NCBI RefSeq assembly: GCF_000687455.2 | Contig: NZ_JGVW01000096.1 | Span: 62,001-126,000, forward strand | Direction of reading: 5' to 3' | DNA: 64,000 nt | DNA from: Burkholderia sp. lig30 | GTDB taxonomy: Bacteria; Pseudomonadota; Gammaproteobacteria; Burkholderiales; Burkholderiaceae | In this document: positions 1 through 64,000 of the stretch, piece after piece | How the letters are laid out: every line of letters begins with the position of its first letter | Numbering within the stretch: the first letter of the stretch is position 1 | The notes under the pieces: model-generated | The model's input: only the letters and a program-made list of their open reading frames with translations | Databases searched by the model: none | What the model was told of the DNA's origin: nothing | Translations under genes and position numbers: made by a program

Positions 1-495
1 GGTTGCGGGCGAGGGCTCATTTGAGTGTGCCCAAATCGTGACCACTTTTGCATGCTCCGCGAGGTGGTCAGGGGCAAGGTGAGCATACCGCAAGACGTGC
101 TCGTGCTTGGTCCATCCCCCCAATTCCATCAGGCGGTTCAACGGCGTCCCCGCCTGGACGTGCCAGCTCGCCCAAGTGTGGCGCACGTCGTGGAACCGGA
201 AGTTGTCGATTCTGGCCCGCGCGCATTGGCGATCCCACTGCGCGCTGCACCATCCCTCGATCGGCTTGCCGTTCCTCAGAAAGACGTGAGTCTGGTGCTT
301 GCCGATCCAGCGGCGGATCGTCGCCACGGCGTCGTCGTTCAGCGGGACGCCGATCGGCTTGCGGGCCTTCGCCTGATCTGGATAGATCCACGCCCGGCGG
401 TTCACCAGATCGACCTGCGACCATTCGAGATTCAGCAGATTCGCCCGGCGCAGACCGGTTGCGAAGCCAAGAATCGCCACGTCCCGAAGCCAGTC
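1..495 (-). pseudogene. Phage tyrosine recombinase (integrase), catalytic C-terminal fragment
   Basis: The minus-strand reading frame entering from about 510 gives the C-terminal catalytic domain of a phage integrase and stays open past the left edge of the window. The visible signatures, in order, are box I arginine (ATGLRRANLLNLEW), a beta-hairpin lysine (AKARKPIG), box II HDVRHTW, the GGWTKHE segment and the nucleophile tyrosine in VLRYAHLA. The N-terminal core-binding domain is missing: upstream of the DWLRD segment the sequence runs straight into a late control gene D read on the opposite strand. It is therefore 5'-truncated and almost certainly inactive. The left att site lies outside the window. 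Confidence 0.85.
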
Positions 496-496
496 T

Positions 497-1213
497 GTGC
501 GGATGGCCGACATCGTCGGCGACGTCGCGAGGCGCAACAAGTGGTCAGCCGCATGCGATGTCGATGTCGTCGTGCCACGGATCGACCAGTTCGGCGAAAG
601 CGATCTGCATTTCATTACGCGGATCGCGCGTCAGTACGGCGCAACCGCGACCGCCAAGGCCGGCAAGCTGATCGTGCTGCCTCGCGGGGGCGGCAAGAGC
701 GCGAGCGGCAAGCCGCTGCCCGTCGTGACGCTCACGCCCGAGCAGCTGATTGATTACGACATCACGTTTCCCGATCGGGCCAGCTTCGCGGCGGTACGGA
801 CGAAGGTCCATGACCGCAAGACGGGCAAGAAGATCGACCTGACGATCCCGAACCCGGATGCACAGCCCGGCGCGGCGGCCGTGCATACCGAGCGGCATGC
901 GTTTGCCAGTTCGCAGGCGGCCAAGTCCGCGGCCACGTCGCGGCTCGCGACGCTCAACCGGCACACGTCGGTGAGCAGCTTCACGTTGCGCGGCCGTGCC
1001 GATCTGGCGGCGGAAAAGACGATCGGACTGAAGGGGGGCAAGGAGGGTGTCGACGGCGAGTTTCTGGTCGAGTCGGTCGAACACACGTTCTCGTCGCGCG
1101 GCTGGCTCACGACCGTCACGCTGAACGGCGGCAACAAGGGGAAAGCAAAGGTCGGCCACGGCAAGAAGCCGACGAAGAAGATCAATCTGGTTGTGCCGGC
1201 ACCGCAGAAGTAA
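497..1213 (+). pseudogene. Phage late control gene D protein (GpD), 5'-truncated
   Basis: The 238 residues match the C-terminal half of the P2-type late control/tail protein D, seen in RIDQFGESDLHFITRIA, the domain near LTPEQLIDYDITF, and the FLVESVEHTF segment. In P2-like phages this protein forms the hub joining baseplate and tail tube. Intact members are about 330-400 residues, so roughly 100-150 N-terminal residues are missing. The truncation coincides with the integrase fragment on the other strand at about 480-510. The GTG at 497 is only the first start codon after the break and is unlikely to be a native start. A strong terminator follows. Confidence 0.8.
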
Positions 1214-1234
1214 CGCGACGGTGTCGGATCTGGC

Positions 1235-1270
1235 AAGCCGCCTCGAGGCAACTCGGGCGGCTTTTTCTTT
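1235..1270 (+). terminator. Rho-independent terminator after gene D
   Basis: A stem of about 12 bp (AAGCCGCCTCGAG paired with CTCGGGCGGCTT, 4-nt loop) is followed by a run rich in T. It closes the phage tail transcript before the lysis cassette. Confidence 0.85.
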
Positions 1271-1291
1271 TTTACGGGTGAAGAGGTGGGA

Positions 1292-1576
1292 ATGCAAGAC
1301 CACGAAAAGACGATTCTGGAGCTGGTCGTCATGGGCGGGCTCATCGGTGTCGCAAAGGTGCTGGTCGGTAGCGAGCAGCTGACGTACCGGCTGGTGGCCG
1401 GCCGGGCGATGCTCGGCTCGGCGACGTCGATGGTGGCCGGCATTGCGCTGCTGCAGATTCCGGATTTGCCGCCGATCGCGCTGCTCGGGATGGGGAGCGC
1501 GCTCGGCATCATCGGCTCGCAGTATCTGGAGGTGCTGCTGCGGCGTAACGCGAAGCGCCTGTTCGGGGAGAAGTGA
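1292..1576 (+). CDS. Phage holin
   Basis: This 94-residue, strongly hydrophobic protein is first in a holin-endolysin-Rz cassette. A short charged N-terminus (MQDHEKT) precedes about three hydrophobic segments (near residues 10-25, 36-55 and 58-78), and the tail is basic (RRNAKRLFGEK), as is typical of small phage holins. It would form inner-membrane lesions that release the endolysin. ATG 1292 is preferred over GTG 1286 because AGAGGTGG lies just upstream of it. The stop codon abuts the endolysin start, consistent with translational coupling. The assignment rests on topology and position, because holins share little sequence. Confidence 0.75.
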   Translation: MQDHEKTILELVVMGGLIGVAKVLVGSEQLTYRLVAGRAMLGSATSMVAGIALLQIPDLPPIALLGMGSALGIIGSQYLEVLLRRNAKRLFGEK

Positions 1577-1578
1577 CG

Positions 1579-2073
1579 ATGGCACGCATCAGCATGGCCG
1601 CCGCCGGTGGCAAAAACCGTGTCGCGTTCCTCGACATGATCGCTGTGAGCGAGATCGGTCCCGCGTTGCTCGCGAAGTCGGACGGCGGCTACAACGTGCT
1701 GGTCGGATCGACGCCTGCACGACCGTTGCTGTTTGCGAGCTACGCGGCGCATCCGAACGTGCTTAACCGGCAAATTCCGGTGCCGTCGACGGCGGCCGGC
1801 CGCTATCAGGCGCTGAATCGCTGGTGGCGTATCTATCAGGCGCAGATGAAGCTGCCGGAATTCGGGCCGGTTTCGCAGGACCGGTACGCGCTGCAGCAGC
1901 TGCGCGAGCACGGTGCGCTTCCGCTGATTGACGCGGGCCGATTCGGCGAGGCGGTCGCGAAGGTGTCGAACGTCTGGGCGAGCCTGCCCGGTGCCGGGTA
2001 TGGCCAGCACGAAAACCGGATCGAGCAACTGCTGGCCGCGTACCGAGCGGCCGGCGGGGAGGTGACGGCATGA
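1579..2073 (+). CDS. Phage endolysin, GH104 lambda R-like transglycosylase
   Basis: The protein has 164 residues and the same layout as lambda endolysin R: NRVAFLDMIAVSE near the N-terminus (catalytic Glu in the SE pair), then NVLVG, the substrate-groove motif GRYQALNRWW, ALQQLREHGALP, and SNVWASLPGAGYGQ. Lambda R cleaves the MurNAc-GlcNAc bond and leaves 1,6-anhydro ends, and the same chemistry is expected here. There is no signal peptide, so export depends on the holin. ATG 1579 has GGGGAGAAG upstream. The stop overlaps the Rz start in an ATGA arrangement. Confidence 0.9.
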   Translation: MARISMAAAGGKNRVAFLDMIAVSEIGPALLAKSDGGYNVLVGSTPARPLLFASYAAHPNVLNRQIPVPSTAAGRYQALNRWWRIYQAQMKLPEFGPVSQDRYALQQLREHGALPLIDAGRFGEAVAKVSNVWASLPGAGYGQHENRIEQLLAAYRAAGGEVTA

Positions 2074-2564
2074 CCTGGTTCGATCCGCGTATCTGGCTGG
2101 TCGTCGTGGCCGGCCTCGTGGCCGGCTCGGCCGGCGGGTATTTCAAGGGACACCGGGACGCCGATCAGCCGGCCAAGGTCGAGGATCAGGCGAGGCAGAT
2201 CAAGGATCTGACCGCCGAGCGTGACGTATTCCGCCGCCGCACGGCGGCTCAACAGGAGATCGCAACCGATGCTGCGAAAGAACGTGACCAGGCGCGCGCT
2301 GATGCCGTTGCCGCTGCTTCTGCTGCTGACGGCCTGCGCCGGCAGGTCGCCATCCTCGTCGACGGCGTACGACATTCCGCCGCTGCGGCCGGAGGCTCGC
2401 CAGCCGGCGACGCCCTCGATCTGCTTGCCGACGTGCTCGGCCGGGCCGATGCGCGAGCGGGAGAGCTGGCAGCAATCGCTGACGAACGCGGCATCGCCGG
2501 CCAGCAGTGCGAGCGCAGCTACGACGCGTTGACGGGCGACACGCCATTCAATCCGCAGCGATAA
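2070..2564 (+). CDS. Rz-like inner-membrane spanin (DUF2514 type)
   Basis: This is a 164-residue protein with one N-terminal membrane anchor (IWLVVVAGLVAGSAGGY, about residues 8-24). An alpha-helical, Ala/Asp/Arg-rich periplasmic region of likely coiled-coil character follows (about 32-100). This is the usual i-spanin topology. With Rz1 it would bridge the periplasm and fuse inner and outer membranes at lysis. It overlaps the endolysin stop by 4 nt and contains the entire rz1 gene in the +1 frame. Confidence 0.85.
   Translation: MTWFDPRIWLVVVAGLVAGSAGGYFKGHRDADQPAKVEDQARQIKDLTAERDVFRRRTAAQQEIATDAAKERDQARADAVAAASAADGLRRQVAILVDGVRHSAAAAGGSPAGDALDLLADVLGRADARAGELAAIADERGIAGQQCERSYDALTGDTPFNPQR
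2269..2532 (+). CDS. Rz1-like outer-membrane spanin lipoprotein, nested in Rz
   Basis: This 87-residue ORF lies wholly inside the Rz gene in the +1 frame. Its start, ATG 2269, follows AGGAGA at a good distance. The N-terminus is basic (MLRKNVTRR), then comes a leucine stretch and the lipobox LLTAC with Cys23, so it should be lipidated and sent to the outer membrane. The mature part is proline-containing (PPLRPEARQPATP), as in other Rz1 proteins. An embedded rz/rz1 pair is the classic lambdoid arrangement. Confidence 0.88.
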   Translation: MLRKNVTRRALMPLPLLLLLTACAGRSPSSSTAYDIPPLRPEARQPATPSICLPTCSAGPMRERESWQQSLTNAASPASSASAATTR

Positions 2565-2601
2565 CGCGGCAATCGAGGCCGGGCGGCCTCGAAAGAAACA
2601 G

Positions 2602-2645
2602 GGCGACCGGGGGAATGTTCGCGCATTGTCCCCGGTCGCCTTTCC
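2602..2645 (+). terminator. Terminator after the lysis cassette
   Basis: An 11-bp perfect stem (GGCGACCGGGG with CCCCGGTCGCC, 17-nt loop) is followed by TTT. It ends the holin-endolysin-Rz/Rz1 transcript. Confidence 0.8.
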
Positions 2646-2732
2646 ACTGTCTACGCCAGTGAATCGGCCAAGGCCCTGCTTACCTACGTAGGCGGGCCGG
2701 ATTTTACACCAAGTTTAAAAATTGCTTTCACA

Positions 2733-3521
2733 ATGGCAAATCCCATCATTCCCTGGATCGGCGGCAAGCGCCGTCTGGCAGACCATTTGATTCCGCGCTT
2801 TCCGGCGCACGATTGCTACGTCGAGGTGTTCGCGGGCGGGGCCGCGCTGTTCTTCCTCCGGCCGCCGGCCAAGGTTGAAGTGGTCAACGACGTCAACGGC
2901 GAGCTGGTGAATCTGTATCGGGTCGTGCAGCATCATCTGGAGGAGTTCGTGCGGCAGTTCAAATGGGCGCTGACGAGCCGGCAGGTGTTCGAGTGGCTCA
3001 AGCAGACGGTCCCGGAAACCCTCACCGATATCCAGCGCGCGGCACGGTTCTACTACCTGCAGAAAAGTTGCTTTGGCGGCAAGCTGGAGGGGCAGACGTT
3101 CGGCACGCGGACGGAGCATCCACCCGGCTTGAATTTGTTGCGTCTTGAGGAAGAATTGTCTGCCGCGCATTTGCGGCTGGCGAATGCATTCGTTGAGCGG
3201 CTTGACTGGGCTGCGTGCATTGACCGTTACGATCGGCCGCATACGCTGTTCTATCTCGATCCGCCGTATTACGAGACGGAGGGGTACGGCGTGGCGTTCC
3301 CATTCGCGGAATACGAGAAGATGGCCGAGTGCCTTCGCTCGATCAAGGATCGGGCGATCGTGAGTCTGAACGACCACCCGGATATTCGGCGCGTGTTCGA
3401 CGGGTTTCACATCGAGACTGTGCCGATCCAGTACACGGTCGGGGGCGGGAAGGGCGTCGACCGCAACGAGCTGATCATCTTCAGTTGGGATGACGCCGCG
3501 CAACCGGTCGGGCTGTTCTGA
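2733..3521 (+). CDS. Phage-type D12-class DNA N6-adenine methyltransferase
   Basis: The 262-residue protein is a Dam/DpnM-type (D12) methylase: motif I-like PWIGGKR at residues 7-13, the VFAGGAAL SAM-binding strand, ND at 52-53, and catalytic DPPY at 176-179. Members transfer a methyl group from S-adenosylmethionine to adenine N6, often in GATC or a related site. The recognition sequence cannot be read from the protein. No restriction enzyme is adjacent, so it looks like an orphan, possibly protecting phage DNA or altering host epigenetics. An A/T-rich stretch just upstream may hold its own promoter. A hairpin follows the gene. Confidence 0.9.
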   Translation: MANPIIPWIGGKRRLADHLIPRFPAHDCYVEVFAGGAALFFLRPPAKVEVVNDVNGELVNLYRVVQHHLEEFVRQFKWALTSRQVFEWLKQTVPETLTDIQRAARFYYLQKSCFGGKLEGQTFGTRTEHPPGLNLLRLEEELSAAHLRLANAFVERLDWAACIDRYDRPHTLFYLDPPYYETEGYGVAFPFAEYEKMAECLRSIKDRAIVSLNDHPDIRRVFDGFHIETVPIQYTVGGGKGVDRNELIIFSWDDAAQPVGLF

Positions 3522-3534
3522 AAGACGAAGTGAA

Positions 3535-3559
3535 GCCGGCGCGGGATGACCGCGCCGGC
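3535..3559. terminator. Hairpin between convergent methylase and unknown gene
   Basis: GCCGGCGCGG pairs perfectly with CCGCGCCGGC around a 5-nt loop. There is no good T run, so it is only a likely terminator. It lies between two genes that converge. Confidence 0.5.
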
Positions 3560-3600
3560 GAGGTTATATGCTCGTGTAGTCCGATGTCTGTTAATTGAGG

Positions 3601-4224
3601 TCAATCGAACCTTGCTACGTCGATTGTCCTGCGGAGCTTGTTGAGTGGGAACGATTCGGGGGCACCGCTTTCCTTCAGTTCTTTCTCGGCCGCGCTGGCC
3701 AGCTTGTCGATGTGACGAAGTGCGCGGCGTACGTGTACGACCTCGAGCACGAAGCGCTGCTCTAGCGTGAGCCGCCCCTTTCCCGTGTAGCCAGATTGTC
3801 TCCAGGTGTCGCGCAGATCCGTCCAGCTCAGGCGCTGGAAGTCGGGCAACTTCATCGCCTTGTCCGATCCGGGATCTGGCTCGTCCGGCGCATCGCGGAG
3901 TTTGCATCGGATTGCCTCGCGCGCCCGCCATTCGTCAGAGAATGGCGCGATTTGCTCACGGGGGCTATCCATTCTGCCTAGCCGCACAATTTCCCTCTCG
4001 ATTTTCGCCTTGAGCAGGCGCAATGGTGCGCAGTACTTCATCATGTCCGGCTCGAGGTTCATGACCGCGCGAGACGCATCGCCAGCCAGCTCGGAGAGTT
4101 CGCGCAGCATAACCCGTTGGTGCAGCACTTCAAGTATCAGCAAATGCACGTCTGCGTACGTGCACGTGCGCCACCATTTCGACATCGCGTCGAATTGGGG
4201 CGGCTCAAATGGGGGTAAGATCAT
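3601..4224 (-). CDS. Uncharacterised protein, possibly LexA-controlled
   Basis: The 207-residue product from ATG 4224 is not recognised. It is soluble and charged, with no signal peptide or membrane segment. Features are FEPPQFDAMSKWW near the N-terminus, helical Arg/Glu-rich stretches, the central segment FQRLSWTDLRDTW and a basic C-terminal part. An upstream in-frame start at 4284 exists, but it would read through the LexA box, so 4224 is preferred although no clear ribosome site is visible. The start lies 16 nt from a perfect LexA operator, which suggests DNA-damage control. The setting suggests a phage or phage-cargo gene. Confidence 0.6.
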   Translation of the reverse strand: MILPPFEPPQFDAMSKWWRTCTYADVHLLILEVLHQRVMLRELSELAGDASRAVMNLEPDMMKYCAPLRLLKAKIEREIVRLGRMDSPREQIAPFSDEWRAREAIRCKLRDAPDEPDPGSDKAMKLPDFQRLSWTDLRDTWRQSGYTGKGRLTLEQRFVLEVVHVRRALRHIDKLASAAEKELKESGAPESFPLNKLRRTIDVARFD

Positions 4225-4239
4225 GACGCGAGGATGTTG

Positions 4240-4255
4240 CTGTATGAATATACAG
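4240..4255. promoter_or_regulatory. LexA box (SOS operator)
   Basis: CTGTATGAATATACAG fits the proteobacterial LexA consensus CTGT-N8-ACAG exactly, with an AT-rich centre. It sits between the start of the minus-strand unknown gene (4224) and the plus-strand SRAP remnant, and could repress both. Confidence 0.8.
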
Positions 4256-4308
4256 TATGTTGCGCGGTAAGATGCTCGCGTCAAGTCTCAAAATTGGGGA
4301 GCGGGCAG

Positions 4309-4523
4309 TGCGCACAAACTACCAAGCGCCAACAGAAGATATGGGGATCAGTGAGCTGAAGCTTGGCATCGGCGACCTATACCGTCGCGACCAGTGGGAG
4401 CCGGATGTCTATCCCGACTATGCAGCTCCGATCGCATGGCGGATGGTGATGGCCTCGGTGTCGTCAAGGCGGTGTTTGGCTTCTGGCCGAAGTTCATGCC
4501 ATCGTCTAATCATCATCTGATCC
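4309..4523 (+). pseudogene. SOS response-associated peptidase (SRAP/YedK-like) remnant
   Basis: The N-terminal part reads as the SRAP family start (TNYQAPTEDMGISEL, then YRRDQWEPDVYPDYAAPIA). After a frameshift near 4435-4442 the next frame gives VFGFWPKFMP, another conserved SRAP block. Intact members are about 200-230 residues and use the Cys right after the initiator Met to crosslink abasic sites. Here the codon at that place is CGC (Arg), the start has become GTG, and nothing recognisable follows 4523. The gene therefore lost its nucleophile, its frame and its C-terminal two-thirds. It lies directly downstream of the LexA box. Confidence 0.7.
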
Positions 4524-4611
4524 GGTACTAATGGTTACCTTGCCGACGGTGTGAAATGCCGATCGGGATCGGAAACGGACGGCCGCGAAATTCATGAATA
4601 TAGGTGGGGCG

Positions 4612-4657
4612 CTCATCAGTCAGGCGTAAAGTTGCTTTGCCCGAGCTTACAAGCGCC
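4612..4657. repeat. Left copy of imperfect direct repeat flanking the cargo segment
   Basis: The blocks CTCAT, AGGCGTAA, GTT, CGAGCTTAC and GCGCC occur in this order. The same blocks recur at 7665-7702, the main difference being an 8-nt gap between GTT and CGAGCTTAC. The two copies bracket the HEPN-like, RES and unknown genes. Confidence 0.5.
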
Positions 4658-5138
4658 TCCGTTGTTCCCGTTTGGTGCTCACCTTTCGGCCAGTTCGCCT
4701 TCCAATGTGAGTATTTGTCGCTTTGGGGGATTGCAGTTTTGCTCCTGCTGCCAAATTATCTGGATTAGGGGCCGGACATATTGGCTGTGCTGTGACACTA
4801 TCGAAGCAACCACTTCCCCGTGTTCCAGGAAATGCGTCGATCAAACGATTTCGCATATCGGAATCGTGGGAAAAAACTGTCATCCATATACTAAAGAACC
4901 CTGTGCTTTTCGCTAGGTTCACCGCGACTCTCCGCAACGCATCGTTGCCCGGATTCGCCTCCACTTCGCCTTTTGTGGCAACCGCGACTCCCCAAGCTTG
5001 AGTTCGTTGAGCAACACGGTCCAATGCGACTTGCTCGCCATTTTCGTCAAGGTAGGCGTCGTCCACTGGCCTGCATGTGTCAACTGCCAGGTCGATGCAC
5101 CGGCAAAATATGATCAAAGTTCCGGGGATCTGTCGCAC
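4647..5138 (-). CDS. Unrecognised protein downstream of the RES gene
   Basis: The 163-residue ORF begins with GTG 3 nt after the RES-gene stop on the same strand, which argues for co-transcription. I do not recognise the family. Visible features are several Cys residues near the N-terminus, an acidic segment (DDAYLDENGEQ), a hydrophobic FFSIWMTVF stretch near residue 83, the motif RNRLIDAFPGTRG followed by GCFD, and a very basic C-terminus (GRRTGRKVSTKREQRRRL). Its 3' end runs into the left direct repeat. It may be a genuine third gene of the segment or the decayed end of a longer one. Confidence 0.4.
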   Translation of the reverse strand: MRQIPGTLIIFCRCIDLAVDTCRPVDDAYLDENGEQVALDRVAQRTQAWGVAVATKGEVEANPGNDALRRVAVNLAKSTGFFSIWMTVFSHDSDMRNRLIDAFPGTRGSGCFDSVTAQPICPAPNPDNLAAGAKLQSPKATNTHIGRRTGRKVSTKREQRRRL

Positions 5139-5141
5139 CCA

Positions 5142-6293
5142 TCAGGCTACCCCAGCTGGACCGAACTTGAGGTCATACTCAACGCGCGTCACGAGCAGCC
5201 GGTTAATGCATTTGACCTCGACCTTTCCCTCCGCAACGGGGTACCCGAACAACGCAAGGTTGGGAACAATCTTCGATCGTTCATGTTCCGCGTGCCGAGC
5301 GTGCCTCGTGTATCGAGCGATCACTCGACCCGAGAGTCCGTAGGCGGTCTCGAAGGGAATTGCCCCGGTTCGCAGGAGGCTAAAGTACGACGGGTATTCG
5401 ATGCCGTCGAAGCCCGCCTGTCCCGCCATAAGCGAGATGCGCCGCGTAATGTCGTAGGAGTGGCTCGCTGCAAGGAACAGCATGTGAACGGCCATATCGA
5501 GGCTCTCGAACTCTGTCACGCCTTCGGGTTCACGCAGTACTTCCGACAGATCGAGGAGCTTCAACGGACGCGTCGGCGCAAGCGTTGCCACATACGTTTC
5601 GTCCTCAGCGGAGACACGGCATTCATGCACGCATACTTGCAAGTCTGCTGAACCGTAGAGCACGGGTTGACCAGGGGAATCCAGTCGTCCCCTGCCACTA
5701 AATTCCTTCGGTGGTGCATCGTATTCAGCAGGATCCTCTGGGTTCTTTGGATTCACCCGTAGCCGAAAGAAGATGTTCTCCGGTGGGAGCTCCTTGCCCG
5801 GATACTCGTTTAGTATTCGCTGGATAACTGCGCCCCGTCGTTGTTCATCTTGCATCTCCTTGAGCGGTTCGACTTCCCCCACCATCCACAAGCGCGGTCC
5901 ATAGGGGAAGACTCCGATATTGAGTAGCCTCTCCAAAAGAGAGAGGTCACTCTTGAACCACGGGGGCACGGTGACGGAACTAGCCTGCTTGGTATTGAAC
6001 GCAAGCGTAGGTGCCCCTCCGAAGCGCAACCTGCGGATCGACCCCCGGTTGAAGAAGGAGCGTGCAGCATCATGGAGCGCCGCTATGTTCACCTTCCAGC
6101 TGCTGTGTTGGCCGCAGTTCGGGCATGCCGCGTCGGTACGTTCGCCGCGGCGCGCGACCTCTAGGCCCAAGCCGAAATCCGAGAAGCAGCCAGAGCAGCA
6201 AACATGCTCCGGACGATCGTCATGAAGCGGGCCATCGCACTCCCAGGCCATGATCGCCTCAAATATTTTTTCGAATTGCTCGTCGTTGTCCAT
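5142..6293 (-). CDS. RES-domain protein with N-terminal zinc-ribbon
   Basis: The 383-residue protein has two parts. Residues about 30-62 carry VCCSGC and CPNC pairs (Cys33/36 and Cys57/60), a zinc ribbon like that of the HEPN/RES N-terminal domains described for conflict systems. Residues about 171-345 are a RES domain: FFRLR, then GRGRLDSPG (Arg201/203), VLYGSAD (Tyr213) and VHECR (Glu224), which correspond to the Arg-Tyr-Glu active site of RES toxins. Known RES toxins such as MbcT degrade NAD+ by phosphorolysis. No Xre-type antitoxin is adjacent, so control may be internal, through the N-terminal domain, or by neighbours. It is unlike the compact toxin-antitoxin RES proteins (about 150-230 residues). 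Confidence 0.75.
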   Translation of the reverse strand: MDNDEQFEKIFEAIMAWECDGPLHDDRPEHVCCSGCFSDFGLGLEVARRGERTDAACPNCGQHSSWKVNIAALHDAARSFFNRGSIRRLRFGGAPTLAFNTKQASSVTVPPWFKSDLSLLERLLNIGVFPYGPRLWMVGEVEPLKEMQDEQRRGAVIQRILNEYPGKELPPENIFFRLRVNPKNPEDPAEYDAPPKEFSGRGRLDSPGQPVLYGSADLQVCVHECRVSAEDETYVATLAPTRPLKLLDLSEVLREPEGVTEFESLDMAVHMLFLAASHSYDITRRISLMAGQAGFDGIEYPSYFSLLRTGAIPFETAYGLSGRVIARYTRHARHAEHERSKIVPNLALFGYPVAEGKVEVKCINRLLVTRVEYDLKFGPAGVA

Positions 6294-6407
6294 GTTCTTG
6301 TGCGATTCCTATTTGCCTAGTCACCGTGCTTCGTCGTGAGCTAACGCAATGTCCGTTGGGGTCGCTTAGATAGAATTATTGGCAGATCGATTTTTCGTAA
6401 CATGCAT

Positions 6408-7478
6408 TTAGATTATTTCTTCTATGCTAGTTAGATAGTCCATTCGATGCTGCCACAGCTTAATGGTGACATCCGATTCGATATTTCGCATGGCATTGCC
6501 AGTCAGCATGCCGTGCGCCGAAAGACGAAAGCTTGACTCGGCTTGATAGTAAGCATCAAAAGCGCATGTTGCCGCTCTGAATAGGGCGGCTAGATCATGC
6601 TCGGTTGATTCCGTGGAAGAAATCTTTGACATTATCCGTTCCTGAACCGCCAGTGCGCTAGCCTGAATCGCGCCAGCTCGTGCCATCGCCTGAACTGAGT
6701 CGCCATATCCACTTCGCGATTGACCTGGATTCAAATCTTGCTCCACCAGTTCATAGAGGCAATTCACGAAAAGTCGTGCGCTATTCAGGAATTTTGAAAG
6801 TTCATCCGACGAGACGGAATTGAAATTAGCTTCGTGAGCAACTAAATGGCGAATCTCAAAGATAGATGCAATGTCCAGCAAGAGACCGCTTGGCTCACTA
6901 AGCAACAATGGAGCGGTTTTCTGTTTTTGTTCCGCCTGACCTCCACCAAAAAGCTCTTCTTCGCTTGGCTCGACATACTCGCGAATGTCGGAAATTATTC
7001 TATTGAATTTTTTTCGTTGATCTTTGTCGCAAAATAAAGACTCAAAATGCGATGCGATGTGTTCTAGTCGACTTACGGGGAGCGAATGTGAAACCAAATC
7101 TCCGAACGTTATTGTCCCATCGCTTAGCGCCTTGGTTAGCAAGAAATCAAATTTAATGTGCTCCTTAAAAGCCTCTGCCCTCTCGATGTAAGGCGAGCCG
7201 GAGTCCACCAATCTCTTGATGGCTTCACGAACACTTACTTCAATACAGGATGCGATACCCATTATGTGCAAGGCACGCATAGTCGCATCTGACTCGCCAA
7301 TCCGTCGAGAGCTTGCTTCCAAGTCGTAGAGCTCCAAGTTCCCATGGAGATACTTGTTCGAGGCTCTAGCGTTTTTCTCTTCTATTTCGGAAATTACGTT
7401 TCGCTTAGACATGAAACACCGATCAATGGAGTTGGCGAAGGATCGCTCGGTTAGGTAAATGTCTTCAGAGTGTGCCAC
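6408..7478 (-). CDS. HEPN-like protein with possible LprI-type C-terminal domain
   Basis: The product has 356 residues and is mostly alpha-helical, with a base composition clearly more A/T-rich than the surrounding chromosome. IFEIRHLVAHE at about residues 207-216 contains R-x4-H (Arg210, His215), the hallmark of HEPN ribonuclease-fold proteins. It sits on a helix after a region resembling MAE_28990-type HEPN proteins. The last 60 residues (from AALFRAATCAFDAYYQAESSF) recall the DUF1311/LprI repeat. ATG 7478 gives the longest form; Met23 (7412) is an alternative. It lies upstream of the RES gene on the same strand with a 114-bp gap. The domain calls are by eye. Confidence 0.55.
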   Translation of the reverse strand: MAHSEDIYLTERSFANSIDRCFMSKRNVISEIEEKNARASNKYLHGNLELYDLEASSRRIGESDATMRALHIMGIASCIEVSVREAIKRLVDSGSPYIERAEAFKEHIKFDFLLTKALSDGTITFGDLVSHSLPVSRLEHIASHFESLFCDKDQRKKFNRIISDIREYVEPSEEELFGGGQAEQKQKTAPLLLSEPSGLLLDIASIFEIRHLVAHEANFNSVSSDELSKFLNSARLFVNCLYELVEQDLNPGQSRSGYGDSVQAMARAGAIQASALAVQERIMSKISSTESTEHDLAALFRAATCAFDAYYQAESSFRLSAHGMLTGNAMRNIESDVTIKLWQHRMDYLTSIEEII

Positions 7479-7664
7479 ATCAGATCGAACGTCCGCTACG
7501 GAGACGGATGAATGGCCCGTTCGGGTTGCGGATTCAACCGGTCGATCTCGAAATCCGCTAGCGTAGGTTGTAGCGTAGCTTTTTGATTCGGGCCTTATCA
7601 GCTAAGGCGAAGAGACCTATGTATCATCGGCGTATGGCCGGCCAGGACATCGGTCGGCATGGTA

Positions 7665-7702
7665 CTCATTGGCTAGGCGTAAGGTTCGAGCTTACCGGCG
7701 CC
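7665..7702. repeat. Right copy of imperfect direct repeat flanking the cargo segment
   Basis: It carries CTCAT, AGGCGTAA, GTT, CGAGCTTAC and GCGCC in the same order as 4612-4657, about 3.05 kb away. Confidence 0.5.
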
Positions 7703-7738
7703 GCCGCCACCTTCGCCCGAAGCGCGGGTGTCGGCCAA

Positions 7739-7839
7739 GAAGTGGCGTTCACTTCTTGGCGCGGCGCGACATTCGAGCGCTCCCTCCGCAACGGTTACGC
7801 CAACCCCTCTCGTGTTTGTCCGATGAGGCGCTAACCGTT
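7739..7839. other. Pair of hairpin-forming inverted repeats
   Basis: GAAGTG-N5-CACTTC lies at 7739-7755. A 12-bp stem (AACGGTTA-CGCC with GGCG-c-TAACCGTT, one bulge) with a 25-nt loop lies at 7790-7839. No T run follows either one. The role is unknown; it may be an untranslated RNA or a recombination site. Confidence 0.4.
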
Positions 7840-8064
7840 CGAGAGGAGCGGATCTTCCGCCGATCCGACCATCGCGATATGGCGTGCCATCGCCACGACG
7901 AGCGCGCGAGGTTCGTATGTGACCAAAGCGTGCCCACATCTATACAATACGGGGCAGAAAATGCCGAAAAAGCGACAAACTGGCAAAGTCCCGAAGCTGA
8001 CCGGCGCGAGACTTTTTAGTTAAAAATCAATGGTTTGCTGGTTTAACTCTACTTCTTTCTTGTT

Positions 8065-9084
8065 GTGTCCCTACTGAAGAAATGCGGCGCCGCGCTCCTG
8101 ACGGTGGCCGTCGTTGTGGCCGCCGCCGGCGCGGGCGGCGCGTACTACTGGGCGACCCGGCCGCTGCTGCTCGGCGCCGCGGCGCTCGACATCACGATCA
8201 CGCCCCGCAGCAGCGTGCGCAGCGTCGCGCAGCAGCTGGAGCGCGCCGGCGTGCCGATCGAGCCGGACGGCTTCGTCGCGATGACGCGCGTGCTCGGCCT
8301 GTCGAGCCGGCTGAAATCCGGCAACTACGAATTCAAGAGCGGCATCACCCCGTACGAGGTGCTCCAGAAGATCGCGCGCGGCGACGTCAACGAATCCGTC
8401 GCAGCGGTGATCGAGGGCTGGACCTTCAAGCGGATGCGCGCGGAGCTGGACGCGAATCCGGCCCTCGTGCACACGGCGGCAGGCATGAGCGACGCCGAGC
8501 TGCTGCGCGCGATCGGCGCATCGGAGAGCGAGATCCGGCGCGGCAGCGGCGAAGGGCTGTTCTTTCCGGATACCTACCTGTTCGACAAGGGCACGAGCGA
8601 CCTGAACATCTACCGGCGCGCGTACCGTCTGATGCAGATGCGCCTCGACGCGGCATGGAGCGCCCGCGCGCCGGGGCTGCCGTACAGGACGCCCTACGAA
8701 GCGCTGACGATTGCGTCGATCGTCGAAAAGGAAACGGGGCACGCCGCGGATCGCGCGCTGGTCGCGGCGGTGTTCGCGAACCGGCTGCGTGTCGGCATGC
8801 CGCTGCAGACCGATCCTTCGGTGATCTACGGGCTCGGCGACACGTACGACGGCCGCCTGCGCAAGCGCGACCTGCAGGCCGACACTCCCTACAATACCTA
8901 CACCCGCCGCGGGTTGCCGCCGACGCCGATCGCGTTGCCGGGCACGGCGGCGCTCGAAGCCGCGGTCAACCCGGCGGCGACGGGCGCGCTCTATTTCGTC
9001 GCGAAGGGCGACGGGACGAGCGTGTTCTCCGACACCCTCGGCGATCACAACAAGGCCGTGGGCAAATACATACGAGGTCAATAA
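8065..9084 (+). CDS. mltG: Endolytic murein transglycosylase MltG (YceG-like)
   Basis: The 339-residue protein has an N-terminal membrane anchor (about residues 6-24), a LysM-like region, and the YceG catalytic core with [19 protein letters not shown], the catalytic Glu in ASIVEKETG, and the [10 protein letters not shown] and [14 protein letters not shown] blocks. MltG cuts nascent glycan strands in the inner-membrane-proximal layer and is thought to set strand length. The start is GTG 8065; no ATG is available in frame nearby. Its stop overlaps the tmk start (TAATG), so the two are coupled. Confidence 0.95.
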
Positions 9085-9704
9085 TGGCGCGCGGTAAGTT
9101 CATCACGTTCGAAGGCATCGACGGGGCGGGGAAAACGACCCACCTGGACTGGTTTCGCGAACGGCTCGACGCGAAGCTCGCGCCGCTCGGCCGGCAGGTG
9201 GTCGTCACCCGCGAGCCGGGCGGCACGCCGCTCGGCGAGACGCTGCGCGACATCCTGCTGAATCAGCCGATGGATCTCGAAACCGAGGCGCTGCTGATGT
9301 TCGCCGCGCGGCGCGAGCATCTCGCGCGCGTGATCGAGCCGGCGCTCGCGCGTGGCGACTGGGTGCTGTCCGACCGCTTCACCGACGCGACGTTCGCGTA
9401 CCAGGGCGGCGGGCGCGGCCTGCCGCGCGACAAGCTCGAGGCGCTCGAGCGCTGGGTGCAGGGCGGCTTTCAGCCGGACCTGACGGTGCTGTTCGACGTC
9501 GCGACGGAGGTCGCGAGCGAGCGGCGCGGCGCCGCGCGCACGCCGGACAAGTTCGAAAGCGAATCCGACGCGTTCTTCGCGCGCACCCGCGCCGAGTACC
9601 TGCGCCGCGCCGAAGAGGCGCCGCACCGCTTTGCGATCGTCGATGCAACGCAGTCGATCGCCGAAATCCGCGAGCGCCTCGAAGGCGTGCTCGCCACGCT
9701 GTAA
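9084..9704 (+). CDS. tmk: Thymidylate kinase
   Basis: The 206-residue enzyme has the P-loop [10 protein letters not shown] (about residues 10-19), the DR motif in LSDRFTDAT, and a lid segment ([12 protein letters not shown]). It phosphorylates dTMP to dTDP in DNA precursor synthesis. Length and motifs are normal for the bacterial family. It sits between mltG and holB, an order conserved in many proteobacteria. Confidence 0.97.
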
Positions 9705-9722
9705 CCGGAAGGACGCACGAAC

Positions 9723-10754
9723 ATGATCTATCCGTGGCAGACCGGCGACTGGGACCGCCTGCAGCAACTGCGTGGCCAATGGCCGCACGCGCTGCTGCTG
9801 CACGGCCAGGCCGGGATCGGCAAGCTGCGTTTCGCGCAGCATCTCGCGCAGGGCTTCCTGTGCGAAACCCCGCAGGCCAACGGCGAGCCGTGCGGGACGT
9901 GCGCGGCCTGCACCTGGTTCGAGCAGGGCAATCACCCGGACTACCGGATCGTGCTGCCGGAGGCGCTTGCCGGCGAGGCGGCCGTGGCCGGCGCGGCCGA
10001 CGACACGGCGAAGGACGCCGACGACGGCGGCAAGAAGACGCGCACGCCGAGCAAGGAGATCAAGATCGAGCAGGTGCGCGCGCTGCTCGACTTCTGCGGG
10101 GTCGGCTCGCACCGCGGCGGCGCGCGCGTCGTCGTGCTGTATCCGGCCGAGGCGCTGAACGTCGCCGCGTCGAACGCGCTGCTGAAGACGCTCGAGGAGC
10201 CGCCGGCGGGCGTCGTGTTCCTGCTCGTGTCGGCGCGCATCGACCGCCTGCTGCCGACCATCATCAGCCGCTGCCGCCAATGGCCGATGACGGTGCCGGC
10301 GCCGGACGCGGCGGCCGCGTGGCTCGCGGCGCAGGGTGTCGGCGACGCGCAGTCGCTGCTCGCCGAGGCAGGTGGCGCGCCGCTCGCGGCGCTCGCACTG
10401 GCGAGCGACGAGAACCGGCCGCTGCGCGACTTCGCGCTCGGCCAGCTCGGCGCGGGCGCCGCGTGCGATCCGTTCGCGTGCGGCGAGGCGCTGCAGAAGC
10501 TGCCGGTGCCGCTCGTGCTCGGCTGGCTGCAGCGCTGGCTGTACGATCTGCTCGCGCAGCGCATGGCGGACGCGCCGCGCTATTTCCCGACCCACGGCGC
10601 GGCGCTCGCGCGTTGCGCGGCGGCGCTCGACGCGAACGCGTTCGCGCGCTTCATGAAGACGGTGACGCGCCAGCGCGCGGTCGAAAATCACCCGCTCAAC
10701 GCCCGGCTGGTGTTCGAGGAGCTGTTTCTCGGATATCGCGAGCTGTTCGCTTGA
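9723..10754 (+). CDS. holB: DNA polymerase III delta' subunit
   Basis: The 343-residue protein has the clamp-loader AAA+ layout: P-loop-like HGQAGIGKL (about residues 23-31), a four-Cys zinc site (CETP...CGTCAAC), and the SRC motif (ISRCRQW). Delta' is the rigid stator of the clamp loader that places the beta sliding clamp on DNA. An insert rich in Ala/Asp/Lys (about residues 83-108) separates the zinc module from the following core and is probably lineage-specific. Confidence 0.95.
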   Translation: MIYPWQTGDWDRLQQLRGQWPHALLLHGQAGIGKLRFAQHLAQGFLCETPQANGEPCGTCAACTWFEQGNHPDYRIVLPEALAGEAAVAGAADDTAKDADDGGKKTRTPSKEIKIEQVRALLDFCGVGSHRGGARVVVLYPAEALNVAASNALLKTLEEPPAGVVFLLVSARIDRLLPTIISRCRQWPMTVPAPDAAAAWLAAQGVGDAQSLLAEAGGAPLAALALASDENRPLRDFALGQLGAGAACDPFACGEALQKLPVPLVLGWLQRWLYDLLAQRMADAPRYFPTHGAALARCAAALDANAFARFMKTVTRQRAVENHPLNARLVFEELFLGYRELFA

Positions 10755-10792
10755 GCGCGGTCCCGCGCAACCCGCCATCAGGAAACAACGGA

Positions 10793-11572
10793 ATGTTTGT
10801 CGATTCTCACTGCCACATCAATTTCAAGGGGCTGGCCGACCGGTTGCCGGCCGTGCTCGAAAACATGCGCGAGCACGGCGTTTCGCACGCGCTGTGCGTG
10901 TCCGTCGACCTCGAGACGCTGCCCGAGGTGCTCGCGATCGCCGGCGCGCACGACAACGTGTACGCGTCGGTCGGCGTGCATCCCGACCACGAGGACGCCC
11001 AGGAGCCGACGCTCGCCGAGCTGGTCGAACTGGCCGCGCACCCGAAGGTCGTCGCGATCGGCGAGACAGGCCTCGACTACTACCGGCTCGAAGGCCGCTC
11101 GATCGCCGACATGGAATGGCAGCGCGAGCGCTTTCGCACGCATATCCGCGCCGCGCACGCGACCGGCAAGCCGCTGATCGTCCATACGCGCGCGTCGTCG
11201 GAGGACACGCTGCGGATCATGGCCGAGGAGCGCGCGGACGTGCCGGGGGGCGTGATGCACTGTTTCACCGAGCCGTGGCCGGTCGCCGAACAGGCGCTCG
11301 CGCAGAACTTCCACATCTCGCTGTCGGGCATCGTGACCTTCAAGAACGCGACCGACGTGCAGGACGTCGCGCGCCGCGTGCCGATCGATCGCCTGCTGAT
11401 CGAGACCGACTCGCCGTACCTCGCGCCGGTGCCGTACCGGGGCAAGCCGAATGAACCTGCGTTCGTCAGTTATGTCGGACGCTTTATCGCGGCCGAGCGC
11501 GGCATGTCCGACGAGGCGCTTGCCGAGGCGACGACGCAGAACTTTTTCCGGCTGTTCAGGATCGCCCGCTGA
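10793..11572 (+). CDS. TatD-family metal-dependent hydrolase (YcfH-like)
   Basis: The 259-residue TIM-barrel hydrolase starts with the metal-binding DSHCHI and has IGETGLDYYR (Glu ligand), PLIVHTR, MHCFTE and LLIETDSPYLAP, all family signatures. Members of the YcfH branch are putative 3'-5' deoxyribonucleases or aminoacylase-like hydrolases. ATG 10793 follows GGAAACAACGGA. Placement downstream of holB is conserved in proteobacteria. Confidence 0.92.
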   Translation: MFVDSHCHINFKGLADRLPAVLENMREHGVSHALCVSVDLETLPEVLAIAGAHDNVYASVGVHPDHEDAQEPTLAELVELAAHPKVVAIGETGLDYYRLEGRSIADMEWQRERFRTHIRAAHATGKPLIVHTRASSEDTLRIMAEERADVPGGVMHCFTEPWPVAEQALAQNFHISLSGIVTFKNATDVQDVARRVPIDRLLIETDSPYLAPVPYRGKPNEPAFVSYVGRFIAAERGMSDEALAEATTQNFFRLFRIAR

Positions 11573-11617
11573 CGGCGGCCGCGTTCAGCCGACAACCCGG
11601 GGAAGGAGCCCAACATA

Positions 11618-12325
11618 ATGACGAAGCCGACCAATCATCTGTCGAAACGCGCGATGCTCGCGGCCTTGCTGATCGCGGGCGGGGTGTTTACGGCCGCCGG
11701 CGCGCATGCGGAATCCGTCGACAAGATCGTCAAGGCAGTCAAGTTCGACGATATCGCCGACATCGGCAAGCAGCTGAAGAACGGTCTCGATCCGAACACC
11801 ACCGACGCGAAGGGCGATCCGCTGCTCGTGATCGCCGCGCGCGAGAAGTCCGACAAGGTGGCCGCCGCGCTCGCGTCCACGCCGAGCGTCGATCTCGAGA
11901 AGGAAGACAAGGCGGGCGAGAACGCGCTGATGCTCGCGTCGCTGAACGGCGACGTCGGTCTCGTGAAGCTGCTGATCGACAAGGGGGCCGAAGTCAACAA
12001 GAAGGGCTGGGCGCCGCTGCACTACGCGGCGACCAACGGCCAGGACGAGGCCGCCAAGGTGCTGCTCGACCATGCCGCGTACGTCGACACGGCGTCGCCG
12101 AACGGCACGACTCCGCTGATGATGGCCGCGCGCGGCAACCACCCGACGACCGTCAACCTGCTGCTCGACCAGGGTGCCGATCCGGCGGTGAAGAACCAGC
12201 TCGGCCTGACCGCGCTCGATTTCGCGAAACACTACAAGGCGCCGGACGCGACCGAGATCCTGAGCAAGCGCACCGTGCGCGTCGGCGCATCGGCGCCGGC
12301 GGACGCGCAAAAGAGTGCAAAATGA
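11618..12325 (+). CDS. Secreted ankyrin-repeat protein
   Basis: The 235-residue protein has a signal peptide ending near AGAHA (about residue 31), so it is predicted to be periplasmic. About five ankyrin repeats follow, visible as DPLLVIAAREKSD, NALMLASLNGDVGLVKLLIDKGAEV, APLHYAATNGQDEAAKVLLDHAA, TPLMMAARGNHPTTVNLLLDQGA and TALDFAKHYK. Periplasmic ankyrin proteins of this kind are protein-interaction modules; some support catalase or act as immunity-like partners, but the partner here is unknown. SD GGAAGGAG lies upstream. Confidence 0.85.
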   Translation: MTKPTNHLSKRAMLAALLIAGGVFTAAGAHAESVDKIVKAVKFDDIADIGKQLKNGLDPNTTDAKGDPLLVIAAREKSDKVAAALASTPSVDLEKEDKAGENALMLASLNGDVGLVKLLIDKGAEVNKKGWAPLHYAATNGQDEAAKVLLDHAAYVDTASPNGTTPLMMAARGNHPTTVNLLLDQGADPAVKNQLGLTALDFAKHYKAPDATEILSKRTVRVGASAPADAQKSAK

Positions 12326-12401
12326 CGGTTTTCCGGCGCGGCTGACGCCGCGCCGGTCATCGCAGCAGGCGGCCTCGGGCCGCCTTGACATAAGGAACCC
12401 C

Positions 12402-12758
12402 ATGTTGCGGGCTTTGTTCTGTACCGCGGCGCTCGCCGTGCCGCTGTCGGCGGCGGCTTTCACCAGCAGCGATCTCGACAGGCTGTGCGCGAAGACGGAC
12501 GTCAAGTCCCGGGCATCGTGCGCGGCCTATATCGAAGGCGCCGCCGACGGCGTCTACAACACGATCGACGCGATCGGCGGCACGACCGGGCCGCGCGTCG
12601 GCCAGTATTTCTGCCTGCCGCCCGACATCAAGTCGAAACAGATGACCGACGCGGTGCGCAAGTACATCGCGGAGAATCCGAAGCTGGCCGACTACAACGC
12701 GAGCACCGCGGTATCGCTCGGCCTCGGCAAGGCGTTTCCCTGCAAGGGCGGCGACTGA
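12402..12758 (+). CDS. Secreted Rap1a/Tai4-like protein
   Basis: The 118-residue protein has a signal peptide (MLRALFCTAALAVPLSAAAF) and a small helical domain with four cysteines, including LCAKTD, RASCAAYIEGAADG, QYFCLP and AFPCKG. The pattern CxxYIxGxxDG and the C-terminal VxxYIxxNP-like segment match the Rap1a/Tai4 family, periplasmic immunity proteins against type VI amidase effectors. No effector gene is adjacent, so a general periplasmic role is equally possible. A hairpin follows the gene. Confidence 0.7.
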   Translation: MLRALFCTAALAVPLSAAAFTSSDLDRLCAKTDVKSRASCAAYIEGAADGVYNTIDAIGGTTGPRVGQYFCLPPDIKSKQMTDAVRKYIAENPKLADYNASTAVSLGLGKAFPCKGGD

Positions 12759-13104
12759 CCTGACCCCGTGTCCGGGCGCAGCGCGCCCGGATGTCGCCGA
12801 CGCATCCGGGACGCGGCCCGCGCCTCTCGACGCGACGAAGCCAAGGCGTGGATGATTTCTCTCGACGAATTGCGGCGCATCGCCGGTGCGCCGCTCGCCG
12901 GCCGTCCTCAGGCACGGATGCCTGCCGTCGGCACGGCGGTCCACACGTCGGCCGGCCCCGGGCCGCCGACGGGCGCTGCGCGCGCGAATGTATCCGGGCT
13001 GTAACAACCCCCAGAAAATGCAAGGCGGCCGGTGCGGCCCGCGCGGATCGCTAATAATGGCGCATACGCGCCGGCATGCGCCGGTTGTCCTGGAGAGACG
13101 GACC
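12759..13104. other. Intergenic region without a gene
   Basis: These 346 bases hold a perfect 9-bp hairpin (TCCGGGCGC/GCGCCCGGA, 12771-12791), probably the end of the upstream transcript, and a leader before the glycosyltransferase gene. No coding signal is seen. Confidence 0.6.
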
Positions 13105-14169
13105 ATGAGAATTGCCCAGATCGCCCCGCTGACCGAATCGGTGCCGCCGAAGCTCTATGGCGGCACCGAGCGCGTGGTGTCGTACATTACCGAGGCGCTC
13201 GTCGATCTCGGTCATGACGTGACGCTGTTCGCGAGCGGCGATTCGCAGACCCGCGCGACGCTCGAACCCGTCTGGCCGCGCGCGCTGCGGCTCGACACGT
13301 CGATCCGCGACCGGGTCGCGCCGCACATGCTGCTGATGGAGACGGTCGCGCGCCGCGCGAAGGATTTCGACGTTCTCCATTTTCATATGGATTACTACTC
13401 GTTTTCGCTGTTCAACCGGCAGGAGACGCCGTACCTGACGACGCTGCACGGCCGGCTCGACCTGCTCGAGCAGCAGCCGGTGTTCGATGCGTTCAGCCAC
13501 GCGCCGGTGATTTCGATCTCGAACGCGCAGCGCGAGCCGCTGCCGCGCTCGAAATGGCTAGCGACCGTCTACCACGGCCTGCCCGAGACGCTCTACACGC
13601 CGCAGCCGGTCGAGCCGCGCTATCTGGCGTTCATCGGTCGCATCTCGCCGGAAAAGCGCGTCGACACGGCGATCCGGATCGCGCAGCAGTGCGGGTTGCC
13701 GATCAAGGTCGCGGCGAAGATCGATGCGGCCGACCGGGAATACTTCGAGCGCGAGATCAAGCCGTTGTTCGCGTTGCCGCACGTCGAGTACATCGGCGAG
13801 ATCGCGGACCACCAGAAGGCGGAATTCCTGTCGGGCGCGCATGCGCTGCTGTTCCCGATCGACTGGCCGGAGCCGTTTGGCCTGGTGATGATCGAGGCAA
13901 TGGCGTGCGGCACGCCGGTGATCGCGTTCAATCGCGGCGCGGTGCCGGAAGTGCTGGACGAGGGCGTGTCGGGCTTTATCGTGGAGGACGAGATCAGCGC
14001 GGTCGCGGCGGTCAAGCGGCTGCATCTGCTGCCGCGCGCGCGTGTGCGGCAGTGCTTCGAGGAGCGTTTCACGTCGCGCCGGATGGCGCAGCAATATCTC
14101 GACGTCTATCAGTCGCTGATTCGCGCGCGCAACCGTGCGCGCTTCAAGGTGATCGGCTCGACGGCCTGA
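13105..14169 (+). CDS. GT4-family glycosyltransferase
   Basis: The 354-residue protein has the GT-B fold pattern of family GT4: an N-terminal glycine-rich acceptor domain with KLYGGTERVV and LTTLHG, and a C-terminal nucleotide-sugar domain with FIGRISPEKRVDTAI, LFPIDWPEPFGLVMIEAMACGTPVIAF (the E-x7-E motif) and VSGFIVED. There is no membrane segment. The sugar and acceptor are unknown. It stands alone, not in a polysaccharide cluster, which fits a stand-alone envelope or storage role. Confidence 0.85.
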   Translation: MRIAQIAPLTESVPPKLYGGTERVVSYITEALVDLGHDVTLFASGDSQTRATLEPVWPRALRLDTSIRDRVAPHMLLMETVARRAKDFDVLHFHMDYYSFSLFNRQETPYLTTLHGRLDLLEQQPVFDAFSHAPVISISNAQREPLPRSKWLATVYHGLPETLYTPQPVEPRYLAFIGRISPEKRVDTAIRIAQQCGLPIKVAAKIDAADREYFEREIKPLFALPHVEYIGEIADHQKAEFLSGAHALLFPIDWPEPFGLVMIEAMACGTPVIAFNRGAVPEVLDEGVSGFIVEDEISAVAAVKRLHLLPRARVRQCFEERFTSRRMAQQYLDVYQSLIRARNRARFKVIGSTA

Positions 14170-14188
14170 GCGCGCCGCCGCCGCACGC

Positions 14189-14222
14189 AAAAAAAACGGC
14201 GATGCTCGCGAGGGCATCGCCG
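14189..14222 (-). terminator. Terminator for the SYLF lipoprotein gene
   Basis: On the minus strand a 9-bp stem (CGGCGATGC/GCATCGCCG) precedes eight T residues. Confidence 0.85.
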
Positions 14223-14270
14223 TTCGTGCATGCGCGACCGCGCCGCGTGTGCGGCGCGATGGCTCGCGCG

Positions 14271-14858
14271 TCAGATCTTCAGCTTCGTGACCTTCGTGCC
14301 GTTGATCGACACGTCGCCCATCAGGCCGGCGTTCGTCAGCACGACCACCTCGACCGGTGCGGTCGCCGTCGTCGTGTCGATCGCGCCGTTCGCGCCCATC
14401 TTCACGAGCGCGACGGAAGCGCCTGCGCCGGCCGCCCAGCCCTCCGAGCTGCGGAACTCGTCGAGCGCGTTCTGCGTCATGAACAGGAATACGATCGCCT
14501 TCGATTGCGCGCCAGCCTGCAGGCCCACGGAAAGCGACGACGTGTTGTAGTAGCCGACCGTGCCGCCGCCGACGCGCAGTGCGCCGTTGCCGGTCTGCGC
14601 ACCGACGATGAGGCCGGCCTGGATCACTTCCGGGAATACCAGCACGCCGCGCGACTTCGAGACGAGCTCACGTGAACCCTTGACGGTCGAATACAGGCGC
14701 GACAGCGTCGCATCGACGCTCGCATCGATCGCCTGGCGCTTCGACGCGCTGGTCGAGGCGTTGTCCGGCTTGTCCGGCGTGGTGGTGCAACCGGTGAGCG
14801 CGAGGCTGCCGACCACGAGTGCGGCAGCGACTTTCAGCATGAGATTCCGTTTCTGCAT
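14271..14858 (-). CDS. SYLF-domain lipoprotein
   Basis: The 195-residue protein has a lipoprotein signal with lipobox LALTGC (Cys at about residue 24) and then a SYLF (Ysc84-like) domain: SKSRGVLVFPEVIQAGLIVG, GNGALRV, GYYNTSSLSVGLQAGAQSKAIVFLFM, and a valine-rich end. SYLF domains bind lipids in eukaryotes; the bacterial role is unproved. The start at 14858 is chosen over the longer frame because it gives a clean signal peptide. Confidence 0.88.
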   Translation of the reverse strand: MQKRNLMLKVAAALVVGSLALTGCTTTPDKPDNASTSASKRQAIDASVDATLSRLYSTVKGSRELVSKSRGVLVFPEVIQAGLIVGAQTGNGALRVGGGTVGYYNTSSLSVGLQAGAQSKAIVFLFMTQNALDEFRSSEGWAAGAGASVALVKMGANGAIDTTTATAPVEVVVLTNAGLMGDVSINGTKVTKLKI

Positions 14859-15082
14859 CGTTGTTCTCCATCGAGTGTAGTTCGAGGTGAGTCTCGCTCG
14901 TCGAGCGGGGCACGCAGGCACTTATATCACAGCACATTACAAAAACATTTCATTTTCGGGCGGCGCATGATCCATCTTCCGGGCGTGTCGCAGTGCGCCG
15001 ACGCGTGGCATGCCGTTCGGAATTGTGCCGTATGCGCTCGAGGCGTGACGGCTTGCATGTGGCGCAAGATGTGGCGGCCGGC

Positions 15083-15523
15083 TCAATGCGGCACGGGCGG
15101 CTTGATCGGCGGACGCCGCAACGCGCGGCGAATCAGCGCGATGACGACACCGCACGAGAACAGGAACGCCGCGGGCACCACCCAGTAGCCGACGAAAGCG
15201 TGCCACAAATAGCTCGCCAGCGTGTTGCGACGCACCACGAATTCGTCGCGCGCGGCCTGCTGGCGCGGCGCGTTGGCGGCGAGCACGTCGGCGGGGCATC
15301 CGGACGAGCGGGCCTCGTCGGGGTCGCCGTGGCAGCGCGCGAGTGCGCCGGCGGCGCGTTGCGCGTCGGTCAGTTGCCAGGTGGTCAGCGCGAGCTTGAG
15401 ATCGGCGTAGTTGTAGGCCATTTCCTCGCGGATCTCGCGTATGGCGACGATCGAGACGGGCACGGCCCAGAAGACGATCACGATCAGCCAGCGGCGCAAC
15501 CAGCGGTGTTGTCTCCCTGCCAT
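15083..15523 (-). CDS. Small membrane protein of unknown function
   Basis: The 146-residue protein has two membrane segments (WLIVIVFWAVPVSIVAI near residues 11-27 and FVGYWVVPAAFLFSCGVVIALI near residues 111-132) around a periplasmic loop with two cysteines (ARCHG, SSGCP). GGAGG lies just upstream of ATG 15523. The C-terminus is basic and proline-rich. No family is recognised. Confidence 0.65.
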   Translation of the reverse strand: MAGRQHRWLRRWLIVIVFWAVPVSIVAIREIREEMAYNYADLKLALTTWQLTDAQRAAGALARCHGDPDEARSSGCPADVLAANAPRQQAARDEFVVRRNTLASYLWHAFVGYWVVPAAFLFSCGVVIALIRRALRRPPIKPPVPH

Positions 15524-15659
15524 CCCGGCCTCCCTTCGACACGGCGTGCGGGGCGGCCCGATGGCGCGTCCGGGGCTCGGATGGGCCGCATTGCAGCCAT
15601 CATAGAAGAAATCGCGGCGAATTGCCGCAGGCGGTCCGTCGCGCGCGGGCCACGCAAAC

Positions 15660-15697
15660 AAAAATGCCGCGCATCGCCCGGGGCGGTGCGCGGCATG
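15660..15697 (-). terminator. Terminator for the psiF-like gene
   Basis: On the minus strand ATGCCGCGCA pairs with TGCGCGGCAT and a T run follows. Confidence 0.8.
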
Positions 15698-15716
15698 CTG
15701 CCGGTCGCGGCGAGGA

Positions 15717-16001
15717 TCAGGCGCCGGCCTGGTTGCTCAGGCAGCTCTTCATGAACGCCTTGCGATCGTCGCCGGTCTTGCCGGTTGCGTCCTTGTTGCA
15801 CGCCTTCATCTTGTCCTGCTGCGTCATCTTCTTCTTCGCCGACAGGCAGTCTTTCATGAAGGCCTTGCGCTCATCGCCCTTCTTGCCGGCCGCCTGGGTG
15901 TTACAGGCCTTCATCTTGTCCTGCTGGCTGCTCTGAGCGAACGCGGGGGAAGCCAGCATGCCGCCGACGAGCAGTGCGGCCACGAGCGATTGGATTTTCA
16001 T
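15717..16001 (-). CDS. psiF: PsiF-like periplasmic repeat protein
   Basis: The 94-residue protein has a signal peptide ending at SPAFA and two PsiF repeats, each with QxKMKACNxxAxGKxGDxRKAFMKxCLS. PsiF is a phosphate-starvation-induced protein in E. coli whose function is not known. The four repeat cysteines probably form disulfides in the periplasm. No Pho box was made out in the upstream region. Confidence 0.88.
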   Translation of the reverse strand: MKIQSLVAALLVGGMLASPAFAQSSQQDKMKACNTQAAGKKGDERKAFMKDCLSAKKKMTQQDKMKACNKDATGKTGDDRKAFMKSCLSNQAGA

Positions 16002-16357
16002 TTGACACTCCCAATGTGGGTGAATTGCGTTTTATTGTCACCGTCATGAAGCGAAGACGCAGCAGCTTCGCGTTCCGATTATGGCGACCCTGTGTGAAAA
16101 CAACAAAACGGCAGGATATAAAACGTGCAGGCCGGGCACGGGGTTGACAGTCGCGATGTCGAAAGCATCCCGAAACGACGCGCGCGGCACGGCGGCGTGA
16201 AAGCGTGCGGGGCGATGCGGGAAAACCATCATGCGAGGCCGGCGCAGCATGCGGCACGATGCGGGAAAACCATCATGCGAGGCCGGCGCAGCATGCGGCG
16301 CGATCGGTGAACGCGAGGGCTATCGGACGCGGCGCGCGAGCCATTACAATCGCGCCC
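16002..16357. other. Divergent intergenic region with a tandem repeat
   Basis: These 356 bases separate divergent genes. They hold a 44-bp tandem duplication and likely promoters for both sides. No gene is seen. Confidence 0.6.
16214..16301 (+). repeat. 44-bp tandem duplication
   Basis: Two head-to-tail copies (16214-16257, 16258-16301) begin with GATGCGGGAAAACC and end with GCATGCGGC(A/G)C. They differ at one position, so the duplication is recent. It lies about 60 bp upstream of the asparaginase start. Confidence 0.9.
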
Positions 16358-17383
16358 ATGAACGCATCGAACACTTCCCCCGCATCGCCTGCAGCGCTGC
16401 CGCGCATCGCCGTCCTCGCCACCGGCGGCACCATCGCCGGCGCCGCGCCGGACGCGGCCAGCACGGCCGGCTATCAGGCCGGTGCGCTCGGCGTCAATTT
16501 CCTGCTGGACGCGGTGCCGGCGCTCGCGTCGGTTGCGCGCATCGACGCCGAGCAGGTCGCCAGCATCGACAGCAAGGATCTCGCGCTGCCGCTCTGGAAT
16601 ACCCTCGCCGCGCGCATCGATGCGCTCGCCGCCGACGACGCGATCGACGGTATCGTCGTGACGCACGGCACCGACACGCTCGAGGAAACCGCGTACGCGC
16701 TGCACCTGACCGTGAAGACCGACAAGCCGGTCGTGTTGACGGCGGCAATGCGCCCGGCGACCGCGCTGTCGTCCGACGGTCCGCTCAACCTGCTCAACGC
16801 CGTGACGGTCGCCTCGCATCCGGCGGCGCGCGGGCAGGGCGTGCTGGTTGCGTTCAACAACAAGATCCATTGCGCGCGCGACGTCGTGAAGACCAGCACC
16901 TATGCGGTCGACGCGTTCCATTCGCCGGAGCTCGGCGTGCTCGGCTGGGTGCAGGACGGGCGGGTCGAGTTCGCGCGCCGCGCGACGCGTCCGCATACGC
17001 GCGCGGCGCAACTGGCGATGGCCGCCGCGTGGCCGCAGGTCGAGATCGTCACCAGCTATGCCGGCGTGTCGCGCACCGCCGTCGACGCGCTCGTCGCGGC
17101 CGGCGTGCGCGGGCTCGTCGTCGCGGGCACGGGCAACGGCTCGATCCACGCGACGCTGCAAGGCGCGCTGGCCGATGCGGCGAAGGGGGGCATCGCGGTC
17201 GTGCGCGCGTCGCGGGTCGGCTCCGGGCACGTGATGCGCAATGGCGCTGCATCGGACGACGCGCTCGGCTTCGTCAGCGCCGGCTCGCTGAATCCGTTCA
17301 AGGCACGCGTGTTGCTGATGCTCGCGCTGGCCAACGGCGTGAGCGGGCAGGCGGCGTTGCAGCAGGCGTTCGACACGTACTGA
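16358..17383 (+). CDS. ansA: L-asparaginase
   Basis: The 341-residue enzyme has both active-site signatures: ATGGTIAG with catalytic Thr25 and the second Thr/Asp/Lys region in VVTHGTDTLEETAY. LTAAMRPATALSSDGPLNL and VVAGTGNGS follow. It hydrolyses asparagine to aspartate and ammonia. No signal peptide is visible, so a cytoplasmic enzyme is more likely than a periplasmic type II enzyme. The sequence itself resembles type II proteins, so the gene symbol is tentative. Confidence 0.88.
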   Translation: MNASNTSPASPAALPRIAVLATGGTIAGAAPDAASTAGYQAGALGVNFLLDAVPALASVARIDAEQVASIDSKDLALPLWNTLAARIDALAADDAIDGIVVTHGTDTLEETAYALHLTVKTDKPVVLTAAMRPATALSSDGPLNLLNAVTVASHPAARGQGVLVAFNNKIHCARDVVKTSTYAVDAFHSPELGVLGWVQDGRVEFARRATRPHTRAAQLAMAAAWPQVEIVTSYAGVSRTAVDALVAAGVRGLVVAGTGNGSIHATLQGALADAAKGGIAVVRASRVGSGHVMRNGAASDDALGFVSAGSLNPFKARVLLMLALANGVSGQAALQQAFDTY

Positions 17384-17417
17384 TACAGAAGCTGAACGCG
17401 GGTTTGCCACACGTCAT

Positions 17418-17448
17418 GAAAAAAAGCAGGCCGCCGGCCTGCTTTTTT
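17418..17448. terminator. Bidirectional terminator between asparaginase and LysM genes
   Basis: AAAAAAGCAGGCC and GGCCTGCTTTTTT form a symmetric hairpin with A and T runs on either side, serving both convergent genes. Confidence 0.88.
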
Positions 17449-17471
17449 GTGTCCCGATCCCGGGCGAGCGC

Positions 17472-17948
17472 TCAGGCCAGCGGCGGAATCACCAGCTTCT
17501 GGCCCGGATAGATGCGGTCCGGGCTCGACAGCATCGGCCGGTTCGCTTCGAAGATCGCGTCGTACTGGGTCGCGTCGCCGTATTGCGACTTCGAGATCGC
17601 GGACAGCGTGTCGCCGCTCCGGACTTCGTAGAACGTCGCCTCCGGCGCCGGATTGTCGACCGTGAGCGCGTCGCCGTCGACCGCCGCGACGCCCTGCACG
17701 TTGCCCGCCGCGACCGTGATCTTTTCCTTGGCCGCCTGGTCGCCGACGCTGCCCGACAGCGTCACGGTGCGCGACGCGCCGTCGAAGGCGACCGTGAGGT
17801 TCGACGTGTCGAAGCCCTGCGCGGCGATGTAGTTCTTGATGGCGTCGGCCGCGGTCTGGTTCGCGGCATTCGGGTCGGTCGCCGCTTGCGCGTCGCTCTC
17901 GCCCAGCAGTTTTTCACCCGCTTCCTTGATAAACGAAAGAAGACCCAT
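17472..17948 (-). CDS. BON-LysM protein (YgaU/Kbp-like)
   Basis: The 158-residue protein has a BON domain (about 35-100, with VTLSGSVGDQAAKEKI and VQGVAAVDGDAL) followed by a LysM domain (about 107-157, YEVRSGDTLSAIS to IYPGQKLVIP). This is the architecture of E. coli Kbp, a cytoplasmic potassium-binding protein. The N-terminus MGLLSFIKEAGEKL is amphipathic, not a signal peptide, as in Kbp. Confidence 0.9.
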   Translation of the reverse strand: MGLLSFIKEAGEKLLGESDAQAATDPNAANQTAADAIKNYIAAQGFDTSNLTVAFDGASRTVTLSGSVGDQAAKEKITVAAGNVQGVAAVDGDALTVDNPAPEATFYEVRSGDTLSAISKSQYGDATQYDAIFEANRPMLSSPDRIYPGQKLVIPPLA

Positions 17949-18142
17949 CGCGATGCTCCTTCAGGTGGTTGGAACGGAAAACGCGCCGTGAAGCGGCAAA
18001 CAAACGCCGCGCGAAGCGCGAACGCGCGCGCGGCGGATTTTTCTTGAAAGCGTGGCGAGAGTGTAGGCGCCCAAAGCGGCGCTTGCATGAAAAATTGCCC
18101 ACGCGAACGTCAAGAAGTGTCACGCTCGAATCCGGCCGGCCG

Positions 18143-18547
18143 TTATCCGACGACGAGCACGCCGTTCATCTGTTCGTGCCCGGAGCCGCAGAAGATGTCG
18201 CACAGGAACACGACCGTACCGGCGTTGCCCGCCTGCGCGGGCAGGTGCACGACCGCGCCGGGCGGCACGTCGGCGCGCACGCCGTAGTCGGGGATCGAGA
18301 AGCCCATCACCGTGTCCTCGGCGGTCAGTTCGAACACGACCGATTCGTGCGGCGCGAGCGGGATGCGGTCCGGTGTGAAGACGAAGCGCCGCGCATGAAC
18401 CTTGATGACGCGCGGCGCGGCCGCGCGCGCCTGCCAGCCCGCGAGCGTCGCGATGACCGCGACGCCGGCGGCCAGCAGCCAGCGGCGGCGCGCCGGCCTT
18501 GCCGGGCCGGCGCGCGTGACGCGTGCGGGACGATCGATGTGACGCAT
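18143..18547 (-). CDS. Exported cupredoxin with incomplete CuA-type site
   Basis: The 134-residue protein has a basic N-terminus and one hydrophobic signal or anchor segment (about residues 22-42). A single cupredoxin domain resembling cytochrome oxidase subunit II follows. The C-terminal ligand loop C-x3-C-x3-H-x2-M (Cys116, Cys120, His124, Met127) is intact. At the place of the first CuA histidine (the HGF/HSF motif) it has Met81-Gly-Phe. It may therefore bind copper differently. The gene follows the metallophosphoesterase by 10 nt in the same operon, under the divergent ECF-type promoter. Confidence 0.75.
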   Translation of the reverse strand: MRHIDRPARVTRAGPARPARRRWLLAAGVAVIATLAGWQARAAAPRVIKVHARRFVFTPDRIPLAPHESVVFELTAEDTVMGFSIPDYGVRADVPPGAVVHLPAQAGNAGTVVFLCDIFCGSGHEQMNGVLVVG

Positions 18548-18557
18548 GATCGGCTCC

Positions 18558-19460
18558 TCAAAGCGTGCCCGACGGCGCGACGGGCATTTCGGTCAACTGG
18601 TACGCGCCCGGCGCGTCGGCGCGCCGCACCTCGCGCCAGCCGAGCCCGCGATACGGCGCGGCGGCGTCCCACGGCACCGGCAGGCGCTTGGCCTGCGAGC
18701 CCGCCGCAGGCAGCGGGAACATCAGCGAGCGCGCCGCGTGATGCGCGATGTGGCCGGTCATCGCGTGGTGCTCCTGATGGATGTGACCGTAGAACACGGT
18801 GACGTTCGGGTACGGCATCAGCACCTCGACGACCTTCGCGCCGTCGCGCGTCGCCCAGTCCCACTGCGGCGCGAGGTCGAACAGCGGGCGGTGCGTGAAG
18901 ACGACGATCGGCGTGCCGCGCGGCAGGCGCACGAGATCCTGCGCGAGCCATTCGATCTGCGCGTCGCCGACGCGTCCGGCAGGGTCGGATACGTTGTCGA
19001 CGGTGACGAAATGCACGCCCTTGTGATCGAACGCGTAATGCGTGGTGCCGAAGTGCTCGCGGTACGCGGCGCCGCCGTCGAGCGCGGCGTCGTGCTCGCC
19101 GGGCATCAGGTAGAGCGGCTTGACGCGCAACTGCGCGATGATCGACTGGAACTGCGTCATCCGCGCATGGCGCTCGGCGGTGTCGTCGGTCGTATGCGTG
19201 AGGTCGCCCGTAAACATCACGAAATCGGGCGGCGAAGGCAGCGCGTTGACTGCGGCGATCGCCTTCGGCAGCGTGCCGGCCGCGTCCGGGTTGATCGCGG
19301 GGCCGGTGAAGCCCCAGTGCGCGTCGGAGAGCTGGACGAAGAAGAAATCGTCGGCGCGCGCCAGGCTCCAGCCGGGCAGCGCGGACGCGAATGCGGCGCC
19401 GCCGTAGGCGGCGAGGCGCAGGAAGTCGCGCCGTTTCAGGGACACGGGCAGGTTCGACAT
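18558..19460 (-). CDS. Tat-exported metallophosphoesterase
   Basis: The 300-residue protein starts with a twin-arginine signal (KRRDFLRLAAYGG). A calcineurin-like phosphoesterase follows, with metal ligands in QLSDAHWG, FTGDLTH, MPGEHD, FTHRP and YGHIHQEHHA. It probably hydrolyses a phosphoester in the periplasm; the substrate is unknown. It is first in a two-gene operon with the cupredoxin and lies opposite the sigma factor gene. Confidence 0.85.
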   Translation of the reverse strand: MSNLPVSLKRRDFLRLAAYGGAAFASALPGWSLARADDFFFVQLSDAHWGFTGPAINPDAAGTLPKAIAAVNALPSPPDFVMFTGDLTHTTDDTAERHARMTQFQSIIAQLRVKPLYLMPGEHDAALDGGAAYREHFGTTHYAFDHKGVHFVTVDNVSDPAGRVGDAQIEWLAQDLVRLPRGTPIVVFTHRPLFDLAPQWDWATRDGAKVVEVLMPYPNVTVFYGHIHQEHHAMTGHIAHHAARSLMFPLPAAGSQAKRLPVPWDAAAPYRGLGWREVRRADAPGAYQLTEMPVAPSGTL

Positions 19461-19493
19461 GACAGCTCCTTCGAAAGTGACGGGGCATGCCTG

Positions 19494-19523
19494 TGATACC
19501 GGCCGGGACGGGCATCCATTCCC
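19494..19523 (-). promoter_or_regulatory. ECF-type promoter for the metallophosphoesterase-cupredoxin operon
   Basis: On the minus strand GGGAAT, a 16-nt spacer and CGGTATCA end 33 nt before ATG 19460. The same elements with the same spacing occur on the plus strand at 19554-19583, upstream of the sigma gene. Confidence 0.75.
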
Positions 19524-19553
19524 GGAATATTTTCGTGCCGGCGCGCGACCGGC

Positions 19554-19583
19554 GGGAATAAACTCGACGGGCGGGCGGTATCA
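19554..19583 (+). promoter_or_regulatory. ECF-type promoter for the sigma/anti-sigma operon
   Basis: GGGAAT-N16-CGGTATCA lies 85 nt upstream of the GTG start of the ECF sigma gene. It mirrors the promoter at 19494-19523, suggesting that the sigma factor activates itself and its divergent target operon. Confidence 0.75.
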
Positions 19584-19668
19584 GCCAGGACGGCGCGCGC
19601 TTCGTGAGCGGGGCGCCAGCGTATTCCGGACGGCGCGGCCGGCAGTCCGCGCGCGCAAGGGAGGCGAC

Positions 19669-20460
19669 GTGGGGCAAACCGGGCGGGCGGCCGACGAGCA
19701 TGGCGCGAGCGATGCGCAAGGCGCCGACGCGTCGCGCAGCCGGCGCTTTCAAACGCTTGCGCTGCCGCATCTGGATGCGGCGTACAACCTTGCGCGCTGG
19801 CTGTCCGGCAACGCGAACGACGCGGACGACATCGTCCAGGAGGCGTTCATGCGCGCGTTCCGCTTTTTCGATTCGTGCCGGGGCGACAGCGTGCGGCCGT
19901 GGCTGCTCGCGATCGTGCGCCGCACCTGGTACACGGAATGGAATCGCCGCGCGGCCGCGCACGAGGTCGCGGCCGCCGAGGAACTGGAGGGTGCGGCGTT
20001 GCCGGACGACTGGCGGATTGCCGCCGACGATCCGGAAACGATGCTGATCCGGGGCGAGGACGCGCGGCGCGTACGCGACGCGCTCGTGCGGCTGCCTGCC
20101 GAATATCGCGAAGTGCTGGTGCTGCGGGAGATGGAGGATCTGAGCTATCGCGAGATCGCGGCGATCGCGGACGTGCCGGTGGGGACCGTGATGTCGCGGC
20201 TTTCGCGCGCGCGGCGGCGGCTGGCCGCGATGCTTGCGGACGCGCCGCGCGGCACGGACGCGCGGGCACCGCGAGGGGGCTGCGCGGACAGTGCGGGTGG
20301 CGCGGGCGGCAGAGGCGGCACGGCAGCTAACGAAGTGGCCGCCGGGCAAGCGGCCGGCGGGTCCGGGCTGCGCGAGTCCGGCCATTCGCGCGGAGTTGAC
20401 GCCGGCCGTGCGTCCGCTGCGACGGACGGTTCCGCATCGGAGGCTATCGATGGACTGTAA
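19669..20460 (+). CDS. ECF RNA polymerase sigma factor
   Basis: The 263-residue protein has sigma region 2 (about 28-95: LDAAYNLARWLSGNANDADDIVQEAFMRAF) and region 4 (about 133-188: LPAEYREVLVLREMEDLSYREIA, VPVGTVMSRLSRARRRL). GTG 19669 is chosen because AAGGGAGG precedes it and the autoregulatory promoter lies upstream; longer frames would read through that promoter. The last 73 residues form a Gly/Ala/Arg-rich low-complexity tail not usual for the family. The gene overlaps the anti-sigma gene by 11 nt. Confidence 0.9.
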   Translation: MGQTGRAADEHGASDAQGADASRSRRFQTLALPHLDAAYNLARWLSGNANDADDIVQEAFMRAFRFFDSCRGDSVRPWLLAIVRRTWYTEWNRRAAAHEVAAAEELEGAALPDDWRIAADDPETMLIRGEDARRVRDALVRLPAEYREVLVLREMEDLSYREIAAIADVPVGTVMSRLSRARRRLAAMLADAPRGTDARAPRGGCADSAGGAGGRGGTAANEVAAGQAAGGSGLRESGHSRGVDAGRASAATDGSASEAIDGL

Positions 20461-21376
20461 CGAAACGCGCATGCTGCTCGACGCGGACGTCGATCGGGAA
20501 TTGCCGCCGACCGATGCGCTGCGCGTGCAGCGCCACGTCGACGGCTGCGACGCCTGCCGCCGCGAGCGCGAAACGCTGGCGGCGCTGGGCCGTGTGGTGA
20601 GGCAGGCCGGCTATCATCGCGCGCCGGATGCGCTGCACGCGCGCATCGCCGCTGCGTTGCCGGCAGGCGCCCGGCGCGAGCCGCTTGAGACGCGGGCCGC
20701 GCGGCCCGCGGGCTGGCGCGGCTGGCTCCGGCGGGTCGGGTGGGGCGCCGCGGCATCCGCAGGCGCGGGAACGGGAACGGGAACGGGAACGGGAACGGGG
20801 GTGGCCGGCGCTGGCGCGAAGGCCGGTGGGCCGGCATGGGCCGGACGGCCGTTTGCGGCGCTGCCCGCCGGCTGGCTCGCCGGGCTGGCGTTGGCGCTGG
20901 CGCTGGGCGCGGCAGGCGGCGCGGCGCTGACGGCGCAGCGGCTGACGGCCGACCGGCTCGCCGACGAACTGGTCGCAAGCCACATTCGCGCCGGGCTGTC
21001 GGCGCGGGATGTCGATGTCGTCTCGACCGACCGGCATACGGTCAAGCCGTGGTTCAACGGACGTCTCGATTACGCGCCCCCGGTCGCTGACCTGAGCGCG
21101 AACGGATTCGTGCTCGCGGGCGGCCGCCTCGACTACGTCGGGCAGCGCCGCGTCGCGGTGCTCGTCTACCGTTACCGGCAGCACCTGATCGATGTGTACG
21201 TGTTTCCGGGGACGGATGGCCTGGCGTCGCGCGCCGCGGTGCGACAGGGCTATGCGCTCGAGCGCTGGCAGGCGGCCGGCATGACCTGGTGGGCGGTGAC
21301 GGATGCCGAACCGTCCGCGCTCGCCGCGTTCCGGGCGGCGTTGACCGCCCGCGTCACGGTGCCGCGCACGGAGTGA
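20450..21376 (+). CDS. Membrane anti-sigma factor with zinc-finger (HC2) domain
   Basis: The 308-residue protein starts with the anti-sigma zinc-binding domain: H29-x3-C33-x2-C36 in RHVDGCDAC, with Cys3 as a possible fourth ligand. A low-complexity linker with (GT)n follows, then one membrane helix (about 125-150, AGWLAGLALALALGAAGG) and a periplasmic domain (LTADRLADELVASHIRAG, VDVVSTDRHTVKPWFNGRLDYAPPV, GGRLDYVGQRRVAVLVYRY). It should hold the ECF sigma factor until a periplasmic signal arrives. The overlap with the sigma gene implies coupled translation. Confidence 0.9.
   Translation: MDCNETRMLLDADVDRELPPTDALRVQRHVDGCDACRRERETLAALGRVVRQAGYHRAPDALHARIAAALPAGARREPLETRAARPAGWRGWLRRVGWGAAASAGAGTGTGTGTGTGVAGAGAKAGGPAWAGRPFAALPAGWLAGLALALALGAAGGAALTAQRLTADRLADELVASHIRAGLSARDVDVVSTDRHTVKPWFNGRLDYAPPVADLSANGFVLAGGRLDYVGQRRVAVLVYRYRQHLIDVYVFPGTDGLASRAAVRQGYALERWQAAGMTWWAVTDAEPSALAAFRAALTARVTVPRTE
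20767..20796 (+). repeat. (GGGAAC)5 hexanucleotide microsatellite
   Basis: Five perfect GGGAAC units inside the anti-sigma gene encode a Gly-Thr run between the zinc domain and the membrane helix. Copy-number change would keep the frame and alter only linker length. Confidence 0.9.
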
Positions 21377-21494
21377 CGCGGCCCGGCGCCGCCCGCGCGC
21401 GACGGCGCACGGCCGGGCTGGGAGGCGCGGCGGCCGCCCGCGCCCCAAGTCGTTGAAAACACGGCCGAAACGCACCGCGTATGATGCAAGAACC

Positions 21495-21523
21495 TTGCGT
21501 GAGGTTCGCATCCGGGTTAAACT
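21495..21523 (+). promoter_or_regulatory. Candidate sigma-70 promoter of the rpsF operon
   Basis: TTGCGT, 17 nt and TAAACT lie about 67 nt upstream of the rpsF start. Confidence 0.5.
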
Positions 21524-21589
21524 CTTCGGCTTCTCACTTGCCGCACCGGTTCCGACGCCCGGGTGGCTTCAATCCACAAGGAGTGTGTA

Positions 21590-21964
21590 ATGCGTCATTA
21601 CGAAATCGTATTCATCGTGCACCCCGATCAAAGCGAGCAAGTGCCCGCGATGATCGAGCGCTACAAGTCCACGATCACGTCGCACGGCGGCCAGATCCAC
21701 CGTGTCGAAGACTGGGGCCGTCGCCAGCTGGCCTACATGATCGAGAAACTCGCGAAGGCTCACTACGTCTGCATGAACATCGAGTGCGACCAGACGACGC
21801 TCGACGAACTCGAACACGCGTTCAAGTTCAACGACGCCGTGCTGCGTCACCTCATCGTCAAGATGAAGAAGGCCGAGACCGGCCCGTCGCCGATGATGAA
21901 GGAAGTTCAGCGCGAAGAAGCCAAGAAGGCGGCTGCTGCCCAGCCGACCGAAGCGCAGGCTTAA
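21590..21964 (+). CDS. rpsF: 30S ribosomal protein S6
   Basis: The 124-residue protein opens with [18 protein letters not shown] and contains [15 protein letters not shown], both S6 signatures. S6 binds 16S rRNA of the central domain together with S18. The Lys/Ala/Glu-rich C-terminal tail matches beta-proteobacterial forms. AAGGAG lies upstream. It is first of rpsF-priB-rpsR-rplI. Confidence 0.98.
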
Positions 21965-22003
21965 GCTCGTAGCATTTAAGCCACCAAGGAGCGCGCCACC
22001 CAC

Positions 22004-22303
22004 GTGAACAGGCTGCAATTGACGGCGAGCGTCGCCGAACGCGCACCGGTGCGGTACACCCCCGCCGGCGTTCCGATCGCAAGCGCCACGTTGCATCACC
22101 GCACGGAGGTCGTCGAAGCAGGCATTCGCCGCCAGGTCGAGATGACGATCGAGGCGGTGGCGGCAGGCGAGGCGAGCGGCAGGCTGGAAAGCTGTGAAAT
22201 GGGCGTCGAAACGCTGTTCACAGGCTTCCTGGCAAAGAAAAGCCGCAACGCGAGAACCTTGGTGTTTCACATCACAGCATTGCAGGACATTGGAAAGGAC
22301 TGA
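22004..22303 (+). CDS. priB: Primosomal replication protein N (PriB)
   Basis: The 99-residue single OB-fold protein starts [22 protein letters not shown]. It stimulates PriA during restart of stalled replication forks and binds single-stranded DNA as a dimer. GTG 22004 is the start, after CACCAAGGAGCG. Its position between rpsF and rpsR is the usual one. Confidence 0.95.
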
Positions 22304-22305
22304 AC

Positions 22306-22581
22306 ATGGCCCGCCCCACTGGTAAGAAATTCGACAAGCGTCGTCAGCAACAAAACCCGCTCTTCAAGCGCAAGAAGTTCTGCCGCTTCACGGCAGCCAG
22401 CGTCGAGCAGATCGACTACAAAGATACGGATACGCTGAAGGACTTCATCGGCGAAAACGGCAAGATCACGCCGGCTCGCCTGACGGGCACGAAGGCGCAC
22501 TACCAGCGTCAGCTGGACACGGCGATCAAGCGCGCACGCTTCCTCGCGCTGCTGCCGTACACCGATCAGCACAAGGCGTAA
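22306..22581 (+). CDS. rpsR: 30S ribosomal protein S18
   Basis: The 91-residue basic protein has the S18 core ([57 protein letters not shown]). It pairs with S6 on the platform of the small subunit. It starts 2 nt after the priB stop. Confidence 0.98.
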
Positions 22582-22608
22582 TCAGGCGACGCAATAAGGA
22601 GAATTCGA

Positions 22609-23061
22609 ATGCAAATCATTCTGTTGGAAAAAGTCGCCAATCTGGGCAACCTGGGCGATATCGTCAAGGTCAAGGACGGTTACGCACGCAACTTCCTGAT
22701 CCCGAACCGCAAGGCACGCCGCGCGACGAAGGACGCGATCGCTGAATTCGAAGTTCGCCGCGCCGAGCTCGAAAAGGTCGCCGCTGAAAAGCTGGCAGCC
22801 GCACAAGTGGTCGGCGAGAAGCTGAACGGCCTCGCGTTCGAAATCACGCAGAAGTCGGGCGTGGACGGCCGTCTGTTCGGTTCGGTCACGAACGGCGACG
22901 TCGCGGAAGTCCTGAAGGCAGCCGGCTACGTGGTCGAGAAGGCCCAGGTTCGCATGCCGGAAGGCCCGCTGAAGATGATCGGCGAGCACGGCGTGCAGGT
23001 CGCACTGCACACGGACGTGGTGGTCGACGTCACGATCAACGTGATCGGCAACCACGCGTAA
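22609..23061 (+). CDS. rplI: 50S ribosomal protein L9
   Basis: The 150-residue protein starts [19 protein letters not shown] and has [14 protein letters not shown], the L9 signature that binds 23S rRNA, then a long helix and a C-terminal domain ([14 protein letters not shown]). GGAG lies upstream. Two hairpins follow the gene. Confidence 0.98.
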
Positions 23062-23077
23062 GCGACATGCAGTCTCG

Positions 23078-23139
23078 CCGGGCGGCTCGCGCCGCCCGGA
23101 TGAAGGGCAGGGCCCGGGCAACCGGTTCCTGCCTTTTTT
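23078..23139 (+). terminator. Double hairpin terminator after rplI
   Basis: A 9-bp GC hairpin at 23078-23099 is followed by a second one (GGCAGG/CCTGCC) with seven T residues ending at 23139. Confidence 0.8.
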
Positions 23140-23201
23140 GTTTCCCGGCATTGCGCCGCCCGGCTGGCGAAGCCCCGCCCAATTCGCGATAATCCCAAGC
23201 C

Positions 23202-24584
23202 ATGAACGCGCCGAAAGATCCCCAAATCGAATCGCTGAAAGTCCCGCCGCACTCGCTCGAAGCCGAGCAGTCGGTGCTGGGTGGCCTGTTGCTCGACAAC
23301 GCCGCCTGGGACCGCATCGCCGACTTCCTGTCGCAAGGCGACTTCTACCGTTACGACCACCGGATCATCTTCGAGCACATCGGCCGCCTGATCGCGGCGA
23401 CGCGTCCTGCGGACGTGGTGACCGTGTTCGAGGCGCTGACCACCTCCGGCAAGGCCGAGGATGTCGGCGGGCTTGCTTACCTGAATGCGCTCGCGCAGAA
23501 CACGCCGAGCGCGGCGAACATCCGCCGCTACGCGGAAATCGTCCGCGACCGCGCGGTGCTGCGGCGGCTCGTGTCGGTGGCCGACGAGATTTCGGCGGGC
23601 GCCTTCAACCCGCAGGGCAGGGAAGTCCGCCAGCTGCTCGACGAAGCGGAATCGAAGGTGTTCTCGATCGCCGAGGACGGCGCGCGCGGCAACCAGGGCT
23701 TTCTCGAGGTCGGGCCGCTGCTCACGCAGGTGGTCGAGCGCATCGACACGCTCTACCACACCGCGAACCCGAGCGACGTGACCGGCACGCCGACGGGCTT
23801 TGTCGATCTCGACCGCATGACGTCAGGCATGCACGGCGGCGAGCTGATCATCGTGGCCGGCCGCCCGTCGATGGGTAAGACCGCGTTCTCGATGAACATC
23901 GGCGAATACGTTGCGGTCGAATACGGCCTGCCCGTCGCGGTGTTCTCGATGGAAATGCCGGGCACGCAGCTCGTGATGCGGATGCTCGGCTCGGTCGGGC
24001 GCCTGGACCAGCACCGGATGCGTACCGGCCGCCTCACCGACGAAGATTGGCCGAAGCTGACCCACGCGGTGCAGAAGATGAGCGAGGCGCAGATCTTCAT
24101 CGACGAGACGGGCGGCCTGAACCCGATGGAATTGCGTTCGCGCGCGCGGCGGCTCGCGCGCCAGTGCGGCAAGCTCGGCCTCATCATCGTCGACTACCTG
24201 CAGCTGATGAGCGGCTCGTCGCAGGGCGAGAACCGCGCGACCGAGATCTCGGAAATTTCACGTTCGTTGAAGAGTCTGGCGAAGGAGCTGGACGTGCCGG
24301 TGATCGCGCTGTCGCAGCTGAACCGCGGCCTCGAGCAGCGTCCGAACAAGCGTCCGGTGATGTCGGACCTGCGTGAATCCGGCGCAATCGAGCAGGATGC
24401 GGACGTGATTCTGTTCATCTACCGCGACGAAGTCTACAACCCGGACAGCCCGGACAAGGGCACCGCGGAGATCATCATCGGCAAGCAGCGTAACGGCCCG
24501 ATCGGGCCTGTTCGGCTCACGTTCATGGGGCAATACACGAAGTTCGACAACTTCGCGGGCGCGCAGAACTTCTACGGCGAGTGA
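23202..24584 (+). CDS. dnaB: Replicative DNA helicase DnaB
   Basis: The 460-residue protein has the N-terminal DnaB domain (HSLEAEQSVLGGLLLD) and the RecA-like ATPase domain with Walker A GRPSMGKTAF (near residue 225), Walker B LIIVDYLQLM and the DnaB motif LSQLNRGLEQR. It is the hexameric helicase that unwinds DNA at the fork. Length is normal. It lies 140 bp after rplI, behind a terminator, so it has its own promoter. Confidence 0.98.
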   Translation: MNAPKDPQIESLKVPPHSLEAEQSVLGGLLLDNAAWDRIADFLSQGDFYRYDHRIIFEHIGRLIAATRPADVVTVFEALTTSGKAEDVGGLAYLNALAQNTPSAANIRRYAEIVRDRAVLRRLVSVADEISAGAFNPQGREVRQLLDEAESKVFSIAEDGARGNQGFLEVGPLLTQVVERIDTLYHTANPSDVTGTPTGFVDLDRMTSGMHGGELIIVAGRPSMGKTAFSMNIGEYVAVEYGLPVAVFSMEMPGTQLVMRMLGSVGRLDQHRMRTGRLTDEDWPKLTHAVQKMSEAQIFIDETGGLNPMELRSRARRLARQCGKLGLIIVDYLQLMSGSSQGENRATEISEISRSLKSLAKELDVPVIALSQLNRGLEQRPNKRPVMSDLRESGAIEQDADVILFIYRDEVYNPDSPDKGTAEIIIGKQRNGPIGPVRLTFMGQYTKFDNFAGAQNFYGE

Positions 24585-24731
24585 TGCCGGATGTAAACCC
24601 CCAATTGGGGAATCGTTGTATCTCGTCTCCGCGCGCACGCATGTTCGGCATGTTCGCCCGGCGATGAGACGTTAAACGGTACAATGTCGCCGATTTTTAT
24701 GACAGCCGTTTGACCCTCTCTCAGGAATTCC

Positions 24732-25358
24732 ATGTTCGGTCGATTCATGCCCACCGAGGGCAAGTTCTTCGAAATCTTCAATGCGCACGCGAAGTACATC
24801 GTTGCCGGTGGTCGCGAGCTCGAACTGCTGATCGACAATCTCGCCGATGCCGAGATTCACAAGCAAAACGTGCAGTCCGCCGAAAAGGCCGCTGACAAGC
24901 TGACGCACGAAGCGATCGACTTGCTGCACAAGACCTTCATTACGCCGCTCGATCGCGACGAGATCCACAAGCTCATCACGACGATGGACGACATCCTCGA
25001 TCTGATGGAGGACGTCGCAACGTCCGTGTCGCTGTACGACGTGCGCGCAGTGACGTCGGAAGCGACCCAGCTCGCGCACATCGTCACGCAGTCGGCGCAG
25101 CATGTGCAGCAGGCGGTGGCGCTGCTGTCCGACATGAAGCAGTCGAGCCAGATCCTGAAGGCGTGCGAGGAGATCGACCGCTGGGAATCGGAGGCCGATC
25201 GCGTGCTGCGCGGCGCGATGTCGAAGCTGTTCCGCGAAGAAGACGACGTGAAGACGCTCATCAAGCTGAAGGCGATCTACGAGCTGCTCGAGCAGATCAC
25301 CGACAAATGCGAGGACGTGGCGAACATCATCGAAGGCATCGTGCTGGAAAACGCCTGA
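24732..25358 (+). CDS. PhoU-like DUF47 protein (phosphate transport accessory)
   Basis: The 208-residue all-helical protein is of the YkaA/DUF47 family: MFGRFMPTEGKFFEIFNAHAKYIV, then FITPLDRDEIHKLITTMDDILDLMEDVA and an acidic ExxxD helix (CEEIDRWESEADRVLR). These PhoU relatives occur next to Pit transporters and probably regulate or couple to them. The pit gene starts 10 nt later. A TACAAT box lies about 47 nt upstream. Confidence 0.93.
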   Translation: MFGRFMPTEGKFFEIFNAHAKYIVAGGRELELLIDNLADAEIHKQNVQSAEKAADKLTHEAIDLLHKTFITPLDRDEIHKLITTMDDILDLMEDVATSVSLYDVRAVTSEATQLAHIVTQSAQHVQQAVALLSDMKQSSQILKACEEIDRWESEADRVLRGAMSKLFREEDDVKTLIKLKAIYELLEQITDKCEDVANIIEGIVLENA

Positions 25359-25368
25359 GCAGAACACG

Positions 25369-26379
25369 ATGCATTCGATACAACTTGCCCTATGGATGGT
25401 CGCGGCGCTCGTGCTGGTCGCGCTCGTGTTCGATTTCATGAACGGTTTCCACGACGCGGCGAACTCGATCGCCACCGTCGTGTCCACCGGCGTGCTGAAG
25501 CCGCAGCAGGCGGTGGTGTTCGCCGCCGTGTTCAATGTCATCGCCTATTTCATCTTCCACCTGAAGGTCGCGCAGACCGTCGGTAAAGGCACGATCGACC
25601 CGGGGATCGTCGACCATTACGTCGTGTTCGGCGCCCTCGTCGGCGCGATCGGCTGGAACGTCATCACCTGGCATTACGGCATCCCGTCCAGCTCGTCGCA
25701 CGCGCTGATCGGCGGTCTCGTCGGTTCGGCGATCGCCAAGGCGGGCTGGGGCTCGCTCAACCTCGACGGGCTGATGAAGACGGTTGCGTTCATCTTCATC
25801 TCGCCGCTGCTTGGCTTCGTGCTCGGCTCGCTGTTCATGCTCGGCGTGTCGTGGCTGTACTTCCGCACGCCGCCGAGCAAGGTCGATCGCCGCTTCCGCA
25901 GGATGCAGCTGTTGTCGGCGGGGCTGTACAGCCTCGGTCACGGCGGCAACGACGCACAGAAGACGATCGGCATCATCTGGATGCTGCTGATCGCGACCGG
26001 CTATGCGTCGGCGACGTCCGACGCGCCGCCGATGTGGGTAATCGGCGGTTGCTATCTGTCGATGGGTCTCGGCACGCTGTTCGGCGGCTGGCGCATCGTG
26101 CGCACGATGGGCCAGAAGATCACCAAGCTGAAACCGGTCGGCGGCTTCTGCGCCGAAACCGGTGGCGCGATGACGCTGTTCCTGGCGTCATTCCTCGGCA
26201 TTCCGGTGTCGACGACGCACACGATCACCGGCGCGATCGTCGGCGTCGGCGCGACGCGCAAGCTGTCCGCCGTGCGCTGGGGCGTCGCGGGCAACATCGT
26301 GTGGGCGTGGGTGCTGACGATCCCGGCTTCGGCGCTGATCTCCGCCGCCGGCTGGTGGGTCGGCCACCGGATCTTCTGA
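25369..26379 (+). CDS. pit: Inorganic phosphate transporter, Pit family
   Basis: The 336-residue membrane protein has about ten hydrophobic helices. It carries both halves of the PiT signature: FMNGFHDAANSIATVVSTG near the N-terminus and SLGHGGNDAQKTIGII in the second half, plus IPSSSSHALIGG and VSTTHTITGAIVGVG. It imports metal-phosphate using proton motive force. Shorter than E. coli PitA (499 residues), as is common for this branch. Confidence 0.95.
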   Translation: MHSIQLALWMVAALVLVALVFDFMNGFHDAANSIATVVSTGVLKPQQAVVFAAVFNVIAYFIFHLKVAQTVGKGTIDPGIVDHYVVFGALVGAIGWNVITWHYGIPSSSSHALIGGLVGSAIAKAGWGSLNLDGLMKTVAFIFISPLLGFVLGSLFMLGVSWLYFRTPPSKVDRRFRRMQLLSAGLYSLGHGGNDAQKTIGIIWMLLIATGYASATSDAPPMWVIGGCYLSMGLGTLFGGWRIVRTMGQKITKLKPVGGFCAETGGAMTLFLASFLGIPVSTTHTITGAIVGVGATRKLSAVRWGVAGNIVWAWVLTIPASALISAAGWWVGHRIF

Positions 26380-26407
26380 TCGAGCAGCACGCCGCTGCAT
26401 CGCGCAC

Positions 26408-26440
26408 AGCGCCGCATGCCGTCAGGCTGCGGCGCTTTTT
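26408..26440 (+). terminator. Terminator after pit
   Basis: AGCGCCGCA pairs with TGCGGCGCT and a T5 run follows. Confidence 0.82.
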
Positions 26441-26476
26441 GTTCGGGTCGGCAGAATAGGGCGCGCGCGGGCGTGC

Positions 26477-27538
26477 TCAGTAACCGCTGGTCGCGAAGCG
26501 CGCGATCGGGTCGTCGCTGGTGCCGGTCGGGGCGTCGACGGGCGCGGACAACGTCGATGCCCGCAGCACCTGCACGCCGTCGGACGAGACCATCCGGGTC
26601 TGGCGTGCCGCGTCGCTCGCGGTCGGCGGCGGCGGTTCGAATGCGTCCGCGCTGCCCGACGACGCGACCATGCCGGCCGGCTGGAGGGCGAGCGTCGGGA
26701 TCGTCGCGCTCGCGGAGGCCGCCGCGGCATGGCTCGGCCCGTTCGCGAGGTCCGGCGCGACGGCGCCCGCCGCTTCGGCCTGCTGCTGCGCGGCGAGCAG
26801 GCGCGCCGGCGGCGGCTCGTACGGATCGGCGCCGATGCTTGCACGCGCGATGCGGCGCGGCGGCGCGCTTGCCGCCGCCGGTTGCGGGCGCAGCGGGGCT
26901 GCGGCGACCGGCGCGGGCGCGGCGGCGAGGGTGACGGCGGCCGCGGCGGGCGGCGCCGCGCGCCGCGCGTCGTAGGTCGGCGTATCGAACGGCTCGGGTG
27001 CCGTGCGCGGCGGCGCGACGCGGCGGATGCCGTCGAAGCGCTTCGCCCAGTACGGGTTCGTCACGTAGTCGAGCCGCACGGTGCCGCCCGTCGACGGCGC
27101 GTTGACGAAACGCAGCTTGCCGACATAGATGCCGACGTGCGAATGCGGGCGTCCGGTGGTGTTGAAGAAGATCAGGTCGCCCGGCGCGATCTGGTCGGGA
27201 TCGATCGATGCGCCGCGCCCGCTCATGTCGGCGGTGGTGCGCGGCAGGTTGACGTCGGCCGCGCGGCCGACCACATAGCGCACCAGCCCGCTGCAATCGA
27301 AGCCGCTGTCCGGCGTATTGCCGCCCCAGCGGTACGGCACGCCGACGAGGCTCATCGCCTGGATCGAGATTTCTTCCTGGCCGACGCTATGGTCGACGAA
27401 ATTCGGGAAGTTGGACGGCGGGCGGTATGCGCGCGGCGTCGCGATAGTCATCCCCGACGAGCGCGACGACTGCGGCGGCACGCTGGAACAGGCCGCAAGC
27501 AGCGAGACGACGGCGAGAGGGAACCAGATTCGGAGCAT
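26477..27538 (-). CDS. NlpC/P60 peptidoglycan hydrolase lipoprotein
   Basis: The 353-residue protein has a lipobox LLAAC (Cys17). Its NlpC/P60 domain (about residues 55-165) has GVPYRWGGNTPDSGFDCSGL with catalytic Cys82, GDLIFF, and HSHVGIYVG with catalytic His134. Members cut peptide cross-links, typically gamma-D-Glu-meso-DAP. After residue 190 there is an unusual 160-residue Ala/Pro-rich tail without known domain. It is expected to sit on the outer or inner membrane facing the periplasm. Confidence 0.9.
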   Translation of the reverse strand: MLRIWFPLAVVSLLAACSSVPPQSSRSSGMTIATPRAYRPPSNFPNFVDHSVGQEEISIQAMSLVGVPYRWGGNTPDSGFDCSGLVRYVVGRAADVNLPRTTADMSGRGASIDPDQIAPGDLIFFNTTGRPHSHVGIYVGKLRFVNAPSTGGTVRLDYVTNPYWAKRFDGIRRVAPPRTAPEPFDTPTYDARRAAPPAAAAVTLAAAPAPVAAAPLRPQPAAASAPPRRIARASIGADPYEPPPARLLAAQQQAEAAGAVAPDLANGPSHAAAASASATIPTLALQPAGMVASSGSADAFEPPPPTASDAARQTRMVSSDGVQVLRASTLSAPVDAPTGTSDDPIARFATSGY

Positions 27539-27846
27539 GACAGGCGGGCGAACGCGGCGCGCTCGCCAATCGTGTGACTACGGGCAAACCTGATGGTAGT
27601 CCGTGCAGCGGGGCTTAGGCAACCGTTCCTGAGACTTTACTTGAAGTTTCGCGCGCCGATGTGGCAATACCTGGCGAAGCATGGCGAATGCGAGGCATCG
27701 GTCGGGTGCGGTTCCCGCTCCAAACGACTGCGTGGCGCCTGTCTCGCCCGGGTTCCGTCTCCCCAAAAGAAAAGCGGCGCTCCGGAGACCGGAGCGCCGC
27801 GACGCGTGGTGTGCCGAGTCCGGCCGGCGAATGCCGGCAGGCGGCG
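27539..27846. other. Intergenic region between NlpC and PhoH genes
   Basis: The region holds the phoH terminator and a leader for the NlpC gene. No coding potential is convincing. Confidence 0.6.
27766..27800 (-). terminator. Terminator for the PIN-PhoH gene
   Basis: A perfect 12-bp stem (GCGGCGCTCCGG/CCGGAGCGCCGC, 3-nt loop) on the minus strand is followed by a T-rich run. Confidence 0.88.
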
Positions 27847-29634
27847 TTACAGGATGTCCGACGCGTAGTCGGCGAGGCGCGAGCGTTCGCCGCGCGCGAG
27901 CGTCACGTGGCCGCTGTGTCCCCAGCCCTTGAAGCGGTCGACGACGTACGTGAGGCCCGAGCTGCCTTCCGTCAGGTAAGGCGTGTCGATCTGCGCGATG
28001 TTGCCGAGACAGACGATCTTGGTGCCGGGGCCCGCGCGGGTGACGAGCGTCTTCATCTGCTTCGGCGTCAGGTTCTGCGCCTCGTCGATGATCACGTACT
28101 TGTCGACGAACGTGCGGCCGCGCATGAAGTTCATGCTCTTGACCTTCAGGCGCGAGCGGATCAGCTCCTGCGTCGCGGCGCGGCCCCATTCGCCGGCTGC
28201 GTCGTCGGTCTTCTGCAGCACTTCGAGGTTATCGTCGAATGCGCCCATCCACGGCTGCATCTTCTCTTCCTCGGTGCCCGGCAGGAAGCCGATGTCCTCG
28301 CCGACCGGCACCGTTGCGCGGGTCACGATGATCTCGTTGTAGCGCTTGTCGTCGAGCACCTGCGCGAGGCCCGCGGCGAGCGCGACGAGCGTCTTGCCGG
28401 TGCCGGCCTGGCCGAGCAGCGTGACGAAGTCGATCTCCGGGTTCATCAGCAGGTTCAGCGCGAAGTTCTGCTCGCGGTTGCGCGCGGTGATGCCCCACAC
28501 GTTGTTCTTGTGGTGGCTGTAGTCGCGCAGCGTCTGCAGCAGCGCCGTCTTGCCGTTCAGTTCGCGGACGATCGCGTGGAACGTCGGCTCGCCGTTCTGC
28601 GGCTCGAGATAGACGAACTCGTTGACGAGCATCGACCCGGCGAGCGGGCCGGTGACGCGGTAGTAGGTCGTGCCCGTCTTGGTGTCCTGCCAGCTCTCCA
28701 TGCCCTTCGCATGTTTCGCCCAGAAGTCCTGCGGCAGTTCGCGCACGCCCGAGTAGAGGAGATCCTTGTCCTCGAGCACCTGGTCGTTGTAGTAGTCTTC
28801 GGCGGGCAGGCCGAGCGCATGCGCCTTGATCCGCATGTTGATGTCCTTCGACACCAGCACGACCTGACGGTCCGGCCGCTCGCGCTGCAGCGCGCGCACG
28901 ACGCCGAGGATCTGGTTGTCGGCCTTGCCTTGCGGCAGGCCTTCGACGGGCTCGATGGTCGTGAGCGTCGTCTGGAAATACAGGCGGCCGAGTGCCTCGC
29001 GGCTGCCGAGGCGGGCAAGCGGGATGCCTGCCGAGATCGCGCCGGCGTCGGCGACGAGCGCGTCGAGCGTGCGGCTCACCTGGCGCGCGTTGCGCGCCAC
29101 TTCGGACATCCCCTTCTTGTGGTTGTCGAGTTCCTCGAGCGTCATCATCGGCAGATAGACGTCGTGTTCCTCGAAGCGGAAGAGGCTGCTCGGGTCGTGC
29201 ATCAGCACGTTCGTGTCGAGCACGAACAGCTTCTGGACTTCGGCCTCGGCGGCCTTGCGGCTGCGCGACTTCGGCTTCGCGGCCGCCTCGCCCGCGGGGG
29301 CGGCGGCCGGTTTTGCCGCGGCCGGTTTGTCGGCGCGCGCGGCAGGCGCGGCAGGCGCCGGCACGGGCTGCAGCAGCGCGGCCGTCTGCCTGGTCTTGCG
29401 GGTGCGCGCCGGAGCAGGCGCTGCTTCCTCGGCCACGGCGACCGCGCGCAACGGCGCGGCGGTGTTGGCGGCGGGTGTCATCGGCTGAGCCACGCTGGCC
29501 GGGCCGTATTCATCCGTGTCGGACAGGTCCCCTTCGGCGGATTGCTTTGCGGCTTTCGCGGGCCGCGCTTTCGCCTTGTATTCGTCGGGCGGCAGCAGGC
29601 TGCCGAGCTTGCTGGGGGGAGTAGGCAAAGGCAT
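27847..29634 (-). CDS. PIN-PhoH fusion protein (PhoH2-type ATPase/RNase)
   Basis: The 595-residue protein has three parts. First is a long Ala/Pro-rich N-terminal region (to about residue 130). Next is a PIN nuclease domain (from about 138: LFVLDTNVLMHDPSSLF, with the acidic residues EELDNH and DAG). Last is a PhoH P-loop ATPase domain with GQAGTGKTLVALAAG, VTRATVPVGEDIGFLPG and VIIDEAQNLTP. PIN-PhoH proteins (PhoH2) are described as RNA helicase/ribonucleases. ATG 29634 gives MPLPTPPSKLG, the conserved family start. Confidence 0.92.
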   Translation of the reverse strand: MPLPTPPSKLGSLLPPDEYKAKARPAKAAKQSAEGDLSDTDEYGPASVAQPMTPAANTAAPLRAVAVAEEAAPAPARTRKTRQTAALLQPVPAPAAPAARADKPAAAKPAAAPAGEAAAKPKSRSRKAAEAEVQKLFVLDTNVLMHDPSSLFRFEEHDVYLPMMTLEELDNHKKGMSEVARNARQVSRTLDALVADAGAISAGIPLARLGSREALGRLYFQTTLTTIEPVEGLPQGKADNQILGVVRALQRERPDRQVVLVSKDINMRIKAHALGLPAEDYYNDQVLEDKDLLYSGVRELPQDFWAKHAKGMESWQDTKTGTTYYRVTGPLAGSMLVNEFVYLEPQNGEPTFHAIVRELNGKTALLQTLRDYSHHKNNVWGITARNREQNFALNLLMNPEIDFVTLLGQAGTGKTLVALAAGLAQVLDDKRYNEIIVTRATVPVGEDIGFLPGTEEEKMQPWMGAFDDNLEVLQKTDDAAGEWGRAATQELIRSRLKVKSMNFMRGRTFVDKYVIIDEAQNLTPKQMKTLVTRAGPGTKIVCLGNIAQIDTPYLTEGSSGLTYVVDRFKGWGHSGHVTLARGERSRLADYASDIL

Positions 29635-29966
29635 GGTGTCCCTCGGGAGGAATCGTGTCTCAAGGCGTGCGCCGCTGGTCGCATTCTGCTGCGTGAATGT
29701 GCGGGCAGTCTGCGCGCGGTGGCGCACATGGAATTCGAATCGCCGGTTCGCCTAAATGTCGATCAGCTCCTTGACGGGGTGACGGGCCGGGAGGACCCCG
29801 GCATGCGATCCATAAAAAAAGCCGCTGCCCCGTCGACCGGGACAAGCGGCTCGGCTCTTACCGTCGTGCTGCGCGTCACATGCCTGACGGCATCGCAACG
29901 ACCAGCGGCGCAGCTACGAGAAAAATGGGGCGAACATGCATTCATTGCGGCCCAATATAGCGCGCC
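29635..29966. other. Intergenic region between PhoH and bcp genes
   Basis: It contains the bcp terminator at 29814-29851 and the promoter region of the PhoH gene. No gene is seen. Confidence 0.6.
29814..29851 (-). terminator. Terminator for bcp
   Basis: On the minus strand AGCCGCT, an internal GC stem and AGCGGCT are followed by seven T residues. Confidence 0.8.
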
Positions 29967-30428
29967 TCAAAGCGCTTGTACAGCACCCAGCACGTCGTCC
30001 ACGTGACCCGGCACCTTGATGCCGCGCCATGCCTGGCGCAGCACGCCGCCGGCGTCGATCAGGAAGGTCGAGCGCTCGATGCCGCGCACTTCCTTGCCAT
30101 ACATTTTCTTCATCTTGATGACATCGAACAGCTGGCACAGCGCTTCGTCCGCGTCGGAGATCAGCGCGAACGGCAGCTCGAGCTTGGCCTTGAAATTGTC
30201 GTGCGAGCGCAGGCTGTCGCGCGACACGCCGACGATTTCCGCGCCGGCCTTCTGAAACGCCGGATAGAGATCGCGGAACTGCAGCCCTTCGGTCGTGCAG
30301 CCGGGCGTGTTGTCCTTCGGATAGAAATACAGCACGAGCTTCTTGCCGCGCAGGTCGGACAGCGAAAGCTCACCGCCCGTGGCCGGCGCGGTGAAATCGG
30401 GAACTTGACGGTCTACTTCGACGGACAC
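29967..30428 (-). CDS. bcp: Thiol peroxidase of the Bcp/PrxQ family
   Basis: The 153-residue peroxiredoxin has the peroxidatic Cys44 in YPKDNTPGCTTEG. The resolving Cys five residues later, found in E. coli Bcp, is absent here (GLQFRD follows). The other Cys (LCQLF, about residue 97) may take its place or the enzyme may work as a 1-Cys type. It reduces peroxides with thioredoxin in the cytoplasm. Confidence 0.93.
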   Translation of the reverse strand: MSVEVDRQVPDFTAPATGGELSLSDLRGKKLVLYFYPKDNTPGCTTEGLQFRDLYPAFQKAGAEIVGVSRDSLRSHDNFKAKLELPFALISDADEALCQLFDVIKMKKMYGKEVRGIERSTFLIDAGGVLRQAWRGIKVPGHVDDVLGAVQAL

Positions 30429-30587
30429 GTGTTTCTCCTGTTGTTATTGGCGGGCGCGTTTGCGACAGTGCGTTTGCAAGCGCTCGTCGGCGGCGGCGCG
30501 TGTGGAACGGCATGTTTGCGAGGGCGCCTGTGTGACGGCGCGTGGCGTGCGGCTGCGCAGCGCGCGTACGGCGCGCACCGCGCATGC

Positions 30588-31484
30588 TCAGTCGGGCTGG
30601 ACGATCAGCTCGCCGGAGCGGCCGGGGATCTCGCCCCAGGTGACAGGGTACGATGGCAGTGTGTCACGGTCCAGCGTCGCGTAATAGTCGCCCATCGTCG
30701 CGAACGTGTGGCCTTGCGCGCGCCAGCCAGCGAGCAGTTGCTCGAACACCGGTGCGAGCTTCTGGCCCTCCAGCTCCGCATGCAGCGTGAAGACCTGGTC
30801 GTGCGGATTGGTTTCGGTGAACTTGAGAATATGGGCGGCGACGTTGTGCGTGTCGACGCCGTCGATGCCGAGGATTTCGTCGAGGGTCGGCAGCGTGGTC
30901 GGCATCTGCACGTGCGCGAGCGTCTTGCCGCGGACGACCGGCAGGTACGGCGAGTGGCCGCGGCCGTCGGACGCGTAGCGCATTCCCCACGCGTCGATCT
31001 GCTCGAACGCGGCGTCGTTCATCTGCCAGCCGGCCGCGCCGTGCGTAACGGGCGGCGCGCCGAAGATCTCGACGAAGCGCGCGTGGCTCTTGCCCATTTC
31101 GCGCGCGGTCCAGTCGCGGTCGCGCTCGCGGACGTTGTCCTGCCAGTACACGTGATCCCACGTGTGGATCCCGCATTCGAAGCCGGCCTCGTGGATCGCG
31201 CGCATGTCGGCGATCGCGCGCCGGCCGATGTCGGGGCCGGGCAGCAGCACGCCGTACATCAGCTGCTTCACGCCGTAATGCTCGACCACCGACGTGCGCG
31301 ACACCTTCTTCAGGAACCCCGGGCGGAACACCCGCCGCAACGCCCAACCGGTGTGGTCGGGCCCGAGGCTGAAGAGGAAGGTCGCGCGCGCGGCGAAGCG
31401 GTCGAAGATGCGAGCGAGGTTCGGCACGCCTTCACGCGTGCCGCGCAGCGTATCGACGTCGATCTTGAGAACGATGCGAGCCAA
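30588..31484 (-). CDS. arnD: Undecaprenyl-phosphate Ara4FN deformylase ArnD
   Basis: The 298-residue polysaccharide-deacetylase-like protein begins MARIVLKIDVDTLRGTREGVP and has metal-binding GIHTWDHVYWQD and THGAAGW. It removes the formyl group from the C55-linked 4-deoxy-4-formamido-L-arabinose so that L-Ara4N can be moved and added to lipid A. It is last in the arn operon, 10 nt after arnA(C). Confidence 0.95.
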   Translation of the reverse strand: MARIVLKIDVDTLRGTREGVPNLARIFDRFAARATFLFSLGPDHTGWALRRVFRPGFLKKVSRTSVVEHYGVKQLMYGVLLPGPDIGRRAIADMRAIHEAGFECGIHTWDHVYWQDNVRERDRDWTAREMGKSHARFVEIFGAPPVTHGAAGWQMNDAAFEQIDAWGMRYASDGRGHSPYLPVVRGKTLAHVQMPTTLPTLDEILGIDGVDTHNVAAHILKFTETNPHDQVFTLHAELEGQKLAPVFEQLLAGWRAQGHTFATMGDYYATLDRDTLPSYPVTWGEIPGRSGELIVQPD

Positions 31485-31494
31485 GCGACGTCCT

Positions 31495-32550
31495 TTAGCC
31501 TTGCTGCTCGACGAGCGCGCGCGCGTCCGCGACGTGGCCGCGGTACGCTTCGAAGATCTTGCGCAGCGCGTCGTCGAACGTCGACTGCGGTGCCCAGCCG
31601 AGTTCCTGCATCGTGTTGTCGATCTTCGGCACGCGGTTCTGCACGTCCTGGTAGCCGTTGCCGTAATACGCGCCGGACGTCGTCTCGACCAGATTCACGC
31701 GCTTGGCCGAATCGGTGTATTCCGGGAACTCGGCTGCCAGCTCGAGCATCTTGTGCGCGAGTTCGCGTACCGAGAAGTTATTGTTCGGATTCCCGATGTT
31801 ATAGATCTTGCCCGATGCGATGCCGTTCGGGTTGTCGATGATCTTCATCAGCGCGCTGATGCCGTCGTCGATGTCGGTGAACGCGCGCTTTTGCGAGCCG
31901 CCGTCGACCAGGCTGATGTTCTCGCCGCGCACGATGTGGCCGAGGAACTGCGTGACGACGCGCGAGCTGCCTTCCTTCGGCGTGTAGATCGAGTCGAGGC
32001 CCGGGCCGATCCAGTTGAACGGACGGAACAGCGTGAAGTTCAGGCCTTCCATCCCGTAACCCCAGATCACGCGGTCCATCAGCTGCTTCGAGCAGGCGTA
32101 GATCCAGCGCGGCTTGTTGATCGGGCCGTAGGTGAGGGCGGAGTTGTCCGGGTCGAACTGCTCGTCGGCGCACATGCCGTATACCTCGGACGTCGACGGG
32201 AACACCAGGTGCTTGCCGTACTTCACGGCCGAGCGCACGATCGGCAGGTTCGCCTCGAAATCGAGCTCGAACACGCGCAGCGGCTGCTTGACGTAGGTGG
32301 CGGGCGTCGCGATCGCGACCAGCGGCAGGATCACGTCGCACTTCTTCACGTGATACTCGACCCACTCCTTGTTGATCGTGATGTCGCCTTCGAAGAAATG
32401 CATCCGCTCGTGGTTGACGAGGTCGCCGAGCCGATCGGTCTGCATGTCCATGCCGAACACTTCCCAATCGGTGGTTTCAAGAATGCGCTTCGACAGGTGA
32501 TGGCCGATGAAGCCGTTCACACCCAGGATCAGGACTTTTTTTGCTTTCAT
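31495..32550 (-). CDS. arnA: UDP-glucuronate decarboxylase, C-terminal half of ArnA as a separate gene
   Basis: The 351-residue extended short-chain dehydrogenase has the NAD site LILGVNGFIGHHLSKRIL, catalytic Ser-Glu in PSTSEVYG, the Y-x3-K motif (YACSKQ), and the ArnA-specific FTDIDDGI and TTSGAYYG segments. It oxidatively decarboxylates UDP-glucuronate to the UDP-4-ketopentose used by ArnB. In E. coli this is residues 314-660 of bifunctional ArnA; here it is an independent gene overlapping the formyltransferase gene by 4 nt. Confidence 0.95.
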   Translation of the reverse strand: MKAKKVLILGVNGFIGHHLSKRILETTDWEVFGMDMQTDRLGDLVNHERMHFFEGDITINKEWVEYHVKKCDVILPLVAIATPATYVKQPLRVFELDFEANLPIVRSAVKYGKHLVFPSTSEVYGMCADEQFDPDNSALTYGPINKPRWIYACSKQLMDRVIWGYGMEGLNFTLFRPFNWIGPGLDSIYTPKEGSSRVVTQFLGHIVRGENISLVDGGSQKRAFTDIDDGISALMKIIDNPNGIASGKIYNIGNPNNNFSVRELAHKMLELAAEFPEYTDSAKRVNLVETTSGAYYGNGYQDVQNRVPKIDNTMQELGWAPQSTFDDALRKIFEAYRGHVADARALVEQQG

Positions 32551-33500
32551 GAATGACGGGAAGAATGAATGAACTGCGCGAATTCAGCGGGCGATACGGC
32601 GGTTTCGCCGCCGTCGCGCTGTCGCCGCAGTTCGAGAATGGCCACGGCGCGGCTGTCACCGCAAACGCCGAATAATACATTATCGCTGACGTGCAGGCCC
32701 GGCGCCAAATTGGCGGCCGCGGCCGCGGCCGCGGCAGCGCTGCCGGGCGCGGCGAGGCGCGCCCGGGCGACCACGAAGCGCGTGCCGTCGAGATCGGTGA
32801 ACGCGCCCGGATAAGGGGGCGCGACTGCCCGGATCAGGTTGTAGACGCGGGCTGCCGGCTGCGACCAGTCGACGCGGCCGTCTTCCGGCTTGCGTCCGCC
32901 GTAGTAGCTGCCGGCCGCGAGATCGTTCGGCAGGTGCGGCGCCTCGCCCGCGAGCAGCGCGGGCAGCACGCGCCAGAGCGTCTGCTCGGCGGCGACGGTG
33001 ACCTTGTCGAACACCTGGGCGGCGGTGTCGTCCGGCAGGATCGGCACCGCGGTCTGGCCGACGATCGCGCCGGCGTCCGGCTTCGCGGCCATCTCGTGCA
33101 GCGTCGCGCCGGTTTCCGTCTCGCCATGCAGGACCGCCCAGTTGGTCGGCACGCGGCCGCGGTACTTCGGCAGCAGCGAGCCGTGCATGTTGTACGCGCC
33201 GCGCGGCGCGAGCGCGAGCAGCTCGACCGGCAGCATGTGCCGGTAATAGAACGAGAAGATGAAATCCGGCTGCGCGTCGGCGATCGCGCGGCGCAGCGCC
33301 GGGTCCGCCGGGTCGGCCGGCGTGACGACCGGGATGCCGTGCTCGGCCGCGACCGATGCGACGCTGCCGAACCAGATGTTCTCGTTCGGATTGTCCTCGT
33401 GCGTGACGACGAGCGCGACGTCCACGCCGCGCGCGAGCAGCACCTGCAGGCAGCGCACGCCGACGTTGTGGTAAGCGAAGACGACGGCGCGCGGCTTCAT
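32547..33500 (-). CDS. arnA: UDP-Ara4N formyltransferase, N-terminal half of ArnA as a separate gene
   Basis: The 317-residue protein has the methionyl-tRNA formyltransferase-like fold: VVFAYHNVGVRCL, the catalytic Asn-His in NMHGSLLPKYRGR, and TNWAVLHGETETGATLHEM with the Asp in KPDAGAIV. It transfers a formyl group from 10-formyl-THF to UDP-L-Ara4N. Near the C-terminal part there is a poly-Ala run (about residues 263-272). It overlaps arnC upstream and arnA(C) downstream by 4 nt each, so the three are tightly coupled. Confidence 0.93.
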   Translation of the reverse strand: MKPRAVVFAYHNVGVRCLQVLLARGVDVALVVTHEDNPNENIWFGSVASVAAEHGIPVVTPADPADPALRRAIADAQPDFIFSFYYRHMLPVELLALAPRGAYNMHGSLLPKYRGRVPTNWAVLHGETETGATLHEMAAKPDAGAIVGQTAVPILPDDTAAQVFDKVTVAAEQTLWRVLPALLAGEAPHLPNDLAAGSYYGGRKPEDGRVDWSQPAARVYNLIRAVAPPYPGAFTDLDGTRFVVARARLAAPGSAAAAAAAAANLAPGLHVSDNVLFGVCGDSRAVAILELRRQRDGGETAVSPAEFAQFIHSSRHS

Positions 33501-34519
33501 CGCGTGACCTCCTGGCGGGTGGCGGGCACGGTGACGCCGGGCGCGCCGTCGCGCGTCTCGAGCACCGTCTGGATCAGGTAGCGGGGCCGCGCGCGAACCT
33601 GCTGGTAGATCCGGCCGATGTATTCGCCGAGCAGGCCGAGCGCGAAGATGATCACGCCGAGCAGGAAGAACGTGATCGCGAACAGCGTGAACACGCCTTG
33701 CACTTCCGCGCCGACGATGAAGCGCCGCACCAGCAGCAGCACGAACAGCGCGGCGGAGCCGAGCGACAGGATCACGCCGATGAACGACAGCCATTGCAGC
33801 GGCACGACCGAGAAGCCGGTGACGAGATCGAAGTTCAGGCGGATCAGGCTGTACACCGAGTACTTCGATTCGCCGGCGAAGCGCTCCTCGTGCGCGACCT
33901 CGATTTCGGTCGGGTTCTGCGCGAACGTGTAAGCGAGTGCCGGGATGAACGTGTTCACTTCGCCGCAGCGATTGATCGTGTCGATGATGTGGCGGCTGTA
34001 CGCGCGCAGCATGCAGCCCTGGTCGGTCATCTTGATGCGCGTGATGCGCTCGCGCAGCCGGTTCATCGCGGCGGACGCCTTGCGGCGCCACAGGCTGTCC
34101 TGGCGCTGCTTGCGGATCGAGCCGACGTAGTCGTAGCCCTCGCGTATCTTCTCGACGAGCTTGCCGATCTCCTCGGGCGGGTTCTGCAGGTCGGCGTCGA
34201 GCGTGATGACGATCTCCCCGAGTGACTGCTCGAAGCCGGCGAGGATCGCCATGTGCTGGCCGTAGTTGCCGTTCAGGAGCACGACGCGCGTCGTGTCCGG
34301 GCGGACGCGGAACTGATCGGCGAGCATCGCGGCCGAGCGGTCGCGGCTGCCGTCGTTGATCAGGATCACTTCGTACGACGTGCCGAGCGCGTCGAGCGCC
34401 GGGTACAGCCGCGCAAAGAGCGCGGCGAGGCCGTCTTCCTCGTTGTACACGGGGATGACGACCGATACTTCCGGACGGCCGGCGTCCTGGTGTCCGGCGC
34501 GTGCTTCAGGGTGACTCAT
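33497..34519 (-). CDS. arnC: Undecaprenyl-phosphate Ara4FN transferase ArnC
   Basis: The 340-residue GT2 enzyme has SVVIPVYNEEDGL, ITLDADLQNPPEEI (the Asp motif) and DQGCMLRAYS, followed by two C-terminal membrane helices (about 230-290). It moves 4-formamido-arabinose from UDP to undecaprenyl phosphate at the inner membrane. It overlaps the formyltransferase gene by 4 nt. Confidence 0.95.
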   Translation of the reverse strand: MSHPEARAGHQDAGRPEVSVVIPVYNEEDGLAALFARLYPALDALGTSYEVILINDGSRDRSAAMLADQFRVRPDTTRVVLLNGNYGQHMAILAGFEQSLGEIVITLDADLQNPPEEIGKLVEKIREGYDYVGSIRKQRQDSLWRRKASAAMNRLRERITRIKMTDQGCMLRAYSRHIIDTINRCGEVNTFIPALAYTFAQNPTEIEVAHEERFAGESKYSVYSLIRLNFDLVTGFSVVPLQWLSFIGVILSLGSAALFVLLLVRRFIVGAEVQGVFTLFAITFFLLGVIIFALGLLGEYIGRIYQQVRARPRYLIQTVLETRDGAPGVTVPATRQEVTR

Positions 34520-34525
34520 TTCCGG

Positions 34526-35677
34526 TTACTTTCCGTATTGTTCGCAAATCTGGTTGGTGGCGTCGACGACGCGCGTGACGTCGCTTTCCGTCATCTGCGT
34601 GAAGAGTGGCAGCGTGACGGTCGACGCTCCGTACCGTTCGGCGTGGGGGAACATCCCCTCCGTGAAGCCGCGCGCGCGGTACAGCGTGAAAAGGTGGATC
34701 GCCGGGTAGTGGACGCCGGTGCCGATGCCGCGCTCCTTCATCTGCGCCATGAACTCGCTGCGCGTGAGCGACAGCTTCTCGAGCGGCAGCGTGATCTGGA
34801 ACATGTGCCAGTTGCTGTTCTCGAAATCGGCGACCGGCAGGCCGATGCCGAGCTTCGCGGCCGGGCCGCCTTCGAATGCGGCGAAATACGCGCGCGCGAG
34901 CGCGCGGCGCTGTTCGGTGAAGCGCTCGAGGTGCGGCAGCTGGCCGAGGCCGACGCGCGCGGCGACGTCGGTGAGGTTGTACTTGCCGCCGAGCACGTCG
35001 CAGTCCATCCCGTCGAAGCCGGTGCGGGTGATGCCCTGCAGCCGGTATTTCTGCGCGAGGGTCGCCTCGTCCTCGTTGTTCAGCACGAGTGCGCCGCCCT
35101 CGATCGTCGTCAGGTTCTTGTTGGCATGGAAGCTGAACGACACGATGTCGCCGATCGCGCCGATGCGCTGGCCTTTCCACGTCGAGCCGAGTGCCTGCGC
35201 GGCATCCTCGACCACGCGCAGCTTGTGTGCGCGCGCGATCGCGTACAGGCGGTCCATGTCGACCGGCAGGCCGGCCAGGTAGACCGGGATGATCGCCTTG
35301 GTGCGCGGCGTGATCGCCTTTTCGAGCAGGTCGAGATCGATGTTGCGGGTGACCGGGTCGATGTCGGCGAACACCGGCGTCGCGCCGGTCTCGAGGATCA
35401 CGTTGCTCGTCGACACCCACGACGCGGGCGTCGTGATGACCTCGTCGCCGGGGCCGACGCCCGCGATGCGCAGGCCGATCTCGAGCGTGCAGGTGCCCGA
35501 ATTGAACGCGCGCACCGGACGCCCGCCGCAATAGTCGGACAGCGCGGCCTCGAAGCGCTGGTTCTGCGGGCCGGTGGTGATCCAGCCCGAGCGCAGTACC
35601 TCGACGACGCCCTGGATGGTTTCCTCGTCGATCTCGGGACGGACGAAGGGCAAGAACGGAACGGCAGTCTGGCTCAT
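34526..35677 (-). CDS. arnB: UDP-4-keto-pentose aminotransferase ArnB
   Basis: The 383-residue DegT/DnrJ/EryC1-family PLP enzyme has FNSGTCTLEIGLRIAG, EDAAQALGSTWKG and the PLP-lysine region FSFHANKNLTTIEGG. It makes UDP-L-Ara4N from the 4-ketopentose. ATG 35677 (MSQTAVPFLPFVRPEI) is the family start. The gene lies 6 nt from arnC. Confidence 0.95.
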   Translation of the reverse strand: MSQTAVPFLPFVRPEIDEETIQGVVEVLRSGWITTGPQNQRFEAALSDYCGGRPVRAFNSGTCTLEIGLRIAGVGPGDEVITTPASWVSTSNVILETGATPVFADIDPVTRNIDLDLLEKAITPRTKAIIPVYLAGLPVDMDRLYAIARAHKLRVVEDAAQALGSTWKGQRIGAIGDIVSFSFHANKNLTTIEGGALVLNNEDEATLAQKYRLQGITRTGFDGMDCDVLGGKYNLTDVAARVGLGQLPHLERFTEQRRALARAYFAAFEGGPAAKLGIGLPVADFENSNWHMFQITLPLEKLSLTRSEFMAQMKERGIGTGVHYPAIHLFTLYRARGFTEGMFPHAERYGASTVTLPLFTQMTESDVTRVVDATNQICEQYGK

Positions 35678-35792
35678 GAACGCTTGGCTCGTAGTGGCGT
35701 GTAATAAAAGGGCCGGGCGTGTCGCCCGGAACCGGCATCGAACGCCGGCTGGCACATTCGTGCCGTGATGCATTGCCGGCGGCGGGCGGCGC

Positions 35793-36164
35793 TCAACTGC
35801 GCGCGAGCACGACCACGCCGACCAGGATGATCCCGATGCCGACGAGCCGCTGGATCGACAGCACCTCGCCGAACAGGTACCACGCGGCGAACGCGTTGAC
35901 GACGTAGCCGAGCGACAGCATCGGATACGCGATCGATACGTCGACCCGCGACAGCCCGAGGATCCAGACGACCACGCTCAGCACGTAGCAGCCGAGGCCG
36001 CCGATGATGGGCAGCTGGGTGGCGATCTTCAGGCCGACGGGCACAATGTTCGCACGGGTGAATTCGAAGTGTCCAACGGCGTTGACGCCGGCCTTCAGCA
36101 GCAGCTGGGCGCAGGCGTTGAGCATGACGCCGGTGATGATGCAGACGAGCGAAATCGGGTTCAC
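35793..36164 (-). CDS. arnE: SMR-like flippase subunit ArnE
   Basis: The 123-residue protein has four membrane helices of the EamA/SMR type (LVCIITGVMLNACAQLLLKAG, GLGCYVLSVVVWILGLSRVDVSIAYPML, VGIGIILVGVVVLA). In E. coli ArnE and ArnF together flip undecaprenyl-phosphate-Ara4N. Only one such gene is present here, so it probably acts as a homodimer or with a partner elsewhere. Confidence 0.85.
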   Translation of the reverse strand: MNPISLVCIITGVMLNACAQLLLKAGVNAVGHFEFTRANIVPVGLKIATQLPIIGGLGCYVLSVVVWILGLSRVDVSIAYPMLSLGYVVNAFAAWYLFGEVLSIQRLVGIGIILVGVVVLARS

Positions 36165-36177
36165 GGAAAGGGGGTCC

Positions 36178-37860
36178 TCAGGGTTGCGGCTTCTCGACGA
36201 TCACGCGGCGGTTGTCGCGCGCGATCACCTGCATCGGCAGGCCTTGGGCGGCGAGCGCCGCGTAGCGGGCGGGCGGCATGATCGCGAGCGCGTAGCGGTC
36301 CGCCTTCCAGCGGGCGACCCACTCGTCGACGGTCGGGATCCACTTGCCCGGCTCCATCGAGATGCCGAACGACAGCTCGTCCTGGCGCGCGACCATGATC
36401 GTCGTGTGGCGTGCGTAGAACGGGAACGTATGGTCGAGCGTCTCGACCGCGTAGAACGGCGTGTCGGCCGGCAGCTTCGCCAGCTCGGCGCGCACCGGCG
36501 GCGCGAGCAGCGCGCCGGAGCTGTAGCGGCCGAATTCGTCGTGGCCGGTGCCGCCGATCGTGCCGAACAGCAGCCAGGCGGCGCCGAACGCGATCAGCGT
36601 GCCGACGATGCCGCCGTGCGCGCGGCGGCCGAGCCGCACGGCGACGAGGGTCAGTGCGAACGCGACTGCGAGGCCGCCGTACAGCCACAGCATGAACGCG
36701 CGGTACAGCGCGTTCGGCGTGCGCGCGTCGCCCAGGTAGGCGAGCGAGATGATGCCGAGCGCCGCGGCGACGTAGAACACCAGGTAGCCGAGCAGGTGGC
36801 GGCGCAGGCGCTCGGCGGTGACGAGCGGCAGATAGGCGCCGATCACGAGCGCCAGCGCCGGCGCGACGGGCAGCACGTATGAGATCAGCTTCGAATGCGA
36901 TGCGCTGAAGAACAGGAAGATGAATGCGCTCCAGATCAGCAGCACGAGCATCGGCGCAAAGCCGTTCGGCTGGCGCGGCATCCGCAGCGCGTGGCGGATG
37001 CTCTGCGCGGCCACCGACAGCCACGGCAGGAAGCCGACCAGCAGCACCGGCACGAAGTAATAGAACGCGCCGGGGCGGTTCTGTTCCGGGGTCAGGTAGC
37101 GGCGGAACTGCTGGACGATGAAGAAGAAATTGAGGAATTCCGGGTTGCGCTGCTGGACGAGCACGAACCACGGCGTGACGATCGCGAAGAAGATCACGAG
37201 GCCGCTGACGAGGTACAGACGCTTCCAGAGCGCCCAGTCGCGCGCGATCAGCGTATAGAGGACCAGCACGGCGCCCGGCAGGATCAGGCCGACGAGCCCC
37301 TTGGACAGCACCGCGAGCGCCATTGCCGCCCAGCACAGCCACATCCAGCCGCGCACCGCGCCGGGGCGCAGGCCGGGCCGCTGCGCGAGCAGCAGCGCGC
37401 AGAGCGTGACGGTCATCCAGAACGCCAGGCCCATGTCGAGCGCGTTGAAGTGGCCCATCAGGTTCCAGTACGGCGAGCACGCGAGCACGAGCGCGGCGAG
37501 GAAGCCGCACAGCGGGTTGAAGAGCCGCGCGCCGGTATAGCCGACGACCAGCACGCCGCCGAAGCTCGCGAGCGCGGTGTAGAGGCGCGCCTGCCATTCG
37601 CCGATGCCGAACCACGCGAACGTGAGCGCGTTGAGCCAGGTCTGCAGCGGCGGCTTCTCGAAATACTTGTAGCCGTTGTAGCGCGGGGTGATCCAGTCGC
37701 CGGTGGCGAACATCTCGCGCGCCATTTCGGCGTAGCGGCCTTCGTCGCTGGGGATCAGGTGGCGCCAGCCGAGCGGCACGAACCAGATGACGGCCAGCGC
37801 GACGACCAGAAGGACGAGCGCGGCACGATTGAGCGGTAGCCTCGACGGCGTATCGTTCAT
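36178..37860 (-). CDS. arnT: Lipid A 4-amino-4-deoxy-L-arabinosyltransferase ArnT
   Basis: The 560-residue GT-C enzyme begins with a membrane helix and then PSDEGRYAEMAREMF, the acidic catalytic motif, with GDWITPRYNGYKYFEKPPLQTWL. About twelve hydrophobic helices and a periplasmic C-terminal domain follow. It transfers L-Ara4N from undecaprenyl phosphate to lipid A phosphates, which lowers binding of polymyxin. It is the first gene of the operon; its order before arnE-arnB is unlike E. coli arnBCADTEF. Confidence 0.95.
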   Translation of the reverse strand: MNDTPSRLPLNRAALVLLVVALAVIWFVPLGWRHLIPSDEGRYAEMAREMFATGDWITPRYNGYKYFEKPPLQTWLNALTFAWFGIGEWQARLYTALASFGGVLVVGYTGARLFNPLCGFLAALVLACSPYWNLMGHFNALDMGLAFWMTVTLCALLLAQRPGLRPGAVRGWMWLCWAAMALAVLSKGLVGLILPGAVLVLYTLIARDWALWKRLYLVSGLVIFFAIVTPWFVLVQQRNPEFLNFFFIVQQFRRYLTPEQNRPGAFYYFVPVLLVGFLPWLSVAAQSIRHALRMPRQPNGFAPMLVLLIWSAFIFLFFSASHSKLISYVLPVAPALALVIGAYLPLVTAERLRRHLLGYLVFYVAAALGIISLAYLGDARTPNALYRAFMLWLYGGLAVAFALTLVAVRLGRRAHGGIVGTLIAFGAAWLLFGTIGGTGHDEFGRYSSGALLAPPVRAELAKLPADTPFYAVETLDHTFPFYARHTTIMVARQDELSFGISMEPGKWIPTVDEWVARWKADRYALAIMPPARYAALAAQGLPMQVIARDNRRVIVEKPQP

Positions 37861-37972
37861 GGTGGAAGCCTGTTGGTTGTTGTGGTGAGCCGCCGGCGAC
37901 GTCGGCCGGGGCCTGCGCGCCGGGGCGGGAATCGGACCCGCGCCGCCGGCTAGAGTTTTAGCGCATTCCGGA

Positions 37973-38347
37973 TTAACGTTCGATTAAGAGCGCGGCGGCG
38001 ACCTTGCGGCCCTCGGCCATCAGGATGTTGTAGGTGCGGCAGGCCGCCTGGAAATCCATCGTCTCGACGCCGATCCGGCGCGCGGTGAGCGCCGCGACGA
38101 GGCTCGGGTGCGGGAAGCGCAGCCGCGCGCCGCTGCCGAAGATGACCAGCTCGGGCGCGGGCGCGAGCAGCAGCGCGAAGTGCTCGGGCGTGAGCGCGTC
38201 GAACGACGACACGGGCCACGCCTGGACCGGCGCGCCGGGCAGCACGATGACGCTCTGCTCGTGGCGTTCGAGATTGATGTCGACGTAATCGGGGCCGTAG
38301 CCGGTGACGGTATTGAGCGCGCCGCTCGTGTCCTGGTGCAGTTTCAA
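37973..38347 (-). CDS. Mth938-like (DUF498) protein
   Basis: The 124-residue protein has the Mth938/Xcc1710 fold pattern: SVIVLPGAPVQAWPV, LTPEHFALLL, ELVIFGSGARLRFP, IGVETMDFQAACRTYNILMAEGRKVAAALL. TTG 38347 gives LKLHQDTSGALNTVTGYG, the usual start of the family, although no strong ribosome site is seen. The family's function is not established; some members are mitochondrial assembly factors. It is read on the same strand as arnT but 112 bp upstream of it. Confidence 0.8.
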   Translation of the reverse strand: MKLHQDTSGALNTVTGYGPDYVDINLERHEQSVIVLPGAPVQAWPVSSFDALTPEHFALLLAPAPELVIFGSGARLRFPHPSLVAALTARRIGVETMDFQAACRTYNILMAEGRKVAAALLIER

Positions 38348-38651
38348 GTCAGTATGTCCGCGGTTCCGAAGGGGGGATTTCGACGCGCGACGCGCGCCCG
38401 GGCCGCCGCGTTGCGCCACGCGCCCGAGGGCCCGAGCCCCGGCGCGACCTTGGTGCATTGCGAAAGTTGGCCAAAATCCGCTAAATTATAGCTTTTTAGC
38501 CGCCCCCGGGCGGCGTTTGCGTCGTGCGCCGCCACAAGCCGCGCCCGGCCGCCGCATCAGCCCAGTCTAGACAGCGCACGCGAACCGGCCGCTTTCCAGT
38601 TTTGATTCCCGTCCCCCAGGCCCGATGGGCCAACCCAGGAACCGTGTTGTC
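38348..38651. other. Divergent intergenic region before alaA
   Basis: These 304 bases hold a candidate alaA promoter (TTGCGA-N18-TAAATT, 38458-38487) and a GC-rich leader. No gene is seen. Confidence 0.5.
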
Positions 38652-39890
38652 GTGAAACCGATTCAGAAGTCGAACAAGCTGCAAAACGTCTGCTACGACA
38701 TTCGTGGCCCGGTGCTCGAGCACGCGAAGCGTCTCGAGGATGAAGGCCACCGGATCATCAAGCTGAACATCGGCAATCTGGCGCCGTTCGGTTTCGATGC
38801 GCCGGACGAGATCATCCAGGACATGATCCGCAACCTGCCGGCCTCGTCCGGCTATTCGGACTCGAAGGGCGTGTTCTCGGCGCGCAAGGCGGTGATGCAC
38901 TACACGCAGCAAAAGGGCGTGCACGGCGTCGAGCTGGACGACATCTACATCGGCAACGGCGCATCCGAGCTGATCGTGATGGCGACCCAGGCGCTGCTGA
39001 ACGACGGCGACGAGGTGCTCCTGCCCGCGCCCGACTATCCGCTGTGGACGGCTGCCGTCAGCCTGTCCGGCGGCACGCCGGTGCATTACGTCTGCGACGA
39101 GCAGAGCGCGTGGATGCCGGATCTCGACGACATCCGCCGCAAGATCACGCCGAACACCAAGGCGATCGTCGTGATCAACCCGAACAACCCGACCGGCGCG
39201 CTTTATTCAGACGAATTGCTGCTCGAGCTGATCGAGATCGCGCGCCAGCACGGCCTCATCGTGTTCGCGGACGAGGTCTACGACAAGATCGTCTACGACG
39301 GTAAGACGCACACGGCGATGGGCGCGCTGTCGGAGGACGTGATCACGGTCACGTTCAACAGCCTGTCGAAGAGCTACCGCGCGTGCGGCTACCGCGCGGG
39401 CTGGATGTCGGTGTCGGGCCTCGGCGGCGGGAACCGCGGCCGCGCGAAGGACTACCTCGAGGGGCTCGGGATCCTGTCGTCGATGCGCCTGTGCGCGAAC
39501 GTGCCGGGGCAGTTCGCGATCCAGACGGCGCTCGGCGGCTACCAGAGCATCAACGAGCTGATCGTGCCGTCGGGCCGCCTCTACAAGCAGCGCGAGCTCG
39601 CGTACGACATGCTCACGTCGATCCCCGGCGTGTCGTGCGTGAAGCCGGACGCGGCGCTCTACATGTTTCCCCGGCTTGACCCGAAGCTCTACCCGATCGA
39701 GAACGATCAGCAGTTCATTCTCGACCTGCTGCTCAAGGAGCGGGTGCTGCTCGTGCAGGGCACGGGCTTCAACTGGCCGACGCCGGATCACTTCCGCGTC
39801 GTCTTCCTGCCGAACCTCGACGACCTGGCCGATTCGATCAACCGGATCGCGCGCTTCCTCGACGGGTACCGCAAGCGGCACTCGGTCTGA
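38652..39890 (+). CDS. alaA: Alanine-synthesising aminotransferase (AlaA-like)
   Basis: The 412-residue class I/II PLP aminotransferase has YDIRGPVLEHAKRLEDEGH, GYSDSKGVFSARKAV, VINPNNPTGALY, the PLP lysine in NSLSKSYRACGYRAGWM and FRVVFLP. AlaA forms alanine from pyruvate and glutamate. GTG 38652 (M-KPIQKSNKLQNV) matches the family start; AGGA lies 12 nt upstream, and ATG 38625 is an alternative. It precedes hom and thrC, as in many beta-proteobacteria. Confidence 0.92.
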   Translation: MKPIQKSNKLQNVCYDIRGPVLEHAKRLEDEGHRIIKLNIGNLAPFGFDAPDEIIQDMIRNLPASSGYSDSKGVFSARKAVMHYTQQKGVHGVELDDIYIGNGASELIVMATQALLNDGDEVLLPAPDYPLWTAAVSLSGGTPVHYVCDEQSAWMPDLDDIRRKITPNTKAIVVINPNNPTGALYSDELLLELIEIARQHGLIVFADEVYDKIVYDGKTHTAMGALSEDVITVTFNSLSKSYRACGYRAGWMSVSGLGGGNRGRAKDYLEGLGILSSMRLCANVPGQFAIQTALGGYQSINELIVPSGRLYKQRELAYDMLTSIPGVSCVKPDAALYMFPRLDPKLYPIENDQQFILDLLLKERVLLVQGTGFNWPTPDHFRVVFLPNLDDLADSINRIARFLDGYRKRHSV

Positions 39891-39943
39891 ACAGGGCGTC
39901 TTCGCTCGGGCATATTCACTTTAATCTATCGATCACACGCAGC

Positions 39944-41272
39944 ATGGAACCGATCAAAGTTGGCCTGTTGGGCTTCGGCACGGTGGGCAGCGGCACCTTC
40001 ACGGTGCTGCGCCGCAATCAGGAAGAAATCAAGCGCCGCGCAGGACGCGGCATCGAGATCGCGCGCATCGCGGTGCGCAACCCGGCCAAGGCGCAAGCGG
40101 CGCTGGGCGGCGACGCCGGCAGCGTCGGGATCACCGACGACTTCAACGCGGTCGTCGACGACCCGTCGATCTCGATCATCGCCGAGATGATCGGCGGCAC
40201 CGGCATCGCGCGCGACCTGGTGCTGCGCGCGATCTCGAACGGCAAGCACGTCGTGACCGCCAACAAGGCGCTGCTCGCGGTGCACGGCACCGAGATCTTC
40301 GAGGCCGCGCGCGAGAAGGGCGTGATGGTCGCGTTCGAGGCGGCCGTCGCGGGCGGGATTCCGATCATCAAGGCGCTGCGCGAAGGCCTGACCGCGAACC
40401 GCATCCAGTACATCGCCGGCATCATCAACGGCACGACCAACTACATCCTGTCGGAAATGCGCGACCGCGGCCTCGACTTCGCGACGGCGCTGAAGGCCGC
40501 GCAGGCGCTCGGCTACGCGGAAGCCGATCCGACCTTCGACATCGAAGGCGTCGACGCCGCGCACAAGGCGACGATCATGAGCGCGATCGCGTTCGGTGTG
40601 CCGGTGCAGTTCGACCGCGCGTACGTCGAGGGTATCAGCAAGCTCGACGCGACCGACATCCGCTACGCGGAAGCGCTCGGCTACCGGATCAAGCTGCTCG
40701 GCATCACGCGGCGCACCGAGCGCGGCATCGAGCTGCGCGTGCATCCGACGCTGATCCCCGAGAAGCGCCTGCTCGCGAACGTCGAGGGCGCGATGAACGC
40801 GGTCGTCGTGCACGGCGACGCCGTCGGCACGACGCTGTATTACGGCAAGGGCGCGGGCGCGGAGCCGACCGCGTCGGCCGTGGTCGCCGACCTCGTCGAC
40901 GTCACGCGCCTGGAGACGGCCGATCCGGAGCATCGCGTGCCGCACCTCGCGTTCCAGCCGGACAGCCTGTCGAACACGCCGATCCTGCCGATCGACGAAG
41001 TCACGAGCGGCTACTACCTGCGCCTGCGCGTCGCCGACGAGACCGGCGTGCTCGCCGACATCACGCGCATCCTCGCCGATTCGGGCATCTCGATCGACGC
41101 GCTGCTGCAGAAGGAGTCGGAGGAAGTCGACGCCGCGAACGGCGAGACCGACATCATCCTGATCACGCACGAGACGCTCGAGAAGAACGTCAATGCGGCG
41201 ATCGCCCGCATCGAGTCGCTCGCGACGGTCGTCTCGAAGGTGACGAAGCTGCGCATGGAAGCGCTGAACTGA
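39944..41272 (+). CDS. hom: Homoserine dehydrogenase
   Basis: The 442-residue protein has the NAD(P)-binding GFGTVGSGT (about 10-18), the catalytic core TANKALLAVHG and GGIPIIKALREGL, AGIINGTTNYILSEM, and a C-terminal ACT domain (about 355-435) that usually senses threonine. It reduces aspartate semialdehyde to homoserine. thrC starts 8 nt later, so they form an operon. Confidence 0.97.
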   Translation: MEPIKVGLLGFGTVGSGTFTVLRRNQEEIKRRAGRGIEIARIAVRNPAKAQAALGGDAGSVGITDDFNAVVDDPSISIIAEMIGGTGIARDLVLRAISNGKHVVTANKALLAVHGTEIFEAAREKGVMVAFEAAVAGGIPIIKALREGLTANRIQYIAGIINGTTNYILSEMRDRGLDFATALKAAQALGYAEADPTFDIEGVDAAHKATIMSAIAFGVPVQFDRAYVEGISKLDATDIRYAEALGYRIKLLGITRRTERGIELRVHPTLIPEKRLLANVEGAMNAVVVHGDAVGTTLYYGKGAGAEPTASAVVADLVDVTRLETADPEHRVPHLAFQPDSLSNTPILPIDEVTSGYYLRLRVADETGVLADITRILADSGISIDALLQKESEEVDAANGETDIILITHETLEKNVNAAIARIESLATVVSKVTKLRMEALN

Positions 41273-41280
41273 GGGACGAC

Positions 41281-42732
41281 ATGAACTACATTTCCACGCG
41301 CGGCGCCGGCATCGGCGAGCACCACACGTTCTCCGACATCCTGCTCGGCGGCCTCGCGAAGGACGGCGGGCTGTACCTGCCGTCCGAATATCCGCAGGTC
41401 ACCGCCGACGAGCTGGCGCGCTGGCGCACGCTGCCGTACGCGGATCTCGCGTTCGAGATCCTGTCGAAGTTCTGCGACGACGTCCCGGCCGACGACCTGC
41501 GCGCGATCACGCGCCGCACCTACACGGCGGACGTCTACCGCAACACCCGCCACGGCGAGAACGCGGCCGACATCACGCCGCTCAAGCCGCTCGGCACCGA
41601 GGGCGGCGCGCCGCTCGCGCTGCTCGAGCTGTCGAACGGCCCGACGCTCGCGTTCAAGGACATGGCGATGCAGCTGCTCGGCAACCTGTTCGAGTACACG
41701 CTCGCGAAGCATGGCGAGACGCTGAACATCCTCGGCGCGACGTCGGGCGACACCGGCTCCGCCGCCGAGTACGCGATGCGCGGCAAGGCCGGCGTGCGCG
41801 TGTTCATGCTGTCGCCGAACAAGAAGATGAGCGCGTTCCAGACCGCGCAGATGTACAGCCTGCAGGACCCGAACATCTTCAACCTCGCGGTCGAGGGCGT
41901 GTTCGACGACTGCCAGGACATCGTCAAGGCGGTGTCGAACGATCACGCGTTCAAGGCGCGTCACAAGATCGGCACGGTCAATTCGATCAACTGGGCGCGT
42001 GTGGTCGCGCAGGTCGTCTACTACTTCAAGGGCTACTTCGCGGCGACGACGCGCAACGACGAGCGCGTGTCGTTCACGGTGCCGTCGGGCAACTTCGGCA
42101 ATGTCTGCGCCGGCCACATCGCGCGCATGATGGGCCTGCCGATCGAGAAGCTCGTCGTGGCCACCAACGAGAACGACGTGCTCGACGAGTTCTTCCGCAC
42201 CGGCGCGTACCGCGTGCGCAGCGCCGAGCAGACGTATCACACGAGCAGCCCGAGCATGGACATCTCGAAGGCGTCGAACTTCGAGCGCTTCGTGTTCGAC
42301 CTGCTCGGCCGCGATCCGGCGCGCGTCGTGCAGCTGTTCCGCGACGTCGAGGAGAAGGGCGGCTTCGATCTCGCGGCGAGCGGCGATTTCGCGCGCGTCA
42401 GCGAGTTCGGCTTCGTGTCCGGCCGCAGCAGCCACGCAGACCGCCTCGCGACGATCCGCGACGTGCATGCGCGCTACGGCGCGATGATCGACACCCACAC
42501 GGCCGACGGCGTGAAGGTCGCGCGCGAGCATCTGGAAGCGGGCGTGCCGATGATCGTGCTCGAGACCGCGCAGCCGATCAAGTTCGGCGAGACGATTCGC
42601 GAGGCGCTGGATCGCGAGGCGGAGCGGCCCGCCGCGTTCGACGGGCTCGAGGCGCTGCCGCAGCGTTTCGAGGTCTTGAAGGCCGACGCGCAGCAGGTGA
42701 AGGATTTCATCGCCGCTCGTACCGGGGCGTGA
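41281..42732 (+). CDS. thrC: Threonine synthase
   Basis: The 483-residue PLP enzyme has the long N-terminal domain of class II threonine synthases (MNYISTRGAG, FSDILLGGLAKDGGLYLP), the PLP lysine in TLAFKDMAMQ, the phosphate-binding GATSGDTGSAAEYA and VPSGNFGNVCAGH. It converts O-phosphohomoserine to threonine. A strong terminator follows. Confidence 0.97.
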   Translation: MNYISTRGAGIGEHHTFSDILLGGLAKDGGLYLPSEYPQVTADELARWRTLPYADLAFEILSKFCDDVPADDLRAITRRTYTADVYRNTRHGENAADITPLKPLGTEGGAPLALLELSNGPTLAFKDMAMQLLGNLFEYTLAKHGETLNILGATSGDTGSAAEYAMRGKAGVRVFMLSPNKKMSAFQTAQMYSLQDPNIFNLAVEGVFDDCQDIVKAVSNDHAFKARHKIGTVNSINWARVVAQVVYYFKGYFAATTRNDERVSFTVPSGNFGNVCAGHIARMMGLPIEKLVVATNENDVLDEFFRTGAYRVRSAEQTYHTSSPSMDISKASNFERFVFDLLGRDPARVVQLFRDVEEKGGFDLAASGDFARVSEFGFVSGRSSHADRLATIRDVHARYGAMIDTHTADGVKVAREHLEAGVPMIVLETAQPIKFGETIREALDREAERPAAFDGLEALPQRFEVLKADAQQVKDFIAARTGA

Positions 42733-42767
42733 TTCGCAGCCGGGCCGCGCGCCCGGCGCCGCGTCGC

Positions 42768-42818
42768 GGCCGGGGAGCCGATTCGTGTCTCGAATCGGCT
42801 CCCCGGCCGTTTTTCTTT
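42768..42818 (+). terminator. Terminator after thrC
   Basis: An 18-bp perfect stem (42768-42785 with 42791-42808, 5-nt loop) is followed by GTTTTTCTTTT. Confidence 0.95.
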
Positions 42819-42992
42819 TCCTGGCGGTCGCACGCATGCGTGCCGCGCCCGCCCTCACGTGCCACGCACGCCCGCGCGCGTCAGCCGGCGCGGGCCGACG
42901 CGCCCGATCGCCGGTCCGGCCGCTGCCGCACGCCGCACACCCGTGCGGAGGCGTCGCTACAATGACGTATCTGCTTCTTACCGATTCAGCCG

Positions 42993-44240
42993 ATGTCGAA
43001 TCCGAATTCCGCGGCGCCGCGCGCGCCGCTGCTGTCGACCGCCGAAGCGCTCGCCGCGCTGCTCGCCGCCGCGACGCCGCCTGACGGCGCCGAAAGCGTC
43101 GCGACCCTTGATGCGCTCGGGCGCGTGCTGGCGGCCGACGTCGAGTCGCCGCTCGACGTGCCGCCGATGCATACGAGCGCGATGGACGGCTATGCGGTGC
43201 GCGTCGCCGATCTGCTGCACGGCGAGCGGCGTCTGCCCGTGTCGCAGCGTATTCCGGCCGGTCATCCGGCCGCGCCGCTCGCGGCGGGCACTGCGGCGCG
43301 CATCTTCACCGGCGCACCGGTGCCGGCCGGCGCCGATGCCGTCGTGATGCAGGAGCAGACCGAGCCGGACGGCGACGCGGTCGAGATCCTGCATACGCCG
43401 AAGGCCGGCGAATGGATCACCGCGCAGGGCGCCGACATCCGGTGCGGCGCGGTGATCCTGCCCGCCGGCACGCGGCTGACGCCGCAGGCGCTCGGCCTCG
43501 CGGCGTCGGTCGGCTGCGCGCAGCTCGCCGTGACGCGGCGCATCAAGGTGGCGGTGTTCTTCACCGGCGACGAGCTGACGATGCCCGGCGAGCCGCTCAA
43601 ACCCGGCGCGATCTACAACTCGAACCGCTTCACGCTGCGCGGCCTGCTGGAGCGCCTCGGCTGCGACGTGACCGACTACGGCATCGTGCCGGATTCGCTT
43701 GCCGCGACCCGCGACACGCTGCGCGACGCGAGCCGCGCGCACGACGTGATCCTCACGAGCGGCGGCGTGTCGGTCGGCGACGAGGATCACGTGAAGCCCG
43801 CCGTCGAGGCGGAAGGCCGGCTCGCGCTGTGGCAGATCGCGATGAAGCCTGGCAAGCCGCTCGCGTTCGGCGCGATCCGGCGTGCCGACGGGCGCGGGGA
43901 CGCGCACTTCATCGGCCTGCCGGGCAATCCGGTGTCGAGCTTCGTCACGTTTCTGCTGTTCGTGCGGCCGTTCCTGCTGCGCCTGTCGGGCGTGCGCGAC
44001 GTCGCGCCGCGCGCGCTGTCGCTGCGCGCCGACTTCACGCAAGGCAAGGCCGACCGGCGCAACGAGTTCCTGCGCGCGCGCGTCAATGCGGCGGGCGGCC
44101 TCGACCTGTTCCCGAACCAGAGCTCGGCGGTGCTGACCTCGACGGTGTGGGGCGACGGCCTGATCGACAACCCGCCGCAGCATGCGATCAGTGCGGGCGA
44201 GACCGTCCGCTTCCTGCCATTTTCCGAGCTGCTCGCCTAA
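42993..44240 (+). CDS. moeA: Molybdopterin molybdenumtransferase MoeA
   Basis: The 415-residue protein has the MoeA series LGRVLAADVESPLDVPPMHTSAMDGYAV, IFTGAPVPAGADAVVMQE, GDELTMPGEPLKPGAIYNSNRF, LTSGGVSVGDEDHVK and GLPGNPVSSFVTF. It inserts molybdate into adenylated molybdopterin. moaD follows 17 nt later, giving a cofactor operon moeA-moaD-moaE. Confidence 0.97.
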   Translation: MSNPNSAAPRAPLLSTAEALAALLAAATPPDGAESVATLDALGRVLAADVESPLDVPPMHTSAMDGYAVRVADLLHGERRLPVSQRIPAGHPAAPLAAGTAARIFTGAPVPAGADAVVMQEQTEPDGDAVEILHTPKAGEWITAQGADIRCGAVILPAGTRLTPQALGLAASVGCAQLAVTRRIKVAVFFTGDELTMPGEPLKPGAIYNSNRFTLRGLLERLGCDVTDYGIVPDSLAATRDTLRDASRAHDVILTSGGVSVGDEDHVKPAVEAEGRLALWQIAMKPGKPLAFGAIRRADGRGDAHFIGLPGNPVSSFVTFLLFVRPFLLRLSGVRDVAPRALSLRADFTQGKADRRNEFLRARVNAAGGLDLFPNQSSAVLTSTVWGDGLIDNPPQHAISAGETVRFLPFSELLA

Positions 44241-44257
44241 CGCGGCGGCGATCCGAG

Positions 44258-44515
44258 ATGAACATTCAGCTGAGATTCTTTGCGAGCGTGCGCGAGGCGC
44301 TGGGCGTCGCGCAGGAGCAGGCCGACGTGCCGGACGGCGTCGCGACCGTCGGCGACGTGCGCGCGTGGCTGCGCACGCGCGGCGGCGCGTGGGCCGACGC
44401 GCTCGCCGAGGGGCGCGCGCTGCGCATGGCCTGCAACCACGAGATGACCGATGCCGCGACGCGGATCACCGACGGCTGCGAGGTCGCGTTTTTTCCGCCC
44501 GTCACGGGCGGTTGA
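44258..44515 (+). CDS. moaD: Molybdopterin synthase sulfur-carrier subunit MoaD
   Basis: The 85-residue ubiquitin-like protein starts MNIQLRFFASVREALG and ends in FFPPVTGG. The terminal Gly-Gly is the site of thiocarboxylate formation by MoeB. It supplies sulfur to cyclic pyranopterin within the MoaD-MoaE complex. Confidence 0.96.
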   Translation: MNIQLRFFASVREALGVAQEQADVPDGVATVGDVRAWLRTRGGAWADALAEGRALRMACNHEMTDAATRITDGCEVAFFPPVTGG

Positions 44516-44526
44516 GCTTTGCATGA

Positions 44527-44560
44527 GACCAGAGTAGGCGCTGAAGCGCCAACTCTGGTC
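44527..44560. other. Nested hairpin between moaD and moaE
   Basis: GACCAGAGT/ACTCTGGTC (9 bp) encloses GGCGCT/AGCGCC (6 bp) with a 2-nt loop. No T run follows, so it is not a standard terminator; it may stabilise or process the mRNA. Confidence 0.7.
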
Positions 44561-44585
44561 GACAGCTTTGATGAGGAGACGAACG

Positions 44586-45062
44586 ATGGCGACAGTACGC
44601 GTGCAGGCCGGGGATTTCGACCTGAATGCCGAAGTTAGCGCGCTGCGCGCGCGCAATCCGAAGATCGGTGCGGTCGCGTGCTTCGTCGGCACCGTGCGTG
44701 ACCTGAACGACGGCGAAACGGTCGCCGCGATGGAGCTCGAGCACTATCCGGGCATGACGGAGAAGGCGCTCGAACGGATCGCCGCCGACGCCTGCCGGCG
44801 CTGGCCGGGGATCGACGTCACGATCGTGCACCGCGTCGGCAAGCTGTATCCGCTCGACCAGATCGTGCTGGTCGCGACGGTCGCCGCGCATCGGGGCGAC
44901 GCGTTCGCGTCGTGCGAATTCGTGATGGACTACCTGAAGACCCAGGCGCCGTTCTGGAAGAAGGAAGCCACGGCGGACGGCGAGCGCTGGGTGGACGCGC
45001 GCAGCGCCGACGACGCCGCGCTGGCGCGCTGGGGCGTCGAGTCGGGCAACGCGCGACGCTGA
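44586..45062 (+). CDS. moaE: Molybdopterin synthase catalytic subunit MoaE
   Basis: The 158-residue protein has VACFVGTVRDLNDGETVAAMELEHYPGMTEKAL, VTIVHRVGKLYPLDQIVLVAT, HRGDAF, and the catalytic lysine region LKTQAPFWKKE. With MoaD it makes molybdopterin from cyclic pyranopterin monophosphate. GAGGAG lies upstream of ATG 44586. Confidence 0.96.
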   Translation: MATVRVQAGDFDLNAEVSALRARNPKIGAVACFVGTVRDLNDGETVAAMELEHYPGMTEKALERIAADACRRWPGIDVTIVHRVGKLYPLDQIVLVATVAAHRGDAFASCEFVMDYLKTQAPFWKKEATADGERWVDARSADDAALARWGVESGNARR

Positions 45063-45081
45063 GCGGGCGCGGCCCGGGCGG

Positions 45082-45639
45082 TCACGCGTCGTCGGTGCCG
45101 CGGCCGAGGATCTTCGCCGGAAACGGTTCGCCGCGTGCGCGCGCCGGCGGATGCGCGGGATCGTCGCCGGCGTCGCGGCGGCGCGGCGCGACGGCATCGA
45201 GCAGCGCCTGCTGCTCGGGCGGAATCTGGTAATCCCAGCCGAACCGGCTCAGCTGCAGGCTCTGCGCGATCCTGAGCGCCGGCTCCATGAAGCGGATCGC
45301 GGCCGCCGGCTCGTAGCGCGCCTCGACCGTCTTCAGGAACAGCGACAGCCAGCGGCTGAAGTGCGCGGGCTCGAGGCCGTCGAGCGGCTGATGGGCCTGC
45401 TGCACATTGCCGCGGTAGCCTTTCGTGCCGAGCACGAGACTGGACCAGAACGTCACCATTTTCGGCAGATGATCGTCCCAGCGGCCGGCGAGCCGGGTGT
45501 CGAACACCGGGCCGAGCATCGGGTCGGCGCGCACGCGGTCGTAGAACGCGTAGACGAGATCGCGGATATTGTCTTCGGTCGGAACCGGGTCGCGGGGCCG
45601 GGCCGGCGCAGTGTCCGGCAGGGGCGGTGTGGCGGTCAT
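45082..45639 (-). CDS. Group III truncated haemoglobin
   Basis: The 185-residue protein has the group III globin pattern: IRDLVYAFYDRVRADPMLGPVF, WDDHLPKMVTFWSSLVLGTKGYRGN, LEPAHFSRWLSLFLKTVEARY. The 40-residue C-terminal extension is Arg/Ala/Pro-rich. Group III globins have been linked to nitrosative or low-oxygen stress. It is divergent from nsrR, and the intergenic DNA holds a candidate NsrR operator, which supports a nitric-oxide role. Confidence 0.85.
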   Translation of the reverse strand: MTATPPLPDTAPARPRDPVPTEDNIRDLVYAFYDRVRADPMLGPVFDTRLAGRWDDHLPKMVTFWSSLVLGTKGYRGNVQQAHQPLDGLEPAHFSRWLSLFLKTVEARYEPAAAIRFMEPALRIAQSLQLSRFGWDYQIPPEQQALLDAVAPRRRDAGDDPAHPPARARGEPFPAKILGRGTDDA

Positions 45640-45713
45640 GGCAAATGGGGCCGGGCGGCAGGCGGGACGTGAGCGGGATTTTGCCGCACAATAGCGGCCA
45701 GCCAACCCAACAA

Positions 45714-45736
45714 GAAGTGCTGGTGAACCGCATCTT
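45714..45736. promoter_or_regulatory. Candidate NsrR operator
   Basis: The right half GCATCTT is a perfect NsrR half-site and the left half is degenerate (GAAGTGC). It matches about 14 of 22 positions of the 11-1-11 NsrR palindrome. It lies between the divergent haemoglobin and nsrR genes. Confidence 0.45.
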
Positions 45737-45832
45737 ATTGCGCGTGCGCTGCCGCGGCAACCGTCCGGATGCCGCAGCCGGCTCGCGCGGACCCCTGTTA
45801 TCGGGGCGCCATCACGTCCGACTGCTTTCGAC

Positions 45833-46327
45833 ATGAGACTGACCGACTACACCGACTACTCGCTGAGAGTCATGCTGTTCCTCGCCGTGCGCGGCGAGGG
45901 GCTGGCGACGATCCAGGAGATCTCGGATGCCTACGGCATCTCGAAGAACCATTTGATGAAGGTCGTGCAGCGGCTCGGCGAACTCGGATGGGTCGAAACC
46001 GTCCGCGGGCGCAACGGCGGCCTGCGCCTGTTTCCGCACTCGACGCAGCTCACGGTCGGCCAGGTCGTGCGCGCGACCGAAAACGATTTCGCGCTCGTCG
46101 GTTGCTTCGGGGCCGGCGATCCGCATCGGAATTGCGTCATTCTGCCGCACTGCGGGCTGAAGGGCGTGTTCGCCTCCGCGCGCGATGCGTTCTTCGCCGA
46201 GCTCGACCGGCATACGCTCGGCGAGCTCGCGCAGCCCGCGCCGCAGATCGCCGCGCTGCTCGGCATCAAGCCGGTCGTGTTCGTGCGCAACGATGCATCC
46301 GGCGAGCCGTCCGCGCTCGCCGACTGA
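45833..46327 (+). CDS. nsrR: Rrf2-family nitric-oxide-sensing repressor NsrR
   Basis: The 164-residue protein has the winged-helix domain [51 protein letters not shown], as in E. coli NsrR. Three cysteines (91, 101, 107) follow and would bind an iron-sulfur cluster; the first gap (nine residues) is longer than in E. coli (four). NO attacks the cluster and releases repression. The gene sits opposite a haemoglobin gene that it could control. Confidence 0.9.
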
Positions 46328-46413
46328 CCCCCGCGCCGCCGGCGGGCAGACGCCCGCCGCGCGCACATTCGCGGCACCCCGAAAGTCTTTGCGTTGAATC
46401 AACAGGTATCCCG

Positions 46414-46441
46414 CTTGAAAGCCGCATAAGTATCCTCACTT
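46414..46441 (+). promoter_or_regulatory. Candidate sigma-32 heat-shock promoter of clpB
   Basis: CTTGAAA, 13 nt and CCTCACTT resemble the sigma-32 consensus CTTGAAA-N11-16-CCCCATNT. It ends 29 nt before the clpB start. Confidence 0.65.
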
Positions 46442-46470
46442 TGGTGTTATTCGAAAATTGGAGTCTCTTC

Positions 46471-49068
46471 ATGAGAATCGACAAACTCACCACCAAGTTT
46501 CAAGAGGCACTGGCGGATGCGCAAAGCCTGGCGGCGGGGCGCGACAATCAATACATCGAGCCCGTTCACGTGCTGGCCGCGCTGGTCGCGCAGCAGGACG
46601 GCTCGGCGCGCTCGCTGATGTCGCGTGCGGGCGTTCATGTGCAGGCGCTGCAAGGCGCGCTGGGCGAAGCGATCGCGCGCCTGCCGCAGGTCACGGGCAC
46701 GGGCGGCGACATTCAGATCGGCCGCGAGCTGGCCGGCCTGCTGAACCAGGCGGACAAGGAAGCGCAGAAGCTCAACGACACGTTCATCGCGAGCGAGATG
46801 TTCCTGCTCGCCGTCGCCGACGACAAGGGCGAGGCCGGCCGCCTCGCGCGCCAGCACGGGCTGACCCGCAAGTCGCTCGAGACCGCGATCGCCGCGGTGC
46901 GCGGCGGCTCGCAGGTGCACAGCCAGGATGCCGAAAGCCAGCGCGAGGCGCTGAAGAAATACACGGTCGACCTGACCGAGCGCGCGCGTGCCGGCAAGCT
47001 CGATCCGGTGATCGGCCGTGACGACGAGATCCGCCGCTCGATCCAGATCCTGCAGCGCCGCACCAAGAACAACCCGGTGCTGATCGGCGAGCCGGGCGTC
47101 GGCAAGACCGCGATCGTCGAAGGCCTTGCGCAGCGCATCGTCAACGGCGAGGTGCCGGAGACGCTGAAGAACAAGCGCGTGCTGTCGCTCGACATGGCGG
47201 CGCTGCTCGCCGGCGCGAAGTATCGCGGCGAATTCGAGGAGCGCCTGAAGTCGGTGCTCAACGACATCGCGAAGGACGAGGGCCGCACGATCGTCTTCAT
47301 CGACGAGATCCACACGATGGTCGGCGCGGGCAAGGCCGAGGGCGCGATGGATGCGGGCAACATGCTGAAGCCGGCGCTGTCGCGCGGCGAGCTGCACTGC
47401 ATCGGCGCGACGACGCTCGACGAATACCGCAAGTACATCGAGAAGGATGCCGCGCTCGAGCGCCGCTTCCAGAAGGTGCTGGTCGACGAGCCGAGCGTCG
47501 AGGCGACGATCGCGATCCTGCGCGGCCTGCAGGAGAAGTACGAGCTGCACCACGGCGTGGACATCACCGACCCGGCGATCGTCGCCGCGGCCGAGCTGTC
47601 GCATCGCTACATTACCGACCGCTTCCTGCCGGACAAGGCGATCGACCTGATCGACGAGGCCGCATCGAAGATCAAGATGGAAATCGACTCGAAGCCCGAG
47701 GTGATGGACAAGCTGGACCGCCGGCTGATCCAGCTGAAGATCGAGCGCGAGGCGGTGAAGAAGGAGCAGGACGAGGCGTCGCAAAAGCGCCTGCAGCTGA
47801 TCGAGGAAGAGATCGAGAAGCTCGGCCGCGAATACGAGGGTCTCGAAGAGATCTGGAAGTCGGAAAAGGCCGCCGTGCAGGGCAGCGCGCAGATCAAGGA
47901 AGACATCGAGAAGGTGCGTGCCGACATCTCGCGCCTGCAGCGCGAGGGCAAGCTCGAGAAGGTCGCCGAGCTGCAGTACGGCAAGCTGCCGCAGCTCGAG
48001 GCGCGGCTCAAGCAGGTCACGCAGGCCGAAGAGGCCGAACAGCAAAGCCCGACGCGCCCGCGCCTGTTGCGCACGCAGGTCGGCGCGGAGGAAATCGCGG
48101 AAGTCGTGTCGCGCGCGACGGGCATCCCCGTGTCGCGGATGATGCAGGGCGAGCGCGAGAAGCTGCTGCACATCGAGGAGAAGCTGCACGAGCGCGTGGT
48201 CGGCCAGAACGAGGCGATCGACGCGGTCGCCGATGCGATCCGCCGTTCGCGCGCGGGCCTCGCGGACCCGAACCGGCCGTACGGCTCGTTCCTGTTCCTC
48301 GGGCCGACGGGCGTCGGCAAGACCGAGCTGTGCAAGGCGCTCGCCGCGTTCCTGTTCGATTCGGAAGAGCATCTGATCCGCATCGACATGAGCGAGTTCA
48401 TGGAGAAGCACAGCGTCGCGCGGCTGATCGGCGCGCCGCCGGGCTATGTCGGCTACGAGGAAGGCGGCTACCTGACCGAGGCCGTGCGCCGCAAGCCGTA
48501 CAGCGTGATCCTGCTCGACGAGATCGAGAAGGCGCACCCCGACGTGTTCAACGTGCTGCTGCAGGTGCTCGACGACGGCCGGATGACGGATGGCCAGGGG
48601 CGCACCGTGGACTTCAAGAACACGGTGATCGTGATGACGTCGAATCTCGGCTCGCAGGTGATCCAGGCGATGGTCGGCTCGACGCAGGAGGAGATCAAGG
48701 ACGCGGTGTGGATCGAGGTGAAGCAGCATTTCCGCCCCGAGTTCCTGAACCGGATCGACGACGTCGTCGTGTTCCACTCGCTCGATCGCAGCAACATCCA
48801 GTCGATCGCGAAGATCCAGCTCGCAAGTCTGCACCAGCGGCTGGCGAAGCTCGACATGGCGCTCGACGTGTCGGAAGCGGCGCTCGAGCAGATCGGCAAG
48901 GTCGGCTACGATCCGCTGTTCGGCGCGCGGCCGCTCAAGCGCGCGATCCAGCAGGAGATCGAGAACCCGGTCGCGAAGCTCATCCTGGCAGGCCGTTTCG
49001 GCCCGAAGGACGTGATTCCGGTCGACATTCACGACGGCAAGTTCGTGTTCGAGCGCGTCGTTCACTGA
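46471..49068 (+). CDS. clpB: ATP-dependent disaggregase ClpB
   Basis: The 865-residue protein has the ClpB layout: N domain (1-145), first AAA+ module with Walker [10 protein letters not shown] and substrate-loop [13 protein letters not shown], the long coiled-coil M domain (about 410-530), and second AAA+ module with [12 protein letters not shown]. The [25 protein letters not shown] segment follows. It extracts proteins from aggregates with DnaK. Length is standard. A heat-shock-type promoter is seen upstream. Confidence 0.98.
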
Positions 49069-49080
49069 GCGCGTGAAATC

Positions 49081-49139
49081 GGCCCGGCGCGACGCCGGGC
49101 CCTGAAATGCAAACGCCCCGCCAAAAGCGGGGCGTTTGC
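49081..49139. terminator. Terminator(s) between clpB and YidB-like gene
   Basis: One GC hairpin (GGCCCGGCG/CGCCGGGCC, 49081-49101) is followed by a 13-bp perfect stem (GCAAACGCCCCGC/GCGGGGCGTTTGC, 49109-49139) between convergent genes. Confidence 0.8.
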
Positions 49140-49162
49140 GCATGGCGGGCGGTGTGGCGCGC

Positions 49163-49594
49163 TCAGCCTTGCTTGTTGCCGCCGAACAGGCCTGCGAGCT
49201 GCGACAGCATGCCGAGCGCGTTCGACGTGTCGATCTGGCCGCCGGCCGGCACTTCGCCGTTCGGCGTCGCGCCGTTGACGACGTGCGGCAGCACCTGCGC
49301 GAGGAGGCCCGATGCCTGCTCCGGATCGATGCCGACCTTGCTCGCGAGCGCGCCGACGGCGTCCGAGCCCAGCACGTTCTGCAGCGTCTCGGGGGAAATC
49401 GGCTGGTTCTCGCCGGTGCCGATCCACGAACCGATGATCTCGCCGGCGCCGCCGGCGTTGAACTTCTCGACCAGGCCGTTCAGGCCGCCCGGCTGGTTGT
49501 TGATGAATTCGAGCGCCGCGGACAGCAGCGCGTTTTGCGAATTGCCGCCGGCTTCGCCGCCCAGCAGACCGCCGACGATATCGAGTAGACCCAT
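49163..49594 (-). CDS. YidB-like (DUF937) protein
   Basis: The 143-residue protein starts MGLLDIVGGLLGGEAGG and has LEFINNQPGGLNGLVEKFNAGGAGEIIGSWIGTGENQPISPETLQNVLG, the core of the YidB family, then a C-terminal Gly-rich end. The function is unknown. No signal peptide is present. Confidence 0.9.
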   Translation of the reverse strand: MGLLDIVGGLLGGEAGGNSQNALLSAALEFINNQPGGLNGLVEKFNAGGAGEIIGSWIGTGENQPISPETLQNVLGSDAVGALASKVGIDPEQASGLLAQVLPHVVNGATPNGEVPAGGQIDTSNALGMLSQLAGLFGGNKQG

Positions 49595-49679
49595 GATGCT
49601 TCACCTTCTTTAAGCGGCGCCGCCGGTGTGGCGGCGCCTGTTGGACGAAATCGCCCGCACGCCGCGCGTGCGGTGCGCG

Positions 49680-50258
49680 TCAGGCGCCCGATGCCGCGGC
49701 GGCGGAGGCAGCCTTGTCTTTCTTGCCCTTCTTTTTCGCGCTCTTCGCCGCGTTCGCGGACGATGCGCCGGCCGGTGCGCTCGCGGCCACAGCCGGCGCC
49801 GATGCCGCTGCCGCGCTTGCAGCCTTGTCCTTCTTCGATGCGTGCTTCGCGCTGGCCGGCTTCGCGGCCGTGGCAGGCGCGCTGGCGGCGGGGGCCGGCG
49901 CGGCGGTCGTGGCCGCGCCAGTCGTGGCCGCGGGCGTCGTGCTCGTCGTCGCGGCCGGCTTCGACGCCTTGACGCCCTTCGGCGGCGCGGCCGAGCCGCC
50001 GATCGTCAGCCCGGCCGCCTCGAGATTGGCGACCGATTTGGCGCCGAGTCCCTTGACGCGGGTGGCGAGGTCGTCGGCATCCTTGAACGGGCCGTTCTTC
50101 GTGCGTTCGTCGATGATCGCCTTCGATTTCACGGGCCCGAGGCCCTTCACGGAATCGAGCGCAGCCTGGTCGGCCGTGTTGACCTCGACTGCCGCGGCGA
50201 AGGCCGCGGTCAACGACAGCGATAACGCGACAACCAGCATCAGCAGCTTTTTCAGCAT
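49680..50258 (-). CDS. Exported helix-hairpin-helix (ComEA-like) protein with histone-like tail
   Basis: The 192-residue protein has a signal peptide (cleaved near AAFAAA). A ComEA-type helix-hairpin-helix domain follows (VEVNTADQAALDSVKGLGPVKSKAIIDERTKNGPF), which binds DNA non-specifically. The last 100 residues are almost only Ala, Lys, Pro, Ser and Thr with KKDKAASAAAASAPA-type repeats, resembling histone H1-like tails. ComEA takes part in DNA uptake across the periplasm; no competence genes are nearby. Confidence 0.85.
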   Translation of the reverse strand: MLKKLLMLVVALSLSLTAAFAAAVEVNTADQAALDSVKGLGPVKSKAIIDERTKNGPFKDADDLATRVKGLGAKSVANLEAAGLTIGGSAAPPKGVKASKPAATTSTTPAATTGAATTAAPAPAASAPATAAKPASAKHASKKDKAASAAAASAPAVAASAPAGASSANAAKSAKKKGKKDKAASAAAASGA

Positions 50259-50578
50259 GGTAAAGGCTCCCTGGTTCAAACGGTTGAGTGGCGGTTGAAA
50301 CGGACGTCGGATCGCGCGCGAGCGCACTTCGTCGTCAAGCATAGGACAAATGCGTGCCCTTTTTAAGACGGTCGTCCGAATGGTGCTGAACCGCGCCGCC
50401 GCTGTAAAGAGCGCAGGTGCGGCCGAATGTCCTTTTTGACGTTTGTTGACGGAGTGACGGTGCTGGCGGGTTCGGCTGCCGCCCGGTGCCTGACCGCGCG
50501 TTTCGCGACACGCGAGGTGTCCGGGCGGCGCCGGCATCCGGGCGACCGCGCGGCCCGGTACCGACCGCTCCGGGCCGC
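50259..50578. other. Intergenic region upstream of the HhH gene
   Basis: The 320 bases hold the HhH-gene promoter region and the end of acoR. Two short T-rich blocks (about 50359 and 50431) are seen, but no gene. Confidence 0.5.
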
Positions 50579-52498
<1,920 letters not shown>

Positions 52499-52589
52499 GG
52501 TCGGCTCCGGCTCCGTGCGCAAGGGATTCGCCGTTTTTGTAGCACATCCGGTTCGCGCAATCACACTGCATTGCAGCATGCGAGACGCG

Positions 52590-52605
52590 TGAGACGTTCG
52601 TCTCA
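52590..52605. promoter_or_regulatory. Perfect palindrome, candidate AcoR enhancer site
   Basis: TGAGACGTTCGTCTCA is a perfect 16-bp inverted repeat. Related half-sites (GAGACG, 52582; TGAGACGT, 52623) flank it. It lies about 285 bp upstream of the -24 element, as an enhancer-binding protein site would. Confidence 0.65.
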
Positions 52606-52874
52606 CGGGCATCTCGCGCGCATGAGACGTGCGGCGGAGGCCGCGCCGGGACGCGCATGAATGTCCGCCGTGCGGGGCCGGGCCGGTGCGCGTGCGGTCT
52701 GGCGCGTGCCGGCCGGCGGCGCGGCGATGCAATGAGTCGCGCCTGTTTTGCATGCCTGATTGAGACGGACGGGGGAATCGCAGGTGCGCGAACTCCGGAT
52801 CACGGCCGGCTCGCACGGTCGCGGCGCCCGGCGCGCCGCGGTTTGCGGGCGTTCGGCGGCGGGTATGCACAAGA

Positions 52875-52890
52875 TGGCACGCCGCTTGCA
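52875..52890 (+). promoter_or_regulatory. Sigma-54 (-24/-12) promoter of the aco operon
   Basis: TGGCAC-N5-TTGCA is a perfect sigma-54 consensus. It lies 83 nt upstream of the acoX start and fits the presence of AcoR, an enhancer-binding activator, on the other side. Confidence 0.9.
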
Positions 52891-52973
52891 GATATGACGG
52901 GCAAGCACGGTGCCCCGCGCCGGCGACAACAACAGTCCGCGGCGCGCGACGCCGGCGGACAGGAGACAAGCCC

Positions 52974-54020
52974 GTGACAACGCCCGTAACCGTCGGCGTG
53001 ATCGCGAATCCCGCGTCGGGACGCGACATCCGCCGCCTCACGACCCATGCGTCGGTGTTTCCGACCGCCGAGAAGGCGAACATGATCGTGCGCCTCCTGG
53101 CCGGGCTCGGCGCGCTCGGCGTCGAGCGGGTGCTGACGCTGCGCGACAAGACGGGCATCGCGACGCTGCTGCTGCGCGCGCTCGACACGCACCGTGTGCT
53201 CGCACCGCACGAGCGCTGGCCGGCCGTCGAGTTCATCGATTTGCCGATCGCCGACAGCGTCGCCGACACGCATGCGGGCGCCGCGTGGATGCGCCGCGCG
53301 GAAGTCGCGCTGATCGTCGTGCTCGGCGGCGACGGCACGCATCGCGCGGTCGCCGCGCATTGCGGCCGCACGCCGCTCGTCGCGCTGTCGACCGGCACCA
53401 ACAACGCGTTTCCCGAATACCGTGAGGCGACCGTCGCCGGGCTGGCCGGCGCGCTGGCCGCGACCGGCGCGGTGCCGGCCGACGTCGCGCTGACGCGCAA
53501 CAAGCGGCTCGTCGTGCGTTGCGTCGCCGGCGCGAACCCCGGCCGCGAGGAGATCGCGCTCGTCGACGTGTGTGCGGCGCGGCAGCGCTTCATCGGCGCG
53601 CGCGCGATTTCCGGGCCTGACGACATCGATTCGCTGTTCCTGACCTTCGCCGAGCCGGACGGCATCGGCCTGTCCGCGCTCGGCGGCGCGTGGGCGCCGC
53701 TCGAGCGCAGCGCGCCGCACGGCCTCGCGATGCGGTTTGCGTTGCCCGGCGAGGCGGCGGGCACGCCGCTTCTCGCGCCGATCGCGCCGGGCCGGATCGA
53801 CCGTGTCGTGATGCGCGGCTGCGAGCGGATGGAGCCGGGCATCTGGCGGCCGATCGCGCTCGAGCACGGCACGCTCGCGTTCGACGGGGAGCGCGAGATC
53901 GAAGTCGCGCGCGGCGACCGCTACGAAATCGCGCTCGACTGGAACGGACCGCTCACGATCGACGTCGGGCGCACGCTGCGCCACGCGGCGTCGCGACAAC
54001 TGAGCCGAAACGCCGGGTGA
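52974..54020 (+). CDS. acoX: AcoX, NAD-kinase-like protein of the acetoin operon
   Basis: The 348-residue protein has an ATP-NAD kinase-like fold: VGVIANPASGRDIRR, VVLGGDGTHRAV (the GGDG motif) and STGTNNAFPE. AcoX is encoded in many aco operons, and its role is undefined. GTG 52974 follows AGGAGA. A 292-bp gap separates it from acoA. Confidence 0.92.
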   Translation: MTTPVTVGVIANPASGRDIRRLTTHASVFPTAEKANMIVRLLAGLGALGVERVLTLRDKTGIATLLLRALDTHRVLAPHERWPAVEFIDLPIADSVADTHAGAAWMRRAEVALIVVLGGDGTHRAVAAHCGRTPLVALSTGTNNAFPEYREATVAGLAGALAATGAVPADVALTRNKRLVVRCVAGANPGREEIALVDVCAARQRFIGARAISGPDDIDSLFLTFAEPDGIGLSALGGAWAPLERSAPHGLAMRFALPGEAAGTPLLAPIAPGRIDRVVMRGCERMEPGIWRPIALEHGTLAFDGEREIEVARGDRYEIALDWNGPLTIDVGRTLRHAASRQLSRNAG

Positions 54021-54312
54021 TGATGAACGTAACGATATGTAGAACGAATGATATGTCGAGGCAAAAATTCCAGCGGAAAAGGAGGCCGCAGATGAGAGGC
54101 AGCGGATGACGGCATCCGGCAACGGGCGATCGCCCGCCGTACCCGGCGGCGAAACGATGCGCGCTCCGGGCGACACACGTCCGGGCGCCGTCGCCAGCTG
54201 CGCAGCACGCGTCGACGGCGGCTTCGCGACGCATTGACGGCCACCGTGCCGGCAATCCGCCGCCGCGGGCCGTGACGCGGCGGCATTTCAACGATAGATC
54301 AAGGAGACAGAC

Positions 54313-55296
54313 ATGTCCGTTTCGACTCAGCTCAGCAGGGACAAGCTGCTGGAAGCGTACCGGCTGATGCGCACGATCCGCGAATTCGAGGAGCGCCTGC
54401 ACGTCGAGTTCGCGACCGGCGAGATACCGGGATTTGTTCACCTTTACGCGGGCGAGGAGGCGTCCGCGGTCGGCACGATGCTGCATCTGAGCGTTGCCGA
54501 CTACGTCGCGACGACGCACCGCGGCCACGGGCACTGCATCGCGAAGGGCGTGGACGTGCGCGGGATGATGGCGGAGATCTACGGCAAGAAAAGCGGCGTG
54601 TGCCACGGCAAGGGCGGCTCGATGCATATCGCCGACCTGTCGATGGGCATGCTCGGCGCGAACGGCATCGTCGGCGCGGGCGGCCCGCTCGTGTGCGGCG
54701 CGGCGCTCGCCGCGAAATACCGGAAGACGGGCGGGGTCGGCGTGTGTTTCTTCGGCGATGGCGCATCGAACCAGGGCGCGATCTTCGAAGCGATGAACCT
54801 CGCGGCAGTGTGGCGGCTGCCGGCGATCTTCGTTGCCGAAAACAACGGCTATGCGGAGGCGACGTCGGCGAGCTGGTCGGTCGCGACCGACAACATCGCC
54901 GATCGCGCGAGCGGCTTCGGCATGCCCGGCGTGATCGTCGACGGCTTCGATTTCTTCGCGGTGCACGAGGCGCTCGGCGAGGCGGTCGAGCGCGCGCGCG
55001 GCGGCGGCGGGCCGACGCTCGTCGAAGTGAAGTTGTCGCGCTACTTCGGGCACTTCGAAGGCGACGCGCAGACCTACCGGGCGCCCGGCGAGGTTCAGAA
55101 GCTGCGCGACGAGAAGGATTGCCTGAAGCATTTCGAAACGCGCGTCGTGCGCGCCGAGATCCTCACGGTCGACGAATTGCGTGCGGTCGACACGCAGGTT
55201 CGCGAGCTGATCGACGCCGCCGTCGCCGACGCGAAGGCTGCGCCGCTGCCGGACGCCGCCGACCTGTTGACCGACGTCTACGTGTCGTACCCGTGA
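54313..55296 (+). CDS. acoA: Acetoin dehydrogenase E1 alpha subunit
   Basis: The 327-residue TPP-dependent subunit has RTIREFEERLHVEFATGEIPGFVHLYAGEEA, HRGHGHCIAKG and the thiamine-binding GDGASNQGAIFEAMNLAAVW...NNGYAE. With AcoB it decarboxylates acetoin to acetaldehyde and a hydroxyethyl-TPP unit. GGAG lies upstream. Confidence 0.96.
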   Translation: MSVSTQLSRDKLLEAYRLMRTIREFEERLHVEFATGEIPGFVHLYAGEEASAVGTMLHLSVADYVATTHRGHGHCIAKGVDVRGMMAEIYGKKSGVCHGKGGSMHIADLSMGMLGANGIVGAGGPLVCGAALAAKYRKTGGVGVCFFGDGASNQGAIFEAMNLAAVWRLPAIFVAENNGYAEATSASWSVATDNIADRASGFGMPGVIVDGFDFFAVHEALGEAVERARGGGGPTLVEVKLSRYFGHFEGDAQTYRAPGEVQKLRDEKDCLKHFETRVVRAEILTVDELRAVDTQVRELIDAAVADAKAAPLPDAADLLTDVYVSYP

Positions 55297-55340
55297 GCGC
55301 CGCGCAAGCCGGCTGACCGACAAGATTCCAGGAGACAGAG

Positions 55341-56345
55341 ATGGCAAGGAAGATCACTTATTCGCAGGCGATCAACGAGGCGCTCGCACAGGAGATGGCG
55401 CGCGACGCCAGCGTGATCGTGATGGGCGAGGACAACGCGGGCGGCGCGGGCGCGCCCGGCGAGGACGACGCATGGGGCGGCGTGCTCGGCGTGACGAAGG
55501 GGCTGTTCCACAAGTTCCCGGGGCGCGTGCTCGACACGCCGCTGTCGGAGGGCGGCTACATCGGCGCCGCGGTCGGTGCTGCCGCGTGCGGTATGCGGCC
55601 GGTCGCCGAGCTGATGTTCATCGACTTCATGGGCGTGTGCTTCGACCAGATCTTCAACCAGGCGGCGAAGTTCCGCTACATGTTCGGCGGCAAGGCCGTC
55701 ACGCCGGTCGTGATCCGCGCGATGTACGGCGCGGGGCTGCGGGCCGCCGCGCAGCATTCGCAGATGCTGACGTCGCTGTTTACGCACATCCCCGGCCTCA
55801 AGGTCGTGTGCCCGTCGACGCCGTACGACGCGAAGGGGCTGCTGATCCAGGCGATCCGCGACGACGATCCGGTGATCTTCTGCGAGCACAAGCTGCTCTA
55901 TACCCGCGAGGGCGACGTGCCGGAGGAGTCCTATGCGATTCCGTTCGGCGAGGCCAGTGTCGTGCGCGAAGGCGACGATGCGACGATCGTCACCTACGGC
56001 CGGATGGTGCACGTCGCGACGGACGCGGCGCAGAAGCTCGCGAAGGACGGGATTCAGGTCGACGTGATCGACCTGCGCACGACATCGCCGCTCGACGAGG
56101 AGACCATTCTCGAAAGCGCCGCGCGCACCGGGCGCGTGGTCGTCGTCGACGAAGCGAATCCGCGCTGCTCGATCGCGACCGACATCGCCGCGCTGATCGC
56201 GCAGCGTGCCTTCCGGTCGCTGCATGCGCCGATCGAGTGCGTGACCGCGCCGCATACGCCGGTTCCGTTCGCGAGCGTGCTCGAGGAACTGTATATCCCG
56301 TCCGCCGACGCGATTGTGCAGGCGGTGCTGAAGACGAGGAGCTGA
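55341..56345 (+). CDS. acoB: Acetoin dehydrogenase E1 beta subunit
   Basis: The 334-residue transketolase-like subunit has ITYSQAINEALAQEM, VMGEDNAGG, DTPLSEGGYIGAAVGAAACGMRPVAE, and the C-terminal VIDLRTTSPLDEETI and VVVDEANPRCS blocks. It pairs with AcoA to form the E1 active site. AGGAG precedes ATG 55341. acoC follows after 4 nt. Confidence 0.96.
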   Translation: MARKITYSQAINEALAQEMARDASVIVMGEDNAGGAGAPGEDDAWGGVLGVTKGLFHKFPGRVLDTPLSEGGYIGAAVGAAACGMRPVAELMFIDFMGVCFDQIFNQAAKFRYMFGGKAVTPVVIRAMYGAGLRAAAQHSQMLTSLFTHIPGLKVVCPSTPYDAKGLLIQAIRDDDPVIFCEHKLLYTREGDVPEESYAIPFGEASVVREGDDATIVTYGRMVHVATDAAQKLAKDGIQVDVIDLRTTSPLDEETILESAARTGRVVVVDEANPRCSIATDIAALIAQRAFRSLHAPIECVTAPHTPVPFASVLEELYIPSADAIVQAVLKTRS

Positions 56346-56349
56346 CACG

Positions 56350-57465
56350 ATGTCGATTCACATGATCACGATGCCCAAGTGGGGGCTGTCGATGGAGCAG
56401 GGGCAGGTCAACGGCTGGCTGAAGGCGCTCGGCGAGCGCGTGTCGAAGGGCGACGAGGTGCTCGACGTCGAGACCGACAAGATCTCGTCGGGCGTCGAGT
56501 GCGCGTTCGACGGCACGTTGCGCCGCCAGATCGCGCAGGAGGGCGACACGCTGCCGGTCGGCGCGCTGCTCGGCGTGGTGGCGGCGGAACAGGCGAGCGA
56601 TGCGGAGATCGACGCTGCCGTGGCCGAATTCCAGCGCAACTTCACGCCGAGCGCCGCGGCCGAGGAGGCGGCCGGCCCGCAGCCCGAGAAGGCGCAGATC
56701 GGCGGGCGCACCGTGCGCTATCTCGCGCTCGGCGCGGGCGAGCGCACGCCGGCGGTGCTGATCCACGGCTTCGGCGGCGACCTGAACAACTGGCTGTTCA
56801 ACCATGCCGAGCTGGCCGCGCACCGGCCGGTCTGGGCGCTCGACCTGCCGGGGCACGGCGAATCGGGCAAGGCGGTCGACACGGGCAGCCTCGACGAGCT
56901 GGCTGACGCGGTGCTCGCGCTGCTCGACGCGCGCGGCATCGCCCGCGCGCACCTGATCGGCCATTCGATGGGCGGCGCGGTCGCGATGGCGGCGGCCGAG
57001 CGCGCGCCGGAGCGGGTCGCGTCGCTGACGCTGATCGCGAGCGCGGGACTCGGCAGCGACATCGACCGCGACTACATCGACGGGTTCGTCTCCGGCAACA
57101 GCCGCAACACGCTCAAGCCGCATCTCGGCAAGCTGTTCGCCGACAGCGCGCTCGTCACCCGGCAGCTGGTCGAGGATCTCGTCCGCTACAAGCGTCTCGA
57201 GGGCGTGCAGGCGGCGCTGGAGAGGATCGCGGCGTCCGCGTTCGACGGCGCGACGCAGCGACGCGTGTTCCGCGACCGGCTCGCCGCGCTCGCGCCGCGA
57301 ACGCTCGTGATCTGGGGCGAGCGCGACCAGGTGATTCCCGCGCATCACGCGCAGGGCTTGCCGGCGGGTGTGCGAACCGAGGTGCTGGCCGGGCGCGGCC
57401 ACATGGTGCAGATGGAGGCGGCGGCCGACGTGAACCGCCTGATCGCCGCGTTCCTCGGAGACTGA
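56350..57465 (+). CDS. acoC: Acetoin dehydrogenase E2, lipoyl domain fused to alpha/beta-hydrolase
   Basis: The 371-residue protein has a lipoyl domain (1-80, lysine in ETDKISSG) followed by an alpha/beta-hydrolase domain (about 125-370). The latter has [13 protein letters not shown], the nucleophile elbow GHSMGGA and a C-terminal GRGHMVQ histidine. This is the AcoC form, not the classic 2-oxoacid E2, and it lacks the peripheral-subunit-binding domain. It passes the acetyl group to CoA. It needs lipoate, provided perhaps by the next gene. Confidence 0.94.
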
Positions 57466-57467
57466 CG

Positions 57468-58433
57468 ATGGCCGCCGCGCTCGAACGATCCAGCCTGACG
57501 GCGCTCGGCCAGCCGGGCGCGCGCAGCCGCGACAAGCTCGCGCGCATTCCGGTGCGCGTCGAGCCCGCGGCCGGCGCGGCGCTGCCGAAGCCGCCGTGGC
57601 TGCGGGCGCGGCCGATGATGAGCGACACCGTCGCCGCGATGGCGGCGGTGCTGCGCGCCCATCGGCTGCATTCCGTCTGCGAGGAAGCGATGTGCCCGAA
57701 CATCGGCGAATGCTTCGCGCAACGCACCGCGACGTTCATGATCATGGGCGGCCTGTGCACGCGGCGCTGCCCGTTCTGCGACGTCGCGCACGGCCGGCCG
57801 GAGCCGCTCGATCCGCACGAGCCCGGGCGGCTCGCCGACGCGGTCGCCGCGCTGGCGCTGCGTTACGTGGTGATCACGTCGGTGGACCGCGACGACTTGC
57901 GCGACGGCGGCGCCGCGCACTTCGCCGCCTGCGTCGCGGCGGTGCGCGCGCGCGTGCCGGGCATCGGCGTCGAGGTGCTGACGCCGGATTTCCGCGGACG
58001 CATCGCGCGCGCGCTCGACGCGCTGTCGGTCGCGTGGCCGGACGTGTTCAATCACAACGTCGAGACCGTGCCGTCGCTATACCGCGCCGCGCGGCCGGGC
58101 GCCGACTATCGCGGCTCGCTCGACCTGCTCGCGCGCGTGAAGGCGGCGAATCCGGCGGTCGTGACGAAGTCCGGGCTGATGCTCGGGCTCGGCGAGCGCG
58201 ACGACGAAGTGCGCGACACGTTGCGCGACCTGCGCGCGCACGAAGTCGACGTGCTGACGATCGGGCAGTATCTCGCGCCATCGCCGTTTCATCTGCCGGT
58301 GCGCCGCCATGTGACGCCGGATGCATTCGCCGCGTGGCGCGACGAGGGGCTCGGGCTCGGGTTTCTCGAGGTGGTGTCCGGGCCGCTCGTGCGTTCGTCG
58401 TATCACGCGGCGGAAACGTTGCACGGCACGTGA
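57468..58433 (+). CDS. lipA: Lipoyl synthase encoded in the aco operon
   Basis: The 321-residue radical-SAM enzyme has the auxiliary cluster motif C-x4-C-x5-C ([12 protein letters not shown]), the radical-SAM C-x3-C-x2-C (CTRRCPFC), [13 protein letters not shown] and [13 protein letters not shown]. It inserts two sulfur atoms into octanoyl groups. It starts 2 nt after acoC, so it most likely serves the AcoC lipoyl domain. The chromosome should also carry a housekeeping lipA elsewhere. Confidence 0.93.
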
Positions 58434-58457
58434 CGCGCCCGCATGGCGTGCGGCGCG

Positions 58458-59825
58458 TCAGCGCGCGCCGTGCGGATCGCCGCGCAGGTGCGCGCGGCCG
58501 ACGGCTCGCAGGTACAGCACGAGCCCGGTGCCCGCGAGCATCAGGCTCACGGCGTTGGCGAACCAGAAGCCGCGCGCGCCGGTGAGCCACGCCGGCGCGA
58601 ATCCGCCGACGTCGAAGCCGAGCAGATAGCCGCCGCCGAGCCCGACGCCCCAGAGCGCGATCGCGTAGATCACGGTCGGCACCACGGCGACCTTGTAGGC
58701 GCGCAGCACGAAGGCTGTCGTGATCTGTATCGCGTCGAAGAAGTGGTAGCAGGCGACGATCGCGACGAGCGGCATTGCCGCGGCGGCGACCGCCGGGTCC
58801 GGCGTATAGCCGCCGACGATCAGCGGCCGCAGCACGAACACGAGCAGGCCGTACACGGCGGCGGCCGAGCACGCGAGCATTACGCCATGACGCCCGATCA
58901 GGCGCGCCTGATCCGGATGGCCGGCGCCGAGCGCGCGCGCGACGAGCGTCGAGGTCGCGATGCCGATCGACAGCGGGGTCATGTACAGCACCGCGCCGAG
59001 GTTGCCGGCGATCTGGTGGCCGGCGAGCGTGGTGGTGCCGAACTGCGCGATGAAGAGCGCCATGCACGTATAGGACGTCACCTCGATCAGGTAGGAGAGC
59101 CCCATCGGCACGCCGAGCCGGAGGATCGCCTTCTGGCGCGCCCAGACCGGCCAGCAAAAGCGCGAGAAGATCGCGAGCGGCGCGAACACGTCGAGCTTCG
59201 CGAGCAGCGTGAAGCCGACCAGCGCGAGCGCCCAGTTGATCAGCGTGCTGGCGAGGCCGCAGCCGGGACCGCCGAGGGCCGGTACGCCGAGGCCGCCGAA
59301 GATGAACCAGACGTTCAGCGGGAATTTCAGCAGCAGCGCGCCGACCTGCAGGATCATCGCGAGGCGCGGCTTGCCGGCCGCGTTGGCGAGCGCGTTGTAG
59401 ATCCGGAACACGAGGCTCGCCGGCAGGCCGAACGACAGGATCCGCAGATAGGCGACCGTGCGTTCGTGCAGCGCGGCCGGCGCGTGCGCGACGCGCAACA
59501 GCGGTTCGGGGAAGTGCAGCAGCAGGAAGCCGGGCACGGCGAGCAGCGCGGCGAGCCACAGCGCCTGGCGCACTTCCTCGCCGATTTCCGTGTAGCGCCG
59601 CGCGCCGTAGAGCTGCCCGGTGATCGGCTGCAGCGCGGACAGGATTCCCGTCAGGCTGATGTAGATCGAGATGTAGAGCGACGAGCCGAGACCGAGCGCG
59701 GCGAGATCGACGGCGGAGAAGCGGCCGACCATCGCGGTGTCGATCACGCCGAACGCGATGATCGCCAGTTGCCCGACGAGCACCGGCCACGCAAGCCCGG
59801 CGATCTTGCGGAGGTCGGCGAGCAC
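58458..59825 (-). CDS. MATE-family efflux transporter
   Basis: The 455-residue membrane protein has about twelve hydrophobic helices in two MatE repeats. It starts MLADLRKIAGLAWPVLVGQLAIIAFGVIDTAMVGRFS, with DLAALGLGSSLYISIY. The second half has LGVPMGLSYLIEVTSY and LAGHQIAGNLGAVLYMTPLSIG. MATE proteins export cationic drugs in exchange for sodium or protons. GTG 59825 is the start, 1 nt after the stop of the upstream glycosyltransferase gene; the coupling is unusual. Confidence 0.9.
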   Translation of the reverse strand: MLADLRKIAGLAWPVLVGQLAIIAFGVIDTAMVGRFSAVDLAALGLGSSLYISIYISLTGILSALQPITGQLYGARRYTEIGEEVRQALWLAALLAVPGFLLLHFPEPLLRVAHAPAALHERTVAYLRILSFGLPASLVFRIYNALANAAGKPRLAMILQVGALLLKFPLNVWFIFGGLGVPALGGPGCGLASTLINWALALVGFTLLAKLDVFAPLAIFSRFCWPVWARQKAILRLGVPMGLSYLIEVTSYTCMALFIAQFGTTTLAGHQIAGNLGAVLYMTPLSIGIATSTLVARALGAGHPDQARLIGRHGVMLACSAAAVYGLLVFVLRPLIVGGYTPDPAVAAAAMPLVAIVACYHFFDAIQITTAFVLRAYKVAVVPTVIYAIALWGVGLGGGYLLGFDVGGFAPAWLTGARGFWFANAVSLMLAGTGLVLYLRAVGRAHLRGDPHGAR

Positions 59826-59826
59826 G

Positions 59827-61578
59827 TCAGTCCGGCCGGCGCGGCGGCCGGCGCTTTGCCGGCGTCTTCGGCCGCTCGATGCGTTCGTACAGGCGGAAGC
59901 GCTCGTCGCGGTCGGCGACGCGGCGGCCTTCCCAGACGAGGCGCCAGACGTATTGCGACATCGAGCTCGGCTCGCCATAGTCGGCGTGGTCGTGGCGCAG
60001 GATCACGTCGCAGTCGCCGGAGAAGTCGAAGTGCATGTCGCCGAAATACGCGAAGGTGGCGATCTGCGCGTCGCCTAGCCGCACGGGCGAGATGCAGTCG
60101 TAATCGGACGGCAGGTGCGTGGAGATCTGCTGCGCGACGTCCTGGTAGGTCCGGCTGTAGTTGACGATCGGCAGCCACAGCGTCATCAGCAGCACCCACA
60201 TCAGCGTCGTGCCGGCGCTCGACAGCACGACGCTGCGCCACAGCACCTTCGGCTGCCGCGACACGCGCCAGCGTACCAGCAGGAACCAGCAGACGGTGAC
60301 GGCGATCGCGCAGACGAACGACAGCACCTTGAAGTGCGGCGTGAAGCCGGGCACGAGGCGCGCGAGATTGCGGGCGAGCGGATGCGGGAAGCCGGTCAGC
60401 GCGGCGAGCCACACCAGCCAGACGAAGCTGCCGAGGATCGTGAAGCTCAGTACAGCGAACCAGTCGATCGCATTGATCGCGCCGCGCTTGAGCGTCGGCA
60501 GTGCGAAGGTCGCGAGCACGGCGAGCGGCGGCAGCAGCAGCATGTACATGCGGTTCGACTGCTGGCTTTGCAGGATCACGAGCGCGACGAGCGGCGCGAT
60601 GACGGACAGCGGAATCGCGATGTGCGCGCGCCGGCGCAGGCCGGCCCAGCTCCACCACGCCCAGATCGCGAGCGGCCACGCGGGCCACGTGAAGAGCGGC
60701 AGGTTCTTCGCCGCGTAGGCGAGCACCGCAGTCGGCGGGCCGGAGAAGCGCATCAGGCTGCCGTGCAGCCACTGGTTGACGAACCAGGCGGCGTCGGTCG
60801 GCGCCGCGACGAACGCGGCCACCGGCCAGAGCGCGAAGATGGCGAACGCGAGCGGCAGGCCGATGCCGGGCAGGCGCAGGTTGCGCACGTCGGCCGTGAC
60901 GAACCACAGCACGACGGTGCCGGTGAGGAGCGCCGCGACGAGCACCGGGTTGCCGGACAGCGCAACGAGGCCGAGTGCGAGCCCCCACCACAGCGCACCT
61001 TGAACGGGCTTGTCGATCGCGCGCACGAGACCGTAGACGAGCATCGCGATCCATGCGAACTGCGCGAGCTGCGGGGTCGTCTCGTGGCCGCGCTCGGCGA
61101 GGCCGAAGCAGGCGAGCAGCACCAGCAGCGCGCCGTCGGCGAGCGTGCGGCCGTAGTCGTGCGGCTCGGGCTCGCCGCCGAACGCATACTTGAACGGCTG
61201 CACTTCGGCACGCCGGCCGAGCAGGTAGGCCGCATACCAGACGAACGCGCAGGCCACGCAAAAGAGGATGCCGGTGCCGAGCCGCGACGCGTTGCTCGCG
61301 TCGATCCACGGCCCGAGCGCGCGGATCGCGAGCGCGCCGAGCCAGTAGCCGAACGGGCCGTCGGTCGTGATGTACTTGCCGACGAGGTTCGGCAGCAGCC
61401 AGTCGTGCCATGTGCCCTGGGCCATCGTCCACATCACGCCGAAGCCCGCGGCATCCTCGTTTTTCCACGGGTCGCGGCCGAACAGGCCGAACGCCGCATA
61501 GACGATGCAGAGTGTGAGCAGCAGCCAGCGCGGCAGCGCGCGCGTGGCGGAGGCGGTGAGACGAACGACTGGCTTCAT
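59827..61578 (-). CDS. ArnT-like GT-C membrane glycosyltransferase
   Basis: The 583-residue protein has about eleven hydrophobic helices, an N-terminal periplasmic loop with the acidic pair in DPWKNEDAAGF and the TTDGPFGYWLG motif, and a soluble C-terminal end. This layout matches ArnT/dolichyl-P-mannose-type transferases that use polyprenyl phosphate sugars. It is not the canonical ArnT, which is at 36178-37860. Acceptor and sugar are unknown. It is coupled to a MATE gene downstream. Confidence 0.82.
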   Translation of the reverse strand: MKPVVRLTASATRALPRWLLLTLCIVYAAFGLFGRDPWKNEDAAGFGVMWTMAQGTWHDWLLPNLVGKYITTDGPFGYWLGALAIRALGPWIDASNASRLGTGILFCVACAFVWYAAYLLGRRAEVQPFKYAFGGEPEPHDYGRTLADGALLVLLACFGLAERGHETTPQLAQFAWIAMLVYGLVRAIDKPVQGALWWGLALGLVALSGNPVLVAALLTGTVVLWFVTADVRNLRLPGIGLPLAFAIFALWPVAAFVAAPTDAAWFVNQWLHGSLMRFSGPPTAVLAYAAKNLPLFTWPAWPLAIWAWWSWAGLRRRAHIAIPLSVIAPLVALVILQSQQSNRMYMLLLPPLAVLATFALPTLKRGAINAIDWFAVLSFTILGSFVWLVWLAALTGFPHPLARNLARLVPGFTPHFKVLSFVCAIAVTVCWFLLVRWRVSRQPKVLWRSVVLSSAGTTLMWVLLMTLWLPIVNYSRTYQDVAQQISTHLPSDYDCISPVRLGDAQIATFAYFGDMHFDFSGDCDVILRHDHADYGEPSSMSQYVWRLVWEGRRVADRDERFRLYERIERPKTPAKRRPPRRPD

Positions 61579-61719
61579 GCAGATGAGCGGTATTTTTTAT
61601 CGGCGAACGGCCCGCGTGGCGGGCCGTCTCAGGCATCCGGCATTGTAGACGCGCCGGCCGGGCGCGTCAGGGGAATCGCCGCTGTGCCGCCGGCGGGCGA
61701 CAATTGGGCGAGCGCACAC

Positions 61720-61746
61720 GAAAAAGGGCAGCCTGGGCTGCCCTTG
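61720..61746 (-). terminator. Terminator for rpmE2
   Basis: On the minus strand an 8-bp GGGCAGCC/GGCTGCCC stem is followed by T5. Confidence 0.85.
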
Positions 61747-61794
61747 AATGCGTAACCGGTGCGTTGGAGCCACCGGATGCGGCGCGAAGCGTGC

Positions 61795-62055
61795 TTACGC
61801 AGCCTTGCCGCTGGCGCGTGCGCCGAACTTGTTCTTGAACTTCTCGACGCGGCCTGCCGTGTCCATGATCTTCTGCTGGCCGGTGTAGAACGAGTGCGAT
61901 TCCGACGACACTTCGATCTTGGCGAGCGGGTAGGTCTTGCCGTCGAGGTCGATGGTTTCACGCGTCTGGATCGTCGAGCGCGTGATGAACTTGAAGCCGT
62001 TCGACATGTCTTGGAAGACGACTTCGCGGTAATTCGGGTGAATGCCTTGTTTCAT
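61795..62055 (-). CDS. rpmE2: 50S ribosomal protein L31, type B
   Basis: The 86-residue protein begins [20 protein letters not shown] and lacks the CxxC zinc site of type A L31, so it is the zinc-free form, often induced under zinc shortage. ATG 62055 is preferred; the longer frame upstream has no family similarity. Confidence 0.95.
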
Positions 62056-62214
62056 GGTCTTTCCTTGGTGATAGCGGTAGCCAACCCGCCGCTTGCCGTT
62101 GCCGCACGCGCTTCTCACGCGTGGCGGCGGGACGTCAAGCCCGGCGCGAGCCACTTGCCTAAGGTCGAAAAACGGGGATTATGCCAGAAAATCAGATGGT
62201 TGACGAATAATTTG

Positions 62215-63048
62215 TCAAGGCGCGGCGAGGGCGCCGGCGCCGGCCGGATCCTGCCGGTAGTAGCGGGCGAGCAGCCGGTACAGCTCGGGGAATTCGGCCT
62301 CGAATGCGCGCGGCTGCACGAACAGCGCCTCGCTGCAGACGGCGAAGAACTCCGACGGGTGATCCGCCGCATAGGGATCGATCAGCGAATCGCGCTCGAA
62401 GCGCGCCCACGCGCGATCCGGCACGGCATCGACGCGCGCGCAGAACTGGTCGTACGCGTTGTCGAACACGTCTGCCCATGCCTGCGCGTCGAGATGCGGC
62501 GCGTGCCAGCGGCGAAACAGCGGTGGATAGCCGTCCGCCGCGCCGTTGATCATGTCGATCTTGTGCGCGAACTCGTGGATCACGACGTTGTACGCGTCGC
62601 GGTCGTCGGTCATCTGCGCGTCCTCCCACGACAGGATCACGGGGCCGCCCTCCCACGCCTCGCCGCTCGCGTCCTGCTCGATCTCGTGCACGACGCCGTC
62701 CTCGTCCTGCACGGTCTTGCGGATCAAGAATTCGCCCGGATACACGACGATGCCGACCCAGCCGTCGTACAGGCTCAAGTCGAGGTTCAGCACAGGCAGG
62801 CACGCCTGCACAGCGATACCGACCATCATCGCGTCGGTCAGTGCGAGGCCGTGCGCGGTCGAGAACGATTTCTGCGCGAGAAAGAGGCTCGTCAGCTCGC
62901 GCAGCCGTTCGAGGTCGGAGGGCGGCAGGTAGCCGAGGAACGGCAGTCGCTCGACGGTGTCGCGCCACAGCGCATCGGGAATCGGGTGGCTGCGCAGCGC
63001 GCGGTCGCGGCGGCGGGTGCCGAGCCAGCGGGTCAGTTTCGAGAGCAT
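62215..63048 (-). CDS. mtfA: M90-family zinc peptidase MtfA
   Basis: The 277-residue protein has the HExxH zinc motif HEFAHKIDM, a GWVGIVVYPGEFLI block and a C-terminal Glu region SEFFAVCSEALF. MtfA of E. coli binds the glucose regulator Mlc and has aminopeptidase activity. There is no signal peptide, so it is cytoplasmic. It lies between rho and rpmE2. Confidence 0.93.
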   Translation of the reverse strand: MLSKLTRWLGTRRRDRALRSHPIPDALWRDTVERLPFLGYLPPSDLERLRELTSLFLAQKSFSTAHGLALTDAMMVGIAVQACLPVLNLDLSLYDGWVGIVVYPGEFLIRKTVQDEDGVVHEIEQDASGEAWEGGPVILSWEDAQMTDDRDAYNVVIHEFAHKIDMINGAADGYPPLFRRWHAPHLDAQAWADVFDNAYDQFCARVDAVPDRAWARFERDSLIDPYAADHPSEFFAVCSEALFVQPRAFEAEFPELYRLLARYYRQDPAGAGALAAP

Positions 63049-63342
63049 GAAGGCGGCGAACGGAACGCTAAAGCGTCACTTTTAACTCAATCGATCTCTT
63101 TTTGCCACGCGGCGAAGCGCCCGCCGCAGATCGCGATGCCGGCGCGGTGATGGAAGCCGTCGAGCGACGGCAGGAAGGCGGCTTGCTGCGCGACGGTCAG
63201 CGCGATCGATGCGCGCGGTCGCGTGCATCTCGTGGCGTGCGTTGCAGGATCGGCGTGCGCGCTTGCGTGCATCCCGGGCGCAAAAAAAGGCCGCCTGGCG
63301 GACAGCGCAGGCGGCCTTTCTGCCGAACCGGGAGGCGGGCGA
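63049..63342. other. Intergenic region between rho and mtfA
   Basis: It holds the rho terminator and a 61-codon minus-strand ORF (63087-63272) without known similarity, probably spurious or a remnant. Confidence 0.5.
63282..63316 (-). terminator. Terminator for rho
   Basis: On the minus strand a 9-bp stem (GGCCGCCTG/CAGGCGGCC) is followed by seven T residues. Confidence 0.85.
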
Positions 63343-64000
63343 TCAGCCGCCGCGGCGCATCAGGTCGAAGAACTCGGAATTGCTCTTCGTCTGTCGGATC
63401 TTGTCGAGCAGGAATTCCATCGCCTCGACTTCGTCCATGTCGTGGATGAACTTGCGCAGCACCCAGATCTTTTGCAGGATCTCGGGCTTGATCAGCATCT
63501 CTTCGCGGCGCGTGCCGGACTTGTTGAGGTTGATCGACGGGTAGACGCGCTTTTCCGCGAGACGGCGCTCGAGGTGCACTTCCATGTTGCCGGTGCCCTT
63601 GAACTCTTCGTAGATCACGTCGTCCATGCGGCTGCCGGTTTCGATCAGCGCGGTGCCGATGATCGTCAGCGAACCGCCTTCCTCGATGTTGCGCGCCGCG
63701 CCGAAGAAGCGCTTCGGACGCTGCAGCGCGTTCGCGTCGACACCGCCCGTCAGCACCTTGCCCGACGCCGGGATCACCGTGTTGTACGCGCGTGCGAGGC
63801 GCGTGATCGAGTCGAGCAGGATCACGACGTCGTGCTTCATCTCGACGAGGCGCTTGGCCTTCTCGATCACCATCTCGGCGACCTGCACGTGGCGGGTAGC
63901 CGGTTCGTCGAAGGTCGATGCGATCACTTCGCCCGCGACCGAGCGCTGCATTTCGGTCACTTCTTCAGGGCGCTCGTCGATCAGCAGCACGAACAGGATG
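63343..64000 (-). CDS. rho: Transcription termination factor Rho, C-terminal half (cut by window edge)
   Basis: The visible 219 residues are the second half of the Rho ATPase domain: [17 protein letters not shown], the Walker B segment [17 protein letters not shown], the Q/R-loop stretch [22 protein letters not shown], and [15 protein letters not shown]. The end ([14 protein letters not shown]) is the normal Rho C-terminus. The reading frame stays open at 64000, so the RNA-binding domain and the P-loop lie outside the window. Confidence 0.97.

What the first reader, a model, noticed from the sequence alone, without database searches (positions are those of the whole stretch)
4612..7702. Three-kb cargo segment with HEPN-like and RES genes, flanked by direct repeats
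Three same-strand genes (a protein with an R-x4-H HEPN motif, a zinc-ribbon RES protein, and an unrecognised 163-residue ORF) lie between a decayed prophage and the core genome. HEPN and RES domains are both effector folds of toxin or abortive-infection systems: one cuts RNA, the other destroys NAD+. No antitoxin-like partner or known system with this combination is recognised, so this may be an undescribed defence module. The repeat-bounded, lower-GC segment suggests a mobile unit.
Basis: partly seen in the sequence, partly recalled or inferred. Interest (0 to 1): 0.75.

Follow-up and report, generated by a model that had tools for sequence, protein, structure and literature searches.

The report
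Prophage remnant carrying two toxin-like genes
A decayed bacterial virus left in the chromosome carries two intact genes that look like stand-alone anti-virus enzymes, one that would destroy the cell's NAD+ and one that would cut RNA, but the other genomes examined show no sign that the two form one system.

Summary
The genes are real; the proposed joint system is not supported. 5142-6293(-) is a zinc-ribbon RES protein; its model's five best PDB matches are RES toxins, MbcT first. 6408-7478(-), probable start 7412, is a HEPN protein with R-x4-H (no usable model). The "unrecognised" ORF is a C-terminal remnant of the Septu nuclease PtuB. The repeats are partial copies of the mutS 5' region, a published prophage integration site in Burkholderia (PMC2612704, passages). 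Synteny puts the whole insertion at the window start to about 7917, between ygfZ and mltG. None of 28 other RES loci holds a HEPN relative. A 48-50% identical HEPN lies on a P4-like satellite contig with the defence reverse transcriptase DRT1. In 6 of 11 related prophages, tested cargo ORFs at the same end match defence-related families. Best reading: two independent single-gene defence candidates on a prophage end. An antitoxin-free RES effector would matter: a 2024 paper knew no immune role for RES toxin-antitoxin systems (PMC11535050, passages).

The parts
1..615 (-). C-terminal fragment of a tyrosine integrase at the left end of the insertion (ORF runs about 9 nt beyond the window start)
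   Evidence: PF00589 6.7e-27, model 27-170 of 172, on G000:C96:61992-62615
497..1213 (+). phage baseplate hub (GPD) gene, N-terminally short
   Evidence: PF05954 4.7e-16, profile 90-303 of 305
1286..1576 (+). phage holin
   Evidence: PF04550 8.6e-32
1573..2564 (+). lysis genes (endolysin and Rz-like spanins)
   Evidence: 77% nucleotide match to phage BcepC6B endolysin and spanins over 1603-2533; DUF2514 at 2070-2564; no Pfam match for 1573-2070 itself
2733..3521 (+). Dam-type adenine methyltransferase of the prophage
   Evidence: PF02086 2.8e-26; 93.5% identical copy in G029
3601..4284 (-). conserved prophage-end protein (R227), the marker used to find related prophages
   Evidence: 29 of 65 genus genomes have a match, own included; the 11 strongest places outside the window have E 1.6e-54 or lower at 60-66% identity
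4308..4433 (+). N-terminal fragment of an SRAP-family gene (broken)
   Evidence: tblastn with the intact G029 SRAP, 56% over 43 aa; PF02586 on the G029 copy
4612..4661 (.). left repeat: partial copy of the region upstream of mutS
   Evidence: alignment score 44, shuffle maximum 25; blastn E 1.5e-4
4647..5138 (-). PtuB (Septu HNH protein) C-terminal remnant; HNH part absent
   Evidence: PDLC00315 6.1e-23, model 136-217 of 227; no Pfam match
5142..6293 (-). zinc-ribbon RES protein, 383 aa, predicted NAD+-degrading effector
   Evidence: PF08808 3.7e-11; 22-sequence alignment with invariant C33 C36 C57 C60 R177 R179 R203 Y213 E224 S302; AlphaFold pLDDT 82; five best PDB matches are MbcT (two chains), NatT (two) and P. 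putida Xre-RES
6408..7478 (-). HEPN (RiboL-PSP) protein with R-x4-H; probable start at 7412 (334 aa); predicted RNase
   Evidence: PF18735 9.5e-10; 48-50% identical relative on a P4-like satellite contig
7601..7737 (.). right repeat: copy of the mutS 5' end (about 23 codons, read on -) and upstream region
   Evidence: tblastn 7669-7601, 70% over 23 aa, and blastn 7620-7737, 76%; score 114, shuffle maximum 31; published 15-bp mutS site with 2 mismatches at 7619-7633
7918..9084 (+). host DNA resumes here; mltG starts at 8065
   Evidence: synteny with G047, G048 and G059; PF02618 on mltG

Best explanation
The segment is the cargo end of a decayed prophage inserted between ygfZ and mltG of a probable Burkholderia. 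It holds a broken Septu nuclease (PtuB remnant) and two intact genes that most likely act independently as abortive-infection effectors. The RES protein would be a stand-alone zinc-ribbon NAD+ phosphorylase: a phage-derived signal, possibly sensed by the zinc ribbon and helical N-terminus, opens the RES site and NAD+ is depleted. The HEPN protein would be a stand-alone RNase that becomes active on infection, as Tha does. Shown: gene identity, RES fold by model, conserved RES residues and the HEPN motif, the insertion boundaries, the mutS origin of the repeats, variable cargo at this end in related prophages, and the HEPN relative near DRT1 on a P4-like contig. Inferred: enzyme activity, triggers and any defence phenotype.
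For: RES: PF08808; the model's five best PDB matches are RES toxins, MbcT at 1.0e-5; residues invariant in 22 aligned sequences, the 21 relatives being 43-56% identical to the window protein; relatives lie on 5 viral contigs, one with a tape-measure gene (L060), and in G029's related prophage at the same end. HEPN: PF18735; a 48-50% relative on a contig with a P4 alpha-gene match of 74.9% and with DRT1a/DRT1b; a weaker relative (28%) sits between DUF4062 and a restriction endonuclease on a plasmid. Location: of 11 other R227-marked loci, 6 (L013, L111, L112, L113, L114, L116) carry ORFs near SRAP that match defence-related families. Independence: outside RES itself, no neighbour family is shared by more than two of 28 RES loci, apart from three related viral contigs.
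Against: No activity or phage assay. PADLOC gives no match at E 1 for either protein and none at 0.001 for the L136 HEPN piece. Several RES neighbours elsewhere are housekeeping-like (nitroreductase, MFS, CobW, GntR). The defence labels rest on chosen ORFs: PADLOC supports G056, G006, G034 and weakly G029; G033 and G038 have Pfam support only and no PADLOC match, and PIN or DUF3800 as defence-related is my judgement. No cargo of L115, L117 and L120 was scanned; L118 gave helix-turn-helix and weak RmrA matches, L119 a SWIM finger. There was no matched control. G000's second RES copy lacks the first cysteine pair and the L136 HEPN gene is broken, so decay is common. The HEPN fold could not be modelled.
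Confidence: 0.6

Rival explanations
1. HEPN and RES form one co-dependent two-gene defence module (an RNase plus an NADase, or sensor plus effector).
For: Same strand, 114-bp gap, both below the G+C of the surroundings; no promoter-like match in the gap between them (the scan as a whole is at chance level).
Against: 0 of 28 other RES loci hold a HEPN relative; PF18735 is in 4 of 27 other RES-bearing genomes or records and in none of them within the RES locus held; the HEPN's closest relative is near DRT1 without RES.
Confidence: 0.12
2. Toxin-antitoxin pair in which one protein neutralises the other (RES toxin without Xre, HEPN as partner or the reverse).
For: Adjacent operon-like pair; RES and HEPN are both known toxin folds (PMC3710099 passages; PMC11535050 passages).
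Against: No Xre/MbcA/ParS-type or nucleotidyltransferase gene in the segment; HEPN keeps R-x4-H, so it looks like an effector; pairing not conserved.
Confidence: 0.1
3. Decaying neutral cargo: both genes are remnants on their way to loss, like the PtuB and SRAP fragments beside them.
For: Little of a phage is left in 8 kb; integrase, SRAP and PtuB are broken; a paralogue and relatives elsewhere are damaged.
Against: RES has all residues invariant in its relatives and no stops; HEPN is as long as its relatives and keeps the motif.
Confidence: 0.18

Closest known systems
RES toxins of RES-Xre type modules (MbcT, NatT, ParT)
   Same: RES domain by Pfam and by predicted fold; conserved Arg, Tyr and Ser in similar order (NatT residues from PMC11535050 passages).
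   Different: Extra N-terminal zinc ribbon and helical region, 383 aa, and no Xre/MbcA-type antitoxin gene beside it.
Zinc ribbon - HEPN/RES-NTD1 - RES proteins (PF18870; PMC3710099 Table 2, passages)
   Same: Order zinc ribbon, middle domain, RES; hhalign 96.7% probability to three RES proteins found with PF18870, two of them above its cut-off.
   Different: PF18870 itself matches none of 17 members of the window family at E 10, so the middle domain is divergent or different.
Tha (prophage-encoded HEPN anti-phage RNase, PMC11087260, passages)
   Same: Prophage-borne HEPN protein of similar length (301 and 334 aa) with R-x4-H.
   Different: Tha's HEPN domain is C-terminal; here it spans roughly residues 38-224 (334-aa numbering), with a further C-terminal region that is LprI-like in two relatives (one above, one below the Pfam cut-off). 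Sequence relation to Tha was not tested.
Septu (PtuA/PtuB)
   Same: The third ORF is a piece of PtuB1.
   Different: No PtuA and no HNH half in the segment; not a working Septu system.
P2/P4 antiviral hotspots (PMC9122126, abstract start and passages)
   Same: Variable, partly defence-type cargo at a fixed place in a prophage family; the HEPN's relative lies on a P4-like contig.
   Different: Here the place is beside SRAP at the end of another, probably Burkholderia, prophage family; in the window, G029 and G056 mutS-derived repeats bound the cargo.

Membership tests
RES domain family (PF08808) | Match above the curated cut-off | tested here: met
   43.7 bits against 23.2; 17 of 17 aligned members, window included, match at E 10 or better
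RES domain family (PF08808) | RES fold | tested here: met
   Foldseek: MbcT 1.0e-5 (TM 0.58 by target length), NatT 1.7e-3, Xre-RES 3.0e-3; model pLDDT 82. Only the two MbcT chains pass E 0.001.
RES domain family (PF08808) | NAD+ cleavage | not testable with these tools
   Conserved residues only; exact mapping to NatT active-site residues not made residue by residue
RES-Xre type II toxin-antitoxin | Adjacent Xre/MbcA/ParS antitoxin gene | tested here: not met
   None in the segment. In relatives, 20 chosen neighbours scanned gave one GntR-type regulator and no Xre match; on plasmid L097 a gene annotated helix-turn-helix lies 65 bp from RES on the other strand, followed by an IS630 transposase
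HEPN_RiboL-PSP (PF18735) | Match above the curated cut-off and R-x4-H | tested here: met
   39.1 bits against 28.4; R210 and H215 invariant in 7 aligned proteins
HEPN_RiboL-PSP (PF18735) | HEPN four-helix fold | tested here: inconclusive
   Model all-helical but pLDDT 47
HEPN-MNT toxin-antitoxin | Adjacent nucleotidyltransferase gene | tested here: not met
   No such gene among segment ORFs
Tha anti-phage system | Activation by a phage tail protein | not testable with these tools
   PMC11087260 passages
Septu | PtuA ATPase and complete PtuB with HNH | tested here: not met
   Only model positions 136-217 of PtuB; no PtuA among the segment ORFs; the rest of the genome was not searched for PtuA
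HEPN/RES-NTD1 - RES proteins | PF18870 domain between zinc ribbon and RES | tested here: inconclusive
   hhalign 96.7% from the zinc ribbon into RES, but no PF18870 match in 17 members

The most novel reading that the evidence does not exclude
A zinc-ribbon RES protein that needs no antitoxin is a phage-triggered NAD+-depleting immune effector, and it is one of a set of defence cassettes that a mutS-targeting prophage family adds one after another, each insertion leaving a copy of the mutS 5' end. Such copies bound or separate cargo genes in the window (2 copies), G029 (2) and G056 (3, one of only 28 bp); G034 has one, G061 one too weak to count, and the other 7 of 12 loci none. 148 kb of control DNA gave one marginal hit, E 0.006.
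Probability: 0.3. Interest if true: 0.65.

Novelty: new member of a known kind. Interest (0 to 1): 0.35.

Why it matters
RES toxins are widespread, but the NatT paper of 2024 says that none of the RES-domain toxin-antitoxin systems had been implicated in bacterial immunity (PMC11535050, passage seen; later papers listed were not read). An antitoxin-free RES family carried by a prophage and by viral contigs is a direct candidate to test that. The HEPN protein, with a relative near DRT1 on a P4-like contig, is a second untested single-gene candidate. The SRAP end of this prophage family is a place to look for more.

Tried and rejected
Two-gene HEPN-RES module: rejected as a conserved system in this sample. 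My home-made HEPN profile did not even find the window HEPN, so that negative was discarded and replaced by PF18735 searches and tblastn. PF18870 as part of the RES protein: no match. RNA element or retron RNA near the PtuB remnant: no Rfam match in 1-9000 at gathering thresholds. tRNA attachment site: no tRNA in the window or in the 11 flanking loci tested. Promoter and terminator scan: at chance level. HEPN structure: model unusable, not searched. Sequence search of the PDB: only weak hits for RES (best E 0.33) and none for the other two. Phage collection: no RES, HEPN or R227 relative by tblastn at 1e-5. E. coli genomes: no match to the L136 HEPN gene. The 20-22 bp mutS match in L115 is too weak to count. 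An earlier count said that the C49 RES copy has no CxxC; the alignment shows that it lacks only the first pair.
Full report
What is there. The window lies in a 5.5-Mb draft genome, contig C96. The genus is not named by any tool; Burkholderia is my inference from phage matches and the mutS site literature. Comparison with three relatives that lack the insertion (G047, G048, G059) shows foreign DNA from about 30 bases before the window start to 7917, between ygfZ and mltG. Its left end is an integrase C-terminal fragment. Then come a baseplate-hub gene, holin, lysis genes, a Dam-type methyltransferase, a conserved protein called R227 here, and a broken SRAP gene.

The three genes. The RES gene (5142-6293) is intact. 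The protein has four invariant cysteines and family-invariant R177, R179, R203, Y213, E224 and S302 in 22 aligned sequences. An AlphaFold model from those sequences (mean pLDDT 82) has RES toxins as its five best PDB matches: MbcT at 1.0e-5 and 2.2e-5, NatT at 1.7e-3 and 2.2e-3, and the Pseudomonas putida Xre-RES toxin at 3.0e-3, with ParT at ranks 7-9. NatT's active-site residues are given as R23, R82, Y93, N193 and S184 (PMC11535050, passages); I did not map them residue by residue. The HEPN gene passes the PF18735 cut-off and keeps R-x4-H, but its model is not usable (pLDDT 47). The third ORF is the C-terminal third of PtuB1; the HNH half and PtuA are absent from the segment.

The repeats. 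The right copy scores 114 against a shuffle maximum of 31 and includes about 23 mutS codons; the left copy scores 44 against 25. A 15-bp mutS recombination site for a Burkholderia prophage is published (PMC2612704, passages); the window has it with 2 mismatches at 7619-7633. Two other places in the window also match with 2 mismatches, and up to 3 mismatches gave 14 hits against 4.6 expected, so the site alone proves nothing and the longer alignment carries the argument. mutS itself is present in this genome, split only by a contig break, so the copies are not the native gene. Similar copies bound or separate cargo genes in G029 and G056; G034 has one, G061 a very weak one and the other seven of the 11 related loci none; 148 kb of control DNA gave one marginal hit. 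How a prophage with mutS-derived ends came to lie beside mltG is unexplained. In G006 and G061 related prophages with a full-length integrase end about 4.6 kb from mltG.

Is it a system? RES relatives were collected from 20 contigs of genome contigs, 5 viral contigs, one plasmid, G029 and a paralogue in the same genome. In these 28 loci tblastn finds no relative of the HEPN. Outside RES itself, no neighbour family was shared by more than two loci, apart from three related viral contigs. In 27 other RES-bearing genomes or records, PF18735 occurs in 4, none overlapping the RES locus held. Of 65 genus genomes, 6 match the RES protein; beyond the window, long matches (51% and 55%) occur only in G029 and the own paralogue, the rest being short. 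The HEPN is in 1 of 65, the window's own, and in 2 of 398 phylum genomes, the own and one partial match. With the RES alignment, 9 of 398 phylum genomes match, only the own over most of the profile. Both genes are therefore rare and, in this sample, travel separately.

Where the HEPN belongs. A viral-contig search with a three-protein alignment found one relative, 48-50% identical, whose gene is split by a frame change. That contig matches the phage P4 alpha gene at 74.9% over 1.7 kb and carries DRT1a and DRT1b. P4-like satellites are a published defence hotspot, and HEPN proteins are mentioned among its cargo (PMC9122126, passages). Weaker relatives on two plasmids have an LprI-like C-terminus; in them PF18735 is below the cut-off or not found, and one sits between DUF4062 and a restriction endonuclease gene. 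No held paper contains both HEPN and LprI.

The prophage end. R227 matches 29 of 65 genus genomes. I took the 11 strongest places outside the window. Six carry ORFs beside SRAP that match defence-related families: G029 RES, HNH and a sub-threshold PD-(D/E)XK; G056 an AriA/PtuA-type ATPase and PDC-S05; G006 DndB/DpdB and a Dam-type methyltransferase; G033 SocA-Panacea; G034 PDC-S32 with a sub-threshold AbiJ-NTD4; G038 PIN and DUF3800. G033 and G038 have no PADLOC match, nor do three further cargo ORFs of G056 and G029 tested. G026 gave helix-turn-helix and weak RmrA matches and G032 a SWIM finger; cargo of G030, G053 and G061 was not scanned. There was no matched control for this scan, so the hotspot is a lead, not a proven enrichment.

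Mechanism and verdict. The most economical reading is two independent single-gene effectors on a prophage end: a RES protein that depletes NAD+ and a HEPN protein that cuts RNA, each triggered by infection. Tha is a tested example of a prophage-encoded HEPN RNase triggered by a tail protein (PMC11087260, passages). The trigger, the activity and the phenotype are inferred here. The zinc-ribbon and RES arrangement is already noted in print (PMC3710099, passages), and PtuB, RES and HEPN are known families, so this is a new member of a known kind.

Noticed in passing
L012:8329-9369 (G000:C49): Second RES gene of the same subfamily in this genome, about 50% identical; its start lacks the first pair of zinc-ribbon cysteines. 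Neighbours include a patatin and a T5orf172 gene.
   Followed up: partly
L013:3470-10577 (G029): Related prophage end with RES, HNH and a possible PD-(D/E)XK gene; two mutS-like copies bound a 403-aa gene with no Pfam or PADLOC match.
   Followed up: partly
L111 (G056): Three mutS-like copies separate cargo: one side with PDC-S05, then an AriA/PtuA-like ATPase, then a small ORF, before suhB.
   Followed up: partly
L136:342-7007: P4-like satellite contig with DRT1a/DRT1b, a split HEPN gene and a 281-aa gene without a PADLOC match.
   Followed up: partly
window:7740-7917: About 180 bp between the mutS copy and resumed host DNA is not assigned to anything.
   Followed up: no
L062, L063, L064: Three viral contigs share conserved neighbours around a RES gene of this family, so one phage group appears to carry it stably; L064 also shares a gene with the Dam methyltransferase region of L013.
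   Followed up: no
L046:5914-6811: Bradyrhizobium relative of the RES gene is split into two frames (decayed), near the end of its contig.
   Followed up: no
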